From contig CAJXTU010000004.1 in NCBI GenBank assembly GCA_913060865.1, forward strand, positions 1 through 64,000: a DNA stretch of 64,000 nt. Direction: 5' to 3'. Below are positions 1-64,000 of this stretch, in pieces (position 1 is the stretch's first letter; every line of letters starts with the position of its first letter). Made by a program: the position numbers and the translations under genes. This DNA is from an uncultured Cycloclasticus sp. (GTDB taxonomy: Bacteria > Pseudomonadota > Gammaproteobacteria > Methylococcales > Cycloclasticaceae). The notes under the pieces were generated by a model that was given only the letters and a program-made list of their open reading frames with translations, was not told the DNA's origin and searched no databases.

Positions 1-47
1 GAGATCCTCTCTGGTCTCGTGGGCTCGGAGATGTGTATAAGAGACAG
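1..47. other. Illumina Nextera adapter left on the contig end (artefact)
   Basis: Bases 1-5 match the 3' end of the P7 oligo, 6-13 are an 8-base i7 index (CCTCTCTG, reverse complement CAGAGAGG), and 14-47 are the Nextera read-2 transposase adapter, ending in the 19-bp Tn5 mosaic end at 29-47. Genuine sequence starts at 48, inside smc. This is library-preparation sequence, not a transposon in the organism. Confidence 0.97.
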
Positions 48-193
48 CCCAACACCCACCTGACGGCATCAATCACATTTGATTTGCCACAACCATTTGG
101 CCCAACAATGCCGACCAAATCACTTGTAAAAGGAATAGTCGTTGGGTCAACAAATGATTTAAAACCAGATAGTTTTATTTTTTCCAAACGCAT
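48..193 (-). CDS. smc: Chromosome segregation ATPase SMC, N-terminal fragment
   Basis: Only the first 48 codons are present because the contig ends here. The translation begins [20 protein letters not shown] and contains the Walker A motif GPNGCGKS near residues 32-39, followed by [11 protein letters not shown]. This is the characteristic ABC-type head of bacterial SMC. The full protein (about 1150 residues in the family) forms a coiled-coil dimer with ScpA/ScpB that organises the nucleoid. The ATG at 193 is convincing because the family starts exactly there. The gene is divergent from queF. The loss of the rest is an assembly edge, not a real truncation. Confidence 0.93.
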
Positions 194-254
194 TAGCTAA
201 CGATACAGGATTGTGCTTTTTTCACAAAGAATACCGATGAAATTATCCGTTAAA

Positions 255-279
255 AAGGGCGATAAACACCCTTCTTTTT
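255..279 (+). terminator. Terminator-like hairpin in the queF leader
   Basis: AAGGG (255-259) pairs with CCCTT (269-273) across a 9-base loop and is followed by C and five T. No plus-strand gene lies upstream, since smc points the other way. The hairpin therefore either attenuates queF transcription or has no terminator function. The stem is short. Confidence 0.3.
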
Positions 280-327
280 ATATTCATTGTAAAATGCGTT
301 TTTTCAGACAACATCAACGATATTTTA

Positions 328-717
328 ATGAGCACACAACCTAATACCGACTTAGAAACATTCCCTAACCCAAACACTGAGCGTGACTATACCATTCGTA
401 TAGATACACCTGAGTTCACCTGCTTATGCCCAAAAACAGGGCAGCCTGATTTTGCAACACTAACACTTGAATATGTACCGAATGAAAGCTGCATCGAACT
501 TAAATCATTTAAACTTTATGTTTGGTCTTACCGTGATAAAGGGGCATTCCATGAGGCCGTCACAAACTCAATACTCGCGGATTTAGTCAGTGCTTGCGAA
601 CCACGCTTCATGCGTTTATCGGCTGAGTTTAATGTTCGAGGCGGTGTTTACACAACGGTTGTTGCTGAACATAAAGCGGATAATTGGCAGCCTAGCATTC
701 CTGTTCAGCTGCCTTAA
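328..717 (+). CDS. queF: NADPH-dependent 7-cyano-7-deazaguanine reductase QueF (type I)
   Basis: This cytoplasmic enzyme reduces preQ0 to preQ1, the four-electron nitrile reduction in queuosine biosynthesis for tRNA wobble positions. At 129 residues it is the short, unimodular type related to GTP cyclohydrolase I (T-fold), not the long E. coli form. The nucleophilic Cys is C55 in the context NESC, followed by the family motif ELKSFKLY (57-64), and FHEA at 74-77 supplies the substrate-binding His/Glu. The start is the only plausible ATG. No other queuosine gene is in the window. The leader carries a terminator-like hairpin at 255-279. Confidence 0.93.
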
Positions 718-777
718 ACTCAAAATCGCTCTTTTCGAATTGAGTTAAGTTCGTTCAGTTTCGATTCATCGCTAAGT

Positions 778-828
778 CTTATCCTTTAACTGCACATTAA
801 CAGAACTGCTGCTGCAGTTAAGGATAAG
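778..828 (+). promoter_or_regulatory. Long hairpin occluding the ribosome-binding site of the next gene
   Basis: Left arm 778-793 and right arm 814-828 form a 15-bp stem with one bulged T and a 20-base loop; T777/A829 and a G-U pair can extend it. The only good Shine-Dalgarno sequence for the gene at 832 (AAGGA, 820-824, 7 bases before ATG) lies in the right arm and would be fully paired. No T-run follows, so it is not an ordinary terminator. I infer translational control, for example an RNA thermometer or an opener-dependent switch. Confidence 0.6.
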
Positions 829-831
829 ATA

Positions 832-1236
832 ATGAAACGACTAAACATATTCACAACCGTTATTTTTTGTTCTCTACTCGCCTTTAGCGCTAACTCATTA
901 GCGGATAGGAGGCATGCTGATCGAGTTCATGACTCAGACCGCCATACTAAGCAGTCGGATCATCAATATCACCCGCATAAAGGTTATTCTATTCGAAGAA
1001 ATTCACACGCTTACACGCATAATCAAAACAGGTATAGGCAAAAGCATCATAATAAACACAACTACCAATCCTACCGCCATTACTCTAACTATGGCCAACG
1101 GGTAAAGCGTGACCGCCATCATTATTATGTCCAACCTCGGCACGTAAGCTATTACCAGCACCCGCAGCCCAGATATTCATCTTTAAGACGCTCTAATTAT
1201 TACAACCCTGGGTTGAATGTGTACTTAAAGTTTTAA
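832..1236 (+). CDS. Small exported His/Tyr/Arg-rich protein, unknown function
   Basis: The 134-residue product has a clear Sec signal peptide: MKR, a hydrophobic run at about 5-22, then ANSLA-DR, so cleavage is likely near residue 24. The mature part of about 110 residues has roughly 16 histidines and many Tyr, Arg, Asn and Gln, with few acidic or hydrophobic residues until the C-terminus, which ends in phenylalanine. I recognise no domain. The composition would suit metal binding or association with polyanions or the envelope; this is inference. The start fits AAGGA at 820-824, inside the hairpin described separately. A strong terminator follows, so it is a single-gene unit. Confidence 0.7.
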   Translation: MKRLNIFTTVIFCSLLAFSANSLADRRHADRVHDSDRHTKQSDHQYHPHKGYSIRRNSHAYTHNQNRYRQKHHNKHNYQSYRHYSNYGQRVKRDRHHYYVQPRHVSYYQHPQPRYSSLRRSNYYNPGLNVYLKF

Positions 1237-1291
1237 TTCATAACAAATAATTCCGTTCCCCCTCCCTTGTGAGATTTTTCTCACATACTCA

Positions 1292-1319
1292 AAGGCGGCC
1301 ACATGGGCCGCCTTCTTTT
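1292..1319 (+). terminator. Rho-independent terminator
   Basis: A perfect 9-bp stem, AAGGCGGCC (1292-1300) with GGCCGCCTT (1306-1314), has loop ACATG and is followed by C and a T-run. It ends the transcript of the His-rich gene. The minus-strand side lacks a T-run, so service to htpG is doubtful. Confidence 0.9.
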
Positions 1320-1351
1320 TACTGCTTAATCCGGGTTAAGAGCCCGCTTAT

Positions 1352-3259
1352 TTATAACAAAGATTGCAACAATTTATTCAATCGCTGCACAAATGTTGCA
1401 GGGTCTTCTAACTGACCACCTTCACTTAATAACGCTTGCTCAAATAACAAGTTTGAAAGATCAGCAAAACGTTCATCATCCGCTTCATCTTTTAAACGCT
1501 GAATAAGCGCGTGCTCTGCATTTATTTCAAACGTTGGCAAACTGGCTGGCATATCTTGACCCGCAGCTTTCATAATGCGTTCCATATGCGCGCCCATTTC
1601 GTGCTCATCAGCTACCAAACAAGCAGGAGAATCCGTTAACCGCGAACTCACGCGCACGTCTTTAACTTTCCCATCCAAGGTCGTCTTGATTTGCTCAAGT
1701 ACGCTGTTTAATGATTCATCGTCCTTTTTATCGTCAGATTTCTCATCAGTAGCATCATCTTTATTAACCTCACCCAAATCGAGGTCGCCTTTAGCAACAG
1801 ATTGTAAGGGTTTGCCGTCAAATTCTGGCATATGTTGCACCAACCACTCATCGACGTGATCGGTTAATAACAACACTTCAATACCTTTCTTTTTAAAGAC
1901 TTCAAGGTGAGGGCTGTTTTTAACCGTCGCGTATGCACCACCGGTTAGGTAATAAATTTTACTTTGACCTTCTTGCATGTTCTCAATATAAGAACCCAAG
2001 GTTACGGTTTGCTTACCATCTGTTTTAGTGGATGCGAAACGTAACAATTTAGCAATTTTATCTTTATTTTTTGTATCCTCGATTGGACCTTCTTTTAGTA
2101 CTGAACCAAACTCAGCCCAAAATATGTCGAATTTTTCAGGATGCTTTTTAGATAAGCTTTCGATTAACGACAACACCTTCTTAACCGCGCCCGATTTCAA
2201 CAAGTCAATTTGTTTACTTTGTTGTAATAGTTCACGCGATACATTTAAAGGCAAACTATCAGAATCGATAATCCCTTTAACGAAACGTAAGTAACGCGGC
2301 ATTAACTCGCCACCTTCCATAATGAAGGTACGTTTAACGTATAGTTTCACGCCACTGGTTGCTTCTCTATCCCACATATCAAACGGCGCTTTAGAGGGCA
2401 CATACAACAATAATGTATATTCGTTTGTGCCTTCTACTTTACTGTGCGTATAGGCTAACGGGTCTTGATAATCATGCAGTGTTTGCTTATAGAAGTCGTT
2501 GTAGTCGTCTTCTTTTAATTCATTCTTAGCTTTTGTCCACAATGCCGTTGCGCTATTAACCGTAATATCATCGGGCTCGTCTTCTTTTTCTTCATCCTTA
2601 TTCTCATTTTTCATCAAAATAGGAATATCGAGGTGCTCAGAAAACTTATGAATAATTGACTGCAAGCGGTAACTTTCTAGAAACTCGTCCTCACCCTCTT
2701 TCAAATGTAAAATAACGTCTGTACCACGCGCTTCTTTTTCAGTTGTTTCAATGGTGTATTCGCCTTCTCCTGAAGACTCCCACTTCACACCCGTTGCTTT
2801 ATCTTCACCGGCTTTTCGCGTTACCACAGTCACTTTATCGGCAACGATAAACCCAGAATAAAAGCCAACACCAAACTGGCCGATCATCTGGCTATCTTTA
2901 CTTTCATCACCTGTTAACGATTCGAAAAACTTTTTAGTTCCCGAATGCGCGATCGTCCCAATGTTTTTCTTAACCTCATCGGCCGTCATACCAATGCCGT
3001 TATCTGAAATAGTTAATGTTCGCGCGTCTTTATCAACCGCTAAACGAACTCTCAGCTCGCCGTCACCTTCATAAAGCCCTTCATCGGACAGCGCTGCAAA
3101 ACGTAACTTATCTGCCGCATCAGATGCATTTGAAACTAATTCACGTATAAAAATTTCTTTGTTGCTGTAAAGCGAATGAATAACTAAATCTAAAACTTGT
3201 TTAGTTTCTGCCTCAAAGCCTAGTGTTTGCTTGTCATTCTTGTCTATTGTTTCACTCAT
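1352..3259 (-). CDS. htpG: Chaperone protein HtpG (Hsp90)
   Basis: This 635-residue protein is full length for bacterial Hsp90. The N-terminal GHKL ATPase shows RELVSNASDA (catalytic Glu at about 40, Asn at about 44), DNGIGM (86-91) and a GVGFYSGF lid segment. The middle domain contains the ATP-contacting region around the conserved NVSRELLQ, and the C-terminal dimerisation domain follows a charged linker near residue 500. It is an ATP-driven dimeric chaperone in the cytoplasm. The gene stands alone and is transcribed from a near-consensus heat-shock promoter at 3300-3327, giving a leader of about 30 bases. Confidence 0.98.
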   Translation of the reverse strand: MSETIDKNDKQTLGFEAETKQVLDLVIHSLYSNKEIFIRELVSNASDAADKLRFAALSDEGLYEGDGELRVRLAVDKDARTLTISDNGIGMTADEVKKNIGTIAHSGTKKFFESLTGDESKDSQMIGQFGVGFYSGFIVADKVTVVTRKAGEDKATGVKWESSGEGEYTIETTEKEARGTDVILHLKEGEDEFLESYRLQSIIHKFSEHLDIPILMKNENKDEEKEDEPDDITVNSATALWTKAKNELKEDDYNDFYKQTLHDYQDPLAYTHSKVEGTNEYTLLLYVPSKAPFDMWDREATSGVKLYVKRTFIMEGGELMPRYLRFVKGIIDSDSLPLNVSRELLQQSKQIDLLKSGAVKKVLSLIESLSKKHPEKFDIFWAEFGSVLKEGPIEDTKNKDKIAKLLRFASTKTDGKQTVTLGSYIENMQEGQSKIYYLTGGAYATVKNSPHLEVFKKKGIEVLLLTDHVDEWLVQHMPEFDGKPLQSVAKGDLDLGEVNKDDATDEKSDDKKDDESLNSVLEQIKTTLDGKVKDVRVSSRLTDSPACLVADEHEMGAHMERIMKAAGQDMPASLPTFEINAEHALIQRLKDEADDERFADLSNLLFEQALLSEGGQLEDPATFVQRLNKLLQSLL

Positions 3260-3299
3260 TAAAATTACCTTTATCCATCAAGTTTATCTGCAAAATCTA

Positions 3300-3327
3300 A
3301 TATGGGGCCTTGTAAAATATTTTCAAG
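3300..3327 (-). promoter_or_regulatory. Sigma-32 (heat-shock) promoter of htpG
   Basis: Read on the minus strand: CTTGAAA (3327-3321), a 13-bp spacer, then CCCCATAT (3307-3300). This matches the RpoH consensus CTTGAAA-N13/14-CCCCATNT almost perfectly. Transcription would start near 3292, about 33 bases before the htpG ATG. Confidence 0.9.
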
Positions 3328-3521
3328 CCTTAGTAGCAGTGCAATAAAAACTCTACCCCATCAACAAATACTAGGTTACCTATAAGCACTTTTTAAATCA
3401 TCGCTTGTTAAGCATAAAAAACTGAGGTAAAACATCACCGTAATGATGGTTAAGTTTGATATCAACGTTTACTGCTATCTACAAAAAAACATAATAATAA
3501 CGTTATAAAATGGAGAAGAAA

Positions 3522-4523
3522 ATGAGTACACGGCAACACAGATTAACCGTAGATGATGTTAATGGTGCATGGGCCATTATTCCAACGCCTGCTATCACAA
3601 CTGCTGAAGACTGGCGAACCGAAGACTCCGTTGATTATGATGAAGTAGCAAAAGCAGTGGAAGGCCTTATCTCTTCAGGCGTTGACGCTATCATGAGCCA
3701 GGGAACTTTTGGAGAAGGCGCGACCCTCACTTGGGAAGAAAAGAAAAAGATGATGGAGGTTATGGTTGAAACTGCCGCAGGCAGAGTTCCTATCTTCGTT
3801 GGCGTCACTACTATGAATACTCGTGAAACCATTCATCAACTAAAATTCGCGCGCGACATAGGGGCTGATGGTGCAATGGTTGGTCTACCGATGTGGCAAC
3901 AAATTGATGTGCCTGGGGCGGTGCGCTTCTATAAAGATATTACCGATGCAGTTCCCGAAATGGCCATCTGTGTTTATGCTAACCCAGAAGCTTTTAAGTT
4001 TGATTTCCCCACACCATTTTGGGCCCAAGTGGCAGATATTCCACAAATCATTACCTGTAAATATATCAATATTGCACAGCTTCATGTTCATACCTTGGTA
4101 TCACGTAAAAAAATACGGTTTTTAGCTCTCGAAACCGACCATGCCGACGCAGCCAAAATGGACCCTGATTTTCATACGGCCTTTTGGACACCTCTTGCCT
4201 GCACAGGACCAGAACTAACCATCTATTGGCGAGATAGCATAAAAGAAGCGGTCAAAACTGGTGACTGGAGTATCCCGGATGCCATTTACCCTCAAATAAT
4301 GCAAACACTTGCTCACATATTCCCTCCTGGCGGCTTCTCGGAATTTTCACGCTATAACATTCAACTTGATAAGGCACGCATAAACGCCGCAGGGTGGATG
4401 AAGGCAGGCCCTTGTCGCCCACCTTATATAAGTGCCCCTGAAAATTATATTGAAGGTGCCATTAAAGCTGGAAAAGGATGGGCAGAATTGAATAAAAAAT
4501 TAATTGAAACAGGCTCTTTGTAG
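3522..4523 (+). CDS. nahE: trans-o-hydroxybenzylidenepyruvate hydratase-aldolase family (NahE/PhnE-like)
   Basis: This DHDPS/N-acetylneuraminate-lyase superfamily TIM barrel (333 residues from this start) resembles the PAH-pathway hydratase-aldolases. Those enzymes convert trans-o-hydroxybenzylidenepyruvate to salicylaldehyde plus pyruvate, or the naphthalene-ring homologue. Seen here: DVNGAWAIIPTP near the N-terminus, GTFGEGATLTWEEK (from residue 61), the barrel Tyr in VYANPEAFKFDFP, the Schiff-base Lys at about 180 in TCKY, and the C-terminal AAGWMKAGPCRPPY. I chose ATG 3522 over 3510 because GGAG at 3512-3515 is a well-spaced Shine-Dalgarno for 3522 and lies inside the upstream codons. Exact substrate is unproven. 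It has its own transcript end and sits upstream of a carrier, an SDR and a dienoate hydratase. Confidence 0.88.
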   Translation: MSTRQHRLTVDDVNGAWAIIPTPAITTAEDWRTEDSVDYDEVAKAVEGLISSGVDAIMSQGTFGEGATLTWEEKKKMMEVMVETAAGRVPIFVGVTTMNTRETIHQLKFARDIGADGAMVGLPMWQQIDVPGAVRFYKDITDAVPEMAICVYANPEAFKFDFPTPFWAQVADIPQIITCKYINIAQLHVHTLVSRKKIRFLALETDHADAAKMDPDFHTAFWTPLACTGPELTIYWRDSIKEAVKTGDWSIPDAIYPQIMQTLAHIFPPGGFSEFSRYNIQLDKARINAAGWMKAGPCRPPYISAPENYIEGAIKAGKGWAELNKKLIETGSL

Positions 4524-4544
4524 AATTAGGTGCTAGAAAAATTA

Positions 4545-4577
4545 AAAGGCCGCTAATTGAGTAGCCTTTAAATTTTT
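4545..4577 (+). terminator. Probable terminator after the hydratase-aldolase gene
   Basis: AAAGGC and GCCTTT pair around an inner stem with one mismatch and one wobble; loop AATTG. An AT-rich TTTAAATTTTT tail follows. The hairpin is moderately strong. Confidence 0.5.
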
Positions 4578-4711
4578 ACTTGCAGGCAGCTCAATCACTG
4601 ACCTTATTCAACACATCCCTCAATATGCAACTATTATTTCTTTCCACTTGTTGACTAGCAGAACCCCAAATATCAGATTATGCTAATACACAATAACTAT
4701 AAAAAAATATT

Positions 4712-5590
4712 ATGATCAGCTACCTTGTCACCATTCTCTTAACTTTACTAATGTTTGGCATGGGGCTTGGGCTTACCACCCAAGACTTTAGCCGAGTGTT
4801 TACGATTCCAAAAGCAGCATTAGCAGGCTTAGTAGGGCAATTAATTCTTTTACCAGTCCTTGGGTTTGCGCTTTGTTATGCTTTAAATTTGAGTGGTGCC
4901 ATAGCCATTGGCATTATGCTATTAACCCTCTGCCCTGGTGGCGTCTTATCTAACATGTTCACCCTTATTGCGCGTGGTGATTTAGCGCTATCAGTCACAA
5001 TGACAAGCATTTCAAGCCTGATTACCGTCTTCACGCTACCCGTTGTTCTGAACCTGAGCATGATGTATTTCAACGATGAAACTATTCAGCTCAGCTTACC
5101 TCTACTTAAAACGGCTACCCAAATCATGCTAATCACTATCATTCCTGTCAGTTGCGGCATGTTGGTATTACAGCATGCGCCCCGCTTTGCGGCAGCTTCT
5201 AAGCAATGGGTACGAAAAGGCTGTGGTGTTTTCTTACCATTCCTTATTATTGGCATTTTCATGCAGAATGGCGGCTCTTGGTTCCAACATTTCGTGCAGG
5301 TAGGCTTATTAACTGTTTGCCTGAATCTCCTCTCAATTTTATTGGGTTACTGCATAGCCAAGCTCTCAAGGCTTGAAAAGCGTCAGACTAGAACGTTATC
5401 AATTGAAGTAGGCGCACAAAATGCGATGCTAGGCGTCACCATTGCCATCAGCCCTTTTTTACTCAACAATGCCGATGTCGCCATGGTGCCATCCATTTAT
5501 GGGGTAACAATGGTTATAACTTTATGGTTGTACGCCTTAACGATGAACCAATTTGACCGCTCTCAAAAATCGAACCAACTGATCCATTGA
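4712..5590 (+). CDS. Bile acid:sodium symporter (BASS) family transporter
   Basis: The 292-residue integral membrane protein has about nine or ten hydrophobic segments from residue 1 on. Family-type features include the glycine-rich first helix (LLMFGMGLGLTTQDF), LTLCPGGVLSNMFTLIARGDLALSVTMT in the middle, and IEVGAQNAMLGVTIA near residues 230-245. These correspond to the two crossover regions that bind sodium and substrate in BASS carriers. The substrate cannot be read from sequence. Its place between aromatic-catabolism enzymes suggests an organic acid such as an aromatic or keto acid; this is inference. The ribosome-binding site is weak, so initiation at 4712 rests on the fit to the first membrane helix. 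Confidence 0.85.
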   Translation: MISYLVTILLTLLMFGMGLGLTTQDFSRVFTIPKAALAGLVGQLILLPVLGFALCYALNLSGAIAIGIMLLTLCPGGVLSNMFTLIARGDLALSVTMTSISSLITVFTLPVVLNLSMMYFNDETIQLSLPLLKTATQIMLITIIPVSCGMLVLQHAPRFAAASKQWVRKGCGVFLPFLIIGIFMQNGGSWFQHFVQVGLLTVCLNLLSILLGYCIAKLSRLEKRQTRTLSIEVGAQNAMLGVTIAISPFLLNNADVAMVPSIYGVTMVITLWLYALTMNQFDRSQKSNQLIH

Positions 5591-5726
5591 TACTTTTGAG
5601 TGACCCTTGTTAAAAAGACTCTTTACTCAATATATCCCTCAACACTCATTAACAATTGCTTGTTAGTTTTATATTATTGGTCGGCTTACACTATAAAAAA
5701 TCACCGTTAAATATTAGGATATCAAC

Positions 5727-6521
5727 ATGGAATTAGGGATTGCAGGAAAAACGGCCATCATTGGCGGTAGCAGTCAGGGTATGGGCCTAGCTATTGCGGA
5801 AGGCCTTGCAAAAGAGGGTTGCAATGTATTGCTTTGCGCACGCAGTGAGCAAGCCCTTGCAAATGCAAAACAAAAAATTACGGCGCTAACAGACGAGACT
5901 AAGGTTGCTACATTAAGTGTCGATTTAAGCCTACCTGATAGCGCAAAAGAAATTGTGCATGCTGCAACGAGCCGCTGGGGAAGTGTTGATATATTGGTGA
6001 CCAATACAGGTGGACCAACGCCCGGGCAACCCAGCTTATTTAGCGATGCAGATTGGGATGCTGCATATCAAAAAGTATTTTATAACGTAATAAGACTTTG
6101 CCGCGAGGTGCTACCACACATGCGAGCCAATCGCTGGGGACGAATTATTAACTTACTAGCCTTGTCGGCGCGTCAAATAGAAGATAATTTATCACTCTCA
6201 TCAACAACGCGTGCAGCCGTTGTTGCTTTTTCGAAAAACCTAACTGAAGAAGTGGCTGCTGATGGAATAACCGTCAATAACGTCTTGCCGGGTTCAATTA
6301 TGACCGATCGTTTGCTCGAAATAACAAAAATGCAAGCACAACACCACGGTTACTCAGAAGAAAACGCCATGGCGAATAGAGTCAGCAAAATTCCGACTGG
6401 ACGCTTAGGTCGCCCAGAAGAAATGGCTGATCTAGTCACTTTTTTAGCGTCGGAAAGAGCGGGGTTTATCAACGGTTTAAGTATTCCGTTAGATGGCGGA
6501 CAATTACGCTCAGTACTATAG
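5727..6521 (+). CDS. Atypical short-chain dehydrogenase/reductase (FabG-like, non-canonical active site)
   Basis: The 264-residue Rossmann protein has the cofactor loop GGSSQGMG (13-20) and ends with the family's FINGLSIPLDGG. The active site is altered. Aligning the helix ending TRAAVVAFSKNL with standard SDRs puts Ser158 at the catalytic Tyr and Arg162 at the catalytic Lys, and the NNAG motif reads NTGG (93-96). The middle Ser is S147. It resembles the FabG-like SDR subgroup known to lack the usual tetrad. The reaction is unknown and may not be a normal ketoreduction. It is translationally close (8 bp) to the fumarylacetoacetase-fold enzyme downstream, so a shared catabolic role is likely. 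Confidence 0.88.
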   Translation: MELGIAGKTAIIGGSSQGMGLAIAEGLAKEGCNVLLCARSEQALANAKQKITALTDETKVATLSVDLSLPDSAKEIVHAATSRWGSVDILVTNTGGPTPGQPSLFSDADWDAAYQKVFYNVIRLCREVLPHMRANRWGRIINLLALSARQIEDNLSLSSTTRAAVVAFSKNLTEEVAADGITVNNVLPGSIMTDRLLEITKMQAQHHGYSEENAMANRVSKIPTGRLGRPEEMADLVTFLASERAGFINGLSIPLDGGQLRSVL

Positions 6522-6529
6522 GAGAAACT

Positions 6530-7297
6530 ATGAATATCGACACCATCGCTGATGAATTCGAACGCAGTGCACGTCTGGGTGTTTATTACCCGCCAGCTAT
6601 GTTTAATCAGTTAGAAATGACACAGGCATTGCAAGTACAACACGCCTTATTAAGACGAAAAGTAAATCGGGGTGAAACACATACAGGTTGGAAAGTTGGC
6701 CTAACCGCTAAAGCAATACAGGATCAATTTAACGTTCATGAGCCTGTTTGTGGCTACCTATTAAAATCAGGAATGATCCGCTCAGGTAACCAGCTTAAAG
6801 GCAGCGAGTTAATTGGCCCAGGCATAGAAAATGAAATATGTTTTCGTATGAAAAAGGATTTAATCGGACCCAATGTAAGCGCCAACATGGCTAGGGATGC
6901 AGTGGGGAAACTGTACCCCGCTATGGAATTAGTAGAAAATCGCGGCGATTTTAGTGCTCAGATAGCTGTTTCTTTAGCCGATAATGTGCAACAAACTGGC
7001 TATGTATTAGGTGACCCATTAACTTTAACTGACAGTCTAGACATAGCAACTATTAATGCCCAAGTTTTTTTAAACGCTGAATTGGTCGGTGAGGGAAATG
7101 CAACAGCCGTTTTAGGCAGCCCCTTTAACTCTTTAGCTTGGCTAGCCAATAAATTAGCTGAGCTGGGTTTGCACGTAAGGGCTGACGACTATGTTATGGC
7201 AGGCTCATTAACTAAACAGTTCGCACTACAATCAGGCGATACGATTAGGACAGAGTTCTCTGGCGGCCTTGGCGAGGTAGCATTTGGGCTAAGCTAA
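6530..7297 (+). CDS. 2-oxopent-4-enoate hydratase / 4-oxalocrotonate decarboxylase family enzyme
   Basis: The 255-residue protein has the fumarylacetoacetate-hydrolase fold of the MhpD/DmpE/DmpH group, which act on 2-oxo-dienoates in meta-cleavage pathways. Metal ligands are visible as E100 and E102 (GIENEICF) and E133 (YPAMELVENR), and the family HTGWKVGLT motif lies at 51-59. Hydratases and decarboxylases of this group cannot be told apart by eye. The gene follows the atypical SDR by 8 bp, with GGAG before the ATG, and they surely share a transcript. The Mg2+-dependent reaction would feed pyruvate or 4-hydroxy-2-oxovalerate production. Confidence 0.85.
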   Translation: MNIDTIADEFERSARLGVYYPPAMFNQLEMTQALQVQHALLRRKVNRGETHTGWKVGLTAKAIQDQFNVHEPVCGYLLKSGMIRSGNQLKGSELIGPGIENEICFRMKKDLIGPNVSANMARDAVGKLYPAMELVENRGDFSAQIAVSLADNVQQTGYVLGDPLTLTDSLDIATINAQVFLNAELVGEGNATAVLGSPFNSLAWLANKLAELGLHVRADDYVMAGSLTKQFALQSGDTIRTEFSGGLGEVAFGLS

Positions 7298-7419
7298 GCC
7301 GCTAGAATAGCCAACGATATAGCGATCAAAGCAAGAGCTAAACCATTAACTGTCTGCCAGCCTATTCTTGATGTTTTGAGAGTAATTGACTCGAATACTG
7401 CCTTAAGAAAACGAGGCAT
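7294..7419 (-). pseudogene. Possible LysE/RhtB-type exporter C-terminal remnant
   Basis: An open frame of 41 codons from ATG 7419 encodes MPRFLKAVFESITLKTSRIG, then a hydrophobic tail GWQTVNGLALALIAISLAIL. It extends upstream without an ATG to an in-frame TGA near 7450 (LSVGFSAGQF). A basic stretch followed by a final membrane helix resembles the C-terminus of LysE-family amino-acid exporters. No N-terminal part is recognisable upstream. It overlaps the stop of the preceding gene by 3 bases. It could be chance or a tiny membrane protein. Confidence 0.3.
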
Positions 7420-7565
7420 AAATTGTCCAGCGCTGAAACCTACACTCAAAAACCTTCATGATTTCAGCATCCCATGCGCTTCAAGGAAAAACGGCCTGTT
7501 TAGCTTTGATTTTATATAGAAAAGCTAAGCCTGTTGGTTTTTTGTACCCCAAAAACCTAGTTAAA

Positions 7566-7653
7566 TGGCGGAGAGAGAGGGATTCGAACCCTCGGTACCT
7601 TGCGGTACACACGCTTTCCAGGCGTGCTCATTCGACCACTCTGACATCTCTCC
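7566..7653 (-). tRNA. tRNA-Ser (anticodon GGA)
   Basis: The 88-base RNA read on the minus strand begins GGAGAGATG and ends CTCTCTCCGCCA. The acceptor stem GGAGAGA/TCTCTCC, T-arm GGTTCGAATCC, long serine-type variable arm and encoded CCA are all visible. The anticodon loop CTGGAAA gives GGA (7619-7617), decoding UCC and UCU. It is a single gene behind its own promoter and directly downstream of uup. Confidence 0.96.
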
Positions 7654-7699
7654 AATATTAATCTATAAAACGCTGGTAGCTTGCATTTTTGGGCGGTGA

Positions 7700-7708
7700 A
7701 TTATATCA
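7700..7708 (-). promoter_or_regulatory. Extended -10 promoter of tRNA-Ser
   Basis: Minus strand: TGA-TATAAT (7708-7700), an extended -10 element, followed by the GC-rich discriminator TCACCGCCC typical of stringently controlled stable-RNA promoters. No good -35 is seen 17 bp upstream. The predicted leader is about 40 bases. Confidence 0.7.
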
Positions 7709-7734
7709 GTTAATTCAGGCCGTTGATTCATTTA

Positions 7735-9606
7735 TTACAACTGAGATTCCAACTCATCCCAACGTTGATATTTTTCTTGTAATTGCTGATCAATCGTTGA
7801 TAAATCGTTCATTTTTCTTTTTATCTCATCTCGATCCGCCGCATGAAATTCTGCTGTACTAGTTAACTGCTGTAAGCCCGCTAATGCCGTTTCAAGCTCT
7901 TCAATTTGTTTCGGTAATTCATCTAACTCTTTTTGAATTTTGAAACTTAACTTTGGTTTTTTATTTATTTTAGCAGGCTGCTTGCTTTCGCTAATCTGCT
8001 TTACTGGCTGTTCTACTTGACTGCTGTCTTTAATAACTTTGGCCCAATTCGGTAACTCACCCACATAGTCTGTAATAATGCCATCACCTTCAAAAAACCA
8101 AAAATTCGTCACGACATTTTCTAGAAATTTACGATCATGGCTAACCAGTAATAAGGTTCCATCATAATCGACGAGTAACTCTTCCAATAGTTCTAGTGTC
8201 TCAACATCAAGGTCATTTGTTGGTTCATCCATCACAATAAAGTTGGCGGGTTGACTAAATAACTTTGCCAATAAAATTCTGTTTCGTTCACCACCTGATA
8301 AAACTTTTGCGGGTGATCTTGCTCGTTCAGGTGCAAATAAGAAATCCCCTAGGTAACTGATAATGTGTCTATCACGCCCATTAATGGTGATACTTTCTCG
8401 ACCATCCGATACAAGGTCTATGACTGTTTTCTCTAAGTCTAATAGATCTCGGTGTTGATCAAAGTAAGCGACTTTTAATTTTGTTCCATGTTTGACCTGA
8501 CCTGAGTCCAGCTCAATTTCCTTTAACAAGGCTTTAATTAACGTGCTTTTACCAATACCATTTGGGCCCACTAGGCCAATCCGATCACCTCGCATTAGTC
8601 GACAAGAAAAATTATCCACCAGCTTCCGCCCGTCGTAAGCCACTGAGATATTTTCAGCCTCTATCACTAACTTACCTGACTTCTCGCCTGTCTCAACTTC
8701 AAGCTTTGCCGGACCGGCTAAGTTTCTACGATCAGCCCGTTCTCTGCGTAGTTGCTGTAAGGCTCGAACTCGCCCTTCATTTCTTGTTCTTCTAGCCTTA
8801 ATACCTTGCCTAATCCAGACCTCTTCACGTGCTAGTTTTTTGTCAAATTCTGCATTTGTTTTGGCTTCTGATTCCAGCGCCGCCGCCTTCCGTTCGAGAT
8901 ATTGTTCATAACTACACGACCAACTGGTTAACTGACCCCGGTCTATTTCTATAATACGCTTGGCTATATTTTGCAGGAAAACACGATCATGAGTAATACA
9001 TACAACTGCGCCGCGAAATGTGGTTAATTGTTTTTCCAACCAAACAATTGTTTCCATATCTAAGTGATTGGTCGGCTCATCCAGCAATAACACATCTGGA
9101 TCAATCACCAAAGCACGCGCTAACCCCACTCGACGTTTCCATCCGCCTGACATTTCATTTATTTTTTTATCTGCGGGCAAGTTTAAGCGGCTTAATACCG
9201 AGTCTACTCGTTGTTGTAACGACCAACCGTCTAAGGCTTCAAACTGATGTTGTACGCGCCCTAAGGCTTCTAAGTCTACCTCGGGGTCTAACAGCATATC
9301 GTGATAACGGGCAATTAAATGACCCACCTCGCCCAAACTATCGGCAACGGCTTCATAAACAGTCGCAGCCTCGGGTAATTTAGGCGACTGCTCAAGCGTC
9401 GCTATAACTACACCGGCTTGCCGCCACACTTGACCCGAGTCAGGTAATACTTCCCCTGCTAATACTTTTAGTAGGGTCGATTTACCTTCACCATTACGGC
9501 CAATTAAACCGACTCGTTCTTGCTCGTCTATTTGCAAGTTTGCTTTATCTAACACCGGCTTTAAACCGAACGCGACACTAACATTTTCAAATTTAAGCAA
9601 TGGCAT
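7735..9606 (-). CDS. uup: ABC-F ATPase Uup
   Basis: This soluble ABC-F protein (623 residues from ATG 9606) has two ATPase cassettes and no membrane domain. Cassette 1 has GRNGEGKST and the signature MSGGWKRRVGLARAL; cassette 2 has GPNGIGKST and LSGGERNRILLAKLF. Both carry [21 protein letters not shown] Walker B boxes. A C-terminal charged coiled coil (last about 65 residues) is diagnostic for Uup and binds branched DNA in E. coli. ABC-F proteins act on the ribosome E site. I rejected the 28-codon upstream extension because family members start MPLLKFENVSVAF. Its ATG lies 2 bp after the stop of the cinA-like gene, so translation is probably coupled. Confidence 0.95.
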   Translation of the reverse strand: MPLLKFENVSVAFGLKPVLDKANLQIDEQERVGLIGRNGEGKSTLLKVLAGEVLPDSGQVWRQAGVVIATLEQSPKLPEAATVYEAVADSLGEVGHLIARYHDMLLDPEVDLEALGRVQHQFEALDGWSLQQRVDSVLSRLNLPADKKINEMSGGWKRRVGLARALVIDPDVLLLDEPTNHLDMETIVWLEKQLTTFRGAVVCITHDRVFLQNIAKRIIEIDRGQLTSWSCSYEQYLERKAAALESEAKTNAEFDKKLAREEVWIRQGIKARRTRNEGRVRALQQLRRERADRRNLAGPAKLEVETGEKSGKLVIEAENISVAYDGRKLVDNFSCRLMRGDRIGLVGPNGIGKSTLIKALLKEIELDSGQVKHGTKLKVAYFDQHRDLLDLEKTVIDLVSDGRESITINGRDRHIISYLGDFLFAPERARSPAKVLSGGERNRILLAKLFSQPANFIVMDEPTNDLDVETLELLEELLVDYDGTLLLVSHDRKFLENVVTNFWFFEGDGIITDYVGELPNWAKVIKDSSQVEQPVKQISESKQPAKINKKPKLSFKIQKELDELPKQIEELETALAGLQQLTSTAEFHAADRDEIKRKMNDLSTIDQQLQEKYQRWDELESQL

Positions 9607-9608
9607 AA

Positions 9609-10820
9609 TTATACGTCTTGTAGGAATTTTCTTAACAAATTGAAGGCTAGCGCGGAAGCGACTGTTTGTTGTCGTAACGCTCGACCCCACACGTCCTTGC
9701 TACTAGAGATTAAGTGTTGGCCATCGGTCACTGCTGTATACACAGCCACCGTACTATCGTTAACTTTCTTATATATTTGCACAAGGCTTAAATTTGCCTT
9801 CTGGCGTGCATAGTTTTTTTTCGCCACTTCAGCCACTAGCGCTTCACTAATATCTTGCTGGACAAAACCAAACTCCAGCATTAAATCTGAGGCCTTCGGA
9901 CGAATCTCTGATTGAAGCAACCAATCTGCTTGGCATTGTCGTGCTATATCGCCTTGAGATAGTGTTTCGATTAGACTCAATGTTTGGTATTTTTCACTCA
10001 TCAATTGAGCGATGCAATCAGCTAAATTACTGACTGATTTATCCAGACCATCTACGGCAAAAACGCTACCTAGTAACGCGCCCTTCACCTCATCTATGTA
10101 TAACTGAATTTGTTCATCCGTATAATGTTTTGGGAATAGCAGCTTCAATTCGTTTTCTGGCATTCCAGCTCTAAAACTCACTCGTATATCATCGGCAATA
10201 TCCAAACCGTTCACTGCTTGCTGAATATCTGATTCACCCATGCCCATACTTCTAAAGGTAATCAACCTTGGTTGCTCAACTTTAAACTGGCGCTGTAAAT
10301 CAGCCAAAACAAAAGTATCCATCATCTGCTTCATTTCATACGGTACGCCTGGCATAAAATAAAATCGACAGCGACGGCCTACGGAAGCAAATCCGGGCGC
10401 TGTTCCCCAGCGATTATCAATACGTGTCGAGTTTTTCGGTAATAGGGCTTGCTTAGCATTAACCTCAGCCATTGGAACCTTCAGCGTAGCAAAAAAATCA
10501 CGTATCATCTCTAATGCTTCTTCATCTAACTCAAGTTCCACCTGAAATGCTTTGGCAAATGCTTCTGTTGTTAAGTCATCTTGTGTGGGGCCTAAACCAC
10601 CTGTGCACAAACAAAGGTCGGCTATCGTATCGACTTCTTTTAGCACTTGCACCAAATCCGCCAAATCATCTGCAACGGTGATATGCCTAATGATATCAAA
10701 CCCCAATATACGGCATTGATCCGCTAAATAAGCGGCATTGCTATCAACTAACGCCCCCGTAATCACTTCATCACCCTGTGAAAAAATAACGACTTTAGGT
10801 TTATCTGCACTATCCATCAA
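9609..10820 (-). CDS. cinA: CinA-like protein (MoaB/Mog domain plus degenerate CinA C-terminal domain, YfaY type)
   Basis: The 403-residue protein has an N-terminal molybdopterin-binding-like (MoaB/Mog) domain at about 8-175, with the motif CTGGLGPTQDDLTTEA, a central linker domain, then a region equivalent to the CinA/PncC NMN amidohydrolase domain (about 245-400). In that domain the usual AESCTGG nucleophile motif reads IETLSQGD, and the TGIAGPxGG motif is not recognisable, so deamidase activity is probably lost, as in E. coli YfaY. Function is therefore uncertain; pyrophosphatase-type activity of the N-terminal domain remains possible. It overlaps the DUF2797 gene by 11 bp and precedes uup by 2 bp. 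Confidence 0.88.
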   Translation of the reverse strand: MMDSADKPKVVIFSQGDEVITGALVDSNAAYLADQCRILGFDIIRHITVADDLADLVQVLKEVDTIADLCLCTGGLGPTQDDLTTEAFAKAFQVELELDEEALEMIRDFFATLKVPMAEVNAKQALLPKNSTRIDNRWGTAPGFASVGRRCRFYFMPGVPYEMKQMMDTFVLADLQRQFKVEQPRLITFRSMGMGESDIQQAVNGLDIADDIRVSFRAGMPENELKLLFPKHYTDEQIQLYIDEVKGALLGSVFAVDGLDKSVSNLADCIAQLMSEKYQTLSLIETLSQGDIARQCQADWLLQSEIRPKASDLMLEFGFVQQDISEALVAEVAKKNYARQKANLSLVQIYKKVNDSTVAVYTAVTDGQHLISSSKDVWGRALRQQTVASALAFNLLRKFLQDV

Positions 10821-11628
10821 ACTGGATCCTGTAACTGGTGAACTTTCGTATATTTAACACCCCAGTATCAAATATCAAGTACTGCCCTTTTATGCCCATC
10901 AGCACTCCTTCTATCTCAGGGGTTTTGTCGAAATTAAAGGAGCTGACTTTCGTTGGGTATTCAAGAACAGGGTATTTAATTTCTACTGGATCAATGTCCT
11001 CAATAAGCGTTATATCACTCTCTTTATTAGCCGCTTGTATCGCGTTTAATTCACTGTCTGCTGCTTGAATAAGTCGATCTCTTTCCTCAAGTAGGTTTTT
11101 CGGTTCTGCAAGACCTTTCAGCATTTTTCTCCAATCAGTTTTATCAGACACGTGTTTTTTCATGGCCATTTCAACCTGGCCTGATTGTAAACGTGTTTTG
11201 ACTTTAAAAATTGGCAGTGCTTGTGTTGCACCTTGATCAATCCAGCGTGTGGGTACTTGTGTGTGGCGTGTGATGCCTACTTTTAGACCCGACGAGTTTG
11301 CCAAATAAACAAAGTGATCTTGGAAACAAAATTCTTCACCCCAACTCGGTTCTCGACACGTGCCTAAATGATAATGGCATGTTTCTGGTTTCATAATACA
11401 TAAATCACATTGTGCCAGTTTCGTCATACACGGGTAGCAAAAACCCTGACTGTAGCTTTTCTTTGTTTTCTTACCACAGTGCAAGCAGTTGATTTCACCT
11501 TGATAGGTCAACTTAATCGTTTTTCCTATGTACGGATTTAATTGAATCAACTCGTCACCTATTGGCAATGCATACTCAACAGGCTCTGTTAGCTTGGTGA
11601 GCATTTTTTTTATCTGGCCTTCAATCAT
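10810..11628 (-). CDS. DUF2797 family protein, putative zinc-binding
   Basis: The 272-residue protein matches DUF2797. It has a cysteine-rich N-terminal half (CLHCGK near 48, CYPC, CDLC and CHYHLGTC by about 95) that can hold two or three zinc sites. A core follows with FVYLANSSGLKVGIT and PTRWIDQGAT. The YLA...KVGIT segment followed by R recalls the start of a GIY-YIG nuclease fold; this is my inference and no function is established. It heads a probable operon with cinA-like and uup, overlapping cinA by 11 bp. Confidence 0.85.
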   Translation of the reverse strand: MIEGQIKKMLTKLTEPVEYALPIGDELIQLNPYIGKTIKLTYQGEINCLHCGKKTKKSYSQGFCYPCMTKLAQCDLCIMKPETCHYHLGTCREPSWGEEFCFQDHFVYLANSSGLKVGITRHTQVPTRWIDQGATQALPIFKVKTRLQSGQVEMAMKKHVSDKTDWRKMLKGLAEPKNLLEERDRLIQAADSELNAIQAANKESDITLIEDIDPVEIKYPVLEYPTKVSSFNFDKTPEIEGVLMGIKGQYLIFDTGVLNIRKFTSYRIQFDG

Positions 11629-11710
11629 GCTTTATATCCTAATTCAATTAAACTTTACTTTCTAAATGCAGGGGGCAAAACAGCCATCTGCTTGTATGAA
11701 ATCGATTTAT

Positions 11711-12277
11711 TTATGACGATAAGAAATCGAATGTTTTATCTAAGTAGTTTTCATAATCCGTAAACCCATGATCGCCGCCTTCAATCACAAGTTGTTCACT
11801 ACCTTGGTAATAATCGACTCCTTTCTGGAAATCTAAGACCTCATCCCCTGTTTGTGTTAGCAGGAGAAAATTTTTAGCTTGGGTCAGCTTAGGTACGTGC
11901 AATTTTTCTAATTCCTTCAAATGCTCTTCAGTAAAATTAAAAACCTCATCCGTGTGATAGTTCGCATTTTCACCTAATACATTTCGCAATAACACATGGG
12001 CCTCTACCGCTGGGTTGATTAACACCGCTTTTTTAGCATACTTTTGAGCTAAAAAAGTTGCATAAAACCCACCTAGTGAGCTGCCAATGAGCCCCCATGG
12101 GGTATTGCCTAAACTCGCTATGTGGGCCTCAATCATTAACATTGCTTGCGCGGGAGAGTGTGGTAAATCGCTTAGGAATAAAGTGTCGTTATCACGTTGC
12201 TCAATATAGTTCTTAACTAACTGTGCTTTAAATGAAGCGACAGAACTACAAAAGCCATGTAAATAAATAATATGCAT
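11711..12277 (-). CDS. yqiA: YqiA-like esterase (UPF0227, alpha/beta hydrolase)
   Basis: This compact 188-residue alpha/beta hydrolase without a signal peptide begins MHIIYLHGFCSS with the oxyanion-loop HGF. The nucleophile elbow is GSSLGG (Ser at about 77). An acidic residue follows in TGDEVL and the catalytic His in GGDHGF near the C-terminus. The E. coli homologue hydrolyses short acyl esters; the natural substrate is unknown. In E. coli it lies with cpdA and parE, but here it stands between the DUF2797 gene and a large signalling gene, so context says nothing more. Confidence 0.88.
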   Translation of the reverse strand: MHIIYLHGFCSSVASFKAQLVKNYIEQRDNDTLFLSDLPHSPAQAMLMIEAHIASLGNTPWGLIGSSLGGFYATFLAQKYAKKAVLINPAVEAHVLLRNVLGENANYHTDEVFNFTEEHLKELEKLHVPKLTQAKNFLLLTQTGDEVLDFQKGVDYYQGSEQLVIEGGDHGFTDYENYLDKTFDFLSS

Positions 12278-12359
12278 GGATCAATCGGTAATAAAAAATA
12301 ATACGATAGGATAACCGACCCGTTGCAGGCTCGCCATCATTAACGATCAGTTAGTCATA

Positions 12360-15300
12360 TTAATGAATGCTGGCAGGGTCGTTAGATACCCCAGCATATT
12401 CTGCAATAAATGCGTCTTCAGATAACGGTTTGTTAATCAAATAACCTTGAATCAAATCACACTTATGTTCCGCTAAGAAGTCGTATTGCTCCTGTGATTC
12501 GACACCTTCAGCAACCACTTTCATGCCTAAATTGTGAGCCAAAACAATCATCCCATCAACAACAGCCATATCTGCTTTATTGTCAGGAATCTCTTTAATG
12601 AACTCCATATCCAGCTTTAATGTACTGGCGGGTAATTGTTTTATGTAACTAAATGACGAATACCCTGTGCCAAAATCATCAATAGAAATACTCACGCCCA
12701 TTTCTTTAATTTCATTTAACTTTCCGAGCATGGCATCAATATTGTCTAACACCATCGTTTCGGTGACTTCCAACTCCAAATATTTTGGATCTAACTCATA
12801 CTTGTCCAAACAAGTGCTCACCAAGCTTACAAAATTCTCTTCTGCCATTTGCACAGCAGATACATTAACCGCTACCGTGCCATAGTAAGCATTCTCAGTT
12901 TGCCATTTTTTAGTCGTGGCACAGGCGGTATCCAACACCCATAGACCAATTTCTTTAATCAAGCCCATCTCTTCGGCAACGGGTATAAATTCAGCCGGTG
13001 ACACCATACCTCTTAAACGATGCTCCCAACGAACCAAGGCTTCTGACCCTATCACCTGACCTGTTAATGTGTCTTGTTTAGGTTGGAAGTACAACGACAA
13101 TTCATTATCCGTTAATACTTTTCTCAATTCTGTTTCCACACGCATTCTTTGTTCTAACACGTCGCTCATGTCTTGTGTATAAGCTCGGTAAGTATTTCTG
13201 CCAGCCGCTTTCGCTCTATACATGGCTGTATCTGCATTTTTCAACAACGCGTCTTTTGACAAGCCATCATCAGGGTACATGGCAATCCCGATACTCACAC
13301 CAGCAAAAACTTCATTTCCAGCTAGATTAAAGGGCTCTTTTAACGCCGCCAACATCGATTCTGCTACTTGCTCAGGGGTTCCATCATCCTTCACATTGCT
13401 CAACACAACAACAAACTCATCACCACCAATTCGTGCCAACATATCGCCGGACCTAATGCAATTCTTTAACCGCCCAGACAACGCTTTAAGAAGAATATCA
13501 CCCGCCTCATGACCCATGCTGTCATTTATATCTTTAAAGCGATCAAGATCGACAAAGAAGACAGCCACTCGAGTTTCTGATCTTTTCGCGTGTTCTAGTT
13601 CTTGCTGGAACTGTTCAACAAAGGCTGTTCTATTTGGCAACCCCGTCAACGCATCTTTATAGGCTAACTTATGCACATGTTGATCCGCAGATTGCTTAGC
13701 CAGCAATCGTTTAACTCGTTGCCTTAAAACGGAGAGGTTAATGGGTTTGGGAACGAAATCAGCCGCGCCACTTTCAAACGCTAAATCCACCGATTTTTCA
13801 CTTTCTAGAGCCGTTGTAATGAGTACTGGAACATTAGCACCACCCGGCAACGCTTTAATCTCTTTACATGCCTCAAAGCCATCCTTGATAGGCATCATCG
13901 CATCCATAATAATCACGTTAGGTCTTAGTACTTGGAACAGCCTAACCGCATCTCGGCCATTCGCGCCTAACTCAACTTGATAACCTTCTCGCTCAAGTAC
14001 GCTCGCCACCGTCATTCGTGTGCTTTGGTCATCATCAACAATTAAAACAACTTCTTTAGTTCTTTTTGATTGCCCACCGTCTGATATTTTCAACGTGGCT
14101 AGCTTGCTGTTCAACGCCGCTTCAACTAAAGAAAACTCATGCTCTAACCGCACTATAAAGGGTGCAATAACATTTTCATCTAGCGTCTTTTGAGACCAAG
14201 TATTTTCTATTTCCAAACAAACCGACACAAGGCCCTCTGCACCCAAGTTACGAGAGCTACCTTTAATTTTGTGTGCCACATCTAGGCATTTAGTCGTATC
14301 CCCAGCCTCCATCGCAGCAATTAATGTCACGATGTATATAGGGGCGTCTAATAAATATGATTGAACAATTTGTTGAATTCCACTGCCCGTATTAATCACT
14401 AATTCCTTGAAGACAGAATCATTAATAACCGAGCCGTCTGAAACTTCCAAATCAATATCAGAGAAGTACTCGTCATTTAAAGGATACCCGAATTCTTTTT
14501 CAAGTTGTACAAGTAGCTCCGGCAGCTGAAATGGCTTCAATAAATAGCCATTCATTCCACTCTTAATTCCGTTTTCAAACTGACCCTGTTGATCTTGTGC
14601 GGTTAACGCAATAATAATGGGCTGCTTAATCTCTGCATCTAATTCGCGAATCGCTTTAGTCGCTTCATAGCCATCCATTATCGGCATATTACAATCCATT
14701 AAAACAAGGTCATATGAATTTTCTTTACATGCTTTTAAAGCCTCTTCGCCATTATTAGCAACATCGGATTCAACACCAATTTCTTTAAGCGTTGCCGTCG
14801 CTACCAATTGATTGGTTGCATTATCATCAACCACAAGCACTCTCAAACTTTGCAACATATCGTAGCTATTGGTCTTAAGCCCAACTCTTTCTTGAGCAGG
14901 CTCTTTATTCCCCGAAAACACATCAACTAACGTCATTCTCAACTTTGCATAACGCACAGGGCGGTCTATTGATCCCGAGAAAGGTACATCAGAATCATCA
15001 ACAAAGTTTACTCTGCTTCCAAACCTCACCATTGGTATTAGCTTTGTATCAGCAAACACTTCACCTTTTTTGAAATTTGCTAGGAAGTCACTCATATCAC
15101 CCGAGCTATAATCCACATTAAATAGGCAAACCTCGGGAAGCCCCCTAGACTCAGCCTCAAGATTTAGATTTAGCACTGCTTCATCTAAGCTATCGACCGC
15201 TTCACACGTCATTCCCCAAGATTCAAAGATACCTTTAATATACTTGCTTGTTTCGCTAAACGGCTCAACTAACAAAACCCTCTTACTTGCTAACAACTCA

Positions 15301-16784
15301 ACCTCATCGGCTGGCTCTTCAAAAGCGATATTATGTGCTTGCATCGGAAGCAATACTTTAAAACACGATCCTTCATCAACCGTACTTGTCACCGAAACGG
15401 AACCACCCATTAGTTCTGTCATTTGATTAACTATCGTCAACCCTAGCCCTGTTCCACCATATTGATTCGACTTTTCGGCGCTAACTTGACCGAACGGTCT
15501 AAAAATATCCTCTAACGAACCGTCAGGGATCCCTACGCCGGTATCGGTCACCGATATTTCAATCAATGCCCGACCATTTGACTGAGACACAACGTTCGCA
15601 GCAAGCGTAATATGACCCAAGGTTGTGAACTTAACCGCATTATTTAATAAATTGCCAATGACTTGACGGATTCTAGTAGCGTCACCACGTACAAATAACA
15701 CACCATTAGTAGGTAAATCTAAGCAAAGTTCTAAATCTTTTGTTTGAGTCTTTTCTGCATATAACAGAGCAATTTGTTCTAGTAACAACCTCAAATCAAG
15801 ATCCTTTAGATCTAATTCAAAATGGCCCGATTCCATTTTACTAAAGTCCAACACATCGTTAATCATTTGAAGCAACGAGTCACCCGATTTACTAGCCACC
15901 TCAAGATACTCATGCTGGTGTTGTGGTAAGCCCATTTCTTTTAACAAATTAACCATCCCTAAAATACCATTAAGGGGGGTTCTAATTTCATGGCTCACAT
16001 TCGCGGCAAAGTCGGATTTAATCTTAGCCATTTGCACGGCTTGGTCTCTCGACTCCTCAAGCTCACTACTTCTTTCTTCAATCATCTTCATCATTTGATT
16101 GAATGATTCAGACATTTGGCTGAATTCTGCTGAAGCGCCATAATCAGCCCTGAGTCCCGTTTCGCCTGAAGCAGCTTGAATCATAATAGACGAGAAGCCT
16201 TCTAACGGCCTAGTTAAACGCCTAACTAATAAACCGGTAAGGAGCAGCAAAAACAGCGCGACAGTAACAATAGCCCCTGCATTAGTAAGAAATATTGATC
16301 CTATATACGTTGCTACTGAAGGGCGATCGACTATAACCATCAGGTAATTGACAGCACCTTCGTCAGCTTTATTTATTTGAACAGTGAAATAAAGCGCGTG
16401 CTCTGTCTCTCGCTCAAGTCTAACGCCTTTAAGGTTAACATCTTGCCAACCTTGGATTGTTTCATAGTCGTTACCCTTTTTAAAAGCAAATTGTTCCTTG
16501 AAATCCTCATCAAACAAAATGATTTTCTGCACGCCTTGAAATTCTTTAAACGATTTAAATAAACGGCTTAACAGTTCCTCCTTACTTCCTGAAAAAGGAA
16601 TCTGCGCTTGATTTGCCAATGCCATTGTAATGACTTTGCTTTGGCTTACATATGCAGTACGCTCTCTTTCGTAGGCAACATAAGAAATAAAAGCTGAAGA
16701 GGCAATCGACAGAAAGACTACACTCAACAAAAGTGCTCTATTTAATTGCTGACTAAATCGCTTATTAACTGTTTTTACATTCAT
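12360..16784 (-). CDS. Membrane hybrid histidine kinase fused to REC-GGDEF-EAL (1474 residues)
   Basis: Order of domains: TM1 (about 16-38), periplasmic sensor to about 165, TM2 (about 168-190), HAMP, HisKA with H265 in VSHEIRTPLNG, HATPase (about 365-480 with DTGVGIPDG), a degenerate receiver (about 500-620, VDYSS at the acidic pocket), a canonical receiver with D697, Hpt with H838 (AHKIKGSSRN), a third receiver with D961, GGDEF at 1120-1124 with intact upstream I-site RSGD, and EAL at 1248 with DDFGTGYSS and AEGVES. The front resembles GacS/BarA hybrid kinases. Both c-di-GMP synthase and phosphodiesterase motifs look intact. All phosphorelay steps could run within one chain. It is monocistronic with no partner regulator adjacent. 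Confidence 0.93.
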   Translation of the reverse strand: MNVKTVNKRFSQQLNRALLLSVVFLSIASSAFISYVAYERERTAYVSQSKVITMALANQAQIPFSGSKEELLSRLFKSFKEFQGVQKIILFDEDFKEQFAFKKGNDYETIQGWQDVNLKGVRLERETEHALYFTVQINKADEGAVNYLMVIVDRPSVATYIGSIFLTNAGAIVTVALFLLLLTGLLVRRLTRPLEGFSSIMIQAASGETGLRADYGASAEFSQMSESFNQMMKMIEERSSELEESRDQAVQMAKIKSDFAANVSHEIRTPLNGILGMVNLLKEMGLPQHQHEYLEVASKSGDSLLQMINDVLDFSKMESGHFELDLKDLDLRLLLEQIALLYAEKTQTKDLELCLDLPTNGVLFVRGDATRIRQVIGNLLNNAVKFTTLGHITLAANVVSQSNGRALIEISVTDTGVGIPDGSLEDIFRPFGQVSAEKSNQYGGTGLGLTIVNQMTELMGGSVSVTSTVDEGSCFKVLLPMQAHNIAFEEPADEVELLASKRVLLVEPFSETSKYIKGIFESWGMTCEAVDSLDEAVLNLNLEAESRGLPEVCLFNVDYSSGDMSDFLANFKKGEVFADTKLIPMVRFGSRVNFVDDSDVPFSGSIDRPVRYAKLRMTLVDVFSGNKEPAQERVGLKTNSYDMLQSLRVLVVDDNATNQLVATATLKEIGVESDVANNGEEALKACKENSYDLVLMDCNMPIMDGYEATKAIRELDAEIKQPIIIALTAQDQQGQFENGIKSGMNGYLLKPFQLPELLVQLEKEFGYPLNDEYFSDIDLEVSDGSVINDSVFKELVINTGSGIQQIVQSYLLDAPIYIVTLIAAMEAGDTTKCLDVAHKIKGSSRNLGAEGLVSVCLEIENTWSQKTLDENVIAPFIVRLEHEFSLVEAALNSKLATLKISDGGQSKRTKEVVLIVDDDQSTRMTVASVLEREGYQVELGANGRDAVRLFQVLRPNVIIMDAMMPIKDGFEACKEIKALPGGANVPVLITTALESEKSVDLAFESGAADFVPKPINLSVLRQRVKRLLAKQSADQHVHKLAYKDALTGLPNRTAFVEQFQQELEHAKRSETRVAVFFVDLDRFKDINDSMGHEAGDILLKALSGRLKNCIRSGDMLARIGGDEFVVVLSNVKDDGTPEQVAESMLAALKEPFNLAGNEVFAGVSIGIAMYPDDGLSKDALLKNADTAMYRAKAAGRNTYRAYTQDMSDVLEQRMRVETELRKVLTDNELSLYFQPKQDTLTGQVIGSEALVRWEHRLRGMVSPAEFIPVAEEMGLIKEIGLWVLDTACATTKKWQTENAYYGTVAVNVSAVQMAEENFVSLVSTCLDKYELDPKYLELEVTETMVLDNIDAMLGKLNEIKEMGVSISIDDFGTGYSSFSYIKQLPASTLKLDMEFIKEIPDNKADMAVVDGMIVLAHNLGMKVVAEGVESQEQYDFLAEHKCDLIQGYLINKPLSEDAFIAEYAGVSNDPASIH

Positions 16785-16946
16785 TAACTCGATATTTTTA
16801 TGCTATTAAAGTCCATTTTTCCAACGTTTTTATGGCGCTAGTAAATTCAATTCAACACATATTTAGTTATAGCCTAGTTGAAAATCAATAGCCCCCCCCA
16901 ACATCAAGCTTCTAAAATTTCCATCCGCAATAGCTTTGCGCACCGT

Positions 16947-16952
16947 TATAAT
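16947..16952 (+). promoter_or_regulatory. Consensus -10 box before pyrF
   Basis: TATAAT at 16947-16952 is perfectly consensus and would start transcription near 16959, about 29 bases before ATG 16988. No good -35 hexamer is visible 16-18 bp upstream. Confidence 0.4.
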
Positions 16953-16987
16953 AGTCCTTATTCATCAAATTTATGGAGTGGCGCATC

Positions 16988-17710
16988 ATGTCATGGCTTT
17001 CAAACAAACCTATTCCCGTTAACGAACGACTAATTGTTGCCTTAGATGTGCCTGATATTCCAAGCGCTAAAGCGCTAGTTACTTTGCTAGGTGACAGCGT
17101 CGTATTTTATAAAGTAGGGCTTGAGCTGTTTATGTCGGGTAATTATTTTGATTTAATTGATTGGCTCAACGAACAAAATAAACGTATTTTCGTCGACCTT
17201 AAATTTTTTGACGTACCCGCAACTGTCGGCCGTGCCGTTAAGCAGTTGAGTGATAAAAAGGTCGATTTTGTTACTATTCATGGCAACGATGCCATTATGC
17301 AAGCTGCCGCTGATCAAAAAGGCAGCCTGAAAGTTCTCGCCGTCACCGTGTTAACCAGCTTAGACCGTGGCGATTTAGATGACCTAGGTTTTAAGTGTGA
17401 CGTAGAAAAACTCGTTACCTCACGCGCCAAACGTGCCATTGCGTTGGGTTGTGACGGTGTCATTTCGTCGGGCTTAGAAGCACCAGGACTCCGTGAATCT
17501 CTGGGTAAAAATTTCTTAGTGGTATCACCCGGCATTCGTCCCGTGGATAACCGCCCTGAAGATGATCAAAAACGTGTAGTCAGCGTTGAACAAGCCTTTT
17601 ACAATGGCGCTGACCACATTGTAGTAGGCCGCCCTATTCGTGATGCTCAAGACCCTCGACAGGCGGCTATGGATATACAAGATAGCATCCGTGCCGTCTT
17701 TAGTGATTAG
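16988..17710 (+). CDS. pyrF: Orotidine-5'-phosphate decarboxylase
   Basis: This cytoplasmic TIM-barrel enzyme of UMP synthesis has LIVALDVPD at the first strand, FYKVGLELF, the catalytic Lys/Asp cluster FVDLKFFDVPATV, and the phosphate site VVSPGIRP...GADHIVVGRPI. The start at 16988 (240 residues, normal for group 1 enzymes) is preferred to 16973: the first five extra codons are absent from the family, and GGAG at 16975-16978 can serve the inner ATG. A strong AAGGAG lies 23 bp downstream for the phasin gene, so the two probably share a transcript. Confidence 0.96.
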   Translation: MSWLSNKPIPVNERLIVALDVPDIPSAKALVTLLGDSVVFYKVGLELFMSGNYFDLIDWLNEQNKRIFVDLKFFDVPATVGRAVKQLSDKKVDFVTIHGNDAIMQAAADQKGSLKVLAVTVLTSLDRGDLDDLGFKCDVEKLVTSRAKRAIALGCDGVISSGLEAPGLRESLGKNFLVVSPGIRPVDNRPEDDQKRVVSVEQAFYNGADHIVVGRPIRDAQDPRQAAMDIQDSIRAVFSD

Positions 17711-17733
17711 CACTCAATTAGAAGGAGATAATT

Positions 17734-18090
17734 ATGGTTAAAGATATTAATGGTTTTACCCAACCTATTTCAAAGCTTGTTGAATTAAATACTCATCACT
17801 TTGATACCCTAATGGAAGCACAAAAAAAAGCAGCCGAAGATTACCGCACCCTTGTTCAACAACGCATGCAAACCGCAGCAGGTATTAAAGACCCCGTTGC
17901 TTTAGCAAGCTTTGTTACCGATCAAATGGCATTAGCTCAAAGTAACTATGAAAAAATGGTCGGTAATAGTCGCTCAATGTTTGAAGCCATGACAGGCTAT
18001 AACGCTGAGGTCATCCAATTATTTCAAGAAAGCACTGCTCAGCTTAAAGAAGAGATTAAAAAAGCAACAACGCATAAAACAAAAAAATAA
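17734..18090 (+). CDS. Phasin family protein 1
   Basis: This 118-residue, alpha-helical, soluble protein is of the PHA-granule phasin family (phasin_2 type). Sequence blocks are ELNTHHFDTLMEAQKKAAEDY, LASFVTDQMALAQ and EKMVGNSRSMFEAMTGYN, with a Lys-rich C-terminus. Phasins coat polyhydroxyalkanoate inclusions or act as general amphipathic chaperones. It has a strong Shine-Dalgarno (AAGGAG) right after pyrF. A paralogue follows at 18213. No PHA synthase lies in the window, so the link with granules is by family only. Confidence 0.82.
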   Translation: MVKDINGFTQPISKLVELNTHHFDTLMEAQKKAAEDYRTLVQQRMQTAAGIKDPVALASFVTDQMALAQSNYEKMVGNSRSMFEAMTGYNAEVIQLFQESTAQLKEEIKKATTHKTKK

Positions 18091-18112
18091 TACGCCACCT
18101 GTGTGTATTTTT
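18089..18112 (+). terminator. Probable terminator between the two phasin genes
   Basis: AATACGC (18089-18095) pairs with GTGTATT (18103-18109), 7 bp with one G-U, loop CACCTGT, ending in a five-T run. It overlaps the end of the phasin 1 stop codon. Confidence 0.5.
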
Positions 18113-18147
18113 AGACCTATACAAATGGAGGATAGCCTTATGATATG

Positions 18148-18176
18148 TTGCACCGCAATATTTAATAGTTTATACT
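18148..18176 (+). promoter_or_regulatory. Sigma-70 promoter of phasin 2
   Basis: TTGCAC (18148-18153), exact 17-bp spacer, TATACT (18171-18176). Five of six -10 bases match consensus. Transcription would start near 18183, about 30 bases before the phasin 2 ATG, with GGAG as Shine-Dalgarno. Confidence 0.8.
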
Positions 18177-18212
18177 GTGCCCAACTCAAATAAATCCTAA
18201 CGGAGAAATAAC

Positions 18213-18536
18213 ATGAATGACTTTAATGCTTTCGCGGCACCAATCACTAAGTTAATTGAATTAAACAAAGCTCAATTTGAAAAAATGGCCGCAGCTCAAC
18301 AAGAAGCTGCTAAAAATTACGCTCAACTAACTGAGGCTCGTATTAAAGCAGCAGTAACGATAAAAGATGCGGATGCGCTTAATACTTTTGTTAAAGAACA
18401 AGTTGAACTAGCTCAATCAGGTCTTGAGAAAATCGTTGCCGATAGCAAATCTTTATTTGAAGACACAAAAGCTTATAACGAACAAGTTTTAAACATCGTT
18501 AAAGAAAGCACTGCTGGGTTAACACCAAAGAAATAA
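18213..18536 (+). CDS. Phasin family protein 2
   Basis: This 107-residue paralogue aligns with phasin 1 along its whole length (IELNKAQFEKMAAAQQEAAK, FVKEQVELAQSGLEKI, then ESTAG near the end), rich in Ala, Lys, Glu and Gln and lacking Cys. It is predicted to be a helical amphipathic granule-surface or chaperone-like protein. It has its own strong promoter (18148-18176) and a strong terminator at 18558-18590, so it is a separate transcription unit from pyrF-phasin 1 and may be abundant. Confidence 0.83.
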   Translation: MNDFNAFAAPITKLIELNKAQFEKMAAAQQEAAKNYAQLTEARIKAAVTIKDADALNTFVKEQVELAQSGLEKIVADSKSLFEDTKAYNEQVLNIVKESTAGLTPKK

Positions 18537-18557
18537 GCACTTTTCAAATGCCCATAC

Positions 18558-18590
18558 AAAAGCCACGACCGTACGGTTGTGGCTTTTTTT
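18558..18590 (+). terminator. Rho-independent terminator after phasin 2
   Basis: AAAGCCACGACC and GGTTGTGGCTTT form a 12-bp stem with one G-U pair around loop GTAC, followed by an unbroken T-run to 18590. Very strong. Confidence 0.93.
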
Positions 18591-18703
18591 ATGAGCGAAA
18601 CTTTATTTAAAATAGAAACTATACCTTATAAAAGTTAAACTAGTGCCCTCAACGAATCGTACTCATTCGTCACTAAACAACTTAATTAATAAGGAGATTT
18701 CAA

Positions 18704-19768
18704 ATGGCTTTAATTTCTCTACGCCAACTACTCGACCACGCTGCTGAAAATGACTATGGCGTTCCTGCTTTTAATGCCAACAATATGGAGCAAGTTCATG
18801 CTGTTATGCAAGCAGCAGATGTAACAAATAGCCCCGTGATTATTCAAGGCTCTGCTGGCGCTAGAAAGTACGCGGGCTCTTCTTTTTTAAAGCATTTAAT
18901 TCTTGCTGCGGTAGAACAGTACCCACATATTCCCGTTGTTTTTCACCAAGATCACGGTACCAGTCCTGCCATTTGCCAACGGTCTATCCAATTAGGCTTC
19001 ACGTCAGTCATGATGGATGGTTCGTTAGAAGCCGATGGTAAAACACCTAGTAGCTACCAATATAATGTGGAGGTCACTAAAAAGACTGTTGAAATGTCGC
19101 ATGCGTGTGGCGTATCAGTTGAAGGCGAACTCGGTTGTTTAGGTTCATTAGAAACCGGAGAAGCAGGAGAAGAAGATGGTGTTGGCGCAACTGGCGTATT
19201 AACACATGAACAAATGCTTACCGACCCTGAAGAAGCTGCGGACTTTGTTAAACAAACCGGCGTTGACGCTCTCGCTATTGCTATTGGAACCAGTCATGGA
19301 GCATACAAATTCACTAAACCACCTACTGGCGACACATTAGCCATCCAACGTATCAAAGAGATTCATGCACGACTACCTAATACCCACCTTGTTATGCACG
19401 GTTCTTCATCGGTACCTCAAGATTGGTTGAAAACTGTTAATGATTTCGGAGGTGACCTTGGCCAAACATATGGCGTACCGGTTGAAGAGATTCAACAAGG
19501 CATCAAGTACGGTGTTCGTAAGGTCAATATAGATACTGACTTACGCCTAGCGAGTACAGGATCTATTCGCCAACACTTAGCAGAAAACCCTAAAAACTTT
19601 GACCCTAGAAAATTTCTAGCGGTATCAACTGTCGCCATGCAAAGTATTTGTGAAGCACGTATGAATGCTTTTGGAACATCAGGGCAGGCTAGCCAAATCA
19701 AACCGATTGACCTTGAAACTATGGTTCTTCGTTACGAATCAGGAGATCTCGACCCAGTGATTAATTAA
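18704..19768 (+). CDS. fba: Fructose-bisphosphate aldolase, class II
   Basis: This 354-residue zinc aldolase cleaves fructose-1,6-bisphosphate (or sedoheptulose bisphosphate) in glycolysis, gluconeogenesis or pentose recycling. Motifs: [12 protein letters not shown] at the start; HQDHG with zinc-binding His; the catalytic and metal region [36 protein letters not shown]; and KVNIDTDLR. The long inserted GEAGEEDG segment and the length match the Calvin-cycle-type class IIB subgroup. Clear AAGGAG precedes the ATG. The gene is monocistronic, with a long inverted repeat after it (19783-19827). Confidence 0.96.
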
Positions 19769-19782
19769 CTTGAAACTTTCTG

Positions 19783-19827
19783 GCACATTGACTTTCTAAT
19801 TAAAAAATCAGGAAAACGTCAATGTGC
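19783..19827 (+). repeat. Inverted repeat downstream of fba
   Basis: GCACATTGAC (19783-19792) and GTCAATGTGC (19818-19827) are perfect 10-bp complements; TTTC and GAAA inside can add to the stem after a one-base bulge. No T-run follows. It may stabilise the fba 3' end or be a non-canonical terminator. Confidence 0.6.
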
Positions 19828-20010
19828 TAGGTTATTAGCTGCCCCTATTCACTCTTCTAGTTATATCAGTCGTTTTATTTTTACGCCTTCACCCATTAAT
19901 TTTTGAATCAGAAAACCCCACCTCTCGATTTTTTAATCGCTTGGCACTTAGACAACTACAAATACAGTAATTAGTTACTTTTTACTAAAAACTCAACTAA
20001 TCTATAGGGC

Positions 20011-21429
20011 ATGTTTAAAGCAACATTCATCAAGTTTTCTTTTCTTTTTCAACTGTTTTTTTTGTTGAGCTGCTCTCAACCCCCAACTTTGTTAGAGTCT
20101 GTGATTAATCGTGGCGAACTTGTCGTTCTAACACGAGTAGACCCAACGACCTATATGCTTGATGAGTCTGTACCTTATGGCTTTGAATACGAGTTAGCTT
20201 CTCTATTTGCAAACGACCTTGGTGTCAACGTTCGTTTTATCATTCCAGATAAGTTCCAACAATTATTACAATTAACCACCGAGCACGAAGCTGATTTTGT
20301 GGCTGCAGGATTAAGCATTACCCCTGAACGTGAACAACTACTCCATTTCACGCCACCTTATTATAAGGTAACACAACAAGTTGTTTACCATTACCGAACA
20401 CGCCGACCTAAATCAACCTCTCAACTGACGAGTCCTTTCTTCGAAGTACTGTCCGATACAAGCCATGCCGAAAACCTTCGCAAGTTAAAAGCTTCTCATC
20501 CAAAACTGTCTTGGGATGAAGTCACCGATAGTACGGTTTTAGAATTGGTATCCATGGTCAATGATCATTTACTTGATTACACCATTGTAGATTCCAATCA
20601 ATTCCAAATTATTCGAAGCCATTATCCAAACCTAAATGTTGCTTTTGATATTTCAAAACCTGAAAAAATAGCGTGGGCCTTTCCCTTAAGTGAAGACCAC
20701 AGCTTATACAATGAAGCCGTTAAGTTCCTTGCTAAAATAAAATCCAACGGAGTACTCAATCAGCTCCAAGATAAGTACTTCGGCTATTCCAAACAATTAA
20801 ACTACGTTGGCATTTGCACATTCAGGCAGCATGTACAAAGTAGGCTTCCTAAATTAAAAAGTTTCTTTCATCGTGCAGCTGACAAATATCAACTGGACTG
20901 GAAATTACTGGCAGCAGTGGCTTACCAAGAGTCGCATTGGGATCAACACGCTGTATCACCCACTGGCGTGCGTGGCATTATGATGCTTACTAAGGCTACC
21001 GCCAAACAGATGAACGTCAAAAATCGATTAGACCCCGAACAGAGCATCGAAGGGGGTGCACGTTATTTATCAACTCGATTAAAAAAAATACCTAAGCGCA
21101 TCACTGAGCCTGACAAAACTTGGATGGCACTCGCCTCGTACAATATTGGTTTAGGCCATTTGGAGGACGCGCGTATATTAACCCAACAGCAAAATGGAGA
21201 TCCTGATAAGTGGGTTGATGTAAAACAGCGCCTACCACTTCTTGCTGAGAAAAAGTGGTATGAACAAACAAAGCATGGCTACGCGCGCGGTAAAGAGCCG
21301 GTTACTTACATTGACAATGTTCGGCACTACTTCAATATGTTAAATCAGCTTGAGTCTGACGAAATAAAAAGCGAACAAAATAGGCCTAATACCGATTCAG
21401 CTTTAGACAAAAAACTACCGGCTCTATAA
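20011..21429 (+). CDS. mltF: Membrane-bound lytic murein transglycosylase F
   Basis: The 472-residue lipoprotein has lipobox LLSC (Cys21) after a hydrophobic signal. Residues about 30-255 form a periplasmic solute-binding-protein-like (SBP_bac_3) regulatory domain. Residues about 280-420 form an SLT lysozyme-like domain with catalytic Glu in AYQESHWD, then GVRGIMMLT and ASYNIGLGH. This is exactly the MltF architecture. It cleaves peptidoglycan to 1,6-anhydromuramyl products at the outer membrane. It is monocistronic; its 3' end overlaps the convergent hydrolase gene by 6 bp. Confidence 0.94.
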   Translation: MFKATFIKFSFLFQLFFLLSCSQPPTLLESVINRGELVVLTRVDPTTYMLDESVPYGFEYELASLFANDLGVNVRFIIPDKFQQLLQLTTEHEADFVAAGLSITPEREQLLHFTPPYYKVTQQVVYHYRTRRPKSTSQLTSPFFEVLSDTSHAENLRKLKASHPKLSWDEVTDSTVLELVSMVNDHLLDYTIVDSNQFQIIRSHYPNLNVAFDISKPEKIAWAFPLSEDHSLYNEAVKFLAKIKSNGVLNQLQDKYFGYSKQLNYVGICTFRQHVQSRLPKLKSFFHRAADKYQLDWKLLAAVAYQESHWDQHAVSPTGVRGIMMLTKATAKQMNVKNRLDPEQSIEGGARYLSTRLKKIPKRITEPDKTWMALASYNIGLGHLEDARILTQQQNGDPDKWVDVKQRLPLLAEKKWYEQTKHGYARGKEPVTYIDNVRHYFNMLNQLESDEIKSEQNRPNTDSALDKKLPAL

Positions 21430-22257
21430 TTGTCGCTTCATCCAAGCAATACAATAATCGAATACATCTTCTTTTTCAGGCTCATGATGCAATTCATGAT
21501 AAAAATCGTCCCATATTTTCAATGTACATTGCTGACCAGCACGCTCGGCAAAGAACGTAGTGGCTTTATGGCAGGTCAACTCATCAGCATTACCATGCAT
21601 CATCAATATAGGAAAGTCTACTAGTGATGCTTCTTCCAATAGGCGCTCACCCTCCTCCAACAGTTGAGTTCCTAATTTAGCTGAAATTTTATCGTGATTA
21701 AAGGAGTCCTCTTTACGGCTTTCTAATAGCGCCTTATCTCTAGTTAATACCCGTGGATCAATCTCATTAGACAGCGACAAAGTTGGCCAGAAAGACTGCA
21801 CAAAACGCCCTAACTTGACCTTCCACTTAGGTGGTTCAAAAGCCGGCTTTAACATGGGTGAACTTAAAATGACGCCTTTATATTTTCCTGGATGTGATAA
21901 AACATATTTAATTGCTAGTGTAGCGCCCAAACTGTGGCCGTAGATAAAGTGAGGTTTTTCAACATCAATGTTTGATACCTTATACAAAAACCAGTCGATA
22001 TCTCGTATCATTTGTTGAAAATCGTCACTATGACCTCGCTGACCATCAGACTTTCCATGTCCACGTAAATCAAACGAAACCACCTCTACACCACGAGAAG
22101 TATAGTATTCAGCCATATTAGAATAGCGCCCGCTATGTTCCCCCAAACCATGAATAAGACAAACTACCATGGTAGGCTCACCGTCAGGTTGCCATCTAAC
22201 TGCATGCATAGGCATTCCATCACAGGCCAGCCATTTAGTTTCACTGTGTTTTGTCAT
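21424..22257 (-). CDS. Alpha/beta hydrolase, monoacylglycerol lipase/lysophospholipase type
   Basis: This 277-residue hydrolase_4-family protein has no signal peptide. The oxyanion motif is HGLGEHSGRY, followed by FDLRGHGKSDG, the nucleophile elbow GHSLGA (Ser at about 114), MMHGNADELT with the acidic residue, and a final FYHELHHEP with the catalytic His. This set is typical of bacterial monoacylglycerol lipases and PldB-like lysophospholipases. The substrate is not determinable here. Convergent with mltF, and about 110 bp downstream of the tadA end in the same direction. Confidence 0.86.
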   Translation of the reverse strand: MTKHSETKWLACDGMPMHAVRWQPDGEPTMVVCLIHGLGEHSGRYSNMAEYYTSRGVEVVSFDLRGHGKSDGQRGHSDDFQQMIRDIDWFLYKVSNIDVEKPHFIYGHSLGATLAIKYVLSHPGKYKGVILSSPMLKPAFEPPKWKVKLGRFVQSFWPTLSLSNEIDPRVLTRDKALLESRKEDSFNHDKISAKLGTQLLEEGERLLEEASLVDFPILMMHGNADELTCHKATTFFAERAGQQCTLKIWDDFYHELHHEPEKEDVFDYCIAWMKRQL

Positions 22258-22366
22258 GACTCACCTTCTTTCATAACCAATACATTAAGTCTAGCGGTTG
22301 AAAGCACAATCAATATTTAAAAGCTTGCTGCTTATGAAGTTTATCAACAAAATATCAGCGGTTGTA

Positions 22367-22813
22367 TTAACGTCTCTTTTTAAAGAATGATGTTAACAAC
22401 GTAGAACACTCATTAGCGAGCACTTCACCCTTCCATTCAACATGGTGGTTTGTGTAATCGGCTTTGGTTAATGTTAATGCGCTACAAACTGCCCCCCTTT
22501 TCTCATCTAACGCACCAAACACAATACGTTTAATACGGGCGTGTTGAATTGCTCCCATGCACATCACACAGGGCTCAAGGGTAACAAAAAGTGTTGTTTC
22601 AACGAGGCGGTAATTATTAAGTTGCTGGCCAGCTGCACGTATCGCCATTATTTCTGCGTGTGCGGTAGAGTCATTATTCTTTATCGGAAGGTTAAAACCT
22701 TCACCGACGCATTGATTATCTTTAACAATAATCGCGCCGACCGGTACTTCACCGAGTTCTTCCGCTTTATGCGCTAAGGCTATTGCCTTGCGCATCCAAG
22801 CTTCATCATCCAT
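22367..22813 (-). CDS. tadA: tRNA-specific adenosine deaminase TadA
   Basis: This 148-residue zinc deaminase converts adenosine 34 of tRNA-Arg(ACG) to inosine. The active site is complete: HAEIMAI (His ligand and proton-shuttling Glu) and PCVMC (two Cys ligands), plus GEVPVGAIIV near the N-terminus. Length is normal. It lies 10 bp after guaA and is most likely its last co-transcribed partner, giving guaB-guaA-tadA, as in several gammaproteobacteria. Confidence 0.96.
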   Translation of the reverse strand: MDDEAWMRKAIALAHKAEELGEVPVGAIIVKDNQCVGEGFNLPIKNNDSTAHAEIMAIRAAGQQLNNYRLVETTLFVTLEPCVMCMGAIQHARIKRIVFGALDEKRGAVCSALTLTKADYTNHHVEWKGEVLANECSTLLTSFFKKRR

Positions 22814-22823
22814 TAAAAGCTAA

Positions 22824-24413
22824 CTATTCCCACTCTATGGTTGCTGGTGGTTTACCTGAAATATCGTAGGTGACACGGGAAATGCCAGATATTTCATTGA
22901 TAATTCGGTTAGAGACATGACCCAAAAAGTCATAAGGCAATTGCGCCCAGCGAGCGGTCATGAAGTCGATCGTTTCAACAGCACGTAGCGCAATAACATA
23001 TTCATAACGGCGTCCATCGCCTGTAACACCTACCGATTTTATGGGCAGAAACACAGCAAATGCTTGGCTAGTTTTATGGTACAGGTCGTTTTTATACAGT
23101 TCGCTAATAAAAATATCGTCTGCAAGACGTAATAAATCTGCGTATTCTTTTTTAACTTCCCCAAGAATTCGAACGCCTAAGCCTGGGCCGGGGAAAGGAT
23201 GCCGGTACACCATATCAGATGGCAAACCTAGCTCTACACCTATTTGTCGAACTTCATCTTTAAATAGTTCCCGCAACGGCTCAACAAGCTTTAACTTCAT
23301 ATCTTTAGGCAAGCCGCCTACATTATGATGTGATTTAATAAGGTGTGCCTTGCCTGTTTTAGCCCCTGCTGACTCAATAACATCTGGGTAAATCGTACCT
23401 TGAGCTAGCCATTTTGCATTGGTTAACTTGGCTGATTCTTCATCAAAGATTTCAACGAATAAGTTGCCAATAATAATCCTTTTTTTCTCGGGGTCAGACA
23501 CATCCTTTAATTTATCGAGGTATCGCTGCTCAGCATTAACTCGTATAACCTTAACGCCCATATGCTCTGCAAACATAGCCATCACTTGATCGCCTTCGTT
23601 TAGGCGCAGCAAGCCCGTATCAACAAACACACAAATCAGTTGATCGCCAATCGCTTTATGTAACAGTGCTGCAACAACGGATGAGTCAACTCCACCTGAT
23701 AAACCTAGGACAACTTGCTCGTTACCTACTTGCTCACGAACCGATTCGATACTGGTATCAATAATATTTTTTGATGTCCACAATGCTTCACATTGACAAA
23801 TTTCCAACACAAAGCGGCTTAAAATTCGCCCCCCTTGTTTTGTATGCGTGACCTCAGGGTGAAACTGTAAGCCGTAAAATTGCTTATCCTCGTTAGCCAT
23901 GCCGGCTATGGGCGCGCTATTTGTACTAGCCATCAATTTGAAACCTGGCGGCAACTCCACCACTTTATCACCATGGCTCATCCAAACATCCAACATGCCA
24001 TAGCCTTCCGGCGTCATATGATCTTCAATATCTCTTAATAACTCCGTATGCCCGCGCGCACGTATACTCGCGTAGCCAAACTCTTTGTGTTCAGACGCTT
24101 CTACACAACCACCCAATTGAGCAGCCATAGTTTGCATGCCGTAGCAAATACCTAATACCGGTATTCCTAATTCGAAAACAATCGCCGGTGCTTGCGGCGC
24201 ATCACCCTCAGTCACGGTCTCTGGACCACCAGATAACACAATACCATTCGCCTTAAAATCGCTAATGGCTTGAGGCTCAACATCATAAGGGTAAATTTCA
24301 CAATAAACGCCAATTTCTCGAACGCGCCTTGCGATTAACTGAGTATATTGCGAGCCAAAATCTAAAATAAGAATTTTATGAGTATGGATATCTTCGTATT
24401 GCTGTGTATTCAA
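22824..24413 (-). CDS. guaA: GMP synthase (glutamine-hydrolysing)
   Basis: The 529-residue enzyme makes GMP from XMP. An N-terminal class I amidotransferase domain shows GICYGMQ (catalytic Cys) and [10 protein letters not shown] (His/Glu). The ATP-pyrophosphatase domain has the PP-loop [14 protein letters not shown]. The C-terminal dimerisation domain ends [17 protein letters not shown], the conserved terminus. The start may be at the second-best codon a few residues in, since the family often begins near [11 protein letters not shown]. Directly downstream of guaB (15 bp). Confidence 0.97.
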
Positions 24414-24428
24414 ACTAAACCTCGTTGT

Positions 24429-25958
<1,530 letters not shown>

Positions 25959-25982
25959 CTATATACCTATCTTTCCGGCTTT

Positions 25983-27329
25983 ATGCACGATAACAATCAT
26001 ATCTACAGCGTTTCCGAACTTTGCCGAGAAACCCGCCTTTTACTCGAAGGGACTTTCCTAACACTCAGTATTGAGGGTGAAATTTCCAACCTATCGCGGC
26101 CCGCATCAGGACATATATACTTCACGCTAAAAGACGACAAGGCCCAAGTACAGTGCGCAATGTTTCGTACACCACTTCGCAAAGTAGGTTTCAAGCCAGA
26201 CAACGGCACACGAGTGATGTTAAACGCCCGTGTTAGCTTGTACGAAGCACGCGGCAACTTCCAGTTAATCGTTGAACAAATGGAAACAGCGGGTGAAGGT
26301 GCTCTTCGACAACAATATGAAGCACTAAAACAAAAACTTTCAAACGAAGGGCTTTATGATGAAGTTCATAAAAAACAACTGCCTGAATTAGCTAAAAAGC
26401 TCGGCGTTATCACTTCATCTAGTGGCGCTGCTATCCACGATATTTTAACCGTTTTAAACAGCCGTTTCCCTTCTCTACCTGTTCTTATTTATCCAGTTAC
26501 CGTTCAAGGTGAACGTGCTAAACACGAGATTGTCGATGCGATTGAGCTGGCTAATAAGCGCGAAGACTGTGACGTCCTTATCCTTGCGCGTGGAGGCGGG
26601 TCACTAGAAGATTTATGGGCATTTAACGAGGAAATTGTTGCCCGAGCTATTTACAATTCAACGTTACCCATTATCAGCGCCATTGGACATGAAGTTGATT
26701 TCACTATTGCAGACTTTGTTGCCGATTATCGCGCGCCAACGCCTTCGGCAGCGGCCGAATGCATTAGCCCAGACCAGCACCAATGGCTTAGCCACTTAAA
26801 TTATTTAGCAAAGCAATTATCGACAGCGATATACCGTGATTTATCCGATAAAAATCAACAGTTAACACAATATCATCATCGGCTGAAACGTGCCCACCCT
26901 GGGATGCAGCTTCAAATGCATGCCCAGCGCCTTGATGATTACCAGCTACGTTTATTACAGACACCTAAGCAAATTTTGCAGCAACACCAATTACGTTTCG
27001 CCGAGCTCAAGTCAAGGTTAGTCAATAGCAATCCTATTCAACGTACTCATACGTTACAACAGCGTTTAAGCTTCTTTCAACAACGTTTGCCCTTGCTTAT
27101 TGAGCATCAACTTCAACGGGCTAGAATTCGCTTCACGGACTGTAATAGGGGCTTAGAAACACTCAGCCCTTTAGCGACACTTTCTAGGGGCTATAGCATT
27201 AGTAAGCGTGATAGCGATGGTACAATCATCAAGTCCACTCAACATCTTAGGTTGGGAGACAAAATCAATGTCCAATTAATTGATGGAACATTAACAACCA
27301 GCATAGAAGCCATTAATGAAAACAGTTAA
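25983..27329 (+). CDS. xseA: Exodeoxyribonuclease VII large subunit
   Basis: The 448-residue nuclease subunit acts on single-stranded DNA. An OB-fold domain is at about 8-105 (IEGEISNLSRPASGHIYFTLKD), then the catalytic domain with ARGGGSLEDLWAFNEE and SAIGHEVDFTIADFVAD, and a long helical C-terminal part. The real start is ATG 25983 (MHDNNHIYSV), since the 34 upstream codons lack homologous character and would run into the guaB promoter. The small subunit xseB is not adjacent. The last 14 bp overlap the next gene. Confidence 0.95.
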   Translation: MHDNNHIYSVSELCRETRLLLEGTFLTLSIEGEISNLSRPASGHIYFTLKDDKAQVQCAMFRTPLRKVGFKPDNGTRVMLNARVSLYEARGNFQLIVEQMETAGEGALRQQYEALKQKLSNEGLYDEVHKKQLPELAKKLGVITSSSGAAIHDILTVLNSRFPSLPVLIYPVTVQGERAKHEIVDAIELANKREDCDVLILARGGGSLEDLWAFNEEIVARAIYNSTLPIISAIGHEVDFTIADFVADYRAPTPSAAAECISPDQHQWLSHLNYLAKQLSTAIYRDLSDKNQQLTQYHHRLKRAHPGMQLQMHAQRLDDYQLRLLQTPKQILQQHQLRFAELKSRLVNSNPIQRTHTLQQRLSFFQQRLPLLIEHQLQRARIRFTDCNRGLETLSPLATLSRGYSISKRDSDGTIIKSTQHLRLGDKINVQLIDGTLTTSIEAINENS

Positions 27330-28161
27330 ATACCAACTATTTCTAATCGGCCTGCTTTTATCAGGGCTAGCCTACGCATTCCCTCAGCACCAGCCTGTGC
27401 CGGGTGGTATTGCCATTGTTCCTCTCATAACTAAAACGCAACCACTCATTTATTACAATAAGCGAAAGGTATTAACCGTTTTTAAAGACAATAAATGGCT
27501 AGCGGTGGTTGGAATACCCTTATCAGAAAAACCTGGGGTGCATCAAATAAGCGATGTCAGCATGAGGCAATCTATTTCCTTTAATGTCATCGACAAAACC
27601 TATCCTGCGCAGCATATTACGTTAAAAAAGACCGCTAAAAACAAACGCATGATAAACCCAAATAAGATGGATATGGAGCGGATAACGCGTGAAAGAAAAA
27701 CACTCTCAACCGCTCTGTCAACTTGGAGTGAAATGCCAGCCAATGTTGACTTTATTTTGCCCGCCCTTGGCCGTTTAAGCAGCCCTTTTGGGCTAAAGCG
27801 TTTTTTTAACGAACAGGCCAGAAAACCACATAGCGGCCTAGATATTGCCGCCCCGACAGGCAGCGATGTTATCGCCCCAGCTAATGGTATTATCATTGAT
27901 GTTGGTGACTATTTTTTTAACGGCAACACAGTGCTTGTTGATCACGGGCAGGGGCTTATTAGTGGATACTTCCATTTAAGTAAAACACTAGTCAGCATCG
28001 GCGACACGGTTAAACAAGGACAAAAAATAGCTAAAATAGGGGCCACAGGTCGCGTAACAGGACCTCATCTACATTGGAACGTCTACCTCAATAACACCAA
28101 GGTTGACCCCGCCCTTTTTATTAGCGACCATATACACAAACTCTCCACAAAGAAAAAATAA
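27316..28161 (+). CDS. Periplasmic M23-family metallopeptidase
   Basis: The 281-residue protein has a signal peptide (hydrophobic 6-20, cleavage after AYA). An N-terminal beta-rich region is followed by a LytM/M23 domain at about 150-265, with zinc ligands and catalytic residues in HSGLDIAAPTG and GPHLHWNVY, and a Gly-rich strand GNTVLVDHGQGLISGYFHL. The complete H-xxx-D / HxH set suggests an active peptidoglycan endopeptidase that cuts cross-links. It overlaps xseA by 14 bp and is followed after 1 bp by the small zinc-ribbon gene, so the three form an operon. Confidence 0.9.
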   Translation: MKTVKYQLFLIGLLLSGLAYAFPQHQPVPGGIAIVPLITKTQPLIYYNKRKVLTVFKDNKWLAVVGIPLSEKPGVHQISDVSMRQSISFNVIDKTYPAQHITLKKTAKNKRMINPNKMDMERITRERKTLSTALSTWSEMPANVDFILPALGRLSSPFGLKRFFNEQARKPHSGLDIAAPTGSDVIAPANGIIIDVGDYFFNGNTVLVDHGQGLISGYFHLSKTLVSIGDTVKQGQKIAKIGATGRVTGPHLHWNVYLNNTKVDPALFISDHIHKLSTKKK

Positions 28162-28162
28162 C

Positions 28163-28417
28163 ATGCACATTAAAGACCTTTGCACTATTTGCGATCACTG
28201 GACAATCACCAGCATTGTTCATGATAAAGACACGGCTACCTTCACCTGTACACACTGCAAGAATGAGTTCGACTTGCCTTGGAATACGGACACACGGTTT
28301 CTTATTCGCTCTATTCGACATAGCCTAAAGAAACGGATTAAAAAATACCCTGAACTGGCAGCACTAAAAAATGAAGGTGATGCAATTAAGATTGAAAACT
28401 GGGAAGGTGAGCCATAA
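28163..28417 (+). CDS. Small Cys-pair (zinc-ribbon-like) protein, unknown
   Basis: The 84-residue protein starts MHIKDLCTICDHW; a longer frame from 28103 lies within the M23 gene and is not credible. Two CxxC pairs, CTIC (7-10) and CTHC (about 32-35), suggest a single zinc ribbon near the N-terminus. The rest is charged and helical. I recognise no family. It begins one base after the M23 stop codon and ends 25 bp before the convergent der gene. Confidence 0.65.
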   Translation: MHIKDLCTICDHWTITSIVHDKDTATFTCTHCKNEFDLPWNTDTRFLIRSIRHSLKKRIKKYPELAALKNEGDAIKIENWEGEP

Positions 28418-28442
28418 AGCGCTCAAACCTATCGATAAAAAG

Positions 28443-29849
28443 TTAACTATGCTTAGGCTTACTTCTTTTTTTATCTTTAGATTTGCTCTTCTTGCCCTTC
28501 TCAATATTCGTCGCTGATTTCCTTGTTTTCTTTGCGTAAGGGTTATCAGGCGATTTAAACTCAATCCTCACAGGCGTTCCAACCAAGTTCAGTTTTTCTC
28601 TAAACGCATTCATCAAATAACGTTTATAACTACCTGGAACAGCGACGGTTTGATTACCATGAATAATAATAACAGGTGGATTTTGCCCCCCTTGGTGAGC
28701 AAACTTAAGCTTAATACGACGACCGCCCACCAACGGCGGTTGGTGAGCCTTAACCGCATTTTCGAGAATTTCTGTTAAACGCGGTGTAGACATATCAATC
28801 ATTGCAGAACGATACAAAGCACCAATAGACTCAAATAATTTACCAACACCACTTCCGTGTAATGCCGAAATAAAATAACGTTCTGCATATTCAAGAAAAC
28901 TTAGTTTCACATCAATCTGGCGCTTAACTTTATCTCGCTGATCTTCTGATAAGCCATCCCATTTATTAAGACCAATAACAAGTGCTCTACCCGTTTCCAA
29001 TACCATACCTAACAAACTAGCATCTTGATCGGTTACACCTTCACTTGCATCAATAAGGTAAATAACCACATGGGTATCGTCGATAGCACGCAACGTTTGA
29101 ACGATACTAAATTTCTCAACCGCTTCGGAAACTTTAGAGCGTCGACGCACACCGGCTGTATCAATCAATGTGTATTGTGTACCATCGCGTTCAAAGGGAA
29201 TAAAAACGCTATCTCGCGTTGTCCCGGGCTGATCAAACACTACAACTCTTTCTTCACCTAACAAGCGATTAATGAGTGTCGATTTGCCAACATTTGGGCG
29301 CCCAATAACCGCCACCCTTATACCTTCTCCTGCCAACGTGTCATCAAATGAATCTATCTTCGGTAAGATATTAAAGACATGCTTCAGCAGTTCAAGCACG
29401 CCTCTCCCATGTGTAGCAGCAATAGGCCAAGGCTTTTCAAAACCCATTTTATGGAATTCTGCAATATGTGTATTTGCATCAAGACCATCAGTTTTATTCG
29501 CAACTAGCACAACCTGCTTACCTAGTTTACGTAAATTTTGACCGATCTCTTCATCAATAGGGTGAATACCATGTCGGGTATCAACCAAGAAAAGTACGAC
29601 ATCGGCTTCTTCAAGCGCACGCTCTACTTGTTCTACAGCAACGCCATCGATGCCTTCTGATGTAGCCGTAATACCACCTGTATCAACTACTAACGACTTG
29701 ATATCTGCACGTTTAACTAGGCCATATTGGCGATCCCGGGTTAGACCAGGGTAATCAGCCACTAGCGCATCGCGCGTACGTGTCAAATAATTAAATAAGG
29801 TTGATTTGCCAACATTAGGCCGACCTACCAGAGCAATAACAGGCAACAT
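28443..29849 (-). CDS. der: GTPase Der (EngA)
   Basis: The 468-residue ribosome-assembly GTPase has two tandem G domains, each with GRPNVGKST (G1), a DTGG/DTAG switch and NKTD or NKWD (G4), plus a C-terminal KH-like domain. The basic tail (about 30 residues of Lys, Arg, Ser) resembles other gammaproteobacterial Der proteins. It matures the 50S subunit. It is the last gene of a seven-gene run (ndk to der), 3 bp after bamB. Confidence 0.97.
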
Positions 29850-29852
29850 GAT

Positions 29853-31079
29853 TTATTCTTCCGAGAAGCCCTGGTCGGCTACACGCAATGCGGTTATTTC
29901 ACCGTCTATATCTTGCACATAGATCAAACCATCATCGACAATAGGCGCCGCTGTAATAGCCACATCGCTCACTTTCAAACGACCTACTAACGCACCATCT
30001 GTTACATTTAAAATATGTACATAACCTTCATAATCCGCCGTTAACAAATAATCTCCCACTTGAGTTAGTGGTGTTAATTGACGGTTTTCTAGCCTGTCTT
30101 GCAGCCAATTAATTCCGCCATCATTTTGATCCGCAGACCAAATATGATTATTCACATCAACAACAAAAATTGACACCCAGTCTGCCAGCATTTTCTTATA
30201 CGATGACATTTCTGTACGTCGCCAAGAAATTTCTCCTGACCTCACGTCAACAGCAACAACCCCTCCATTAAAGGTAGCCGCATAAATGAAGCGCTCCCCT
30301 GCTAACGGATCAGAGTCAACATCAACCATACGAGATAACGCACCACGCCCCCTTGGCACTGCGACACTAGTCTCCCAGATTTGTAAACCATCTTTTAAAC
30401 GTAAAACAACTAACTTACCATTCGCATAGCCGCTAATAACACCGCCACTTTTAATGATTGGTGAACTGGTTCCACGTAGGCTTAAGGCAGGCACATCTCG
30501 AACATACGACCAACGCTCTTCACCTGTTGCCGCATCTAAGGTATTCACTGCACCATCTATACTACGAACAACAAGGAATCCATCTGAAAACCTCGGTGTT
30601 GATAATACTTCGCTAGAAACCTGAGTTGTCCATGCAGTATCACCATCAGCCAGTTTTAACGCAACGACATCTGCATCCGTTGTGCCAAAAAAAACATGCT
30701 CAAAACCGACCTCTAATCCACCTGATATAGGGAGTTCTGTTTTAACTTCCCATAAGGGCTCACCTGTTTTCTGATCGAGTGCTACTACTAAACCTTCCTG
30801 ATCAGCAACAAAAAGCTTACCATCTGATACCACCATTTCAAGCTTTAGAAAGCGCCTACCTTTACCTTCTGTTACCTTTTGCGTCCACACTGGCGTAAGA
30901 ACAACTTGCTCAGCGATCTCTTCTAACGCATGCGGTGGTGCAGACTCATCATCGTCAGACGTACTCATCATATCGATGATGCTACTTTCTAGACTTTTCC
31001 CTGCCGATTTCGTCTTTTCGACCATACCCGCACATCCGGCTAAGGTCATTACGAGTATAAGCAAACCTATTCGGATCAT
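29853..31079 (-). CDS. bamB: Outer membrane assembly lipoprotein BamB
   Basis: This 408-residue beta-propeller lipoprotein is part of the BAM complex that inserts outer-membrane beta-barrels. The lipobox is LAGC with Cys16. Repeated PQQ-like blades are seen as KLFVADQEGLVVALDQKTGEP, LADGDTAWT, GYANGKLVVLRLKDGLQIWE and similar repeats. Length is normal. Start overlaps yfgM by 4 bp and the stop lies 3 bp before der; the yfgM-bamB-der order is conserved across gammaproteobacteria. Confidence 0.96.
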   Translation of the reverse strand: MIRIGLLILVMTLAGCAGMVEKTKSAGKSLESSIIDMMSTSDDDESAPPHALEEIAEQVVLTPVWTQKVTEGKGRRFLKLEMVVSDGKLFVADQEGLVVALDQKTGEPLWEVKTELPISGGLEVGFEHVFFGTTDADVVALKLADGDTAWTTQVSSEVLSTPRFSDGFLVVRSIDGAVNTLDAATGEERWSYVRDVPALSLRGTSSPIIKSGGVISGYANGKLVVLRLKDGLQIWETSVAVPRGRGALSRMVDVDSDPLAGERFIYAATFNGGVVAVDVRSGEISWRRTEMSSYKKMLADWVSIFVVDVNNHIWSADQNDGGINWLQDRLENRQLTPLTQVGDYLLTADYEGYVHILNVTDGALVGRLKVSDVAITAAPIVDDGLIYVQDIDGEITALRVADQGFSEE

Positions 31080-31771
31080 TTTTCTGTCTCTTTAGCGGGG
31101 TCGTTGTTAACGTCCGCAAAATTAGCTGGAGGTGGACCTAAATCATCAAGCTTTAATTGAATTAAACGACGATCTAATGTTGCATTTCTAAGCGCTGCGA
31201 TGTAACCATGCCGAGCTTTCTCAACGTCACCTAACAAACGGTACGCATCGCCTTTTAATGCCTCATATTGACCAATAAACTCGCCTGGGTTAATACCGTT
31301 CTCTTCAGCAATAACTGAATCAATATCGGCAATAACGCCGGTCATATCACCATCGGCGATTCGAAGCTTAAATGCACGTACACGTGCAATATGTTGGATT
31401 GAATTATTGTCTGCTGTCGTTGCTACTTTTTCTAAAGACTCAATCGCACCTTTGCGATCACCTGTTTCAATTTGCGCTTTAGCTTTATGCATTCCTGCAA
31501 GAGCCGCGTACGGTGTATCGCTATATGTTTCGTCAATTTCATTCGCCAACAATATAGCTGCGTCAAATTTGGAGTCTTTCATCGATTGTGCCAATGACTG
31601 ATAGGTATCAGAGGCTTCTAGCACGTGAGTACGCGTCTTCTCTTGCCAACTTTGCCAGCCGAAAAGACCAATTAAACCCAAACCGACACCAAAAATAATT
31701 GAGCGCGAATTCTCTGCCCACCATTTTTTTATGCTTTCAACTTGTTCTTCTTCTGTTTGATAAACGTCCAT
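31076..31771 (-). CDS. yfgM: YfgM-like tetratricopeptide membrane protein
   Basis: The 231-residue protein has the family start MDVYQTEEEQVESIKKWW and a single membrane anchor at about 25-42 (IIFGVGLGLIGLFGWQSW). A periplasmic TPR-like helical domain follows (about 55-220). In E. coli YfgM associates with SecYEG and PpiD and helps proteins in the periplasm. Gene position between hisS (13 bp) and bamB (4-bp overlap) supports orthology. Confidence 0.92.
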   Translation of the reverse strand: MDVYQTEEEQVESIKKWWAENSRSIIFGVGLGLIGLFGWQSWQEKTRTHVLEASDTYQSLAQSMKDSKFDAAILLANEIDETYSDTPYAALAGMHKAKAQIETGDRKGAIESLEKVATTADNNSIQHIARVRAFKLRIADGDMTGVIADIDSVIAEENGINPGEFIGQYEALKGDAYRLLGDVEKARHGYIAALRNATLDRRLIQLKLDDLGPPPANFADVNNDPAKETEK

Positions 31772-31784
31772 CGTATTTTCCGTT

Positions 31785-33050
31785 TTAACTGTTGTTTTGT
31801 AAAAAGAGTGCTAATTCATGTTGAGGTAACTGCTGTTGCTCTTGTCGATCACGCAAAAACTTTATACTCACTTTTTTTTCTTCAACTTCATCTTCACCTA
31901 GGATCAATGCTAACGAAGCGCCGGTCTTGTCTGCTTTTTTAAACTGACTTTTTAGACTACCACCGCCACAGTGCAAAACAATACCTTTTCCAGGTAATTG
32001 GTCACGTAAACGCTCTGCCAACTGTATCGCTTCTTTTCTCGCTTGATCACCTTGATAAACAATATAGGCTAAAGGCGAGTTAACGTTCCATTGATATTGT
32101 TCTAATAACAATATCAATCGCTCAACCCCCATTGCCAAACCAACCGCGGGCGTTTGCTTACCACCTAATTGATCAATAAGCCCGTCATAACGGCCACCCG
32201 CACACACGGTACCTTGAGCACCCAATGATGTCGTCGTCCATTCAAATACGGTATGCGAATAATAATCTAAACCGCGAACTAAGCGAGGGTTACATTCAAA
32301 ACTTACACCCGCATCATTCAAGTAGCTTTGCAGCTGTTCAAAGTGCTGAATAGACTCTTCACCTAAAGAATCGAGAAGTTTAGGAGCAGCCTCGATAAGC
32401 GTTTGCATAAGTGGGTTTTTACTATCCAGAATACGTAATGGATTAGTATTTAAACGCCGCACACTATCTTCATCTAGCTCTGCTAAGCGCTGGTTAAAAT
32501 AGTCAATAAGAATTTCTTTGTAAGTTGCTCGTTCTTCAAGCGTACCTAGCGTATTAAGCTCTAACGTCAACTCATCTGCTATGCCAAGCTTTTGCCACAA
32601 ACGATATGACATAAGGATGATCTCTGCCTCAATTTCGGCTCCCGACATACCAAAGCACTCAATGCCAATCTGGTGAAATTGCCTATAACGACCCTTTTGA
32701 GGTCTTTCGTGCCGAAACATCGGGCCTTGGTACCACAAACGCTGTATTTGGTTATAAAACAAGCCATGCTCTAAACCCGCTCTGACGCAACTGGCCGTGC
32801 CTTCTGGGCGTAAACTAAGAGAGTCACCATTACGGTCCTCAAAGGTATACATCTCTTTTTCGACGATGTCTGTCACCTCACCAATCGAACGACAAAACAG
32901 ATCGGTAGTTTCAACTAATGGCATACGTATCTCAGCGTAACCATATTGCTGACATACTTCAGACATCGCTTTTTCCAGCATCTGCCAAAGTGGCGTTTTA
33001 TCAGGCAAAATATCGTGCATACCACGAATAGCTTGTAACTTTTTACTCAT
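31785..33050 (-). CDS. hisS: Histidyl-tRNA synthetase
   Basis: The 421-residue class II synthetase has the motif [14 protein letters not shown] at the start, motif 2 [21 protein letters not shown], the histidine-binding loops [15 protein letters not shown] and GGRYDGLI, motif 3 GLAMGVERL, and the C-terminal anticodon-binding domain (from about 325). I rejected the 19-codon upstream extension that overlaps pilW. In the usual gammaproteobacterial order ispG precedes hisS; here pilW is directly upstream (13 bp). Confidence 0.97.
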
Positions 33051-33063
33051 AAATCTTCTGTGA

Positions 33064-33843
33064 CTATCGACGGTTAAACTTACTTTTTTCGAGCAAACCC
33101 ACTTCATGAGAGTCGGGGTAGAGTTGTTTTAATTGTAAAATATAACTGGCAACACTATTGTTATCACCCAGCTTACTTTCTGCTTGGATACCGAGCCATA
33201 ACGATGCCGGCGTATGCTTATTGACCGCCTTAAAACGCTGTAGATAAGCTCTGACAGATAAATAATTTTTCATCTCAAATTTTAACTTTGCCATTTGCAA
33301 CAAGGTGATAGCGGAACGCTTGTCTCGCTGTAACGCAGTTCGATAATAGCTTTCCGCTTCTTCTAAATCGCCTGCTTTCCATGCGCAGGTTCCTGCATTG
33401 GTTAGGGCGACAACGGGGGATCTATACAATGGATTTTTTAATGCAATATTAAAATGCTGATCGGCCAAGTCAAATTCCTTAATTCCACACAAATAACGTG
33501 CATAATTATTTTGCGCACTAGAGTTTTTAGGACTTAAGTTAACCGCTTCTTTGTAGTGTTTGCCTGCGAGCGACTGTTCACCTAGCCGATCATAAAGTAC
33601 TGCAAGAACGTTATGGGCATTACTTGAAAAAGGATCGATGTTAATCGCTGCCTTTAGTTTTTCTAACGCAACCTCATTCATTCCCCTGTTCATGTATTCC
33701 ACCCCGAGTGAAACATATACGTCAGCAGGGCTTTTTTCCGCACCTTGAATAGACGAATTACTTTCTTTAACTTGTTGAGGTTGGCAAGCAGCAATAGCTA
33801 CCGCAACGAACGCCATCATTAACCGAAAACTCCATTTTCTCAT
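33064..33843 (-). CDS. pilW: Type IV pilus assembly lipoprotein PilW/PilF
   Basis: The 259-residue TPR lipoprotein has lipobox AIAAC (Cys20) and about six TPR units, for example [21 protein letters not shown] and [16 protein letters not shown]. It is the pilotin that helps the PilQ secretin assemble in the outer membrane. Position between rlmN (4-bp overlap) and hisS fits the conserved locus. No other pilus gene is in the window. Confidence 0.92.
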
Positions 33844-34919
33844 AGCCCTGCCGCCTGTTGTTTCTTTAACTGTCGCTTAGTTTTATCTTTTACCTTACCG
33901 ACTAACTGGCCACAAGCGGCATCAATATCATCGCCTCGCGTTTTACGTGTGGTTGTTACTAAACCAGCTTCTTTCAATACATCGGTAAAACGATGTATTG
34001 CATTATTGCTCGACCGTTTGTACTGAGTATTCGGAAATGGATTAAAAGGAATTAAGTTTACTTTTGAAGGCACATCTGCCAATAGACGTTTTAATTCATG
34101 CGCTTGCTCTACCGAGTCATTGACACCGCTTAACATAACGTATTCAAATGTTACTTTTCGTCGCTTTTCACCTTTAATGTAGTGTTTGCACGCTTCTAGC
34201 AATTCAGCAATAGGGTATTTTTTATTAATGGGTACTAACTCATTTCTAAGCTCATCATTCGGTGCATGTAAAGATACGGCTAAACTAGCATCACTAACCT
34301 CAGCTAGCCGATACATCGCCGGCACAATCCCTGATGTACTGACTGTTACACGTCGTTTCGCCAAGCCATATGCAAAATCATCCATCATTAAATCTAACGC
34401 GGCGACGGTGTTGTTAAAATTAAGCAACGGTTCGCCCATCCCCATCATCACAACATTTGTTAAATTAGCTTTCCCTTCCAACGCTCTTGCTGCCACCCAA
34501 ACTTGACCGATAATTTCAGCCGTTGATAGGTTACGGTTAAAGCCTTGTTGAGCGGTTGAACAAAACGTACATTCTAGTGCACAACCTACTTGTGATGAAA
34601 CACACAACGTACCACGACCATCTTCTGGAATGAAAACTGTTTCAATACGATTTTGCCCATCTAATTCCAGCACCCATTTGTAAGTACCATCGTCAGACTT
34701 TTGCTCGAGAACGATTTCTGGAACGCGAACTTCAGCCATATCAGCAAGACGAATTCTTAACGCCTTGCTGATATTAGTCATTAACTCAAAATCGGAAACA
34801 CCTTCTTGGTGAACCCATTTTAAAACCTGCGTTGCACGAAACGGCTTCTCACCCATCTCGGTAAAAAGTGCTTCTAGACCTTTACGGTCTAAGTTCAACA
34901 GGTTTAGTTTAGAGCTCAT
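33840..34919 (-). CDS. rlmN: 23S rRNA/tRNA adenine-C2 methyltransferase RlmN
   Basis: The 359-residue radical-SAM enzyme methylates A2503 of 23S rRNA and A37 of some tRNAs. The cluster motif [10 protein letters not shown] (CxxxCxxC) lies near residues 112-121, with GMGEPLLN and SVSLHAPND downstream. The methyl-carrier Cys pair is completed by the Cys in [10 protein letters not shown] near the C-terminus. It overlaps pilW by 4 bp and follows ndk by 6 bp. Confidence 0.97.
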
Positions 34920-34925
34920 TAACTA

Positions 34926-35357
34926 TTAACGAAGACGTTCGCAAAGTTCGTTATCGTTAAAGAAGAATTTAATTTCTTCTGCTGCTGTTTCAGCAGCATC
35001 TGAACCATGCACTGCATTTTCATCAATGCTATCAGCAAAATCTTTACGAATTGTGCCTGCATCTGCTTCAGCAGGATTTGTAGCACCCATCACTTCACGA
35101 TTTTTAAGAATGGCATTTTCACCTTCAAGCACCTGTACCATCACTGGACCAGAAATCATAAACTCAACTAAATCGTTATAAAAAGGGCGTTCTTTATGCA
35201 CAGCATAGAACCCCTCTGCTTGCTCACGTGAAAGCTGCAACATTTTAGACGCAACAATTTTTAAACCGGCTTCTTCAAAGCGAGCATAAATCTGTCCAAT
35301 TACATTTTTTGCAACTGCATCTGGTTTTACAATAGAAAAAGTACGCTCAAGCGCCAT
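34926..35357 (-). CDS. ndk: Nucleoside diphosphate kinase
   Basis: This 143-residue hexamer-type enzyme balances NTP and dNTP pools. It starts [15 protein letters not shown], contains the active-site [21 protein letters not shown] with the phospho-His at about 118, and [14 protein letters not shown]. It is the first gene of the operon to der, because a minus-strand terminator (35391-35412) separates it from iscA. GGAG lies upstream of the ATG. Confidence 0.97.
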
Positions 35358-35390
35358 AGTATTACTCCAACAATATAAATTAATTTTAGA

Positions 35391-35412
35391 AAAAACCGTG
35401 TAAATTCACGGC
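35391..35412 (-). terminator. Rho-independent terminator between iscA and ndk
   Basis: Minus strand: CCGTG, loop AATTTA, CACGG, then six T. G-U extends the stem by one pair. It ends the iscA transcript before the ndk operon. Confidence 0.78.
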
Positions 35413-35536
35413 ATTAGGTTATCTGGCAATAGACTGCCATAAAACACGTAGTTTACAGATTACAACACTTTCTAGCAATCAAGTAATGACTTGTTAATAC
35501 CGCTTTTATCAGCTCGAATGGCTAATAGAAAATGAT

Positions 35537-35866
35537 TTAAGTGTCGACAGTGAAACTTTCACCACATCCACACGCGTCGGTAACATTTGGGTTATTAAAT
35601 TTAAACGCCGAATTAATGCCTTCTCTGGCAAAATCTAATTCTAAACCGTCTAGAAAACTAAGCGACTCTTGGTTGATAATAACCTTCACGCCATGTTCCT
35701 CAAAGACAGTATCAGCAGGCTCAACCTTATCTGCAAAATCAATAACATAAGAATAACCAGAGCAACCAGACTCCCGAACACCTAAACGCAAACCTAAACC
35801 CTTTCCTCGCTTATTTAATTGATCTTGTACTTGAATTGCTGCACTTTCAGTTAATTTAACAGACAT
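35537..35866 (-). CDS. iscA: Iron-sulfur assembly protein IscA (A-type carrier)
   Basis: The 109-residue A-type carrier has the three conserved ligands C35 (ESGCSGYSY), C99 and C101 (ACGCGESF), and the NPN motif before them. It receives Fe-S clusters from the scaffold and delivers them to target proteins. IscA and ErpA are close relatives; the [11 protein letters not shown] ending and FVLD-type core favour IscA. No iscR, iscS, iscU, hscBA or fdx flank it, and it is terminated before ndk, so it is a solitary gene here. Confidence 0.9.
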
Positions 35867-36208
35867 ACCACCCTCAATAATTATTAATTACTTACAAACA
35901 ACTTAGAGCCTGTAACATCTACTAGGTTCCATTGTCACTTCAAACATTCCCGCTATTCTGGTTACATAAAATCACACGCGGCACCAACCTTGATGACTTC
36001 AATGAGCACTTTTATGAATACCGTAGCGTCACTAACAAAATGCAACTCTGTCATCAGCAAGCCTTTCTCTTGCCATTCATTAGTAGCAGTTCCCATACTA
36101 TGCCCCTAACATGCCCACTAATCAGGTTTCATTATTTCATATAAAGCATGACATTTTACATGAACTATTTTCCAATCGACATTTATCCCAAAACATTAAC
36201 GTTCTTTA
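35867..36208. other. Intergenic region between iscA and tatB
   Basis: The region is AT-rich and carries no convincing gene; short open frames have poor codon character. It must hold the iscA promoter. I see no repeat or RNA structure worth naming. Confidence 0.6.
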
Positions 36209-36238
36209 TTGGTTAGCACACAAACTTTATCTTATACT
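36209..36238 (+). promoter_or_regulatory. Sigma-70 promoter of tatB
   Basis: TTGGTT (36209-36214), 18-bp spacer, TATACT (36233-36238). The predicted start is about 47 bases before the tatB ATG. Confidence 0.62.
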
Positions 36239-36291
36239 GAGAGCATGATTTTCTAAAACAGCCGCACTCTTTCATTATTGCTTAACTACTT

Positions 36292-36636
36292 ATGTTTGAT
36301 ATTGGATTTTTTGAACTATGCTTAATCGGCATTATCGCACTTCTAGTGATTGGCCCCGAAAAACTCCCTCGCGTTGCACGGACAATCGGGTTATGGATTG
36401 GAAAAGCTCAAGGAATGGTAAAAACAGTTAAGTATGAAATTGATGAGCAAGTGCGCGTTGAAGAACTAAAGCAATCTATAGAGCGAGCTAAACACACGCT
36501 TGACAGTAGTGCTTCAGAATCAATTAAAAGCGTTGAGTCATCTGTCGAAGATGTACACGACCAGATTCAAGACACACTCGTGCATGATATTGATAACCCT
36601 ACTAAGCCAGCACCAACAACCAAATCGGCAGAGTAA
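36292..36636 (+). CDS. tatB: Sec-independent translocase subunit TatB
   Basis: The 114-residue protein has the TatA/B start MFDIGFFELCLIGIIALLVIGP: one membrane helix (about 6-21), then GPEKLPRVART amphipathic helix and a long charged cytoplasmic helix. The Glu in the membrane helix (FFEL) and the charged tail are TatB-like, not TatA-like. It cooperates with TatC in binding twin-arginine signal peptides. Unusually it stands without tatA or tatC, and its 3' end overlaps a convergent transporter by 35 bp. Confidence 0.88.
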   Translation: MFDIGFFELCLIGIIALLVIGPEKLPRVARTIGLWIGKAQGMVKTVKYEIDEQVRVEELKQSIERAKHTLDSSASESIKSVESSVEDVHDQIQDTLVHDIDNPTKPAPTTKSAE

Positions 36637-37555
36637 CAAAAAATAACGCTGTACTGGCCACTAGGACGGTAGACAGTAACTCAGTATTCAAACCGTAACG
36701 CTCACTCAAAATCATTGTTGCCATCATCGAAGGCGTTGAAGCTATTAATACCGTTGCCTCTATCGTCTTTGCATCTGTCATCGTTGAACTAGCCGTAAAA
36801 TAAACCACCGCCGGAACAACAAGCAGCTTTATTGCAGATGCTAAAATGGCAATCCCTTTATGCTTTCTCAGGCTACCAAATGATAACGACATACCGACCA
36901 CCAACAACATACCTGACATAGTAATATTACCTAACATAGTCGTGCTTTTTTGAAGGAAAAGGGGCAGACTAATATCGTAAATATTCATCAGAATTGCAGC
37001 AATAAAGGCCCAAATAGGCGGCAAACTTAACAATGACTTAAAGAACCTTAACGGCGTTTGCTTCTCTTCATCATTTTCTCCCCACTCAATCGCTATCCAT
37101 AAACCGACAATCCATAACATCGGAGTTATTGCCATAATATCAACATAAATGGCAAATTTTGCCGCATCATTACCCTGCATGGCCTGCAGTAATGGCACCC
37201 CAAGTGAAATAATATTCCCCAAGCCGCAAACAAGCATTAGCGCGCCCAGCTCAGGCTTACCCCAACCCTGGCGTTTCAACCAAGGGTAAAATACCCAACA
37301 AGCCAGCATACCTGCAACAATACCGACATTTGACACCATTGGCGCACTAAAAATATCACCCGACAACTCCACATTAGGGATGACAGAAAAAATAAGCGCA
37401 GGGTAAAATAAATTTATCACCAAGGTACTAATCACACGTCGCGTTTCCTGCAACGTTAAGCCTGCCGGTTCCCAATGTCTCAGCAAAACACCCATTAAGA
37501 TAATAAATGCACTGGGTAATAACGCCGCATTAATTTGATCCAATATTTCAGTCAT
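36602..37555 (-). CDS. AEC (auxin efflux carrier) family transporter
   Basis: The 317-residue membrane protein has about ten hydrophobic helices in two halves. It contains GLGNIISLGVPLLQAMQG near residue 110 and a Pro-containing STPSMMATMILSERYG near 270, matching the broken-helix repeats of AEC carriers. Substrates in this family are organic anions such as malonate or dicarboxylates; none can be assigned. Single gene, convergent with tatB (35-bp overlap), followed upstream by the cold-shock gene and its terminator. Confidence 0.87.
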   Translation of the reverse strand: MTEILDQINAALLPSAFIILMGVLLRHWEPAGLTLQETRRVISTLVINLFYPALIFSVIPNVELSGDIFSAPMVSNVGIVAGMLACWVFYPWLKRQGWGKPELGALMLVCGLGNIISLGVPLLQAMQGNDAAKFAIYVDIMAITPMLWIVGLWIAIEWGENDEEKQTPLRFFKSLLSLPPIWAFIAAILMNIYDISLPLFLQKSTTMLGNITMSGMLLVVGMSLSFGSLRKHKGIAILASAIKLLVVPAVVYFTASSTMTDAKTIEATVLIASTPSMMATMILSERYGLNTELLSTVLVASTALFFVTLPIWLLVLA

Positions 37556-37620
37556 TAGTTTCTAACCTTAAATTTTCAAGCTAATCATACATTAAGAACA
37601 CGCCCACAAAGTTATTAGAC

Positions 37621-37652
37621 AAAAAAAAGCCCCGCTTGAAGCGAGGCTTTTT
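37621..37652 (-). terminator. Terminator of the cold-shock gene
   Basis: The stem AAAGCC-CGCT with its complement has one mismatch, a GAA-type loop, and an 8-base T-run on the minus strand (A-run at 37621-37628). It also has T's on the plus side, so it could act both ways. Confidence 0.88.
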
Positions 37653-37667
37653 CATGCAAATAGAAGC

Positions 37668-37868
37668 TTAAGCTGTAACGTTGACAGCTTGTGGTCCTTT
37701 AGGACCATTCTCTACGTCGAAGCTTACTTGTTGACCTTCGTTTAACGTACGGAAACCTTCGCTTGCGATAGCTGAGAAATGTACGAATACATCTTTACTG
37801 CCATCTTCTGGAGTGATAAAGCCGAAGCCTTTTGATTCGTTAAACCACTTAACTGTTCCTGTTGCCAT
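37668..37868 (-). CDS. Cold-shock domain protein (CspA family)
   Basis: The 66-residue single-domain protein starts [18 protein letters not shown] with RNP1 (KGFGFI) and RNP2 (VFVHF) and ends GPQAVNVTA. It binds single-stranded RNA or DNA and melts structures. The ATG at 37868 has GAGG before it; the 42 upstream codons are leader, not protein. The leader is unusually AT-rich and runs at least 100 bases without a gene, as expected for csp mRNAs, though I cannot define a cold-box. Confidence 0.95.
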
Positions 37869-38210
37869 GATAATTACCTCAATAAAATTAAAAAAATTAA
37901 AAAATGTTACAAATCTTACAAGGAAATTAACAAGAGCAGATCTTACAAAAACCAGTAGAGAATGTAGCGAACATGATTCTAACGTAATTTTCACATAAAA
38001 ACAGTAGTTTATTAAAGTTTACTGGACTTATCTCACAACCTAGCTCAGCTATCAGGTACAATGCGCACCATCAAAATGGTTGTGCTGATCGGTCTGCACC
38101 CACCTCAAATGCGGCACTATTAGAAAATAATGTCCAACGTAATTAATCATTGTTTCCACCTCGACCGTGCCATACAAACGATGGCGGCTGGACTCATGGA
38201 GAAAAAACAC

Positions 38211-39536
38211 ATGTCTTTTGACTCACTCGGCCTAAGAGCCGAACTACTCAGTGCTGTATCAAAAAAAGGTTACAGTACCCCCACCTCTATCCAGTCTCAA
38301 TCCATCCCACTTATATTAGAAGGCCGCGACCTAATGGGTGGCGCGCAAACTGGCACAGGCAAAACAGCCAGTTTCACTCTACCCGTCTTACAGCGATTAA
38401 TGGAATCAGGTGATGGCAGCATAAAACCATCTAAAGTGCGTGCTTTAATATTAACACCCACCCGCGAACTGGCCGCGCAAGTCGCCGAAAGCGTCAAAGA
38501 TTACGGGCACAACCTACCACTATCTTCCTTTGTTGTTTTTGGTGGCGTTAACATTAACCCACAAAAACAGAAACTTCGTAAAGGCGTTGATATTCTAATT
38601 GCTACACCCGGGCGCCTACTCGACCACGTCAGTCAAAACACGGTAGACCTCTCATCTGTTGAAATTTTAGTTCTAGATGAAGCCGACCGTATGCTCGACA
38701 TGGGCTTTATTCGAGATATTAGAAAAGTGCTAGCCTTGCTTCCTAAACAAAAGCAAACACTACTGTTTTCTGCCACTTTCTCAAACGAGATTAAAAAGTT
38801 ATCCAGCAGCCTGTTAGACAATCCAGCATTAGTCGAAGTCGCTAAAGAAAACTCCGCATCAGAGCTTATCTCCCAAGTTGTTCACCCCGTCGATAAAAAG
38901 CGCAAACGTGAACTACTGTCTTTCCTTATAGGCTCAAATGATTGGAAACAAATATTAGTTTTTACACGCACAAAACATGGTGCAAACAAACTATCAGAGC
39001 AACTTAATAAAGACGGCATCACTTCAGCTGCAATTCATGGCAACAAAAGCCAAGGCGCTCGCACCAAAGCACTCGCCAACTTTAAGTCTAATGATATTCG
39101 CGTTCTCGTCGCTACCGATATTGCCGCACGAGGGTTAGATATCGACCAACTACCTCACGTTGTGAATTTTGAACTACCCAACGTGCCCGAAGATTACGTT
39201 CACCGTATTGGCCGAACGGGTCGCGCTGGCAGTGAAGGCGAAGCGATGTCACTGGTTTGTGTTGATGAATTGAAGTTGTTAAAAGATATCGAGCGTTTAA
39301 TCAAAACTAACATTCAAAAAGTAACCTTTGAAGGTTACGAGCCCGACCCCAGCATCAAACCAGAACCTATTCAAAATGGGCGAAATAATCAGCGACCAAG
39401 AAACACGTCAGCAAAAAAACATTCACATGCCAGACCAAAAGCTGGCTCGAATGCAAAACCGAGTGCCTCACGTGCCAAACAACGCAAGCCTCAAAACAGT
39501 GCTGCTAACCGCCCTGATAATTATGGCAACAAATAA
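38211..39536 (+). CDS. rhlE: DEAD-box RNA helicase, RhlE-like
   Basis: The 441-residue helicase shows the Q motif ([14 protein letters not shown]), [34 protein letters not shown] and HRIGRTGR. The tail from about 390 is rich in Lys, Arg, Asn and Pro, typical for RhlE-type RNA-binding ends. It likely helps ribosome maturation or mRNA decay. I chose ATG 38211 ([17 protein letters not shown] upstream) over 38130. The ybiT gene follows after 39 bp. Confidence 0.93.
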
Positions 39537-39575
39537 CCACATTCATACTCAACACATTTAATACGAGCAACCATT

Positions 39576-41189
39576 ATGTTAATTAGTGCAAATATCACCA
39601 TGCAATTTGGCTCTAAGCCACTGTTTGAAAACGTCTCAGCCAAATTTGGCAACGGTAACCGATACGGCCTTATTGGCGCAAACGGTTGCGGCAAATCGAC
39701 CTTCATGAAAATTTTAGGAGGTGACCTTGAGCCAACATCGGGCAATGTATCAAAAGACCCTGGAGAGCGTATTGGCAAACTGGGGCAAGACCAATTTGCT
39801 TTTGAAGAATACTCTGTTGTCGACACCGTTATTATGGGGCACGACGAATTATGGAAGGTAAAACAAGAGCGCGAGCGCATCTACTCTTTGCCTGAAATGA
39901 CTGAAGAAGAAGGCATGAGAGTCGCTGAACTTGAAGTCGAATTTGCCGAAATGGACGGCTACAGCGCCGAAAGCCGTGCTGAAGAGTTGTTGATGAGCGC
40001 GGGCATCGAACAAGAGTTCCATTATGGTTTAATGAGCAATGTGGCGCCAGGGTGGAAATTGCGTGTATTACTGGCCCAAGCGTTATTCTCAGAACCAGAC
40101 ATTCTATTACTCGACGAGCCTACCAACAACTTGGATATCAATACCATCCGTTGGCTTGAAGGCATCATCAATCAATCTAAAAGCAGCATGATCATCATCT
40201 CTCATGATCGACACTTTTTAAATGCTGTTTGCACACATATGGCTGACATTGACTATGGTGAACTGCGTATTTACCCGGGTAACTACGATGATTTCATGAT
40301 CGCCTCAACACAAGCACGTGAACTCATGCAATCGGAGAACGCCAAAAAGAAAACACAAATTGCAGAGCTTCAACAATTTGTTAGCCGTTTTTCTGCCAAC
40401 GCCTCAAAAGCTAAACAAGCGACGTCTCGCGCTAAAAAACTTGAAAAGATCGAACTCGCAGACATTAAGCCCTCTTCTCGTGTCAGCCCGTTTATCCGCT
40501 TTAAACAAGCGAAAAAATTACACCGTGAAGCGGTAACACTGGATGGAGTTGGTCACGGTTTTGACGATGAGCCCTTGTTTGAAAACGCATCTATGATTTT
40601 AGAAGCGGGTACACGTATGGCAGTTATCGGTGAGAACGGCGCAGGAAAAACCACTTTATTACGCTGCTTAATGGACGAGCTAGCTCCAAACAGCGGCAAC
40701 ATAAAATGGGCTGAAAATGCTACTTTGGGTTATTGCCCTCAAGATGCCAGTGCCGATTTTGATGTCGACATGACTTTATTTGACTGGATGAGCCAATGGC
40801 GCAAGCCAAGCCACGATGATCAAGTGGTTCGTATGACATTAGGTCGATTATTGTTCTCCTCAGACGATTTCAACAAAAAAGTGGCTGTCTGTTCGGGTGG
40901 TGAGAAAAATCGACTGTTATTCGGCAAACTCACTCTAGGCGAAACCAATGTCATGCTGATGGATGAACCGACAAACCATTTGGATATGGAATCTATTGAG
41001 TCACTTAACCTTGCGTTAGAAAACTACGATGGCTCACTTATTTTCGTCAGTCATGACCGTGAATTTGTCTCCTCATTGGCAAACCGTATTGTAGAAATTA
41101 CCCCGAACGGCATTATAGATTATCACGGTACATACGATGAATACCTTAAAAGCCAAGAAGTCGCCAACTTAAAAACAGGCACTCATTAA
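39576..41189 (+). CDS. ybiT: ABC-F ATPase YbiT
   Basis: The 537-residue soluble ABC-F protein starts [20 protein letters not shown] with a first P-loop GANGCGKST and the atypical signature [15 protein letters not shown]; the second site has GENGAGKTT and [14 protein letters not shown] in place of LSGGE. The interdomain linker carries a positively charged P-site-tRNA interaction region ([19 protein letters not shown]). It is a clear YbiT orthologue, predicted to act on the ribosome. It ends at 41189, next to a convergent DUF1415 gene. Confidence 0.95.
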
Positions 41190-41202
41190 ACAGACCATCG
41201 CT

Positions 41203-41237
41203 CTATAATCATCGCTCACATAAAGCGAGGGTTATAG
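41203..41237. repeat. Inverted repeat between ybiT and the DUF1415 gene
   Basis: CTATAA (41203-41208) and TCGCT (41212-41216) pair with AGCGA (41224-41228) and TTATAG (41232-41237), separated by a 3-base internal loop. It lies between two convergent genes and could be a shared 3' structure. No T-run. Confidence 0.45.
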
Positions 41238-41247
41238 GCTAAGCGAT

Positions 41248-41805
41248 TTATGTGCTTTGCAGGCAGCTATGTAATAACGCCTGCATTTTTACCAAGCCTT
41301 TTTCTCGGGCCAACTCGATATTTCTATTCGGAATATCTTCAGGGTTCAACACGCTAGCCAAGGCTTTTTCAAGACTTTCCTCGCGTATTATATGCAAGAT
41401 GGGGTAAGGCGAGCGATTAGTATAATTCGCCGCATCGTCGTAGGGTTGCCCATCAAAACAATAATCTGGATGAAAGCTCGCCAGCTGGAAGGTACCTTCA
41501 TGTCCTTCGTCAATTAAAAGTGCATTAGCAATATCAACTAAATCCAAATACCCTTCAAACGACTCAAACCCTATTGGAAAAATCATTAATGTTGTTTCTA
41601 CCGTATCGTTGGTGATCAAGCGCTTCATCTCGTCGCTTAACGCCATCAAGCACGCAGCCATCTCTCGCTCATTAACCACCTGATAACAAACGCTATCGTT
41701 TACCACTACCGATTTTGCAAATGGGCAAAAATTCAAACCAACAATAACCTGTAACACCCACTGTTGACAGTGATCGATTATCTCAGCGTTTGATGGCATT
41801 ACCAC
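41248..41805 (-). CDS. DUF1415 family protein
   Basis: The 185-residue cytoplasmic protein matches DUF1415, a gammaproteobacterial family of unknown function. It has conserved VGLNFCPFAK near residue 22-31, FQLASFHPDYCFDG, NYTNRSPYPILHIIREESLE, and a C-terminal MQALLHSC. The Cys/His pattern hints at metal binding but this is unproven. Its start overlaps the end of the DUF2058 gene by 7 bp, so the two are co-transcribed. Confidence 0.9.
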   Translation of the reverse strand: MVMPSNAEIIDHCQQWVLQVIVGLNFCPFAKSVVVNDSVCYQVVNEREMAACLMALSDEMKRLITNDTVETTLMIFPIGFESFEGYLDLVDIANALLIDEGHEGTFQLASFHPDYCFDGQPYDDAANYTNRSPYPILHIIREESLEKALASVLNPEDIPNRNIELAREKGLVKMQALLHSCLQST

Positions 41806-42338
41806 ATTAAATCATCAGGTACTTCAAAATCAGCATACTCATCATCTGTTGTTGTCGTATCTGTATCCGCTAAATAAATCACCCTGCTTTTATCACGCAC
41901 CTCTATTTTTCCAGCAATTGGCGCTGGAACCACTTCATACGTTTTAACAAACTTAACGATCACCGCGGTGCCTTTGACTACACTTTCGCGTAAAGCCTCG
42001 CTGATGTAGATGGTTCTTATTTTTTTGTTATCGGTAAAATTAAACGCTACGCCATCATCATTTTTAGCGAGCTTATTCATATTAATTAGCTGATTTATTT
42101 GCCCAGAAATTTGCTTTTTTTGAGCTTCTTCGTTCGCTTGTGCATTCAGCAACTTGTCTTTCTCTAGTTGCTTTAACTTGGCTTTTTGTGCCAGCAAGGC
42201 CGCCTCATCAACCACCTCTATTTTATTTTTTTGCTTTTGTTGAACTTTTTTACGCTTGGCTGTATTAACTTTATGCGCTTTAGATTTGCTCGTTAACCCC
42301 GCGTTTAATAACTGCTCTTGTAAAGATAAATTTTTCAT
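41799..42338 (-). CDS. DUF2058 (YaiL-like) protein
   Basis: The 179-residue protein starts MKNLSLQEQLLNAGL, exactly as DUF2058 members do; the upstream Met at 42362 adds eight unlikely residues. A long Lys/Gln/Glu-rich coiled segment (about 15-75) precedes a compact C-terminal domain with VAFNFTDNKKIRTIYI. E. coli YaiL co-purifies with nucleoid or polysomes; function is unknown. It heads a two-gene unit with DUF1415. Confidence 0.87.
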   Translation of the reverse strand: MKNLSLQEQLLNAGLTSKSKAHKVNTAKRKKVQQKQKNKIEVVDEAALLAQKAKLKQLEKDKLLNAQANEEAQKKQISGQINQLINMNKLAKNDDGVAFNFTDNKKIRTIYISEALRESVVKGTAVIVKFVKTYEVVPAPIAGKIEVRDKSRVIYLADTDTTTTDDEYADFEVPDDLMW

Positions 42339-42714
42339 GGTTTTGCTTATCGTATCAATCAAAATAATAATGAATCATACTCGATTCCAAGCAAGTCTCC
42401 CAACCCATAATCGGCGACTATATTTCTTATTCCCGTTCTTAATAGAAGCATAGACCAAAAAAACAACGCTAATAAATCACTAATAGAACGCACTTAGAAT
42501 TCTATAGTCAGCCCCAAAAGTATAAAACTGTTAACAGCGCCCTAGTGAGGGCCGACACACCTATGACCTAGGATGCAACAGCCGTTTATTTAATGTAAGT
42601 ATTAAAGTAGCCAAGCCTAATTTAACATTACCGCTCTGTACCATCGCTAAAGACTAACGCTACAAACATTATAAATAGTTACATTTACGTCTAGTAAATA
42701 CTAACCGCACTTAA
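42339..42714. other. Intergenic region, no gene seen
   Basis: The 376-bp gap separates the DUF2058 gene and the FNR-like gene, both minus strand. It holds a small perfect hairpin GCCCT-AGTG-AGGGC (42539-42552), with no T-run, and scattered AT-rich promoter-like stretches. I find no protein-coding signal. Confidence 0.6.
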
Positions 42715-43446
42715 TCAAAGTATTAAATCCTTCTTGTTCTCTAGAAGCCCTGCCAACGCACCTGGATTAAGACTTACTCTATAAGGAGAGGTCGACTTTA
42801 CCCAACCTTCGCGCTTAAAACTTGCAACAACACGGCTAGCTGTTTCTGGTGAAATAGCCAACGTAGCCCCCATATCTTCTCGGCTGGGCAAATAACATTT
42901 ATCTTTATTGTCACCTTCAGCCAAATAAAGCAACAATGATGCAACCCGTTGATTAGCAAGCCCAACTGATAATTGTGAAAGCCAAATATCAGCGTCAGAT
43001 ATAACTTGTTGCCAACGCAGCATTAATTGCTTAGATAAATGAGGCGAATTTTCATTCAACGTATCAATTAAACTCACTGGGATTTTACATAACGTTGCCA
43101 CTTCTAACACAACCGCATGATGGAGATAAGGCTTACCACCCATTGCCTCAAGACCTACCACATCACCTTGTTTTATAATTCTAACAATTCGATGACTACC
43201 GTCAGGTAGGTAACTGATTAATTTAATTAGCCCTGAGCGTAGTGTAAAAATATGTGTTGGATCAGCCTCTACGTTGTACAGAGTCTCTCCGGCTCTTAAT
43301 TCAAAATCATGTATAGGGCGGTGCATTAAATCAAAATCTTCGCGTGTCAAATCAGCAAACAAAACCATATTTCGAATGGCACATTTTTCACATTTCGTTC
43401 CGGCTTTCCAAGCGTTGGAAATTTGCTCATCTAGCATGCAATACAC
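42715..43446 (-). CDS. Crp/FNR-family transcription regulator with FNR-like cysteines
   Basis: The 243-residue protein has an N-terminal cluster-like segment (C19, C22 in TKCEKC), a cyclic-nucleotide-type effector beta-roll (about 30-135), a long dimerisation helix and a Crp-type helix-turn-helix with SPETASRVVASF. The E-xx-SR residues fit recognition of a TTGAT half-site as in FNR. In E. coli FNR the iron-sulfur ligands are C20, C23, C29 and C122; here C19, C22 and C120 (LCKIP) are kept but the third is Val28. Oxygen sensing is thus uncertain. Single gene. Confidence 0.88.
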   Translation of the reverse strand: MYCMLDEQISNAWKAGTKCEKCAIRNMVLFADLTREDFDLMHRPIHDFELRAGETLYNVEADPTHIFTLRSGLIKLISYLPDGSHRIVRIIKQGDVVGLEAMGGKPYLHHAVVLEVATLCKIPVSLIDTLNENSPHLSKQLMLRWQQVISDADIWLSQLSVGLANQRVASLLLYLAEGDNKDKCYLPSREDMGATLAISPETASRVVASFKREGWVKSTSPYRVSLNPGALAGLLENKKDLIL

Positions 43447-43525
43447 CCATCAGTTTGTTGAAAGAGACGTGACGTTATTTAACGACTAAACAACACCTCA
43501 CGTTTTGTATAAAAAGCTTTTAATT

Positions 43526-46006
43526 CTAACTATCTCGCAAAACCCACATCGGCGGTTTATTGGCCACATCTTTCACGCCCCATAAACCAGCCGCAACAAC
43601 ACAAGCAACGCTAACTAAAGGCGTTAGTAAACAAAGCCATATATTAATTTGAAAATCTAAATGTAAAACAAAGCGGTATAAACCAAACGAGACTAATTCA
43701 AACATTAACACCGCTATTAAACCCGACATTACGCCAATAAGTGAAAACTCAACACAGTGTGCTTGATTCAACAAACTGCGATTTGCACCTAGCGTGCGCA
43801 TCAACGCACCTTCATTAATCCTGTTATCCAAAGTCGAATATACCGAGGCAAATAGCACCGTAAACCCAGCTAACAACGCAAAATAAAGCAAATAATTAAC
43901 CGCCGCCGTGAGTTGGGTCAAAATAGTTTTAAATTGCTTCAAAAGCGTATCAACTTCCAACAACGTCATACTTGGGAATTGTTTCACCAAGGTATTTAGC
44001 ACTTTCTTATTCTCCTCGGCTAAATAAAAGCTGGTGATATACGTCGCGGGGTAGTTATCAAGAGTTCCATCGCCAAACACCATATAAAAATTTGGCTTCA
44101 TGGTGTCCCATTGCACACTTCGAATATGCGTCACCACTGTCTCTAGCTGTTCGCTACCAATGCTAAACGTTAACTTATCGCCTAATATCACCTGCAAGCT
44201 TTCTGCTAGTTTGCTCTCGATCGACACCTCACCTTGTTTCGCCCCAGTCCACTCACCCGCTACCGTTTTATTATCACTCGGTAAGCTATTACCCCACGTT
44301 AAACTAAGATCACGATGCGTTGCGCGCTCGCCTTGCGAATCTTTACTCACTATTCGCTGTACCGGCACGTCATTAATGCCAACCAAACGCCCTCGTACAA
44401 CTGGATAAAACTGCGCTGCCCCCATAGTTTGCTGCTCTAATTGCTGTCCAAAAGCGGCCACTTGATCGGGCAAAATATTCATCGCAAAGTGGTTTGGCGC
44501 GTTATCGGGCAATTGCTGTTGCCAGTCTTGTATCAAATCATTTCGTACGGTGAAGCTCAGCAACATCGCCAATAGGGTAATACTAAACGCCAAAATTTGC
44601 GTCACGCTAGCCACGGGGTTTCTTAATACGCCTTGCAAACCCAGTCGATAACTTAGGCTCACATGCGGCAACAGTTTACGCAGCTGCTTTAGCAAACCCA
44701 TCAATAAAATACCTGAAAGCAAGGTCGTAGCTAAGCCACCACCAATAATCACCAACATTAGCTTATAGTCTTGTGTGTAGCGCCAAATCAGGCCAGAAAT
44801 CAACAACAAGGCAAGCCCATACACTAACCATGCGCTATTCGATAGCGGCTCTAATTCACGCCGTAACACGCGCAACGGCGATACCTTTTTTAGGCGTAAC
44901 AAAGGCGGCAAAGCAAAGCCGATTAAAATCGCAAAACCAGTCATAAAACCCAGCATCACCGCGATCAAACTCGGCGCAGCTACTTTAGCCGGTAACAATT
45001 CTCGCAATAGTTCAAATAGAACTTCTTGTGTTGCCCAGCCAATTAAGGAGCCTATAGAACATGCCAACACACCCAAAATAAAAAACTGGTACAAAAACAG
45101 CACTAGGATATCGTTCTGTTTACAGCCCAAACAACGCAAAATAGCTGTCGCATTAAAATGTCGTTCGCTGTATCGACGCGCGGACATTGCAATCGCTACA
45201 CCGGCAATTAAAATAACAATAATGCTCGACAAGCCCAAGTAACGCTCGGCGCGTGATAATGCACTACCAAGCTCTGGGCGATCTTCTTGCACGTCCATTA
45301 AGCGTTGTGATGGCAACAATAATGGTTTTACCCACACGTTAAAGTCATTTAATGCCGCCGCATTACCGCTAAATTGAAAAAAGTAATGTATGTGACTACC
45401 TGGCTGTAAAATCTGTGTCGCTTGCAAGTCCGCATCGCTCATCATCACTCGTGGTGATAGGCTGTATAAATCACCTCGCTTATCCGGCTCATAAGTAATC
45501 ATTTCACTCACCCTTAACGGCTGCTCCCCCACCATCAACTGATCACCGATGGCTAGCTTTAAGGTCGCCAAAACGCGTGTGTCCAACCACACCTCACCTG
45601 CTTTTGGGCCATTACTACGGGTCGTTTCTACGCTGTAATCTGCCTGCGTTGTTTTTAATTCCCCACGCAAGGGGTACATTTGGCTAACCGCCTTTACGCC
45701 AACCAGTAGTAACTCATCGTTTTCAATTAAAACAGTAGAAAATTCAGCCGTTCGCGCTTGCTTTAAGCCAAGCTCACGCGCTTTATCGTGCCATTCTGCC
45801 GGGATCAATTCAGAGCTTCTAATCACCAAATCAGCTGCTAAAAACTCCGCTGCTTGAGTATTCATGGTTCGGTGCATTCGGTCGGCAAATAAGCTAATCG
45901 CCGTGGAACTACTTACCGCAATAATCAATGCCAACACCAGCAGGGTTAACTCGCCGCTTCGAGCATCACGCTTTAATAGGCGTAACGCTAAGTTAAGTCG
46001 ATTCAT
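43526..46006 (-). CDS. ABC transporter permease, YbbP/FtsX-like (MacB superfamily)
   Basis: The 826-residue membrane protein has an N-terminal helix (about 18-42), a large periplasmic domain, three helices at about 255-380, a second periplasmic domain, and a final three-helix FtsX domain (from about 690). Two FtsX repeats of this type define the YbbP family, which works with a YbbA ATPase. The pair is predicted to handle lipophilic substrates or envelope lipoproteins, but no substrate is known. It overlaps the ATPase gene by 4 bp. Confidence 0.88.
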   Translation of the reverse strand: MNRLNLALRLLKRDARSGELTLLVLALIIAVSSSTAISLFADRMHRTMNTQAAEFLAADLVIRSSELIPAEWHDKARELGLKQARTAEFSTVLIENDELLLVGVKAVSQMYPLRGELKTTQADYSVETTRSNGPKAGEVWLDTRVLATLKLAIGDQLMVGEQPLRVSEMITYEPDKRGDLYSLSPRVMMSDADLQATQILQPGSHIHYFFQFSGNAAALNDFNVWVKPLLLPSQRLMDVQEDRPELGSALSRAERYLGLSSIIVILIAGVAIAMSARRYSERHFNATAILRCLGCKQNDILVLFLYQFFILGVLACSIGSLIGWATQEVLFELLRELLPAKVAAPSLIAVMLGFMTGFAILIGFALPPLLRLKKVSPLRVLRRELEPLSNSAWLVYGLALLLISGLIWRYTQDYKLMLVIIGGGLATTLLSGILLMGLLKQLRKLLPHVSLSYRLGLQGVLRNPVASVTQILAFSITLLAMLLSFTVRNDLIQDWQQQLPDNAPNHFAMNILPDQVAAFGQQLEQQTMGAAQFYPVVRGRLVGINDVPVQRIVSKDSQGERATHRDLSLTWGNSLPSDNKTVAGEWTGAKQGEVSIESKLAESLQVILGDKLTFSIGSEQLETVVTHIRSVQWDTMKPNFYMVFGDGTLDNYPATYITSFYLAEENKKVLNTLVKQFPSMTLLEVDTLLKQFKTILTQLTAAVNYLLYFALLAGFTVLFASVYSTLDNRINEGALMRTLGANRSLLNQAHCVEFSLIGVMSGLIAVLMFELVSFGLYRFVLHLDFQINIWLCLLTPLVSVACVVAAGLWGVKDVANKPPMWVLRDS

Positions 46007-46683
46007 GTGAGTTGTCCCGCTTCAATATGTAGCGTACGTTGGCAACGTGCGGCTAACGCCGTGTCGTGCGTCACCAATACTAGCGTGGTGTTTTTTTCTT
46101 GATTAAGCTCAAACAATAAATCAATTATTTGTTCGCCAGTTTTACTATCTAGATTACCGGTGGGTTCGTCGGCAAACAAAATAGCGGGCTCGGTAACAAA
46201 CGCCCGCGCCAAAGCTACACGTTGCTGTTCGCCACCTGATAGCTTCATCGGTGTGTGGTGTAAGCGCTGTTCAAGCCCCACCCGCTTTAATAAAGAGACC
46301 GCCGTTTGTTCTGCACCTTTATCTCCACGTAGTTCTAGCGGCAACATTACGTTTTCTAACGCCGTTAAACGCGGCATTAGCTGGAAAGACTGGAACACAA
46401 AACCCACCAACTTATTGCGTACTTCAGCACGGCCATCTTCATCCAAGGCGGTCAATTCCGTACCCTTTAGCGCGACGCTACCGTTCGTTGGCGAATCCAA
46501 ACCCGCTAATAAGCCCAACAGGGTCGATTTGCCCGAGCCAGATGCCCCCACAATCGCTATACTTTCACCTTCATCAATCGTTAAGTTAACAGATGATAAA
46601 ATACTCAAGTCACCATCGGCAACGGAGACGGTTTTACCAAGGTTTTTGGTTTTAATAATGGTTTCATTACTTTTCAACATCAA
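46003..46683 (-). CDS. ybbA: ABC transporter ATPase, YbbA/LolD-like
   Basis: The 226-residue ATPase has GASGSGKST, Q-loop FQSFQLMPRLTALENV, LSGGEQQRVALARAF, FADEPTGNLD and the switch THD. The ENV-LPL segment is typical of the MacB/LolD/FtsE group. It energises the YbbP-type permease. It is divergent from tesA with only 11 bp between the first ATG codons, matching the conserved ybbA/tesA arrangement. Confidence 0.93.
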   Translation of the reverse strand: MMLKSNETIIKTKNLGKTVSVADGDLSILSSVNLTIDEGESIAIVGASGSGKSTLLGLLAGLDSPTNGSVALKGTELTALDEDGRAEVRNKLVGFVFQSFQLMPRLTALENVMLPLELRGDKGAEQTAVSLLKRVGLEQRLHHTPMKLSGGEQQRVALARAFVTEPAILFADEPTGNLDSKTGEQIIDLLFELNQEKNTTLVLVTHDTALAARCQRTLHIEAGQLT

Positions 46684-46745
46684 TAGGGTCCAATATGGCT
46701 AGGTTAGTTTTATACCCACAGGGCATACGTTTCATTAAAGGTAAA

Positions 46746-47369
46746 GTGTTTCTGCTGAACTCAGCTTTAATCATTTTACTGGCAATTTTTACAACTGTCT
46801 CAACGGTTTCGTCCGCCAATACGATCATCGTATTGGGCGATAGTATAAGCGCTGCCTACAATATGCCGGAAGAAAAAGGCTGGGTACACCTTATTCAACA
46901 AACCCTCGAAGATAATGGCTACCCGCACACTGTTATCAACAAAAGCATCAGCGGTGACACTACCGCCGGCGGTCTTGCGCGAATAGACAAAGCCTTAGAA
47001 CAACATAAACCCAATTTAGTTCTCATAGAATTAGGCGCAAACGATGGATTGCGTGGCTTTTCACCCATTTTAATCAAAAAGAACTTACGCGAGTTGATTA
47101 ACCGCAGTAAAAAATCCGGCGCTCAAGTGCTGTTGCTGAGCATGCGCATCCCATCCAACTATGGCAAACGCTATACCGACCTTTTCTACAATAATTACCC
47201 TGAACTAGCCGAAGAAACGAATACTCATTACGTACCATTTATATTAGAGGACATCGCCTTAGCTAAAGATATGTTCCAAGATGACAACCTTCACCCCAAT
47301 GAAAAAGCACAACCGATTATTTCAGAAAAGATCTGGGGGTACTTAAAGCCCGTTTTAGAAAAAAATTAA
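46746..47369 (+). CDS. tesA: GDSL esterase TesA (acyl-CoA thioesterase I / lysophospholipase L1)
   Basis: The SGNH hydrolase has the Ser in GDSISAAY, Gly and Asn blocks (SGDTTAGG, ELGANDG) and the Asp/His pair in DDNLHPN. A signal peptide (LNSALIILLAIFTTVSTVSSA) precedes it, so it is periplasmic. I favour a GTG start at 46746 with AAAGG upstream: an ATG at 46695 would begin only 11 bp from the divergent ybbA start and would add 17 unlikely residues before the signal peptide. If 46695 is used, the protein is 224 residues. Confidence 0.88.
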   Translation: MFLLNSALIILLAIFTTVSTVSSANTIIVLGDSISAAYNMPEEKGWVHLIQQTLEDNGYPHTVINKSISGDTTAGGLARIDKALEQHKPNLVLIELGANDGLRGFSPILIKKNLRELINRSKKSGAQVLLLSMRIPSNYGKRYTDLFYNNYPELAEETNTHYVPFILEDIALAKDMFQDDNLHPNEKAQPIISEKIWGYLKPVLEKN

Positions 47370-47394
47370 ACTTATCATTGCAACAAAAATCACC

Positions 47395-47538
47395 CTATAA
47401 GATTAAAAAACTCTCAGACCCAATCTTTTTTAAAATCTTCTGTGCATTTTCTAATGCGTAGCAAGCTCTCTCATCACATTCTACACAAATAAAATGTGGG
47501 TTAGATTGTGATGACAACCCAGCTTCCAATCTTATTGG
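47395..47538 (-). pseudogene. Possible short Cys-rich protein or remnant
   Basis: Reading minus from about 47538, a frame encodes PIRLEAGLSSQSNPHFICVE followed by CDERACYALENAQKIL and a KKIGSESFLIL ending, with stop at 47395. Two nearby cysteines (CVEC) plus a third resemble a small metal-binding protein. No ATG is available; a TTG at 47529 is possible but lacks a good ribosome-binding site. Apart from this, the gap 47370-47697 holds only a weak hairpin (47399-47431) with a T-run. Confidence 0.25.
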
Positions 47539-47697
47539 CTAAGGTTTACATTACTGCTGAGAACCTATTAACTTAGCCTTCCTCCCTTTTAGTTACCTTT
47601 GCTTTGTCTCTCCACATGATTTACCAGGTACACCTATGCTAATCTAGGCCTTTACCTTCCCACACCAAGTTGGAGCTAGCTTAACTTAAGCCGTCTT

Positions 47698-48171
47698 ATG
47701 AATAAAACCGCCATTTTTGTTGACGTACAAAATATTTATTACACTACTCGGCAAGCCTATGGACGCCAATTTAATTACCGTAAACTGTGGCAAACCATTA
47801 GCCAACAAGGCAGCATTACCCAAGCTACCGCGTATGCCACTAATCGTGATGACGATGGCCAGCATAAGTTTCAATCGGCGCTTAAACACATGGGCTTTAG
47901 CGTTAAACTGAAGCCGTTTATTCAACGTAGTGATGGCAGCGCTAAAGGTGATTGGGATGTGGGCATTACGATTGACGTGCTAGACGCTGCGAAAGACGTT
48001 GATCGCGTTATTTTACTCTCGGGCGATGGTGATTTTGATTTGTTGCTGGAAAAAATAAACCAACAATATGGCGTGAGTACTGAGCTTTACGGCGTGCCAG
48101 CGCTTACCGCTAAATCGTTGATTGATGCGGCCAGCATTTTTCACCCAATTGATGCGGGTTTATTACTGTAA
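47698..48171 (+). CDS. NYN domain (LabA/DUF88-type) protein, putative RNase
   Basis: The 157-residue protein has a PIN-like NYN fold: AIFVDVQNIYY at the start, KGDWDVGITIDVL in the middle, and LLSGDGDFDLLLEKI later. The three Asp clusters that bind Mg2+ in NYN nucleases are visible. LabA-type proteins are linked to RNA processing or regulation; substrate is unknown. It stands alone between tesA and a convergent oxygenase gene. ATG 47698 has no strong Shine-Dalgarno. Confidence 0.87.
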   Translation: MNKTAIFVDVQNIYYTTRQAYGRQFNYRKLWQTISQQGSITQATAYATNRDDDGQHKFQSALKHMGFSVKLKPFIQRSDGSAKGDWDVGITIDVLDAAKDVDRVILLSGDGDFDLLLEKINQQYGVSTELYGVPALTAKSLIDAASIFHPIDAGLLL

Positions 48172-48267
48172 CTGTAGCTAATTAGCGCACCGAAACTCTA
48201 ATGATTAGCCTGCAAGAATTTATTGAGATGCCCTCTGGAATTCTATTGATTAGCCCTTTGGAATAGG

Positions 48268-48924
48268 TCAAATAACTGGCGTACTATTAACGCTAAACCA
48301 GCCAGCAATTGAAAAACGGTCACCTAACGCGGCGAGTACTTCATGCGGCACGTCTTCGCTTAAAAAAACAACTAGCGTGGCTAAACAGGGAGACACCTGA
48401 AGGCCGTCTTTATTCATGTCTTGCGGATACAGCACCAGTTGGCTACCATCGGCGTCATTCCAATTGGGGTTTAAGTAGGTGACGAGTGATAACACGCGAT
48501 TGGTCTCGCCTTTAAACGCATCTTGATGCTTTGTGTAAACATCGCCGATGGCGTAGTGGGCAAAGTGGCTTTCAAACGAAAACAAGCCGAGCAACAAACG
48601 TTGGTTTAACGCTTGCTGCAAAGACCCTGCCCATTCTAGCCAAGCCTGATTAACTTGGGTATTACCGGTAATCCAGCTAATGTGATCGCCACGCAGCAAC
48701 GGCTTGAGTATATGCTGTTGATCGCGCCCAATACCCGCTTTTTTAAAATGATCAGCTGGTAGCAGACGCACCTCTGCCGCTAATAAAGCCGCCAACTCAG
48801 CAGGTAAGGCATTGGTTTGCACGCTATAGCCGTGTTGATATAAATCCTTAGCAATAAGGTCGAATAACAGCAACGCGCACGCCTCGTCTAACACTAACTG
48901 GAGTGGTTCAAGGATAGACATCAA
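48268..48924 (-). CDS. 2-oxoglutarate/Fe(II)-dependent oxygenase (SM-20/prolyl-hydroxylase type)
   Basis: The 218-residue double-stranded beta-helix enzyme has the iron ligands H133 and D135 (YTKHQDAF), distal H194 (VPHEV), and R203 (DRFSIAGWF) for 2-oxoglutarate. TYLNPNWNDADGSQLVLY is the family core strand. Such bacterial enzymes hydroxylate ribosomal proteins or elongation factor in some species, but no target can be assigned here. It lies 27 bp after a DCC-domain gene in the same direction. Confidence 0.88.
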   Translation of the reverse strand: MMSILEPLQLVLDEACALLLFDLIAKDLYQHGYSVQTNALPAELAALLAAEVRLLPADHFKKAGIGRDQQHILKPLLRGDHISWITGNTQVNQAWLEWAGSLQQALNQRLLLGLFSFESHFAHYAIGDVYTKHQDAFKGETNRVLSLVTYLNPNWNDADGSQLVLYPQDMNKDGLQVSPCLATLVVFLSEDVPHEVLAALGDRFSIAGWFSVNSTPVI

Positions 48925-48951
48925 TTGTTGTCTTCTGGGAGGGGGTTCGTA

Positions 48952-49335
48952 TTATAGTCGGTTTTCGCAGATTAGGCGCTTTTCAACGGTTCGCCGGTAA
49001 AAATAACTGAGTACAGGCTTGATACCGGGCAAGCAGATAAACACACCCAGTGGCATTAATATCGGTATTTTTTTCATCATAATGCTGTAGGCATCCATTT
49101 CTGAGTGGATAGTACCGCCAGTATCTTCTATATGTAATTCGCGCAGCGCTTTATACGGGTCTATGCCAATTTGCCGTAACACCTCATCTTGGCTAGTAAT
49201 ATCAAACCAATTGAATAAGGCCGCCCGTCTACCCGCTAGCCGCTCAAACAACACTCTGTCTTTAACGCAGCCAGGGCAGGATTGATCATAAAAAACGGTG
49301 ATTTTAGATTCACCTTCTGCTAATAAATCAGTCAC
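48952..49335 (-). CDS. DCC-family (DUF393) thiol-disulfide-type protein
   Basis: The 127-residue protein has the DUF393 start VFYDQSCPGCVKDRVLFERL with a CxxC at about 21-24 and FNWFDITSQ downstream. DCC proteins are thioredoxin-like and have a presumed redox role, but none is proven. The C-terminal half carries a hydrophobic segment (LMPLGVFICLPG) and ends with a basic RRTVEKR, suggesting membrane contact. It overlaps cbpM by 4 bp, so it is likely in the cbpA-cbpM operon. Confidence 0.82.
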   Translation of the reverse strand: MTDLLAEGESKITVFYDQSCPGCVKDRVLFERLAGRRAALFNWFDITSQDEVLRQIGIDPYKALRELHIEDTGGTIHSEMDAYSIMMKKIPILMPLGVFICLPGIKPVLSYFYRRTVEKRLICENRL

Positions 49336-49652
49336 TTAGCTGCATTTTCTAGCTGCAATAATCGTGATTTTAAGCGGTCAATTTCATCCAGTAAATCTAA
49401 CGCTAGAGCAATGCCCGATAGGTTGATATCCAAATCACGTTGTAAGCGCATGGCTGTGTGCGCTTTTTGCAGACAACGCGCGCTAAACTGCCATTGCGAC
49501 TGCGGCTGGCCGCTGGGTTCTAAAACTCCTTCTTGCACCAATTCAATCACCCATTCATTGCTGCTTGAACAGGCTTGGCACAGGTCGTCTAAAGACAGTG
49601 TTATTGTTTCATCGAGCAAGAGTCCGTTGAGTATTTTATCGTCCATATTCAT
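49332..49652 (-). CDS. cbpM: Chaperone modulator CbpM
   Basis: The 106-residue protein has a MerR-like winged-helix fold with SLDDLCQACSSSNEWVIELV and GVLEP, then LQRDLDINLSGIALALDLLDEIDRL coiled segment. In E. coli CbpM binds the J-domain of CbpA and blocks its DnaK and DNA binding. It is directly downstream of cbpA with a 1-bp overlap of start and stop, as expected for the pair. Confidence 0.92.
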   Translation of the reverse strand: MNMDDKILNGLLLDETITLSLDDLCQACSSSNEWVIELVQEGVLEPSGQPQSQWQFSARCLQKAHTAMRLQRDLDINLSGIALALDLLDEIDRLKSRLLQLENAAK

Positions 49653-50599
49653 TACACTCCCAATTTACTGCGTGGGTTATAGGCCATGGTTTTTTCCATT
49701 TGCCGATATAATTCTTTTGCTTCCTCATTATCGGCCGCCGGTAATGTGATTTGAGGCACTACATATAAGTCGCCGGGTGGCGTGCTGGGGATACCCCGCG
49801 CTTTTAAGCGCATTTTGCCACCGCCTTGCGTACCGGCAGGTATTTTTAGGTCCACTTGCCCATCAGGTGTTGGTACTTTAATGGTAGCACCCAAGGCCGC
49901 TTCCCATGGTGTGATGGGTAAATCCAAATACACATCATGTCCATCCACGCGGTAAATATGATGCGTTTTAAAGTCAATTTCTAAGTATAAATCGCCCTTT
50001 CCGCCTTGGCCAATTCCTGCTGACCCTTGCCCAGCTAAACGAATTCGTTGGCCTTGCTTAACCCCTTTTGGAATTTTCACCTTTAAGGTTCGCTGCTTGG
50101 TGACCACTTGCCCGTTAGCGTCTAACTCAGCGGCATTGAGGGTAATGCTATGACTGGCACCGTGATATGCATCGCTTAGCTCAATACTAACCTTGGCGTG
50201 ATGGTCTTGCCCACGCGCACTAAAGCCCGCTTGGCTACGACTTGGCTGCCCCTGCTTAAAATGTTGACCAAATAAGGATTCGAAGAAATCGCTATGATCT
50301 GCACCACTACCGTCGGTATAGCCGCCACTAAATTCATAACCTTCATCCCAGTTCGGTGGTGGGTTGAAGTCCTGACCCGATTTCCAATTAGCACCCAGTT
50401 GGTCATAGGCCGCACGTTTTTCTGGGTCTTTTAATACGTCGTAGGCTTCACCCACTTCTTTAAAGCGGGCCTCTGCATCGTCAGCTTTGTTCACATCGGG
50501 GTGGTATTTACGCGCTAATTTTTTATACGCACGCTTTATCTCATCTTGTTTGGCATTACGCGCAACACCCATGATGTTGTAATAGTCTTTAAAATCCAT
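49652..50599 (-). CDS. cbpA: Curved DNA-binding/DnaJ-class co-chaperone CbpA
   Basis: The 315-residue protein has an N-terminal J-domain with KKLARKYHPDVNK (HPD motif) at about 5-70, a Gly/Phe-rich linker (about 75-130), and two C-terminal beta-domains (VKIPKGVKQGQRIRLAGQG; DLPITPWEAALGATIKVPTP). It lacks the zinc-finger region of DnaJ. CbpA acts with DnaK and also binds DNA. It is the first gene of a cbpA-cbpM-DCC unit, downstream of dodecin. Confidence 0.94.
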   Translation of the reverse strand: MDFKDYYNIMGVARNAKQDEIKRAYKKLARKYHPDVNKADDAEARFKEVGEAYDVLKDPEKRAAYDQLGANWKSGQDFNPPPNWDEGYEFSGGYTDGSGADHSDFFESLFGQHFKQGQPSRSQAGFSARGQDHHAKVSIELSDAYHGASHSITLNAAELDANGQVVTKQRTLKVKIPKGVKQGQRIRLAGQGSAGIGQGGKGDLYLEIDFKTHHIYRVDGHDVYLDLPITPWEAALGATIKVPTPDGQVDLKIPAGTQGGGKMRLKARGIPSTPPGDLYVVPQITLPAADNEEAKELYRQMEKTMAYNPRSKLGV

Positions 50600-50621
50600 C
50601 TGCTACCCCAACTTTTTTTAC

Positions 50622-50831
50622 TTAGTCTTCCAATCGAAAGCCTATTTTAACGGTCACTTGCCAATGTTTAATTCGACCTTGGGCTAGATGCCCTCGAGTC
50701 TCCACCACTTCAAACCAATCCATATTGTTGGTTGTTCTAGCCGCCGCTTCAATGGCATTTCTAATCGCATCGTCTGAGCTGACTTCTGAACTGCCCGTTA
50801 GCTCAATATATTTATAGGTATGATGACTCAT
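50622..50831 (-). CDS. Dodecin (flavin-binding)
   Basis: The 69-residue protein fits the family size. It starts MSHHTYKYIELTGSSEVSSDDA, contains ARTTNNMDWFEVVETRGH with the flavin-stacking Trp, and ends QVTVKIGFRLED. Twelve subunits form a hollow sphere that stores riboflavin or FMN and limits flavin-driven damage. Strong AGGAGG precedes the ATG. Its leader contains an unusual tandem repeat (50846-50883). It precedes cbpA by 23 bp in the same direction. Confidence 0.93.
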   Translation of the reverse strand: MSHHTYKYIELTGSSEVSSDDAIRNAIEAAARTTNNMDWFEVVETRGHLAQGRIKHWQVTVKIGFRLED

Positions 50832-50845
50832 CTTATCCTCCTATC

Positions 50846-50883
50846 GACTTTAGGACTTTAGGACTTTAGGACTTTAGGACTTT
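50846..50883 (-). repeat. Tandem 8-bp repeat in the dodecin leader
   Basis: GACTTTAG is repeated four times exactly and followed by a partial fifth unit (GACTTT), 38 bp in all. It lies between the dodecin promoter and its Shine-Dalgarno, within the predicted 5' untranslated region. Confidence 0.9.
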
Positions 50884-50884
50884 C

Positions 50885-50913
50885 AGCATATACCTTTAAT
50901 ACAAAATCGACAA
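50885..50913 (-). promoter_or_regulatory. Sigma-70 promoter of dodecin
   Basis: Minus strand: TTGTCG (50913-50908), 17-bp spacer, TATGCT (50890-50885). Transcription would start at about 50878, inside the tandem repeat. Confidence 0.62.
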
Positions 50914-50970
50914 TTACTAAACAGTCAATTGGTTTAGCAAAAAAGATCCGTTCGATAATAACTAAAATTA

Positions 50971-50985
50971 ATGTAAAATTTACAT
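50971..50985 (+). promoter_or_regulatory. Palindrome upstream of the carbonic anhydrase gene
   Basis: ATGTAAA-A-TTTACAT, a perfect 15-bp palindrome, ends 30 bp before the ATG at 51016. It fits a small dimeric repressor operator; the factor is unknown. Confidence 0.4.
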
Positions 50986-51015
50986 ACCATTAAAAACCAC
51001 CGCGGCAAACGAATT

Positions 51016-51615
51016 ATGAAAACCTTGGAACATCTTTTTAGCAACAACAAAGCATGGGCAGATGCCATAGTAAAAGAAGACCCCAATTTTTTTAAAAATT
51101 TATCTAAATTACAGGCGCCCGAGTACCTTTGGATTGGTTGTTCTGATAGCCGTGTACCTTCAAATGAACTCATTAACCTAGCACCTGGAGAGGTTTTTGT
51201 TCATCGAAACATTGCTAACATGGTCATCCACAGTGACTTAAACTGCTTGTCTGTCATGCAGTTTGCTATTGAAGTTCTTAAAGTGAAGCATGTGATTGTT
51301 TGCGGCCATTATGGTTGTGGTGGTATTAAGGCGTCTTTAGAAAACCATGATCATGGGCTTATTGATAACTGGCTCGGGCATATCAAAGACGTCAGTCGTC
51401 TTCACGAAGATGAATTAAGCGCATTAAACGATAAAGATAGAGAACACCGTTTGTGCGAACTCAACGTGATTGAACAAGTCGCCAATGTATGCGATACGAC
51501 TATCGTTAAAAATGCCTGGAAAAGTGGCGCTGAATTATCCGTTCACGGTTGGATTTATAATATTGAAAACGGTATTCTAAAAGACATTATTGATACGCCT
51601 ATAACGCACGAATAA
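51016..51615 (+). CDS. can: Beta-class carbonic anhydrase
   Basis: The 199-residue zinc enzyme interconverts CO2 and bicarbonate. Zinc ligands are C42 (WIGCSDSR, with D44), H98 and C101 (CGHYGCGG), all in the usual positions. The length and the start MKTLEHLFSNNKAW match the gammaproteobacterial Can type. Monocistronic, with a palindrome close upstream. It may supply bicarbonate for carboxylases in a CO2-limited setting. Confidence 0.95.
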   Translation: MKTLEHLFSNNKAWADAIVKEDPNFFKNLSKLQAPEYLWIGCSDSRVPSNELINLAPGEVFVHRNIANMVIHSDLNCLSVMQFAIEVLKVKHVIVCGHYGCGGIKASLENHDHGLIDNWLGHIKDVSRLHEDELSALNDKDREHRLCELNVIEQVANVCDTTIVKNAWKSGAELSVHGWIYNIENGILKDIIDTPITHE

Positions 51616-51641
51616 GCGTTGACTTTCAACTCACCTGAGTC

Positions 51642-52031
51642 TTAACAATCTATATCTTCAAGCTCGATGTTTAGTGCATGCCCTGAAATAATTAATTCAT
51701 AAAGCGAAACAACCAGCGATGACATCATTAAGACCAAACTGGTGATGAACGTTACTTGCCCAAACTGGCTAAGTTCTAGAAATAATAAAAACATTGCCGC
51801 CACACAAAAACTAATACTTAGCACACCCAATATTTGCATTCCAATGATGAGTTTAATACGCAATCGTAAACTGATAATTTGACGCGCAATCAATTCTTTA
51901 TTGTTCTCGTTAATTTGCTGGTGTAAACCACGTATAACGCTAGCTAAACCCATAAATCGATTGGTATACGCTAATAGCAATAGCGAAATGGCTGGAAATA
52001 ATAATGCGGGGGTAGATAACTCCATAATCAA
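51642..52031 (-). CDS. DUF2721 membrane protein
   Basis: The 129-residue protein has three hydrophobic stretches (about 8-25, 60-80 and 95-115) and the family motif ISLLLLAYTNRFMGLASVIR, with a basic loop before helix 2 (RQIISLRLRIKLI). DUF2721 has no known function. It lies 31 bp from the outer-membrane factor gene downstream and could be the last gene of the RND efflux transcript, though I see no direct evidence. Confidence 0.83.
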   Translation of the reverse strand: MIMELSTPALLFPAISLLLLAYTNRFMGLASVIRGLHQQINENNKELIARQIISLRLRIKLIIGMQILGVLSISFCVAAMFLLFLELSQFGQVTFITSLVLMMSSLVVSLYELIISGHALNIELEDIDC

Positions 52032-52062
52032 TACCGAGGTGTGATGTATTTATTATTAGCTA

Positions 52063-53409
52063 TCATAAATCGCTAACCGCTCGTTTCAACCTAATCCTTG
52101 CCAATACGGCATCATAAATAGCATTAGCATGGTTATTTTGACTTGCTGTACGTAATGTTTCAGCGCTTAGTACATCAGTGTTGGTGGATAAACCGTGCTC
52201 ATATCGATCACGGTTAACCTTTAGGTTTTCTTCTGCTTGACTGATTGATTGTGCTGTCACACTTATGCGCTTTTGGGTTTCTTGCGTGTCCAACCAATAC
52301 TGCCGCACCTGAAGCCGAACCAGACTCTGCACCTCATCATATTGTTGCTCTAGTGACCGCGCTTGACGCTCAATGACTGACGCTTGATTTTTAATTGATC
52401 CTGCGTCAAATAGCGTCCACTTCATACCCACTCCTACAAGCCACTGCCCTTCATGGGCCTGATATTCATTTTCTTGGAAATCATACCCGCCACTTAGTGC
52501 AACCTGAGGTAAATTTTTTGCACGAATAGCTCTCGCTTTATGAGTTAGTGCATCTGCTTGCTCTTTTAACACATGTAATTCATAGCGTCGTTCGATCGCC
52601 TGAGCAATCAATGACTCTAACGAGTCATCTAGCGTTTCAAACTGTAATTCATCCAATAATACAGCTTCTTGAAAACCCCGGCCTAACAACCGATTATAAG
52701 CAGAGCGGCTAATATCAAGCCTATTTTCAACTTGAATAAACGCCTGTAACGCATCAGCCAATGCTACTTGCGCCGCTAATAAATCATTACGCGACACCAT
52801 TCCCTGTTCGTATAAATTATCTACATCAGAAGCATGAGACTTAAGGCTTTTCACATGGCTATTAGCTACTTCAAGTGCTTTAGAGGTACGTAATACTGCT
52901 AAGTAGGATTCAGCAACACGAAGCTTAAGATCCAACACTTTACCGACCTCAAGTTTTTTTGACGCTTGCAGCGATGATGTCGCCGCATCAATACTATTGC
53001 TAATTTGCCCCCCTGTGTAGATGGGCATTGTCGTCATCGCTTGATACGAATAACTTTCCCGTTCGGCCAATGGAAATTGCCCCGATAAACCACCGAAGTT
53101 TACTTTTGCTTCTGGGTCTTTCTCCAAAGCTGTATAACCTGCCCCAACTGTCACGCTTGGTAAACGGGCTGCTTTTGCTGCTTTAAGCTGATGCTGACTA
53201 GCCTGCGTGTTTTCTCGCACCGCTTGCAGACTGTAATCATGTTCAATAGCTACATCCCATGCTTGCTGAAGCGTTTCTGCTACCGCAAACGGCGATATCC
53301 CTAGTAACAACAAACAAAACAAGTAAGAACGCGTTGCACGTAAGAAGTGTCTACCTTCAAGTACCGGTAATCGCTTCAAGAGAAGGTTTGTATACGTTGT
53401 AAATATCAT
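52063..53409 (-). CDS. TolC-family outer membrane efflux protein
   Basis: The 448-residue outer membrane factor has a hydrophobic signal after a longish N-terminus (LFCLLLLGISPFAVAE) and two repeated helical halves (LQQAWDVAIEHDYSL and LIAQAIERRYELHVL). Each half ends in coiled segments with AAQVALADALQAFIQVENRL or ETLRTASQNNH. It forms the trimeric tunnel for the RND pump. Its first base is the last base of the pump gene, so translation is coupled. Last clear gene of the tetR-mfp-rnd-omf operon. Confidence 0.92.
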   Translation of the reverse strand: MIFTTYTNLLLKRLPVLEGRHFLRATRSYLFCLLLLGISPFAVAETLQQAWDVAIEHDYSLQAVRENTQASQHQLKAAKAARLPSVTVGAGYTALEKDPEAKVNFGGLSGQFPLAERESYSYQAMTTMPIYTGGQISNSIDAATSSLQASKKLEVGKVLDLKLRVAESYLAVLRTSKALEVANSHVKSLKSHASDVDNLYEQGMVSRNDLLAAQVALADALQAFIQVENRLDISRSAYNRLLGRGFQEAVLLDELQFETLDDSLESLIAQAIERRYELHVLKEQADALTHKARAIRAKNLPQVALSGGYDFQENEYQAHEGQWLVGVGMKWTLFDAGSIKNQASVIERQARSLEQQYDEVQSLVRLQVRQYWLDTQETQKRISVTAQSISQAEENLKVNRDRYEHGLSTNTDVLSAETLRTASQNNHANAIYDAVLARIRLKRAVSDL

Positions 53410-56400
53410 TACTTATCTCCTACAGGGGTGCTATTTAGCAACTGCCGACGCAACATCGAATACAGTAGCATCGGTATAACCACCATCGTTAACGCCGTTG
53501 ACACGATAGTGCCGAATATTAATGAAATGGCCAATCCACCAAAAACCGGGTCAGACAACATCACTGCCGAGCCAAGAACAATGGCCAATGCAGTCAATAA
53601 AATAGGGCGTAAACGAACAGCCCCCGCTTCTCTAACCGCCTCGTGCGCAGACATGCCTTGCTTCATATAATCTATAACAAAATCTATAATTAACAACGAG
53701 TTACGAACAACAACCCCTGCTAATGCGATCACCCCAATCATGGATGTCGAGGTAAAAGGCTCACCCATTATCCAGTGACCAGGAAACACCCCGATAAGCC
53801 CAAGTGGAATAGCCGACATGGCAATCAGTGAAATTCTAAACGAAGCGTAATAACCCACCAATAATAGGTAGATAAAGACTAAAGCAATGCCCAATGCGCC
53901 TAACATGTCACGAAAAACATCTAGGGTTAAGCGAATCTCACCGTCCCATAATAGTTGGTAGCCATCAATCGTATCTGGCGTGATAGATTGCAATCGTAAA
54001 TTGCCCGTTGTTAGTGTCCCATCTTCGCCCAGTGACATATTGTCTAACCGTTGATCTATATCCATCACGGCATACACTGGTGTTGTGTCAGTTAATTCAG
54101 CACCCACATAGGTCACCCGTTCATAATCTTTGTGCAAAATTGGCCTGTCTTGAGTATCGTTAACCACCTGAGTCAATTCAGACAAAGGAACCCGTTTCCC
54201 CTCTCTATTAGTTAGATATATGCTCGATAGAAGTACCGGGTCAACCTGATATTTATATGGAATATGTAGCCGTATTGGCACAATCTTTTTTTCTGACGCA
54301 ATATGTAACCGCCCCATCTCGCCGCCACTCACCATCCGTCTAAGCGCCTGTACAACTTGCGCAACAGAAACTCCAGATAAGGCAGCTTTTTCTTTATCAA
54401 CAACCACCCGGAACTGCGGTACATCCGCGACCTCAGAATCATGAACTTCAACAACACCATAAGTATTCTTAAAGACCTCACTCACTTTAGCCGATATTTC
54501 TCGAAGCTTCTTCGGGTCTTTACCGTAAATTTCTGCTAAAACGGTTGAACGTAAAGGTGGCCCAGGCAAGTCTTCTGCCAATTGAATAACACTACCAGGA
54601 TAACGCTGCTGAATACTTTCCATCGCAGGACGTAACCGAGCAACTATATCAATAGAGCTGACATCGCGCGTTTTTTTATCCGTTAAATTAACCCTCACCT
54701 CAGCAACAAAAGAACCTTTTTTGTTACTCGCGCCTTTTAATAAGCCGTTAAAATCTATAACGCCTGTTTGCCCAATCCAACTTTGGTAGTTAAGTACGTG
54801 TGGGTTATTACGTAATATACCCCCCACTTCTCGCGTGACCTGATCGGTTATTTCTACCGGCGTAAATTCGGGCATGTCAATTGTTACGTTAAAAGTATTC
54901 TTATTGTCTTTTGGCAAAAAAACTAAAGCGACGCCACCTGATGAGACGGGGCCACCCACACCCGCTGGACGAATAAATTGCCAAGCCGGTTGCAACATAG
55001 ACATAACAATCGTTAACATAACCACACCGATTGTTATGTAACGATAACGCCTATTATCCAACAGTGGCGTGATGATTTTGTAATAAAACTGATGCAACTT
55101 ATCATTTTCATTATGCGTCTCTAAGTCTTCCCCTTCACCCGGTTTAAGCCATCGATTAGCCGCCCAAGGTGTTACAATGTAGGCCACCAACAGTGATGCA
55201 AACATAGCAACCGGCACATTAAATGCGATGGGGAAAAAGTATTGACCCGCCATTTCTGTTACAACCACCAACGAGCCAAATACCAACATCACAGCAAACG
55301 TTGCCAAGTTAGTTGGATTACCAATTTCATTGGTGGCAATAACGGTTACATCAACCTTATCCTTTAACCATAAATTTTTATAATGCCTATGGATATTCTC
55401 AATCACCACGATGGCAGAATCCACCAGCAGTCCTAAAGATAAAATCAAGGCAAACAAGGTTACTCTGTTTATTGTCGGCCCAAAAAGATAATCCGCGCCT
55501 AGTGTCAATGCCAAAATAAAAGGCACGGTAATGCCTACGATTAACGCTTCTTTAAACCCTAAAAATAGCACAATCACGACAAAAACAGAGAAAATAGCAA
55601 TACCCAAATGCTCGATCAGGTTATTAACGGCGGCATCCGCTTTTTTTCCATCATTACGAGTAACGATGATATCCACACCCGCGGGAATAAAGTTTTGCTT
55701 CATTCGGTCAATTCTATCTAAGATATCATCTGCAACGACCACCGCATTTGTACCTGCTTTTTTGGCAACGGCAATAGAAACGGCTGGAATTTCAGCCGAC
55801 GCTGTTGAACCGAACCGTGGGTCTGCCGGGCCATAAGCAAATCGTGAAAGCTTGTCTCGCTCTTGTCGAGGACCATCAATAATGTCTGCAACATCCTCCA
55901 TATAAATGGCTTGCTGATTAAAGCTGCCTATTATTAGCTTTTTTACTTGATCCGCAGACGTTAAAAACCCATCGAGATAAATACTGCTAACCTGTCCTTG
56001 AACCGCTTGAGCACCCACAGGTGCAGAAAGGTTACCGGCTTGTAAGCTAGCTTGCATTTGATCAAGCGTGATACCAAAAGCAAGCAACCTCTCAGGGTCA
56101 AGTTCTATTCGAACCTCTCGATCTCTACCCCCTTTGACATAGGCAACAGAAACCTCATTCAAACTACGTAAACGGTCGACCATATTATCTGCCAAACGTT
56201 TTAAAGCATAATCATCATATGTCTCCGAGGCCAACGTAACCGCCAAAATCGGCACATCATCCACATCAACACTTCTAATTAAAGGAACCGATGCATCTGC
56301 AGGTAGTTGATCTTGCTTTCCTAAAACTCGGTCATAAAGTTTAACTAATGACTGCTCCTTATCAAGCCCCACTTCAAACTGAACACTGACCACGCCGACA

Positions 56401-56684
56401 GAATTAAGCGCCGTTGCATAGGTATGATCAACACCGGATATTTCGCGAATGATACCTTCAAGCGGGTTGATCACGAGCTCTTCTATTTCATCGGGGGTGG
56501 CGCCAGGCATACTGACAAAAATTTCCGCACCAGGCACAACAATTTGAGGGTTTTCCTCGCGGGGCGTTAATAAAATAGCCATCACACCCAGCAATACACA
56601 ACTGAGCATAAATAACACAGTTAGTTTTGATGTGACGAAGGCTTGGGCAATCCATCCCGCCGGATTTAATCGTTTATTATCCAC
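53409..56684 (-). CDS. RND efflux pump inner-membrane transporter (HAE1-like)
   Basis: This 1091-residue protein has 12 predicted helices, with two large periplasmic loops after helices 1 and 7. Seen: start region LTPREENPQIVVPGAEIFVSMPG, first-loop ISGVDHTYAT, helix 4 LGLLVDSAIVVIENI, and a C-terminal AGVVVRNSLLIIDFVIDYM. In AcrB the helix 4 proton-relay pair is Asp-Asp; here the second is Ser, as in some RND subfamilies. Substrates are likely hydrophobic compounds; this is inference. It overlaps the adaptor gene by 8 bp and the OMF gene by 1 bp. Confidence 0.93.
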   Translation of the reverse strand: MDNKRLNPAGWIAQAFVTSKLTVLFMLSCVLLGVMAILLTPREENPQIVVPGAEIFVSMPGATPDEIEELVINPLEGIIREISGVDHTYATALNSVGVVSVQFEVGLDKEQSLVKLYDRVLGKQDQLPADASVPLIRSVDVDDVPILAVTLASETYDDYALKRLADNMVDRLRSLNEVSVAYVKGGRDREVRIELDPERLLAFGITLDQMQASLQAGNLSAPVGAQAVQGQVSSIYLDGFLTSADQVKKLIIGSFNQQAIYMEDVADIIDGPRQERDKLSRFAYGPADPRFGSTASAEIPAVSIAVAKKAGTNAVVVADDILDRIDRMKQNFIPAGVDIIVTRNDGKKADAAVNNLIEHLGIAIFSVFVVIVLFLGFKEALIVGITVPFILALTLGADYLFGPTINRVTLFALILSLGLLVDSAIVVIENIHRHYKNLWLKDKVDVTVIATNEIGNPTNLATFAVMLVFGSLVVVTEMAGQYFFPIAFNVPVAMFASLLVAYIVTPWAANRWLKPGEGEDLETHNENDKLHQFYYKIITPLLDNRRYRYITIGVVMLTIVMSMLQPAWQFIRPAGVGGPVSSGGVALVFLPKDNKNTFNVTIDMPEFTPVEITDQVTREVGGILRNNPHVLNYQSWIGQTGVIDFNGLLKGASNKKGSFVAEVRVNLTDKKTRDVSSIDIVARLRPAMESIQQRYPGSVIQLAEDLPGPPLRSTVLAEIYGKDPKKLREISAKVSEVFKNTYGVVEVHDSEVADVPQFRVVVDKEKAALSGVSVAQVVQALRRMVSGGEMGRLHIASEKKIVPIRLHIPYKYQVDPVLLSSIYLTNREGKRVPLSELTQVVNDTQDRPILHKDYERVTYVGAELTDTTPVYAVMDIDQRLDNMSLGEDGTLTTGNLRLQSITPDTIDGYQLLWDGEIRLTLDVFRDMLGALGIALVFIYLLLVGYYASFRISLIAMSAIPLGLIGVFPGHWIMGEPFTSTSMIGVIALAGVVVRNSLLIIDFVIDYMKQGMSAHEAVREAGAVRLRPILLTALAIVLGSAVMLSDPVFGGLAISLIFGTIVSTALTMVVIPMLLYSMLRRQLLNSTPVGDK

Positions 56685-57765
56685 CGACTACATCCTTTAG
56701 TTGAATAAAATCACCATCTCGAAGCTGTACAGTAGGTACAGATACAATCTGTTCACCCCCACTTAAACCCACTAACACCTCAATTTTTCCCTGTATTTCC
56801 TTACCAAGACGTAACCATCGGAAACTGATGCGCTGCTGATCATCAACAACAAAAACACCGCTTAGCCCCGCCTTTGTTATAAGTGAACCAACATTAATAA
56901 CAGGTGAGGATTTAATCCCGACTTTAAAATGTGTACGGCCAAACATGCCTGGCAGTAATTTACTGTTTTCCGGCAACGAGACTTTTACTCGTGACTTGCG
57001 TGTTAATGGGTCACCCGACGGGACAACTCGCGCAATAACACCTTGAAGCGGCTCTTCAATCGCATCAATAACAACCTCAACGGCCTCACCCTGATTGATA
57101 TTTTTTAATTGCCCTTCGCCAATGTACGTTTCGAACAATAAACCTTTACTTGACTCTACAGTAAGCAAGGGGACGGCTGGCGCGGCCAAGTCCCCTTCAC
57201 GCTTATGTCGCCCGACCACGACTCCACTGACAGGGCTTATAATTTGAGTATATTGACGCTGTGATTGCGTTGTTTGCAAGGCAGCTTTAGCTTCACGTAA
57301 CGTATCTTGCGCGATATCTCGTTGTAACCTCACTTTTCTAAGCTTATTGTCTGACACGCTGCCACGTTTAAATAATGCTTGAAAGCTATCCAGGTCTGTT
57401 TGTGCATCTTTTAATGCTGATTTTGCTTTATCCACCGACGCAGCTACTTGTCGAATAGCCCCTTCAACATCCGCACCATCCAATATCACTAATACTTGAC
57501 CCACCTTTACTAAGTCACCTTCACGTACCAGTATTTTCTTAATGTAACCCGTGCTTCTAGAGGCAACATCAACTCGGTGATCCGAAACAATAGACCCCGT
57601 CGTTCTATAGCCAATCGGTAGGTTCTCGACCTGAACCTGTGTGGTCTGAAGCGACCAAGGTTCTTTCGTTGTTTTTTCAATTTCAGCCTGCTCAGAACAA
57701 CCTAACACGCTGACAAGCAAACCCATTGATACCATCAATAATAATTGTTTTTTCAAAGAACTCAT
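56677..57765 (-). CDS. RND efflux periplasmic adaptor (membrane fusion lipoprotein)
   Basis: The 362-residue adaptor has lipobox VLGC (Cys23), the lipoyl/biotinyl half-motifs GYIKKILVREGDLVKVGQVLVILDGAD and IISPVSGVVVGRHKREGDLA, a helical hairpin between them (about 105-165), and a beta-barrel domain after 190. This order is typical of RND adaptors. It links the pump to the TolC-type channel. Overlaps tetR by 4 bp and the pump gene by 8 bp. Confidence 0.93.
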   Translation of the reverse strand: MSSLKKQLLLMVSMGLLVSVLGCSEQAEIEKTTKEPWSLQTTQVQVENLPIGYRTTGSIVSDHRVDVASRSTGYIKKILVREGDLVKVGQVLVILDGADVEGAIRQVAASVDKAKSALKDAQTDLDSFQALFKRGSVSDNKLRKVRLQRDIAQDTLREAKAALQTTQSQRQYTQIISPVSGVVVGRHKREGDLAAPAVPLLTVESSKGLLFETYIGEGQLKNINQGEAVEVVIDAIEEPLQGVIARVVPSGDPLTRKSRVKVSLPENSKLLPGMFGRTHFKVGIKSSPVINVGSLITKAGLSGVFVVDDQQRISFRWLRLGKEIQGKIEVLVGLSGGEQIVSVPTVQLRDGDFIQLKDVVGG

Positions 57766-58388
57766 TTTTTAGGCACCCTCTCATTTGCCACCCCAACGGC
57801 GGGGTTAATATTGTTTTTTAGCAGCTGTATAACATGTGCCGAAATAACGCTTGGGTTGCTATACGATGTCTCCCAACCCGGCAAATATTGACATATAGGC
57901 GCTGTTGTAGAATGTGATAACACCAACCAAATACTTGAGATTGTTAACATGTAATGATCCGCTTCAGGGTCAATATCCTGAATCAACGCGTATACCATTT
58001 TAAAAGGTTCTAGCAACACTTCTTCAGCCACTAACTTCAATCTCGCCTCATCTCCGTCCAGCAGCTCCCACATTACTAACGCCCTGAAATTCTGATCTTT
58101 ATTGACCATCAAAGTAAATCCTTTTATAAAATCCTCTAGCTGCTCTATCGCTGTACCTGCATTGGTTACTGAACGGGCAAAAGCCGTTGCTTTATCAACA
58201 AATGAATGCTTCATCACCTCAAGATACAAGGTGCGCTTATCAGAAAAGTGATGGTACAGCGCAGCCGCACTTATACCAACGGCCTTAGATAAATCTCGCA
58301 TGGAAACGCCGTTATAGCCTTGCGCTGCAAAAAGCGGTGTTGCCTCATCCAATATATGAATGCGTGTATTAATTTCTGTATCTTTCAT
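57762..58388 (-). CDS. TetR/AcrR-family repressor of the efflux operon
   Basis: The 208-residue protein has an N-terminal HTH (YNGVSMRDLSKAVGISAAALYHHFSDKRTLY) and a helical ligand domain. It is the first gene of the operon and overlaps the adaptor by 4 bp. A 16-bp palindrome at 58396-58411 covers the predicted transcription start of its own promoter, so autorepression with release by an inducer is likely. The inducer is unknown, perhaps a pump substrate. Confidence 0.92.
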   Translation of the reverse strand: MKDTEINTRIHILDEATPLFAAQGYNGVSMRDLSKAVGISAAALYHHFSDKRTLYLEVMKHSFVDKATAFARSVTNAGTAIEQLEDFIKGFTLMVNKDQNFRALVMWELLDGDEARLKLVAEEVLLEPFKMVYALIQDIDPEADHYMLTISSIWLVLSHSTTAPICQYLPGWETSYSNPSVISAHVIQLLKNNINPAVGVANERVPKK

Positions 58389-58395
58389 AAATTTA

Positions 58396-58411
58396 CTTAA
58401 CGTTCGTTAAG
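58396..58411. promoter_or_regulatory. Predicted TetR operator
   Basis: CTTAACG-TT-CGTTAAG is a perfect palindrome, 8 bp upstream of the repressor ATG and overlapping the +1 region of the promoter at 58415-58443. Confidence 0.78.
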
Positions 58412-58414
58412 GGG

Positions 58415-58443
58415 ATTCTATTACAAAAAATATCGCATTGCAA
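58415..58443 (-). promoter_or_regulatory. Sigma-70 promoter of the tetR-RND operon
   Basis: Minus strand: TTGCAA (58443-58438), 17-bp spacer, TAGAAT (58420-58415). The predicted start falls within the operator. Confidence 0.75.
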
Positions 58444-58529
58444 CATAGGATAATCTATAACATAGCAAAAGATTTCTTTAATACGGAAACAAGCGTCTTT
58501 TCGGCTGTCGAAAAGCTAGATAGGTAAAT

Positions 58530-58888
58530 GGAGTTGGCCGATAAGCCGGGTTCTGTCGAGAACAGTCATTCATCTGGGATGCACATCACTGTGCACCTCG
58601 AGCGACCTACCCAGAAGCCGTGTGGGCCACACGTTGTAACTTGCGTTACCGCTTCTCTATTTGGTCTTGCTTCAAGTGGGGTTTACCATCGCCGTGATAC
58701 GTTACCGTACACGCGGTGCGCTCTTACCGCACCATTTCACCCTTACCGGTCTAACAAGTAGACGTAGGCGGTTTGCTTTCTGCTGCACTTTCCGTAGACT
58801 CGCGCCCCCCAGGCGTTACCTGGCACTTTGCCCTATGAAGCCCGGACTTTCCTCCCTGCTTACGCAGAGCGACTGTCTAGCCAACTCC
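58530..58888 (-). ncRNA. rnpB: RNase P RNA (class A)
   Basis: The catalytic RNA of RNase P, which trims tRNA 5' ends, is about 359 bases. The conserved GAGGAAAGTCCGGGC block appears on the minus strand near 58855-58841, as do CAGGTAACGCCTG and AAGCAAACCGCC. The ends pair: GGAGTTGGC (58888-58880) is perfectly complementary to GCCAACTCC (58538-58530), forming P1. Short reading frames across this locus are not genes. A consensus promoter sits just upstream. Confidence 0.97.
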
Positions 58889-58894
58889 GCGTGC

Positions 58895-58923
58895 AGTGTA
58901 CAAATTAATACTCCTTGGGGCAA
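58895..58923 (-). promoter_or_regulatory. Sigma-70 promoter of rnpB
   Basis: Minus strand: TTGCCC (58923-58918), exact 17-bp spacer, TACACT (58900-58895), then six bases to the first G of P1. The distance places +1 exactly at the RNA 5' end. Confidence 0.88.
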
Positions 58924-59162
58924 TTCTTATTATTGGTAAGCCCTATTAAAAAGCGTGTTTATCTAGGGATAAAAATAAAATAACACGAGCCAATTCGACC
59001 ATAGACCTTCATCCAGCACTTTATATGCCTTATAACTACTTTTTCGTTAAAAACTATATTAGTATTAGCTAATTCATATGATTGATGCGACTAGATATAA
59101 CCCTAATAAAGACCCACTCTAAGACCTACCCATATCAACTTTAAAAAGAGAGTTCTCCAAAA

Positions 59163-60401
59163 ATGAAACTACTTTTAACGTTATTACTCACCATATTGAC
59201 CCTCTCGGTAAATGCCTCTAAAACACCAGTTTCCGGCACAGTCATTAACCAGCAAAATGTTGCCCAATATGTTGATTATTTGGATAAGCCAATGGTCGAT
59301 TTATTATCGAAGGGCCTGTTAACTGTAACCGTTGCCGAATCCATTGATATTCAACCTAATGCACGGTTTTTAGAACTGACAGAAAAACACAATGGAACCG
59401 CGACTATTGACCCTAAAACAAGCCAGATTATTAACTATCAAGATGGCCTTCCCTTCCCTGAAGAGCCAACTGAAGACGACCCACTTGCTGGGCTAAAGCT
59501 AGCCTGGAACATGCGTTATGCCTACGGTGGCGACACATCGTTGGTTGATCCTTTTATTTGGGATTACATCAATATGAACACTGGCAAAGTAGAAAGAACC
59601 CTCTCTTTTGTTGGAAAAATACTCAGATATAAACACCGACTCTCTATGCAGCCAATGCCAAACCTCCCCAAAAACCCCGTAAATATTTTTAATGGCATTT
59701 ACCTACAAGCAAAAGAGCCTTTCGATATAAAAAACACACAATTATTGGTCCATCGCTTAGAGGACGATAGCGCACGTGAAAGAACGTGGTTGTATCTATC
59801 CGTCCAAAGGCGTGTTCGCCGATTACCCGCAGGACAGACCACCGATGCCTTTTTAGGCAGCGACATCATGATAGAGGACTTTCTTGGCTATAACGGTCGT
59901 ATAAATGATATGCGTTGGCGCTATTTGGGTACTCAGCAATTATTAGCCCCTTTTTACAAACACAACCCAACGGTAAAGGACATTGAATCTGAGCACTCAG
60001 GCGACTACAAATTTGGTACGTTCCATGGACAAGGAAGCTGTTTCCCTAACGTACCGTGGCAACTGAGGAAACTTTACGTTCTAGAAGCAAGGCCTACTGC
60101 AACAGATCACCCATTATCTAAGCGCGTCTTTTATATAGATGCCCAAACACACATACCCATTGCTGGTCGCCATTATGATAGAAATAATAAAATTTGGCGT
60201 ATGGGAATAAGTGCCTTTTCTCACCCTGATGAGCATCTTGAGCAAAACAAAGGAACCGGCGTGGCTATCCCATCACTTATTTCAATGATTGATGTTGCAG
60301 CTAATCACTGTACAACGCTTAAAATGAAAACGAAAATTAACGACAGCACGGTGAAACAAAAAGACTTCACCGTACAGTCCTTACGTAGCAGAGGTAAATA
60401 A
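59163..60401 (+). CDS. DUF1329 family exported protein
   Basis: The 412-residue protein has a cleavable signal (MKLLLTLLLTILTLSVNA-S). It matches DUF1329: GLPFPEEPTEDDP, the mid-block RRLPAGQTTDAFLGSDIMIEDF followed by LGYNGRI, and a final region with Cys. The fold is related to outer-membrane lipid-binding proteins (LolB-like), and relatives often accompany RND-type exporters and DUF1302 in aromatic or steroid degraders. Function is unknown; a role with hydrophobic compounds at the outer membrane is inferred. Single gene. Confidence 0.88.
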   Translation: MKLLLTLLLTILTLSVNASKTPVSGTVINQQNVAQYVDYLDKPMVDLLSKGLLTVTVAESIDIQPNARFLELTEKHNGTATIDPKTSQIINYQDGLPFPEEPTEDDPLAGLKLAWNMRYAYGGDTSLVDPFIWDYINMNTGKVERTLSFVGKILRYKHRLSMQPMPNLPKNPVNIFNGIYLQAKEPFDIKNTQLLVHRLEDDSARERTWLYLSVQRRVRRLPAGQTTDAFLGSDIMIEDFLGYNGRINDMRWRYLGTQQLLAPFYKHNPTVKDIESEHSGDYKFGTFHGQGSCFPNVPWQLRKLYVLEARPTATDHPLSKRVFYIDAQTHIPIAGRHYDRNNKIWRMGISAFSHPDEHLEQNKGTGVAIPSLISMIDVAANHCTTLKMKTKINDSTVKQKDFTVQSLRSRGK

Positions 60402-60432
60402 CCCTGTTGCACAGGTTGAAGCTGTTAATTTT

Positions 60433-61356
60433 TTAATCGTCGCCTTGTAGCGCTAATGCTTTTTTATATACATCTTTTTTAGATTGCCCCGTCAATTGAA
60501 CAGCCAGTTTAACGGCTGTTTTTAATGAGCACTCCGTCATTAGGATCTTTAACGTTTCAACATCCTCATCCGACAGGCCATCATCTTTGTGTTTTTTCTT
60601 ATCAAACCCTTCAATTAACACAACAAATTCACCACGTTGCATATTACTCTCTGAATTAACCAATTGGTGAAGCTCTGCAACGGTTCCCGTTACGATTGTT
60701 TCATACGTTTTGGTCAGCTCACGGGCGATGGATATTTTATGTGTTGATGCATAGCTCGCCAGCACATCGTCCAAACACTTCAGTATGCGATGGCTAGACT
60801 CATAAAAAACAAGCGTTCCTTGGCGGTTTTTATAATCTTCAAAAACAGCTTTTCGGGCACCCGATGTTCTCGGCAAAAAACCTTCAAAACTAAACCGATC
60901 CGTTGCTATGCCTGACGCACTTAGGGCAGCAATTAATGCACATGCGCCCGGAATAGGGCATACGTTAAAACCTGCTTGCTTCACCTTCTCAACTAAGGAA
61001 TAACCCGGGTCATTAATCAGCGGCGTACCCGCATCTGAGATTAACGCTATTGATTCGCCCGATTTCAACTTTTCCAGCAAAAACTTACTTTTACTTTCTT
61101 CGTTATGCTCGTGGTATGAGGTTATTGGCGTTTGTATTGAGTAATGATTCAATAACGCTTTGCTATTACGTGTATCCTCAGCAGCAATCAGCTCTACTGT
61201 TTTTAACACCTCTAAGCCACGCAAACTGATATCAGCTAAATTTCCAATCGGCGTAGCAACAATATAAAGTACTCCTTTATCATCGCGGGTCTTAAAATGA
61301 CTTGAAGCGGAAGAAACAATACTTCCACTTAATTCAGCGTTATCGTTTGACATCAT
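60433..61356 (-). CDS. rsmI: 16S rRNA 2'-O-ribose C1402 methyltransferase RsmI
   Basis: The 307-residue SAM-dependent enzyme has LYIVATPIGNLADISLRG, AAEDTRNSKALLNHY, SDAGTPLINDPG and the FEGFLPR motif; the C-terminal part carries the small helical domain. It methylates the ribosomal decoding centre. It is divergent from lpoA with about 68 bp between, the conserved gammaproteobacterial layout. The start MMSNDNAELSG extends the family core by about 27 residues, so a later start is possible. Confidence 0.95.
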   Translation of the reverse strand: MMSNDNAELSGSIVSSASSHFKTRDDKGVLYIVATPIGNLADISLRGLEVLKTVELIAAEDTRNSKALLNHYSIQTPITSYHEHNEESKSKFLLEKLKSGESIALISDAGTPLINDPGYSLVEKVKQAGFNVCPIPGACALIAALSASGIATDRFSFEGFLPRTSGARKAVFEDYKNRQGTLVFYESSHRILKCLDDVLASYASTHKISIARELTKTYETIVTGTVAELHQLVNSESNMQRGEFVVLIEGFDKKKHKDDGLSDEDVETLKILMTECSLKTAVKLAVQLTGQSKKDVYKKALALQGDD

Positions 61357-61424
61357 TAAGCTCGAAAAAGATACTAAACACGGGTTTGATCATTTTTTAA
61401 TTTTGCAGTCTAAGTTGTTTATTT

Positions 61425-63367
61425 ATGAGTTATTACAAAAAGAGTTTAGTTGCGCCTTTAAAGCTAATTGTTATAGCTTCACTTGCGCTAACACTATCCA
61501 ATTGCGCCAACGTTCAACCGGTAGAGAGTCGGCCGGTTGAACAGTCTAACCCATTGGCAATACAAGCCCAAGAAGCTTTATCTCAACAGGATTTTTCTCG
61601 GGCAGCTCAACTCTTTGTGCAACTCGCAAACGCTAGCACCAGCCCGTTAAAAAACAAATACCTCATCTCTGCCATTAAGGCTTACTCAGGCGCTGCCGAT
61701 TCAGCTAATGCCGACAAACTAACGAGTCATCTGCTAGCTCATTCATCGCAACTGCAAGCAAGCAATGCCCTAGCCCTCTCTGAGATTTTACTTGATCAAG
61801 GAAAAGCAGAAGATGCCATTGAATTGTTAATGGGCATAAACGAAAGCAAGCTAGCCACTCAACAACGTATATATTTACACACACTTAGTAGCTCAGCTTT
61901 TTTTCAAGCAGGCAATTTAATAGAAAGTGCACGTGAGCACATAGTGCTAGATGCGCTGATTTCCATTCCCTACGATAAACAAAACAACCAAATAAAATTA
62001 TTGGAAGTTTTATCTTTGTTATCCGAGGAGTCTTTGAGTTTTTTACGACCTACTGTTGATAACAATTTCGCGGGGTGGATCGACCTTGCCCTCATTTTAA
62101 AGCAACAAATCACCTTTAACCCAAACGACCCGATCATCAACGCATGGAAAAGCCAATACCCCTCTCACCCCGCAAACAACTCCTTTCTGTCGACTCTTGC
62201 GGTAAAAATGCAAGACGACTTCAAAGTACCTGCCAAGGTTGGTGTCTTTTTACCTAGCCAAGGGCCTTTTGCTCAAGCTGCAGTAAGTATTAGACAAGGC
62301 ATCACCAGTGCAGCCTATGCAATGGCTGACAGGTGGCCATTAAATATAAGCTTCTACGACACCTCAAGTGCATCTATCGAAATGCTATACCAACGGGCTG
62401 TCAACGATGGTGTAAAAGTTATTCTTGGCCCCCTAGATAAGGCAAGTATTGGCAAAATAGAGGCATTAAGTAATTTACCCATTCCTGTCATTGGGCTTAA
62501 TAAAAACGGTAACCACATTAGTCATAATTATTATGAATTTTCATTGTCACCCGAAGAGGATATCACTCAAGTTTTAAGCCTCGCATGGCTAAAAGGGCAT
62601 AAAAAAGCATTAATTCTTGCCCCTCAATCATCTAGTGGAGAACGTTTAGCCAGACACTTTTCAACTGTCTGGCTACAACTTGGAGGAGACGTTCTTGACG
62701 TCCAGACCTACTCGGCTAAACAAGCCGATTACTCAACCCCTATTAAAAATATGTTACAAATAGACGATAGCATTTATCGATACAAACAGCTTCGCCAACG
62801 CCTAAATTTAAACATTCAATTCGAAGAAAGGCGCCGCCATGACGCCGACTTTATTTTCTTATTAGCTGCGCCTCGTGAAGGGCGGCTAATCAAACCGCAA
62901 TTACGTTTTCATCGAGCTTCAAATGTACCTGTTTTTAGCACCTCAAAAATTTATGAAGGTGAACTCAACACCATTGCTAACCGCGACCTAGACGGCACTT
63001 TTTTCTGCGACATGCCTTGGCTCATTGAAACCAGCGATGAACAAGCCAAACCAAGTACTAGTTCATTCACATTGTGGCCAAACACACGTGGCTTACATCG
63101 CCGACTAACAGCCTTTGGTTATGATGCCTATCAGCTCATTCCTCATTTAGAACGCTTAAAATCTAATGACTTCGCCCGATTGAAAGGGAAAACTGGCATC
63201 CTTTCAATAAAAAACAACATCATTAATCGCCAGCTAAGCTGTGGTTACTTCAAGCGTGGCGCGATCGAATCATTAGGTCTGGCACCAGACTTGGAGCGAA
63301 CCTCAAATTTGCAAGCAACCGATTCTAACAAACCGCCCATAGAATCTCTTAATACATCACCTCTTTA

Positions 63368-63368
<1 letters not shown>
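61425..63368 (+). CDS. lpoA: Penicillin-binding protein activator LpoA
   Basis: The 647-residue lipoprotein has lipobox LSNC (Cys27), a TPR-like N-terminal domain (about 45-250) and a type I periplasmic-binding-fold C-terminal domain (about 260-610; VGVFLPSQGPFAQAAVSIRQGI, LGPLDKASI). LpoA reaches from the outer membrane to stimulate PBP1A. Its position beside rsmI and before yraN, with a 1-bp overlap, is the conserved order. Confidence 0.94.

Positions 63369-64000
<632 letters not shown>

Follow-up and report, generated by a model that had tools for sequence, protein, structure and literature searches.

A Shine-Dalgarno-hiding hairpin with a putative internal promoter may silence read-through RNA at a His-rich protein gene in Cycloclasticus

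Introduction

Closely packed bacterial genes often read into one another. In an uncultured member of Cycloclasticus, an oil-degrading marine bacterium, a gene for a His-rich protein follows queF, and its ribosome-binding site is held in a long predicted hairpin. The preliminary description of this locus considered the hairpin to be a riboregulator, opened by heat, by a small RNA or by a bound protein. This raises the question of whether the hairpin senses a signal, or whether it separates RNA that enters from queF from RNA that begins at a promoter of the gene itself. Here, the hairpin was examined by folding, by comparison with the leaders of relatives and by analysis of the adjoining DNA. 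The window referred to throughout is the whole stretch analyzed, 64,000 nucleotides of contig CAJXTU010000004.1.

Results

Organization of the locus

The queF gene encodes an NADPH-dependent 7-cyano-7-deazaguanine reductase (positions 328-717, plus strand; Pfam QueF, 4.8e-34) and is the presumed source of read-through RNA. It is co-directional with a gene (832-1236, plus strand) for a 134-residue protein that is rich in His, Tyr and Arg, has a signal-peptide-like N terminus and is predicted to be exported. This protein has no significant match in Pfam or NCBIfam, and thus belongs to no family known to them. It diverges fast, with 39-48% identity to its better matches, and the locus is instead anchored by queF, which adjoins the His-rich gene in every examined relative that has that gene. 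An intrinsic terminator-like hairpin lies 3' of the His-rich gene (1292-1314, plus strand), and beyond it is an htpG-like gene, named from its sequence, on the opposite strand. In contrast, no terminator was found between queF and the promoter-type box described below, either here or in 15 other leaders. The queF stop codon (717) and the stem are 58 nt apart, a distance at which terminating queF ribosomes should not open the latter. At the very start of the contig, positions 14-47 (GTCTCGTGGGCTCGGAGATGTGTATAAGAGACAG) correspond to the Nextera read-2 adapter. As this sequence interrupts an smc-like reading frame (2-193), an artefact of assembly seems likely for the initial ~47 bases.

A stable stem covers the start of the His-rich gene

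Folding of positions 760-860 gave −26.1 kcal/mol, compared with −12.4 ± 2.75 kcal/mol for 200 dinucleotide shuffles, none of which folded as well (z = −4.98; 0/200). The stem is composed of nine base pairs (778-786 with 820-828), a bulged U787 and six further base pairs (788-793 with 814-819). The inverted repeat with a 15-bp stem and one bulge that was reported previously is therefore real and correctly placed. Additional pairs (G776·U830, U777-A829 and A794-U813) extend the whole stem to about 18 bp with the single bulge, such that the left arm spans 776-794 and the right arm spans 813-830 (both plus strand), as judged from folding and from the leaders of relatives. The Shine-Dalgarno sequence AAGGA (820-824, plus strand), recognized from its sequence, is located 7 nt 5' of the ATG (832-834). 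As the preliminary description had stated, it is buried in the right arm of the predicted stem, and no T-run is present 3' of the stem. Among the 47 predicted starts in the window, that of the His-rich gene is the hardest to open over the −14 to −6 region, at 15.4 kcal/mol, relative to 7.0 kcal/mol for the next and a median of 3.2 kcal/mol. No other start matches its Shine-Dalgarno-to-ATG sequence exactly.

The palindrome sequence is present once in the genome, which rules out a repeated mobile palindrome or REP-like element, and an invertible loop was unsupported when the loops of relatives were compared. The loop at 795-809 is itself conserved, also in relatives (ATTAACARAACTGC). Besides a TTAAC part, it contains AACTGC, which repeats part of the left arm and feeds a second, small hairpin.

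The hairpin is confined to, and conserved in, the genus

Sixteen leaders were compared, a total that includes this one and a second copy in genome G007. All Cycloclasticus genomes readable next to queF have the hairpin at the same place, 3' of queF and over the Shine-Dalgarno of the His-rich gene, except G017, which is without the gene. When 301 genomes of the order were searched with a covariance model, the element was located in 15, each of them a member of this genus. Thus, a lack of conservation among relatives, which had been named as an outcome that would count against the proposed riboregulator, is not what was found: the lock is conserved among Cycloclasticus genomes. Across the 16 leaders the arms are retained and the loop length is highly variable. 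The left arm is separated from the ATG by as little as 49 nt or as much as 116 nt, a spread that is due to about 55-65 extra loop bases in two groups (G012/G007 and G010). These loop inserts (L018, L019, L012 and L028) contain further predicted hairpins, one of which has a UUCG-type tetraloop. Genome G016 has a weak lock, and the outer part of its stem is decayed. Genome G007 has two loci with queF, hairpin and His-rich gene, L012 (G007:C18) and L019 (G007:C29). The C18 locus lies on a short contig with a partial queF, and its reading frame leaves the family after the N terminus. The double locus may reflect a mixture of strains in the assembly.

A promoter-type box is positioned for a predicted start inside the stem

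Just upstream of the left arm is a direct-repeat box, GTTCAG-N5-ATTCAT (753-769, plus strand), of 11-bp period and OmpR/PhoP-family type. Its core, TTCAG-N6-TTCAT (754-769), ends exactly 10 nt before TATCCT (780-785, plus strand), a −10-like hexamer within the left arm whose position 10 nt after the box is invariant in the genus. Both the response-regulator-type box and the overlap of the left arm with a probable −10 had been missed in the preliminary description. The direct repeat TTCAG-N6-TTCATC is found in 15 of the 16 leaders, and its spacing to the left arm is fixed; G003 has kept the stem without a recognisable box. Across 18 Cycloclasticus genomes, the pattern TTCAG-N6-TTCA-N11-TANNNT has 37 matches versus 3 for a reversed control. 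Most of these (28/37) fall at two orthologous places, 15 before the His-rich gene and 13 before an operon for a PepSY-like protein and PhoP/PhoQ-like proteins.

The box overlaps the −35 position at a fixed spacing from the −10, as in a class II promoter of the OmpR/PhoP family. Class II PhoP promoters have their box about 12 nt upstream of the −10 (PMC3335776), and the His-rich gene resembles these promoters both in this spacing and in the location of the box at the −35 position. The preferred reading is that TATCCT serves as the −10 and that the box occupies the −35 position. If so, a transcription start is expected near 792 (790-794, plus strand), 7 nt beyond the end of this hexamer, and the gene's own transcription should start inside the hairpin. 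A start within the hairpin, which the preliminary description had regarded as fatal to its riboregulator, is thus probable for the gene's own promoter, as judged from comparison of the box and −10 geometry.

The PepSY-like operon in the same genome is preceded by a similar box. In this operon (L113, G000:C12:64800-69200, positions 1189-3553, minus strand), the PepSY-like gene, whose product has no match in Pfam and is named from its sequence, is followed by genes for a response regulator (2558-3241, minus strand) and a sensor kinase. In NCBIfam the latter two match PhoP and PhoQ best, although neither match reaches its curated cut-off. The box, its spacing and the position of the hexamer are kept before this operon across the genus. 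Past the box, the only well-conserved block of the PepSY leaders is TAAACT, located exactly where the His-rich leaders have TATCCT. None of the PepSY leaders has a hairpin comparable to that of the His-rich leader, and the −10-like hexamer is therefore conserved independently of the stem. The shared motif suggests that the PhoP-like regulator may act as the activator at the 753-769 box. The PepSY operon itself is apparently self-controlled via the same box, as far as its sequence indicates.

Loss of the left arm is predicted to unlock the Shine-Dalgarno

Accessibility was compared between leaders with the left arm and leaders without it, the latter modeled as RNA starting 7 nt after the −10. 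With the left arm present, the probability that the Shine-Dalgarno core is unpaired is 0.000-0.13 in 15 of the 16 leaders (0.375 in G016). With the left arm absent, this probability is 0.17-0.84 across the 16. The cost of opening changes from 5.5-12.6 kcal/mol (3.2 in G016) to 0.4-3.7 kcal/mol. For the leader in this window, folding predicts that the lock is lost as the 5' end of the RNA is moved through 780-788. In RNA started near 792, a small second hairpin, AACTGC-TGCT-GCAGTT (804-819, plus strand), is predicted to abut the Shine-Dalgarno. A small hairpin is predicted in 15 of the 16 leaders, with sequences that differ between clades (arms AACTGC/GCAGTT, TACTGC/GCAGTA, ATCCC/GGGAT and TATGCC/GGCATA). 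Because its right arm doubles as the inner part of the long stem's right arm, the two folds are mutually exclusive in the groups without a loop insert; in the group with a loop insert, they can coexist.

Comparison of the arms gives moderate support for selected pairing

The search for compensatory changes that the preliminary description had proposed gave a divided outcome, in that pairing of each leader's own arms is favored and the formal count of two-sided changes is zero. The absence of two-sided changes in the main stem core of the aligned leaders is due to the core barely varying. In the alignment used for this count, G011 was off by one base; it was anchored correctly for the test of the outer pairs. 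Left arms pair better with their own right arms than with those of others (permutation p = 0.004-0.005 for 8-10 diverse leaders, relatedness uncorrected). The outer pairs, which are located 5' of the −10 and take the forms U-A/C-G, G-C/G-U/A-U and C-G/G-C/A-U, form more often than when shuffled (p = 0.01-0.05, relatedness uncorrected). As these swap tests carry no correction for relatedness, they give moderate support for selected pairing. Since the expected start lies 3' of the outer pairs, these pairs, if real, would be relevant only in RNA that enters from upstream. Part of the complementarity between the arms, that of TATCCT with AGGATA, would arise from two motifs that are each conserved anyway.

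Discussion

The stem, its conservation, the geometry of box and −10 and the change in accessibility on loss of the left arm are best accommodated by a hairpin that silences read-through RNA and contains a two-component promoter, a reading that we hold with somewhat better than even confidence. RNA that enters from queF would have both arms and form the long stem, which would hide the Shine-Dalgarno, and no His-rich protein would be made from it. Once the 753-769 box is occupied by a PhoP-like response regulator, RNA polymerase would use the −10 in the left arm and start near 792. The resulting RNA, lacking the left arm, would form only the small hairpin at 804-819, leaving the Shine-Dalgarno open for translation. 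In this way, the regulated promoter alone would control a gene presumed to lie inside the transcription unit of another. The hairpin is thus most likely not a signal sensor but, according to the folding models, a means by which locked queF read-in RNA is distinguished from open RNA of the gene's own promoter, and the His-rich leader probably does not need a sensor.

The alternative of a riboregulator, in which the productive mRNA contains the whole hairpin and a temperature change, a small RNA, a protein or a metal melts it, is unlikely. It would account for a strong, conserved stem that contains the Shine-Dalgarno, and the direct repeat of AACTGC in the left arm and the loop would permit two alternative folds. 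The left arm, however, has a −10-like hexamer at a fixed spacing from a conserved box, such that the main RNA should be without that arm. When folding was carried out from 4 to 75 °C, the probability that the Shine-Dalgarno is unpaired was 0.002 at 25 °C, 0.007 at 42 °C and 0.075 at 75 °C. With more than 90% of it still paired at 75 °C in the model, an RNA thermometer is disfavored, and the earlier suggestion of one is contradicted by a lock predicted to hold up to that temperature. In ROSE and FourU thermometers, too, a stem ahead of the start codon contains the Shine-Dalgarno; in contrast to these, the Cycloclasticus stem is far too stable, has no match in Rfam at the gathering score and probably lacks its left arm in the main RNA. 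Moreover, the sequence and length of the loop vary widely in relatives, unlike a ligand pocket, and the conserved structured domain beyond the stem that is expected of a riboswitch or protein-bound leader was not found in the leaders of relatives. Of the riboregulator originally described, the locked ribosome-binding site is retained, as a predicted and conserved feature; its opening by heat, small RNA or protein is most likely not, given a start that is probably inside the hairpin.

Also improbable, to a marginally greater degree, is a role in RNA processing or stability, in which the stem would form the 3' end of the queF mRNA or an RNase site in a spanning RNA and the lock would be incidental. 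The short distance of 58 nt from queF to the stem, in which no terminator was found, is consistent with this role, but the stem is not followed by a T-run, it is always over the Shine-Dalgarno, and queF in other families of the order is without it. Long inverted repeats can be operators and the left arm overlaps a probable −10, but a DNA-level operator or cruciform, with RNA pairing of no consequence, is very unlikely, since the arm-to-arm distance differs by more than 50 nt between relatives, which does not suit a single dimeric operator, the second arm is always on the Shine-Dalgarno, and the palindrome occurs once in the genome.

The silencing of read-through RNA has precedents. Transposase genes of IS10 and IS50 are protected from read-in transcription because the RNA made by it folds so as to cover the start of translation; these belong to mobile elements, which the Cycloclasticus hairpin does not, and are a lead only. 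A closer parallel is provided by the T4 gene e (lysozyme), soc, 49 and I-TevI leaders, in which a long read-in RNA hides the Shine-Dalgarno (PMC3014915, PMC2988022). The gene's own promoter in these leaders, a late promoter for gene e and I-TevI, lies in the DNA of the stem's 5' strand and yields RNA that is without that strand and is translated, with an effect of about 100-fold for lysozyme (PMC3014915, PMC2988022). The Cycloclasticus locus would be a chromosomal version of this arrangement: its long RNA is likewise predicted to hide the Shine-Dalgarno in a stable stem, and its own promoter would also lie in the stem's 5' strand. It differs in being a bacterial chromosomal gene with a second, small hairpin beside the Shine-Dalgarno, and in having a response-regulator-type box rather than a late promoter; the T4 arrangement was shown by experiment, whereas the Cycloclasticus case is known from computation. 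The Aeh1 phage gene mobE and T4 segB also combine, within a larger transcription unit, a late promoter with a hairpin that hides the RBS (PMC2988022). These, however, are phage homing endonuclease genes and are not under two-component control. Within the papers and terms covered, a literature search returned no direct chromosomal precedent, which is weak evidence of absence.

Whether the hairpin constitutes a genus-wide chromosomal element is, in our estimation, evenly balanced. Such an element would comprise a two-component promoter in the 5' arm of a Shine-Dalgarno-locking hairpin, together with a small hairpin by which promoter-born RNA keeps its Shine-Dalgarno open. It would act as a self-contained cassette and, with no need of a terminator, would insulate a regulated gene from transcription of the neighboring gene. 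A hairpin that hides a Shine-Dalgarno is not automatically a sensor, and knowledge of the start site has to come first. The signature, a −10 in the 5' arm of a start-site hairpin, can be searched for across all genomes. Insulation by a promoter within a hairpin has so far been best documented in T4-like phages; if confirmed in Cycloclasticus, the His-rich gene would be a chromosomal gene that ignores its neighbor's transcription through the position of its promoter within an RNA hairpin.
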